Below, piece by piece: positions 1 to 9,736 of a stretch of 9,736 bases of DNA. A program made the position numbers and the translations under genes. The first letter of the stretch is position 1, and each line of letters opens with the position of its first letter. Origin of the DNA: Parcubacteria group bacterium Greene0416_79 (GTDB taxonomy: Bacteria > Patescibacteriota > Minisyncoccia > Phycocordibacterales > UBA10002); contig VMES01000012.1 of NCBI GenBank assembly GCA_007375655.1, positions 1 to 9,736 of the forward strand. Direction: 5' to 3'. The notes beneath the pieces were generated by a model. It searched no databases, was not told the DNA's origin, and saw only the letters and a list, made by a program, of their open reading frames with translations.

Positions 1-1693
1 CGGGAACCGAGATGCCAAGCAAGAAGAGCCCGTTTCGCATGACCGTCGCAAACGCTTGCGTGAGCGCGAGACGGTAGGGTTCCAGGGCGCCGGACCCGAT
101 AATTTGATTATTCGCGTACCAACTGTTGAACGCGCCGGCGAGCTCGGTGAGATAGGTCATGACATAGTGCGGTTCAAGCTCCTCTCCCGCACGCGCTACC
201 ACTTCGGGGAATCGATAGAGCAGGCGTTCAAGAATGGTGACCTCCCGACGAGGTTCAACCTCTTTCCCGACTTGAGGTTGAACCTCGCGAGATGTGGCTT
301 TTTCCAGCACCGACTTCGCGCGAACATATGAATACTGCAGATACGGCCCAGAGTCGCCCTCAAACGAGACGGATTTCTCAAAGTCAAAGATAATGTCTCC
401 TCCAATCGCCTGCCGCAGAATTGAGTACTTGATGGCGCCAATTGCCACAATCTCCGCGAGTTTTTCCTTTTCCTCCGAAGTCATATCGCGCTGTTTGATC
501 TTCTGCTGCACCAATTCTTTCACTTGCGCAATAAGCGACTCGGCGGAGATAACTGTGCCCGTCCGCGACGACATCTTGCCCGATGGCAAACGAAGCATGC
601 CATGCGAGAGATGGCGCATCTTTCCGGTATACTTCGGAAAGACCTCGCCAATGGCCTTCTCAACCACCCTAAAAAAATCGTTCTGCTCGTTCGCGGTTAC
701 CGTAATCGCGCTGTCAAATTGAGCCGCCTCCTTCTTCTGCCGAGCAAGCCCCACCTCTTTCGCCTCGTATGTCGGCAGTCCCTCGGCAGTGAGAAAGACG
801 CGGGTGTGGAGTCCATGCTTCTCGCCGCGGTAGACCACCGCCTGGTTGCTCTGCTCAAAAATCTTCCCGATATTCTCCTCAACAATCCTTATCCCGATAT
901 CTCCTGCCTCGCTCTCAAAGAAGTGGAAGTAAAACGTGATCCCGAGACGCTCGTAGAGCGCCTCAAAGAGCGCGAGCGAAATCTTTTTACCCGCTTCGTA
1001 GAGTGCGTTAATCTTCGGATCGCTCCGCTCGTAAATCTTTCTGTTGATGGCAATAATTTCTTCCTTCACCGCCCCATCGGTTTCGTACGCCTCCGACCCT
1101 GCTTTATACGCTTCTCCTATATCGTGTATCGTGTATCGTGTATCGTGCGGCTCTTTCTGCCGCATCCCCCACACCGCTTTCGCGACATGAAGCCCCACAT
1201 CGCCGTGGTAAGTCGCGCGCGTCACCTCCGCGCCGCTCCACGCCAAAATGCGCGAAACGGACTCGCCGATCGCGTTGTTCATCAGATGCCCGATGTGAAA
1301 TTCCTTGAACGGATTGGGCTGGGTGTGCTCAAAGAAGATTCTCTGCCCATTTCGTGTGCTATTTTTGCCAAATGAATTTCCTATTTTGTGAATCTCCGCG
1401 ACCTGCTCTTGGAAAAATTGTGAGGTCAGATGGAAGTTGATAAACCCCGCGCCCGCTATTTCCGTCTTCTCAAGGCTCAACCTTAAATCTGCGGAAAGGT
1501 TGAGCCTTTCAAGAATCTTCTCCGCCAACTCCCTCGGCTTCATCTTGAGCTCCTTCGCGTACCGAAGCGCGACATTCGTGGAGTAATCGCCATGTGCAAA
1601 ATCCGCGGGGTGCTCAAGGGTTACCTCTGGTGTGTCTATACCAAAAGTTTGCACCGCCTTTACTATGGCTTGCGTGAATTCCTCAACAATCAT
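1..1693 (-). CDS. argS: Arginyl-tRNA synthetase, C-terminus cut by window edge
   Basis: Class I aminoacyl-tRNA synthetase that charges tRNA-Arg with arginine in the cytoplasm. Reading from the ATG at 1693 gives 564 residues open to the window edge. The N-terminal tRNA-recognition domain (about 1-115) contains GDYSTNVAL. The HIGH signature is exact at residues 133-136 in PNPFKEFHIGHLMNN, and the KMSKS-equivalent KMSSRTG lies at 373-379. The C-terminal helical anticodon-binding domain runs to LLGISVP, so only a few residues should be missing. Three stretches at loops look inserted: residues 62-74 and 469-482 are encoded by inverted repeats, and 183-192 by a 7-bp tandem repeat. The gene starts 74 bp after the tmk stop and probably shares a transcript with glyA and tmk. 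No clear ribosome binding site was seen. The family assignment is very secure. Confidence 0.97.
   Translation of the reverse strand, partial: MIVEEFTQAIVKAVQTFGIDTPEVTLEHPADFAHGDYSTNVALRYAKELKMKPRELAEKILERLNLSADLRLSLEKTEIAGAGFINFHLTSQFFQEQVAEIHKIGNSFGKNSTRNGQRIFFEHTQPNPFKEFHIGHLMNNAIGESVSRILAWSGAEVTRATYHGDVGLHVAKAVWGMRQKEPHDTRYTIHDIGEAYKAGSEAYETDGAVKEEIIAINRKIYERSDPKINALYEAGKKISLALFEALYERLGITFYFHFFESEAGDIGIRIVEENIGKIFEQSNQAVVYRGEKHGLHTRVFLTAEGLPTYEAKEVGLARQKKEAAQFDSAITVTANEQNDFFRVVEKAIGEVFPKYTGKMRHLSHGMLRLPSGKMSSRTGTVISAESLIAQVKELVQQKIKQRDMTSEEKEKLAEIVAIGAIKYSILRQAIGGDIIFDFEKSVSFEGDSGPYLQYSYVRAKSVLEKATSREVQPQVGKEVEPRREVTILERLLYRFPEVVARAGEELEPHYVMTYLTELAGAFNSWYANNQIIGSGALEPYRLALTQAFATVMRNGLFLLGISVP
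249..287. repeat. Inverted repeat (14-bp arms, 11-nt loop) inside argS, copy A
   Basis: The arms 249-262 (CGAGGTTCAACCTC) and 274-287 are perfect reverse complements around an 11-nt loop. In argS the segment encodes residues 469-482 (REVQPQVGKEVEPR), in the variable region between the catalytic core and the anticodon-binding domain. The arms match copy B at 1472-1508 (core AGGYTCAACCT), and the loop length is identical. This suggests one dispersed element family rather than two chance hairpins. Confidence 0.8.
1120..1147. repeat. Perfect 7-bp tandem repeat (TATCGTG x4) inside argS
   Basis: Four exact copies of TATCGTG lie in tandem in the argS coding sequence. On the minus strand they encode residues 183-192 (HDTRYTIHDI), just after the conserved HVAKAVWGM segment, where the family has a loop of variable length. 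A 7-bp unit keeps the frame only if copies change in threes (21 bp), so growth from one copy to four would be neutral for the frame. Loss of one copy would frameshift argS. Confidence 0.85.
1472..1508. repeat. Inverted repeat (13-bp arms, 11-nt loop) inside argS, copy B
   Basis: The arms 1472-1484 (AAGGCTCAACCTT) and 1496-1508 are perfect reverse complements around an 11-nt loop. They encode residues 62-74 (ERLNLSADLRLSL) of the N-terminal argS domain. The core and loop length match copy A at 249-287, but the reading frame through the arm differs: AGG CTC AAC here, GAG GTT CAA there. Confidence 0.8.
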
Positions 1694-1757
1694 GCGGTTA
1701 TTCTAGCACGGGATACAGATACCAAAATGGGCAATAATGTTCCTGAAACGAAGACCA

Positions 1758-1789
1758 TAGCAAATACTTACGATCGTATGTATTTGCTA
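1758..1789. repeat. 32-bp near-perfect palindrome spanning the tmk stop codon
   Basis: The segment equals its own reverse complement except for one mismatched pair (the T at 1768 against the T at 1779) and is centred on CGATCG. It encodes the last residues of the tmk frame (SKYIRS and the TAA stop) and runs into the tmk-argS gap. No T-run follows on either strand, so it is not a standard terminator. It could be an intercistronic mRNA-stabilising hairpin, a dyad binding site, or a palindromic repeat that trimmed the end of tmk. Confidence 0.8.
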
Positions 1790-2289
1790 CAAATGCTCAC
1801 TGCCTCCCGCTGCACCTCTTCAAGCGGACGGTTCGCGTCCACAATGACATGCGGAACGTGTATGAAGAATTCCAGATAGCCCGCCCGCACTCGTGCATGA
1901 AACGCGGTCGGACGATCTTCAAAATGGTCCGTACGCCGCCTGCTTTCCCGCACCCGCCGGAGCCCTTCTGCCGGAGAAACGTCAAGAAAGATATAAAGGT
2001 CAGGCACGCAATCCCCAAGCAACTTTCTGAATTCAAAAAATAACAGTTTCAAGTGCATGGCCTCCTGTCCATGAATCTGATAGGCGTAGGTTGATGCATC
2101 AAATCGTTCGGATATGACTATTCTTCCGGCCTGCAGGGCGGGGCGAATCTTGGCGCGCACATGGTCAAACCGCGCCGCCCAGATGAGTCCGAACTGCGTC
2201 CCCGCGGACGCGGTTGCGGCTTCGGGAGAAATCATCGCTTGTCGGATTTTCTCGGTGAGCGGCGTGCCGCCCGGCTCGCGGGTAAACAA
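1768..2289 (-). CDS. tmk: Thymidylate kinase frame lacking its N-terminal P-loop segment
   Basis: Thymidylate kinase phosphorylates dTMP to dTDP with ATP. This 173-residue frame opens at a TTG (2289). It carries the dTMP-binding TREPGGT (residues 3-9), SERFDASTYAYQ (60-71, the DRY-like substrate motif), FLDVSPAEGLRRV (101-113), an arginine-rich LID (about 114-126) and the family-like tail VDANRPLEEV. Intact family members are about 205-215 residues and begin with a Walker A segment (GxDGxGKxT) about 30 residues before TREPGGT. That segment is absent: an in-frame stop lies 24 bp upstream of the TTG, and the expected family N-terminus sits just upstream in another frame (2301-2324). Without a P-loop the product should not bind ATP, so this is probably a pseudogene or an assembly error. 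It lies 97 bp after glyA and before argS. Confidence 0.85.
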   Translation of the reverse strand: MFTREPGGTPLTEKIRQAMISPEAATASAGTQFGLIWAARFDHVRAKIRPALQAGRIVISERFDASTYAYQIHGQEAMHLKLLFFEFRKLLGDCVPDLYIFLDVSPAEGLRRVRESRRRTDHFEDRPTAFHARVRAGYLEFFIHVPHVIVDANRPLEEVQREAVSICSKYIRS

Positions 2290-2300
2290 AAAATGTTCTG

Positions 2301-2324
2301 AAGAACAATAAACTTACCCCGCAT
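2301..2324 (-). pseudogene. tmk: Residual N-terminus of tmk in another frame
   Basis: The ATG at 2324 begins MRGKFIVL, the usual first strand of thymidylate kinases immediately before the P-loop, but the sequence then runs out of frame instead of into GxDGxGK. The main tmk frame resumes at about 2297-2289 with HFLFTREPGGT, two bases out of phase. A 14-bp palindrome (2294-2307, TGTTCT-2-AGAACA) sits exactly at the junction. The simplest reading is a deletion of roughly 80-100 bp from tmk. The identification rests on eight residues plus position. Confidence 0.6.
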
Positions 2325-2335
2325 GATAATGACAG

Positions 2336-2431
2336 GGACTAATCTACCAATGGTACTAATGAAACGAATGAATACGAATTCTTCCATTAGTATCCATTAG
2401 TATCATTCGTACCCATTAGTATATTGGTATC
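2336..2431. repeat. Head-to-head array of degenerate 9-bp repeats (hairpin) at the glyA 3' end
   Basis: 2336-2380 holds about five units of a degenerate 9-mer in plus orientation (for example GTACTAATG, AAACGAATG). 2381-2431 holds about five units in minus orientation (CATTAGTAT type). The whole can fold into an imperfect hairpin. The right half encodes the last 15 residues of glyA ([15 protein letters not shown]) and its stop codon. The left half lies between glyA and tmk. The same units flank the GxxExxY gene at 5649-5701 and 6089-6134. Confidence 0.8.
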
Positions 2432-3655
2432 TATATATGTGCGGAGCACCTTATCTATCTTCCTCGCAATCTCGCGAAAATCCTGCTCCTTCTTCCCCCT
2501 CGTCGTCTCCGCCGGCGTACCGAGTCGGATGCCGGAGGGTTCCACGGGGCTGCGCTCGTCAAACGGAATCGTATTTTTGTTTACAATAATGCCTGCATTC
2601 TCCAGCCGCTCGCTCGCTTCCTTGCCTCCGATACCCTTCCCGTTCATCCATGTGTCAACAAGGAGCAGGTGTGAATCCGTGCCGCCCGACACTATCCGCC
2701 AGCCAAGTCGCGCAAGCTCATCGGAGAGAGCTTGCGCGTTCTTCACGACCTGCGTTGCGTACTGCCGAAACGCGGGCGTCCCCGCCTCTTTGAACGCTAC
2801 GGCAACGGCAGCGATTTGATTTAAGTGCGGTCCGCCTTGGAGGCCGGGAAAGACCGCCTTGTCTATTTTTTTGTCAAGTTCGCGGGAATCGCGCCGAGAG
2901 AAGATGAGCGCGGCGCGGGGACCGCGGAGCGTCTTGTGCGCGGTCGTGGTAACGACATCGGCAAGTGCCTGTCCGCCCTCGGCGGAGAAAGGCGAAGGGT
3001 ACGCGCCGCCGGCAACCAGTCCCGCAAAGTGCGACATATCCACCATAAGAATCGCGCCACAGGCATCGGCAATCTCGCGGAACTTTTTGAAGTCAATCAC
3101 GCGCGGGTACGCGGTGTATCCCGCGACTATAATGGCGGGCTTCTCGCGAAGCGCGAGCCGCCGCAACGCTTCGTAATCAAGCGTCTCGGTCTTCGGATTA
3201 ACGCCGTAGGGCACCTGAATCCAGAACTTCCCCGACGCCGAGACATTGTGCCCGTGCGTCAGATGTCCGCCGTGGGAAAGCGACATACCCATTATTTTAG
3301 GAGGTTGGTAGCTGGAAACTGGATAACTGGAAGGGGGAGGAAGAAGCGCCAGATACACCGCGAGATTTGCAGGCGAACCGGAGAGCGGCTGGACATTGAC
3401 TGCCCATACATCGGGAGAGAGACCGAACAATGCAAGCGCCCGCTCCTGCGCCAGTCGCTCCACCTTGTCGCTCACTTCATTGCCTCCGTAATAGCGCCTG
3501 CCCGGGTACCCTTCCGCGTACTTATTGGTAAGCTCCGACCCGAGCGCTTCAAGCACATCCGAGGAGACATAGTTCTCGGAGGCAATGAGGTTGATAACCT
3601 TCTTCTGCCGTTTCTTTTCGGCGTCAATGAGTTTTGCGATTTGTTTGTCAAGCAT
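2387..3655 (-). CDS. glyA: Serine hydroxymethyltransferase
   Basis: PLP enzyme that converts serine and tetrahydrofolate to glycine and 5,10-methylene-THF, the one-carbon donor for ThyA encoded upstream. It has 422 residues, near the usual 410-430. Visible motifs are [11 protein letters not shown] (21-31), [14 protein letters not shown] (45-58), SHGGHLTHG (127-135), [13 protein letters not shown] (205-217) and the PLP-lysine motif [12 protein letters not shown] with K241. Two parts are atypical. Residues 106-120 ([15 protein letters not shown]) replace the usual short KPGD-like turn and come from a CTGGAAA-type repeat. The last 15 residues come from a 9-bp repeat array. The ATG at 3655 has no Shine-Dalgarno sequence before it. 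A candidate extended -10 promoter lies about 93 bp upstream, and tmk and argS follow on the same strand. Confidence 0.97.
3312..3333. repeat. CTGGAAA-type tandem repeat inside glyA
   Basis: Three imperfect copies lie in tandem: CTGGAAA, CTGGATAA and CTGGAAG (7, 8 and 7 bp). On the minus strand they encode the core of an inserted proline/serine/tyrosine stretch (within residues 106-120) at a surface turn between the conserved LAVYLALL and [10 protein letters not shown] segments. The net insertion relative to typical SHMT is about ten residues and keeps the frame. Confidence 0.7.
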
Positions 3656-3747
3656 GGAGGTAAATTAGAATGTAATGAAAAACGGTTTACCCCCATAGCA
3701 CGAGGAAGAAACCGACTATAGGTCTGCGTGGCTATATCATGGCGAGC

Positions 3748-3756
3748 ATTGTAGCA
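3748..3756 (-). promoter_or_regulatory. Candidate extended -10 promoter for glyA-tmk-argS
   Basis: The minus strand reads TGCTACAAT, an extended -10 (TGn plus TACAAT, 5 of 6 to TATAAT), directly after the terminator at 3758-3783. The start would be near 3741, giving a leader of about 85 nt. No convincing -35 was seen. The same TGCTAnnAT form precedes the restriction gene. Confidence 0.4.
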
Positions 3757-3757
3757 T

Positions 3758-3783
3758 AAAAAACCAACCCGCAGGGGGGTTGG
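3758..3783 (-). terminator. Intrinsic terminator after the small proline-rich gene
   Basis: On the minus strand a 7-bp GC-rich stem (CCAACCC at 3777-3783 with GGGTTGG at 3764-3770, 6-nt loop) is followed at once by six T. It lies 20 bp after the stop of the 73-residue gene and separates it from the glyA unit. Confidence 0.8.
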
Positions 3784-3803
3784 TCGGGCACTGGCGCTTG
3801 ATG

Positions 3804-4025
3804 TCATCCTCCGCAATCACTACTAGCAGAAGTGCCGTCCTTGTTCCGTGGCCACGGCTTGCCAAAAAAAGGTGGCGCCCATTTGATGGGCTTGGGGTCC
3901 TTGGGTTCAGGAGGTGGTTGAACAAGAAGAGGAGTTTGCAGGGAATCGCCATCGGTTAGTTGCGTTGCGAGAACAAGGTGAGCGGTTTCTGGAGCCGTCA
4001 CCGGTGTCGTGATTAACTCATTCAT
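3804..4025 (-). CDS. Small proline-rich hypothetical protein (73 aa)
   Basis: I do not recognise the family. The frame from the ATG at 4025 begins MNELITTPVTAPETAHLV and has a proline/lysine-rich middle (PPPEPKDPKPIKWAPP), then GKPWPRNKDGT and a glycine end. There is no signal peptide, membrane segment or known motif, and the composition suggests a disordered protein. The case for a real gene is its setting: a promoter-like pair 41-69 bp upstream (TTGCTC-17-TAGAAT), a weak GAG before the start, and a strong intrinsic terminator 20 bp after the stop. It appears to be a monocistronic unit between thyA and glyA. The alternative is that the segment is a transcribed non-coding RNA or the 3' UTR of thyA. 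Confidence 0.5.
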   Translation of the reverse strand: MNELITTPVTAPETAHLVLATQLTDGDSLQTPLLVQPPPEPKDPKPIKWAPPFFGKPWPRNKDGTSASSDCGG

Positions 4026-4065
4026 AATTTCTCGTTTTCGGTGAGTTTTGTACTACCAACTGTGT

Positions 4066-4094
4066 ATTCTAAAAAATCTCTGCGGAAAGAGCAA
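4066..4094 (-). promoter_or_regulatory. Candidate promoter for the small proline-rich gene
   Basis: The minus strand has TTGCTC (4094-4089), a 17-bp spacer, and TAGAAT (4071-4066). The -10 matches 5 of 6 and the -35 3 of 6, with ideal spacing. Transcription would start near 4059, about 34 nt before the ATG at 4025. A T-run within the spacer after a 4-bp stem could instead be a weak thyA terminator. Confidence 0.4.
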
Positions 4095-4104
4095 GTGTTA
4101 GTGT

Positions 4105-5061
4105 TTATTTCTTCTTCTCCACATACCCCCCTGCCACGGTGAGCTCGGCTTTGATGGGCGGGTGCGGGTCATACCCTTCCAAGACGACATGCTCGGAGCG
4201 GAAGTTTTCAAGGGTGGTCGCGCCGGAGTCAATGCGAACTGTCGGAAACGGCCGCGGCTCGCGCGCGAGTTGCTCCTTCGCCTGTTCAATATGGTTCTCA
4301 TAGATGTGTACATCACCGAAGGTATGCACAAACTCGCCTGCTCTATACCCCGCGAGGTGCGCGAGAATGTGCGTCAAGAGCGCGTAACTTGCGATGTTGA
4401 ATGGCACGCCCAAAAATATGTCTGCGGAGCGCTGATATAACTGAAGACAAAGTTTGTCGTCCTTCACATTAAGCTGGTACATATTGTGGCAGATGGGAAA
4501 TCGGCATGCCTCCTCGGGCTTTGCCATTCTGTACAGGTACTCTGGATTCCACGATGTAACAATCGCATTGTGACAGTCCGGATCCTCCATGACTTCATTG
4601 AGCGCCCACTTCACCTGGTCAATCGCCCGTCCCTCCTTCGCGGGCCATCGGCGCCAGAGATGTCCGTAGATATGCGTAAGCTCTCCGTGTTCGCGGGCGA
4701 ACGCATCATCCGAGGCAATCCGCGTGAGGAACTCGTCTTTGGTCAAAGCAGAGACCCCCCCCTTCGCCACCTTCTCGTTATAGAGCTTGTACGGGTAGTC
4801 GTCCCAGATATGGACATTGTTTTTAACGAGGTACTGAATGTTACTCTGTCCCGAGAGAAACCAGTAGAGCTCATGGAGTACTCCTTTCCAATAGACCTTT
4901 TTGGTAGTGAGGAGTGGAAATCCCTTTGAGAGATCAAAACGAATCTGCCTGCCGAAGACGCTAAAGGTTTTGACGCCCGTCCCCTTGTCCGTCTGGACCA
5001 GCCCCTTATCCAGAATCTCTCGCACAAGAGAGAGGTATTGATGTTCGGGATGCTGGAGCAT
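4105..5061 (-). CDS. thyA: Thymidylate synthase
   Basis: Folate-dependent enzyme that methylates dUMP to dTMP with 5,10-methylene-THF. At 318 residues it is the long form, like the Lactobacillus casei enzyme, with an inserted segment (about 88-130) absent from the 264-residue E. coli form. Motifs are GFPLLTTKKVYWKG (47-60), ELYWFLSGQSN (64-74), the catalytic cysteine C191 in RFPICHNMYQ, the phosphate- and nucleotide-binding QRSADIFLGVPFN (210-222), HTFGDVHIYENH (246-257) and YDPHPPIKAEL near the end. It begins 29 bp after the dcd stop, and that gap contains 7-bp repeats but no ribosome binding site. It uses methylene-THF from GlyA and dUMP from the Dcd route, and no dihydrofolate reductase is in the window. 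A run of eight G (4755-4762) lies in the inserted segment. Confidence 0.98.
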   Translation of the reverse strand: MLQHPEHQYLSLVREILDKGLVQTDKGTGVKTFSVFGRQIRFDLSKGFPLLTTKKVYWKGVLHELYWFLSGQSNIQYLVKNNVHIWDDYPYKLYNEKVAKGGVSALTKDEFLTRIASDDAFAREHGELTHIYGHLWRRWPAKEGRAIDQVKWALNEVMEDPDCHNAIVTSWNPEYLYRMAKPEEACRFPICHNMYQLNVKDDKLCLQLYQRSADIFLGVPFNIASYALLTHILAHLAGYRAGEFVHTFGDVHIYENHIEQAKEQLAREPRPFPTVRIDSGATTLENFRSEHVVLEGYDPHPPIKAELTVAGGYVEKKK

Positions 5062-5069
5062 AATCTTTG

Positions 5070-5090
5070 TTAAGGATTAAGGATTCAAGA
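5070..5090. repeat. 7-bp tandem repeat in the dcd-thyA gap
   Basis: On the plus strand TTAAGGA, TTAAGGA and TTCAAGA follow in tandem and fill most of the 29-bp gap between the dcd stop and the thyA ATG. The last unit overlaps the dcd hairpin at 5087-5114. This is another 7-bp-unit repeat, besides those in argS and the GxxExxY gene. Confidence 0.6.
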
Positions 5091-5114
5091 TTATTTCTTC
5101 TTAGAAATAATCTT
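5087..5114. repeat. Perfect 12-bp-arm hairpin spanning the dcd stop codon
   Basis: The arms 5087-5098 (AAGATTATTTCT) and 5103-5114 are exact reverse complements around a 4-nt loop. The minus-strand stop TAA of dcd (5093-5091) and its last residues (KIISKKK) lie inside. The stem is AT-rich with no following T-run, so termination is unlikely. It may be an intercistronic hairpin in a dcd-thyA transcript. Confidence 0.75.
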
Positions 5115-5648
5115 TGGCGGGACATACCCCGCCACATTGTTCTTGGAGTACCGCCCGGTGTCTTTGTAACTCTGCTTCGGGGCAGACGAGAGCGGCGAGA
5201 AAGTGAGTTGGGCGATCGCCATGCCCGGGCGGATGATGATCGGCACATTGTTTAAGTTGCAGAGCTCAAGCGCGACTTGGAGAAAATGCCCGGGATTAAT
5301 GAGTGCCGCGCTGTTGTGCACCAAAAGCCCGATGCGCGCGAGCGAGCTCTTACCATTCACCTCAATCAAATAGTGGTCGGAGCCGAAGTAATCCTTGGAG
5401 TACCCGAGGATGGAGACCCGCGGATGCAGGACGAACGCCTCCCCGTCCGGCACCCGCACCTCGTGGGTCTTCGGAAAGACCTTGTTCGCGGGGTCAATGA
5501 AGCTCGTGGTATGCGTATCGTTCACGATGAAGGTATTCCCAAGCACGATGTCATAGCTCGCCGGCTGAAGCCGCGACTCGTTAAAGGGCTCAAGGATAAT
5601 GGCTCCGCGCTTCACCTCCTTTTTGATGTCTATATCCGAGAGAAACAT
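5091..5648 (-). CDS. dcd: dCTP deaminase (dUTPase-fold family)
   Basis: Deaminates dCTP to dUTP, the precursor of dUMP for ThyA encoded 29 bp downstream. It has 185 residues, usual for the family. Motifs are MFLSDIDIKK (1-10), EPFNESRLQPASYDIVLG (20-37), NGKSSLARIGLLVH (98-111), SAALINPGHF, the catalytic glutamate E128 in VALELCNL, and RPGMAIAQLTF (140-150). Some family positions differ. The usual RSSLAR is KSSLAR, HxTAxxxDPG reads HNSAALINPG, and the C-terminal KYxxQ-like segment is RYSKNN. Activity or bifunctionality (deaminase versus deaminase-dUTPase) therefore cannot be read directly. The ATG at 5648 directly abuts a 9-bp repeat array with no ribosome binding site. The last codons lie in a hairpin. 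Confidence 0.92.
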   Translation of the reverse strand: MFLSDIDIKKEVKRGAIILEPFNESRLQPASYDIVLGNTFIVNDTHTTSFIDPANKVFPKTHEVRVPDGEAFVLHPRVSILGYSKDYFGSDHYLIEVNGKSSLARIGLLVHNSAALINPGHFLQVALELCNLNNVPIIIRPGMAIAQLTFSPLSSAPKQSYKDTGRYSKNNVAGYVPPKIISKKK

Positions 5649-5701
5649 GATACCAGATACTAATATACTAATTGTACCAATGCTACCAATAACTACGAAT
5701 G
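5649..5701. repeat. 9-bp repeat array, plus orientation (left flank of the GxxExxY gene)
   Basis: About six degenerate units (GATACCAG, ATACTAAT, ATACTAATT, GTACCAATG, CTACCAATA, ACTACGAATG) run from the base next to the dcd start codon. The right flank 6089-6134 carries the same unit in the opposite orientation. The array supplies the stop codon (5693-5695) of the out-of-frame GxxExxY tail. Confidence 0.75.
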
Positions 5702-5851
5702 TTTCCGAGAATCAATACGGACAATGCGAACCGGTTTTATATACTTGTTTCGGAAATTAACCAGTAATGCTAGACGGATACCGCTCTCCTGCAAATAGCG
5801 TTGCACCTGTTCGTAATCCTCGCGGGTGAATATGCGCTTGGACTTTAGCTC
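5693..5851 (-). pseudogene. Out-of-frame C-terminal part of the GxxExxY gene
   Basis: Joining at the GAG codon 5851-5849 gives 52 residues starting ELKSKRIFTREDYEQVQRYL and continuing to LALLVNFRNKYIKPVRIVRI, then a TAG at 5693. This is the usual C-terminal half of GxxExxY proteins (ELK, then a helix, then LLVNFG-like and R-I-x-R-I segments). It is in a different frame from the N-terminal part because of the 7-bp duplication at 5849-5862. Removing one 7-bp copy would restore a protein of about 146 residues. Confidence 0.8.
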
Positions 5852-5862
5852 AAGACTCAAGA
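5849..5862. repeat. Perfect 7-bp tandem duplication (CTCAAGA x2) that breaks the GxxExxY frame
   Basis: CTCAAGA occurs twice in direct succession (5849-5855 and 5856-5862). On the minus strand the extra copy turns ATT CTT GAG CTA AAG (ILELK) into ATT CTT GAG TCT TGA, giving a premature stop. Seven bases shift the frame by one. Confidence 0.9.
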
Positions 5863-6140
5863 ATAATCTTACCGTCTACAAGAAAGTCAACAATATTACC
5901 ACTTGTAGAAATTGCCATTTCTCGCTTGTAAGGTATCCTTTCCTCTTTTAATCGTTCCTCTATGATATCTCCGTACTGCTTCTCACGGGCGTAAGGACCC
6001 AAAGTATTATGCGCAAAAAAGCACACCCCGGTGATCTCATAAGATAATTCTGGATAAATCAGTTCTGAACCGCCGGCATCTTTATCTTCATTAGTATCCA
6101 TTAGTTTCATTAGTACCATTGGTATATTAGTATCTGTCAT
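5850..6140 (-). CDS. GxxExxY-family protein (PD-(D/E)xK superfamily), frameshifted
   Basis: GxxExxY proteins belong to the PD-(D/E)xK nuclease superfamily; their cellular role is not settled. The open frame is 96 residues. LSYEITGVCFFAHNTLGPYAREKQYGDIIEE (32-62, the LGP..xExxY helix), then YKREMAIS and VDFLVDGKIILES match the family. The core should continue as D...ELK, but a 7-bp duplication stops it one residue after E95, losing the lysine. The remaining 52 residues follow in another frame. The first 18 residues (DTN, VLM, KLM, DTN) are encoded by a 9-bp repeat array, which also offers in-frame ATGs at residues 8, 11 and 14. The ATG overlaps the CYTH stop (ATGA). The copy is a pseudogene unless slippage at the duplication restores it. 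Confidence 0.85.
   Translation of the reverse strand: MTDTNIPMVLMKLMDTNEDKDAGGSELIYPELSYEITGVCFFAHNTLGPYAREKQYGDIIEERLKEERIPYKREMAISTSGNIVDFLVDGKIILES
6089..6134. repeat. 9-bp repeat array, minus orientation (right flank of the GxxExxY gene)
   Basis: Five units (minus-strand reading GATACTAAT, ATACCAATG, GTACTAATG, AAACTAATG, GATACTAATG) with a regular 9-bp period. Because nine is a multiple of three, the array is read through in one frame and encodes residues 3-17 of the GxxExxY frame. It is the inverted partner of 5649-5701. Confidence 0.8.
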
Positions 6141-6886
6141 TCAACAACGAACACGCGCTCTGTCCCATAATACTCTTCCCAATGCGTATTATAGAACGCA
6201 AACATCCGCTCTAGTCGTTCCTGCGGGAGCTCCGCGCAGCCGAGTTCCGCCATAAGCGCCTTGAGTTCCCGCCGCGCGTAGTCCGCTTCCCGTTCGTCGC
6301 CTATCATCTTCTCAAACTCGGCGAGGTAGCCATACCCCGCGTTTCTATCAATCGTGATGCGTATGGCGCCCGCGACATACTCCTCTCGTTCGCGCGACCA
6401 CTTCGCCTCGTACGAAAGCCCCGCGTTCAGAAGAATCTTGTCAAGTTTCTCAAGCGTCGCCGATGTTCTGGGGTGGGACTTATTCGTATGAGCGACATTC
6501 GTAGTGTCGCAATCCCCCGCGTTGTCGGCAACGGGGGGGATGACACACTCAAATTCCACTCGCGACACGCCGTTCGCGCTTGAATCATCCCCGATGGACG
6601 CCTTGAGAATAACGAATACGGCTCCGTCCGCCTCCCGCGTCCGTATTGAGACCCCGCCTCTCACATTCTTCACAATCTCCGAAAGTTCTCGCTGTTTTTG
6701 AGCTGACAAAAATGGTGTAATCGCCTTCTCAAAGACCGAAAGGTCGGTGGTGGTAGTGAAATAATGATTGAGCTGTTGGTGTGGAGAAAGTGCTTTAAGC
6801 GCGGGAAAATGTTCCGCCAGTCGGCTTTTTAACTCCTCCGCCCGTTCTTTGCTTCCGAGCAGTGATTTGATTTCTATTTCATACAT
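6137..6886 (-). CDS. CYTH-domain protein (class IV adenylate cyclase / triphosphatase superfamily)
   Basis: CYTH proteins form a triphosphate tunnel that acts on substrates such as ATP (to cAMP), thiamine triphosphate or inorganic tripolyphosphate. The metal-binding ExExK signature is at residues 3-7 (EIEIK). Other tunnel strands are visible: LNHYF (39-43), VSIRTRE (79-85), FVILKAS (91-97), VSRVEFECVI (107-116), KWSREREEY (162-170), IRITIDRNAGYGYLAEFE (175-192). The length is 249 residues. Residues 117-142 (PPVADNAGDCDTTN and on) look like an insertion between strands and are encoded by two small hairpins. Which substrate is used cannot be told from sequence. The stop overlaps the GxxExxY ATG by 4 bp. 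The start has no visible ribosome binding site. Confidence 0.88.
   Translation of the reverse strand: MYEIEIKSLLGSKERAEELKSRLAEHFPALKALSPHQQLNHYFTTTTDLSVFEKAITPFLSAQKQRELSEIVKNVRGGVSIRTREADGAVFVILKASIGDDSSANGVSRVEFECVIPPVADNAGDCDTTNVAHTNKSHPRTSATLEKLDKILLNAGLSYEAKWSREREEYVAGAIRITIDRNAGYGYLAEFEKMIGDEREADYARRELKALMAELGCAELPQERLERMFAFYNTHWEEYYGTERVFVVE
6492..6538. repeat. Two adjacent small hairpins inside the CYTH gene
   Basis: 6492-6510 is GCGACA, a 7-nt loop, then TGTCGC. 6514-6537 pairs CCCCC-GC-GTTG with CAAC-GGGGG around TCGG, with a 2-nt bulge. Together they encode most of a 26-residue stretch (117-142) that looks inserted between two conserved tunnel strands. Confidence 0.5.
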
Positions 6887-6993
6887 GACAGGCGAAGCAT
6901 CAATCAGTCAATCTGGTGATAATCTTCTGATACTACAAATGAAAGAGTCGTACAGGTACCTTCTGCCTCTATATGCGGGAAACTTCCGCTATG

Positions 6994-7869
6994 TCAGAAG
7001 AGGGTTTTACTGAAAGGTATAATCGGTGTCATGGTCATTATGTTTTCTTTAGAAAATCTCCCGGTGAATTCTCCGTTTGTCTTTCTCTCCTTGAAGGTCT
7101 TTTGTACTATATGCTTTTCTTTTTCTTGATTGAAAATCTCATTATAATCTTGTAATCGCGATATGCGCTTTCGGGCAAGATCTAAGTATTCTTTCGAAAT
7201 GTCAATACCAACAAAAGAGTAGCCGAGTAACTTTGCTGCAATTCCTGTTGTGCCGCTTCCAAGATAGGGATCTAGAACCACCGCTTTTTGTGTCTCTCCT
7301 AATATAGAAAAGATACAGCGTAGCGGAAGTCTCACTGGGAAAGGGGCAGGGTGAGGATTATTCCGTTCTGGCGGAAACCTCCAAATAGAGGTTAGGAGAG
7401 CGTGGTTTGATTTTAGCTCAGTACCTATTTTCTTGTTGTTTACAGGCTTATACAACCAATATATTCTTTCATCTACCTGCCAAAATCGCCATCCACGAAT
7501 ATTAGCTGCAATCATGCGGTCCCAAATGATCTCCTGCCTTACTGTCCATAGTGTTTTGCTTATCCAATGCATTGGATGAATAAGATCTCCTTTTTCCCAC
7601 CTCACTTTATGGTTATAGAAAAACGAACCGCCAGGTTTTATAACTCTGAAAAGTTCATTGAGAACCTCTATTTGTTCCATTTGATATTGTTCTTCTGTTT
7701 TCTTATCCGAAGATCCGACATACTTTACATTCTTTACAAGCCATCCTTTTTTATCTTCCTGTTTGTTGTAGGGAGGAGAAGTAACGCCAATATCTACAGA
7801 GTTGGTTTTACATCTCCGTAGAATCATCAGGGTATCTCCCAAAATAAACCGGTCAGTTTGATTTCTCAT
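6994..7869 (-). CDS. DNA methyltransferase, beta-class (N4-cytosine or N6-adenine)
   Basis: SAM-dependent DNA amino-methyltransferase of a restriction-modification pair. Catalytic motif IV TSPPYN is at residues 30-35 and the SAM-binding motif I DPYLGSGTTGIAA at about 200-212, followed by GIDISKEYLDLARKRI. Motif IV before motif I defines the beta class. An SPPY core is common in N4-cytosine enzymes but also occurs in N6-adenine enzymes, so the target base is open. FRVIKPGGSFFYNHK (74-88) and the central RGWRFWQVDERIYWLYKP are typical of the class. It has 291 residues. The ATG at 7869 overlaps the end of the upstream gene by 17 bp, indicating coupling. The gene is clearly more AT-rich than the housekeeping genes around it, which suggests transfer. 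Confidence 0.93.
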   Translation of the reverse strand: MRNQTDRFILGDTLMILRRCKTNSVDIGVTSPPYNKQEDKKGWLVKNVKYVGSSDKKTEEQYQMEQIEVLNELFRVIKPGGSFFYNHKVRWEKGDLIHPMHWISKTLWTVRQEIIWDRMIAANIRGWRFWQVDERIYWLYKPVNNKKIGTELKSNHALLTSIWRFPPERNNPHPAPFPVRLPLRCIFSILGETQKAVVLDPYLGSGTTGIAAKLLGYSFVGIDISKEYLDLARKRISRLQDYNEIFNQEKEKHIVQKTFKERKTNGEFTGRFSKENIMTMTPIIPFSKTLF

Positions 7870-8551
7870 GTAAGGCGTGAAAGAATTTCTTGCTTATGTA
7901 CTCTCTGAATCTTTCCAGTTCTACCTTTGAGAGCAGAAAGATTACTTTGAGATCTCTTGAAGAAATGTAATCCTTGAAGGTAAAACTTGCCGAGCGCAAA
8001 TAACGACCTTTTATGTGCCTTCCATCAGGAAATTGTTTACGAAGCTGTCTCTCCAATTTCTCACTGAAACTTCTGACTGCAAACGGGAATTCCAGTATAT
8101 ATATGAGTCTCCCATCTACAAAGCCGCTTACTAGAATATGGGGGTTCTCTTTTTTATCTTTTTTGAAGCGAGGGTAAGTGTAATCAGTAAAATTCCCGTT
8201 CCCGTTGAGTGTCGCGGGTTTACCTCGACGGGTTCCTTCTTGGTATTTCTGGAGATCATCGGTGTTGAAGTTTTTCGGCTTTGCCTCGCACGCAATAGGT
8301 GCTCCACCTATAATACTGCTTTGTTTGTAACCATTAAAACCGATCTTCCCCTCGCTATGTTCATATCCCGCAACAGTTACCGTTAGATACTCTCGCAATT
8401 TTGATGAGTTGTGGTCATTAATATAGGTGGTGAGCAGATCAGTAAAGAGCGACACTAAGGTTTCTTTTGAAGAATTGAACAAACGACTCGCAAACCGTTC
8501 GTGCGTATCTGTAGAATATATCTTAAGCACCTCGGCAAGTTCCTTGTTCAT
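7853..8551 (-). CDS. Putative type II restriction endonuclease
   Basis: No family is recognised with certainty. The role is inferred from the overlap with a DNA methyltransferase gene and from a nuclease-like core. EHSEGKIGFNGYKQSSIIGGAPIACEAKPKNF (residues 64-95 from the ATG at 8551) resembles a PD-(D/E)xK site, with the E-A-K pair at E89 and K91. The first acidic position may be replaced by N73 in GFNGY. GNGNFTDYTYPRFKKDKK and ILVSGFVDGRLIYILEFPF follow. From 8551 it has 232 residues. That start is chosen because an extended -10 (8566-8558) would place the transcript start at or beside this ATG; an in-frame ATG at 8569 would lie inside the promoter. Both genes of the pair are AT-rich. The protein could also be another accessory protein of the methyltransferase. 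Confidence 0.65.
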   Translation of the reverse strand: MNKELAEVLKIYSTDTHERFASRLFNSSKETLVSLFTDLLTTYINDHNSSKLREYLTVTVAGYEHSEGKIGFNGYKQSSIIGGAPIACEAKPKNFNTDDLQKYQEGTRRGKPATLNGNGNFTDYTYPRFKKDKKENPHILVSGFVDGRLIYILEFPFAVRSFSEKLERQLRKQFPDGRHIKGRYLRSASFTFKDYISSRDLKVIFLLSKVELERFREYISKKFFHALHEKSN

Positions 8552-8557
8552 GTATTT

Positions 8558-8566
8558 ATAATAGCA
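8558..8566 (-). promoter_or_regulatory. Candidate extended -10 promoter for a leaderless restriction-modification transcript
   Basis: The minus strand reads TGCTATTAT (TGn plus TATTAT, 5 of 6) ending seven bases before the ATG at 8551. The expected transcript start falls on or next to the A of that ATG, so the mRNA may be leaderless. No clear -35 was seen. Confidence 0.45.
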
Positions 8567-8614
8567 CATTTAGTATACAGGGGAATAACGCGCGCAGAGT
8601 ATTGAAATCAAGGC

Positions 8615-8653
8615 ACAAAAGAAAAACGGCGTGCAACAAGTTGCGCGCCGTTT
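8615..8653 (-). terminator. Strong intrinsic terminator after the 275-residue gene
   Basis: On the minus strand a 12-14 bp stem (8640-8653 with 8624-8637, one G-U pair, tight loop) is followed by TTTTTCTTTT. It lies 28 bp after the stop at 8681. It should insulate the restriction-modification unit from read-through. Confidence 0.9.
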
Positions 8654-8680
8654 CAACCAAAATACGGAGGGAAAAAAGGT

Positions 8681-9508
8681 TTACGGTCTGAGGGAAACCT
8701 TCTTTGCTGAACGGGCGCCGCCGTGCGGGTCGCAATAGCCCCGATAGCCCCAGCAGAACCCCGCCTGCCCGCCGTCCCAGTCGCCGCTCGCAACCTTGCC
8801 GCCAGGGAGACGGTCTTCCGGAAACCAGCACCATGTTTCCGTGTCAAGATTTTTCCCGGTAATGGCCGCATACAGAGTGTCCGCATCAGACCATCCATAG
8901 AGCCCGACCCAGAGTTTGCCTTTAACCTGAACCAGATCGTCAGGTGATTTTGCATGCTCCCCGAGCGTATCCGTATCGGGACGGGGGGAGCGATTCAGGA
9001 GATACAGTTCCGGCTCTTTGGGACCGCCGCTGTTCTTGTATCTCATAATATCCGCCTCCTCGTACGGTACCCCCTCGCCCATTTTCATCTTCCACTCGAT
9101 TGACATGCGATTTGTCGCGCCAGCGGGGCGAAATGCGGGCATGAGAGAGGTTGAGGCGAGTTCTTTACCAGTGAACGCGAAGAGGTCCGTAAGGACAACC
9201 GTCTCGCCGGTGAGGGATCTGTGGAGTATTTCCCGTGCCTTGAGCCAATCCGCGAGGGTCCGACCGGTGTTGCGAAGATTAGGAATGACAATCTTCGGTT
9301 TTGTAATCTCAACGCGATTGTCCGCTCCCGCGCGTATGTGCAATGCCAGAGTTGCCGCCTTGGCAATCTCGGCGGGATTCGCCTCGAAAAAGGTGAGTTG
9401 GTCGACAGTCATCTGACGGACGACATTCGGGATGAGTTTTAGGGCGACATGGTACCCTCTATTTACCAATTCTGGATCGTTTGACTGAAGTAAGAGTGCG
9501 CTTTTCAT
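8681..9508 (-). CDS. Hypothetical protein (275 aa) with own promoter and terminator
   Basis: I do not recognise the family. The start at 9508 (MKSALLLQ) is chosen because GAAAGGAA lies 4-5 bases before it, the best ribosome binding site in the window. An in-frame ATG at 9559 would add 17 residues. The protein has a helical N-terminal part (LVNRGYHVALKLIPNVVRQMTVDQLTFFEANPAEI), a middle with LADWLKAREILHRSLTGETVVLTDLF, and a glycine/tryptophan-rich C-terminal part from about 225 with WCWFPEDRLPGGK, SGDWDGG and FCWGYRGYCDPHGG. C227, C252, C259 and H262 could bind metal or form disulphides. No signal peptide or membrane segment is visible. The gene is monocistronic, with a sigma70-like promoter at 9587-9616 and a strong terminator at 8615-8653. 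Confidence 0.85.
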   Translation of the reverse strand: MKSALLLQSNDPELVNRGYHVALKLIPNVVRQMTVDQLTFFEANPAEIAKAATLALHIRAGADNRVEITKPKIVIPNLRNTGRTLADWLKAREILHRSLTGETVVLTDLFAFTGKELASTSLMPAFRPAGATNRMSIEWKMKMGEGVPYEEADIMRYKNSGGPKEPELYLLNRSPRPDTDTLGEHAKSPDDLVQVKGKLWVGLYGWSDADTLYAAITGKNLDTETWCWFPEDRLPGGKVASGDWDGGQAGFCWGYRGYCDPHGGARSAKKVSLRP

Positions 9509-9586
9509 GCGGTTCCTTTCTTCGTTGATTGTTTTCCAAAGAGCAGTCGAAATAGCCATTCATTGCGCTACTTTCTGCCGACTTGT

Positions 9587-9616
9587 ATCGTACCATATAA
9601 GATGGTGCGTAGTCAA
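9587..9616 (-). promoter_or_regulatory. Candidate promoter for the 275-residue gene
   Basis: The minus strand has TTGACT (9616-9611, 5 of 6 to TTGACA), an 18-bp spacer, and TACGAT (9592-9587, 4 of 6). Transcription would start near 9580, about 72 nt before the ATG at 9508 and 21 nt before the one at 9559. Confidence 0.5.
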
Positions 9617-9647
9617 GCCACCCCGAAGTAAGTATCTACACCTCCAG

Positions 9648-9668
9648 AAAAACCCTTGTAAATCAAGG
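9648..9668 (-). terminator. Weak intrinsic terminator after the partial gene
   Basis: On the minus strand a 5-bp stem (CCTTG at 9668-9664 with CAAGG at 9658-9654, 5-nt loop) is followed by G and five T. It begins six bases after the stop at 9674. The short stem makes it weak, but the position fits. Confidence 0.5.
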
Positions 9669-9673
9669 ATATT

Positions 9674-9736
9674 TCAGGTGCCTAATTTTAAATACTTTTG
9701 GAACCAGTTTTCAGGGTCGTTCCACTTCAAGGAGAG
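9674..9736 (-). CDS. C-terminal end of an unknown protein (partial)
   Basis: A frame enters from the window edge and encodes 20 residues (LSLKWNDPENWFQKYLKLGT) before a TGA at 9676-9674. A small terminator follows at once. The residues look protein-like (aromatic, charged, amphipathic helix), and together with the terminator this supports a real gene end. Too little is present to name the family. Confidence 0.5.
   Translation of the reverse strand, partial: LSLKWNDPENWFQKYLKLGT

Follow-up and report, generated by a model that had tools for sequence, protein, structure and literature searches.

The GxxExxY gene of the window (the whole stretch of 9,736 nucleotides that was analysed, contig C86 of a 591-kb MAG with 113 contigs and 72.7% completeness) lies between two inverted arrays of short, oriented units. 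Mirrored arrays of this kind around GxxExxY genes are a real and general feature of Patescibacteria, and a less regular one in several other phyla. They recur among genomes and phyla with an inward polarity, are accompanied by gene-less hairpins, and co-vary with the protein. The arrangement and its coupling to the GxxExxY protein are well supported. On the best reading, GxxExxY is a predicted nuclease that has a hairpin-repeat population of its own, which it would bind and with which it is probably mobile. The window is interpreted, with a probability of about 0.6, as carrying one frameshifted copy of an element of approximately 480 bp, whose nuclease likely recognises the units and spreads the arrays as hairpins in a RAYT-like manner.

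GxxExxY is, to our knowledge, a widespread family without a known role, and a literature search found no paper linking GxxExxY or PDDEXK_3 (TIGR04256, PF13366) to repeats; the name GxxExxY occurs in two papers, once in each. Short dispersed repeat arrays are a widespread and unexplained feature. The PD-(D/E)xK superfamily is known from repair, restriction, and CRISPR adaptation.

Structure of the element in the window

The left arm (5654-5701, plus strand) consists of five ACNAAT units with a spacing of 8, 9, 9, and 10, starts with CAGATACTAATATACTAAT, and has an inverted-flank z of 12.9. The right arm (6089-6136, minus strand) is an inverted copy of this array and also comprises five ACNAAT cores. 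The arms, of 48 bp each, form an inverted repeat with 38 of 48 columns identical and no gaps, and both start with CAGATACTAATATACYAAT. The first-pass annotation had described the gene as bracketed by inverted arrays with a common end pattern and almost nothing else between them; this is confirmed, and the GxxExxY gene is the only one present there. Its degenerate 9-bp unit holds as a repeated ACNAAT unit, but not as a plain 9-bp tandem, and not as a single type either, since the unit varies among loci and phyla. The 8-9-9-10 spacing is identical in the left arm, the right arm, and a tight hairpin that belongs to the same array family, contains no gene, and lies at the 3' end of glyA (2333-2432). 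Four arrays of at least three units are present in the window, compared with none in 200 dinucleotide shuffles of it.

The GxxExxY gene (PF13366; 5693-6140, minus strand) is broken. Its N-terminal part is the ORF 5850-6140, and its C-terminal half is frameshifted relative to this and ends at 5693 in the other frame. A gene start near 6101 is suggested by homologues. The frame break at about 5849-5861 (minus strand) coincides with a short tandem duplication at the ExK motif, and is either a real mutation or an assembly error of the 72.7%-complete MAG. The earlier description of a gene inside the arrays is confirmed, but this gene is frameshifted and not intact.

The right arm adjoins the stop codon of the CYTH gene and contributes in-frame ATG codons to the GxxExxY gene. 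The insertion site is flanked by the CYTH-domain gene (6137-6886, minus strand) and by dcd, which is dCTP deaminase-like (5091-5648, minus strand), and the order on the minus strand is MTase-CYTH-GxxExxY-dcd-thyA. Rfam gives a single match over the window (E 0.062, score 22.9 against a gathering score of 145.1), located away from the arrays. At 6994-8569, a DNA methylase gene (PF01555) is followed by an ORF with no Pfam, NCBIfam, or PADLOC match, and the two look like a restriction-modification pair.

The ORF 5850-6140 (minus strand) matches PF13366 with an E-value of 5.1e-7 and 30.5 bits against a curated cut-off of 22, which places it in the family. The NCBIfam model TIGR04256 gives the half gene 27.2 bits, below its cut-off of 35. 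An intact relative (L215) has 82.7 bits with PF13366. The catalytic residues E, D, E/D-x-K, and Q...Y are conserved and the predicted fold is Cas4/RecB-like, in agreement with the PD-(D/E)xK superfamily, to which the first-pass annotation had already assigned the protein. Among three GxxExxY proteins compared with PADLOC, one has no match and two have weak partial matches (best 1.5e-4 to PDC-M36A; 7.5e-4 to Cas4b).

Units, polarity, and folding of the arms

In the left arm of 38 loci, RCNAAT occurs 115 times and its complement never. Of the 109 arms with at least three units, 89 have a first spacing of 8, and the commonest patterns are 8-9-9-10 (22) and 8-10-9 (19). At least three inward units of the core RCNRAK are present in both flanks at 56 of 105 Patescibacterial loci, and outward units at 0 of 105. 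The control gives 1 of 337 ORFs inward and none outward. The core was derived from these same data, so that the core test is not independent, while the polarity is.

The N base agrees in 48% of cases between the two arms of one locus and in 33% between loci (0 of 2,000 shuffles), and the unit core in 95% and 91%, respectively. This indicates that the arms of one locus are related, and that the core is kept as sequence while the pairing is imperfect. Their behaviour is that of oriented, repeated sequence units with imperfect pairing. The arms overlap the start and the stop of the GxxExxY gene, and at 46 of 79 loci the innermost unit on the 5' side shares the reading frame of the gene, in agreement with an N-terminal MxTN consensus; the arm is part of the gene.

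As RNA, the element of the window has a better fold than any of its 100 shuffles (z -3.2), and the tight hairpin at 2333-2432 a better one than any of 200 (z -4.0). No excess of G-U was found among the arm mismatches on the sense strand (41 to 53 and 11 to 20). RNA-level selection on the sense strand was rejected for this reason. The pairing into a hairpin proposed from the first inspection thus stands as far as folding is concerned, but pairing of the sense RNA is not specially supported.

Occurrence in Patescibacteria

The arm score is the inverted similarity of the 260-bp flanks of each gene compared with shuffles (z), and single-domain proteins are those of 180 aa or less. The first sample comes from 148 order-level relatives, and 54 of its 57 PF13366 genes were scored, leaving out G000:C113 (at a contig start), G085:C51, and G044:C5. 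The second sample has 80 loci from named genomes, 20 of which repeat earlier genes, giving 60. Among order-level relatives, single-domain GxxExxY genes have z>5 in 38 of 45 and z>3 in 40 of 45 cases; among the 60 further loci the counts are 48 and 51. The total for Patescibacteria is 86 of 105 single-domain genes with strong inverted arms (z>5). The remaining 19 lack strong arms, which counts against the element reading, and none of nine long PF13366 proteins has arms with z>5.

Other ORFs in the same loci served as a control and have z>5 in 26 of 171 cases; by sequence, these 26 include two GxxExxY genes, eight four-helix-bundle genes, one RAYT-like gene, and direct neighbours sharing an arm. 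In sampled stretches, z>5 was found for 11 of 337 ORFs, one of the 11 with ACNAAT arms. These ORFs come from 20 stretches of 20 kb in five same-genus genomes, on contigs known from earlier matches and hence not strictly random. Strong inverted flanks occur at 3 of 99 small ORFs in these stretches, namely two 23S-IVP (four-helix-bundle) genes and one DUF559 gene. Y1 transposases, the positive control, have z>5 at 16 of 30 loci, with classical REP-like palindromes. The first outcome that the first-pass annotation had set against its proposal, arrays with no association with GxxExxY, did not occur (z>5 for 86 of 105 genes, compared with 11 of 337 ORFs and none of the nine long proteins).

Occurrence in other phyla

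A 4.0-Mb genome labelled Bacteroidetes (L277, G148) contains 19 PF13366 matches, of which 11 were tested for arms and eight have z>5. A 3.4-Mb genome labelled Nitrospirae (L219) has five matches, all with z>5. Another 29 Bacteroidota loci include 13 with z>5 and 21 with z>3. Strong arms are thus found at 21 of 40 Bacteroidota loci, and the 19 without them are counted against the element. The units at these loci are CACAGAG, CACGGAG, CGCAAAG, CACAAAG, and ACGGAT. At least three units of the core RCNRAK point inward in both flanks at 9 of 40 Bacteroidota loci, and outward at none (controls: inward 0 of 68, outward 1). In the Nitrospirae-labelled loci, the core test gives 0 of 4, although the arms have z values of 5.6 to 22.5.

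From a plasmid collection, six of eight matches were scored, leaving out H3 and H8. The copies of Bernardetia (z 6.9), Gemmatirosa (z 43.5), and Sphingomonas parapaucimobilis (z 12.8) have arms. Those of Treponema, Fusobacteria ZRK30, and Persicobacter have no strong arms, with z below 2, and these three of six also speak against an element. The Gemmatirosa plasmid (L351:2250-3030) has a whole hairpin of CCGCAGAGG-type units on either side of the GxxExxY gene. The armed gene of S. parapaucimobilis (L352:2471-2899) lies between fabD and fabG.

Hairpins of the source genome and coupling to the protein

The ACNAAT triple-unit pattern has 41 matches in the source genome, and the reversed-pattern control has none. 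In the stretches examined, the matches are mostly tight hairpins, seven including that of the window, together with three single arms. The association of the arrays with GxxExxY is strong, yet most arrays of this genome are gene-less hairpins. The source genome has five PF13366 genes (six matches, two being the halves of the window gene). For four of these genes the contig includes both flanks, and all four are enclosed by inverted arrays (z 10 to 23). The unit differs from locus to locus: ACNAAT in the window, and ACACGGAAG, AATGCNAATGCCG, and a degenerate form of ACGAA at the others. The fifth gene begins at a contig end. A result obtained with the ACNAAT detector, that the other GxxExxY genes of the source genome lack arrays, was overturned by the unit-free inverted-repeat test (4 of 4). 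Named Patescibacteria, including Taylorbacteria, Nomurabacteria, and Zambryskibacteria, carry close relatives of these genes.

Of the 31 genomes that carry a short GxxExxY gene, 25 have at least five ACNAAT array matches, compared with 6 of the 117 that carry none. After subtraction of six matches per gene copy, 16 of the 31 are still ACNAAT-rich. The six GxxExxY-free genomes with arrays are counted against the element. Gene-less arms match a GxxExxY arm of their own genome best in 25 of 39 cases (permuted mean 3.7, maximum 22 of 39), where neighbouring arms of one hairpin are not independent. This comprises 11 of 12 arms in the source genome and 14 of 27 in other genomes. The other 14 of the 39 arms are closer to the gene of another genome, again a count on the opposite side.

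On a tree of 142 proteins, many forks of which are open, the unit class changes 23 times, compared with 42.5 times when shuffled (0 of 500 as low). Within Bacteroidota there are 12 changes compared with 17.6 (0 of 500), and within Patescibacteria 9 compared with 9.9, which is not significant (53 of 500 shuffles as low). Across 86 Patescibacterial loci, arm similarity rises with protein identity (Mantel r 0.42; 0 of 2,000 permutations), a co-variation to which same-genus relatedness contributes; for pairs without shared flanks r is 0.41. The GxxExxY protein likely acts on the arms.

Insertion site in relatives

Twelve same-genus genomes were examined, one genome per species, so that presence and absence are compared between species. 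A close dcd is found in eight of them (nine loci); in the remaining four the match is weak or absent. All nine loci keep CYTH-dcd-thyA and lack GxxExxY between CYTH and dcd, and their CYTH/dcd spacers are 78-144 bp compared with 488 bp in the window. Among the same-genus loci compared, the site is occupied by GxxExxY only in the window. A CYTH-GxxExxY-dcd order universal in relatives, the second outcome that the first-pass annotation had set against its proposal, was likewise not found. In three loci of other genera that share the CYTH-dcd-thyA order (L054-L056), the spacer measures 11 to about 47 bp.

Most of the same-genus spacers contain a hairpin of short repeated units that differ by species, as read by eye. 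The units include TTAGGTA, ACCTAATT, and CACAAAAC in different species (L045-L052, L068). These hairpins look as if they had been repeatedly replaced. The glyA hairpin at 2333-2432 is also present at its place in G001, one of eight same-genus loci, and absent in the other seven.

Proposed movement and alternative explanations

The best single reading of the pattern is that GxxExxY moves its arms. The protein would bind the units, each RCNRAK core being one binding site, and would cut or nick the folded-back single strand or cruciform at the arms. Host repair or replication may then copy the excised or exposed hairpin into a new intergenic site without target-site duplication. The gene-less hairpins would be non-autonomous passengers moved in trans. 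The GxxExxY gene, called cargo at first inspection, is more likely the element's own enzyme. The overall interpretation of the first-pass annotation is supported, and mobility is the part that we infer.

No target-site duplication was found in 77 loci (2.44 compared with 2.54 shuffled), and old insertions may have lost it. Among 98 pairs with at least 70% protein identity, 62 share no same-side flank, a figure inflated by short contigs, and 36 do. At 12 of 105 loci the GxxExxY gene has one common pair of neighbours, prgI (PF12666) and the next conserved gene, with proteins from more than one clade (L010, L103, L104, L109, L201, L210, L214, L228, L232, L233, L247, and L261). The prgI site is a secretion-type locus; L207 shows the downstream neighbour only, and three more copies lie just past that neighbour. 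The gene after prgI has no Pfam match and is presumably TraC-like. This site is either an old residence or a favoured place. The 36 close pairs with a shared flank and the 12 genes at the prgI site indicate that much of the inheritance is vertical, and syntenic copies across families suggest long residence, so that movement would be rare.

These syntenic copies could also belong to a self-regulating nuclease gene with no mobility, its arrays being operator-like sites or mRNA-end hairpins and the gene-less arrays a regulon or former places of the gene. Arms that overlap the gene start and stop, an innermost 5' unit that is often in frame (46 of 79), and cores conserved more in sequence than in pairing (95% at the core, 48% at the N position) agree with such a gene. 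This explanation is nevertheless unlikely. A regulon would not be expected to place five inverted units on either side of the gene, to have hairpins in the orthologous spacer whose units change from relative to relative (read by eye), or to lack the gene at a conserved place in 9 of 9 relatives.

Y1_Tnp genes are present in 43 of 61 of these genomes, and inverted flanks were found at 16 of the 30 Y1 loci tested. The hairpins might accordingly be REPs moved by a Y1 (HUH) transposase, with the GxxExxY and four-helix-bundle genes riding in the loop. However, the Y1 genes are flanked by short palindromes of the classical kind that differ in sequence, the arm type tracks the GxxExxY protein, and G012 (90% complete) has no Y1_Tnp match, yet contains GxxExxY and matching gene-less hairpins. 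These observations make the passenger explanation very improbable, and a RAYT acting in trans was rejected because the Y1 genes carry other repeats.

Ordinary intergenic hairpins (terminators or mRNA stabilisers) that flank small genes by chance in compact genomes are hardly credible as the explanation: Patescibacterial spacers are rich in them (212 inverted pairs of at least 28 bits in 400 kb) and both window hairpins fold better than their own shuffles, but strong inverted flanks are rare at the sampled ORFs (11 of 337; small ORFs 3 of 99, two 23S-IVP and one DUF559), the sense strand has no G-U bias, and the polarity of 56:0, the fixed unit spacing, and the co-occurrence of gene and arrays in genomes weaken a simple terminator or mRNA-stability role.

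Relation to known systems and significance

A GxxExxY nuclease that moves its arms would work like REPIN-RAYT without being a member of it. As in REPIN-RAYT systems (PMC3116915), the gene is flanked by its own inverted repeats and each gene has its own repeat type, and gene-less hairpin doublets and single arms are scattered in the genome while the gene is mostly of low copy number. The likeness extends to target-site duplication, which is not seen for the GxxExxY element. The scattered inverted doublets match the repeats of the own-genome gene (25 of 39), and the resemblance to REP/RAYT with a different protein, drawn by the first-pass annotation, holds better than it could have known. The partner of REPINs is a Y1/HUH transposase, whereas GxxExxY is a PD-(D/E)xK protein (Cas4/RecB-like) with no Y1 partner. 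The GxxExxY arm also differs in having about five oriented hexamer units at 8-10 bp spacing in place of a single palindrome, and the gene lies inside the loop.

The intervening sequences (IVS) of 23S rRNA with an S23p/IVP ORF are similar in that inverted repeats form a hairpin of about 430 bp with a small gene in its loop, and in that mobility is proposed and unproven (PMC4990558). The Coxiella IVS paper records the idea that IVS were mobile elements with an ORF serving mobility. The IVS lie in 23S rRNA, are excised by RNase III, and encode a four-helix-bundle protein, whereas the GxxExxY element is intergenic and encodes another protein. The window has no Rfam rRNA match, and its element sits between CYTH and dcd and not in 23S rRNA. 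MITEs and their parent IS resemble the GxxExxY element in that short copies lack the gene but keep the ends of the form that carries it; the GxxExxY element, however, has no DDE transposase, and no target-site duplication was found for it.

Four-helix-bundle genes (TIGR02436/PF05635, the 23S-IVS protein family) also lie between inverted arrays, with z>5 at 23 of 30 loci and z>3 at 27 of 30. Their arms have units of about 7 bp, the best lag being 7 in 26 of 42 arms (counted in 21 of the 23 loci with z>5). Clusters of these genes are found at G000:C35, G008:C6, G060:C19, G001:C1, G005:C65, and G004:C42, and the loci L121-L150 often adjoin GxxExxY elements. At L197:4504-5291, a nuclease-like DUF559 (PF04480) gene lies inside palindromic CTCCCTTTACTAAGGGAG-type repeats, which is possibly a third protein-repeat pair. 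A small GIY-YIG-like frame, named by eye, lies between inverted repeats with a gap of 255 bp at L200:5245-5586.

GxxExxY genes and gene-less hairpins together are likely an overlooked family of mobile DNA, in which we infer the mobility. A wider proposal is put forward tentatively, with somewhat more doubt than belief. According to it, a PD-(D/E)xK nuclease that moves itself and its gene-less relatives as hairpins by means of unit arrays would form its own class of minimal mobile DNA, extending from Patescibacteria to Bacteroidota, Gemmatimonadota, and Pseudomonadota, and would be the source of many dispersed CACAGAG, CGCAAAG, and ACGAAT repeats. The 23S-IVS-type four-helix-bundle proteins with 7-bp units would be a parallel second class, explaining the origin of 23S IVS. 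The tie between GxxExxY and the arrays provides a likely substrate for the protein and a likely source for the repeats. The parallel with the four-helix-bundle IVP makes the origin and movement of 23S rRNA intervening sequences directly testable. If GxxExxY moves DNA, the PD-(D/E)xK superfamily would drive hairpin elements as an HUH enzyme drives REPINs.
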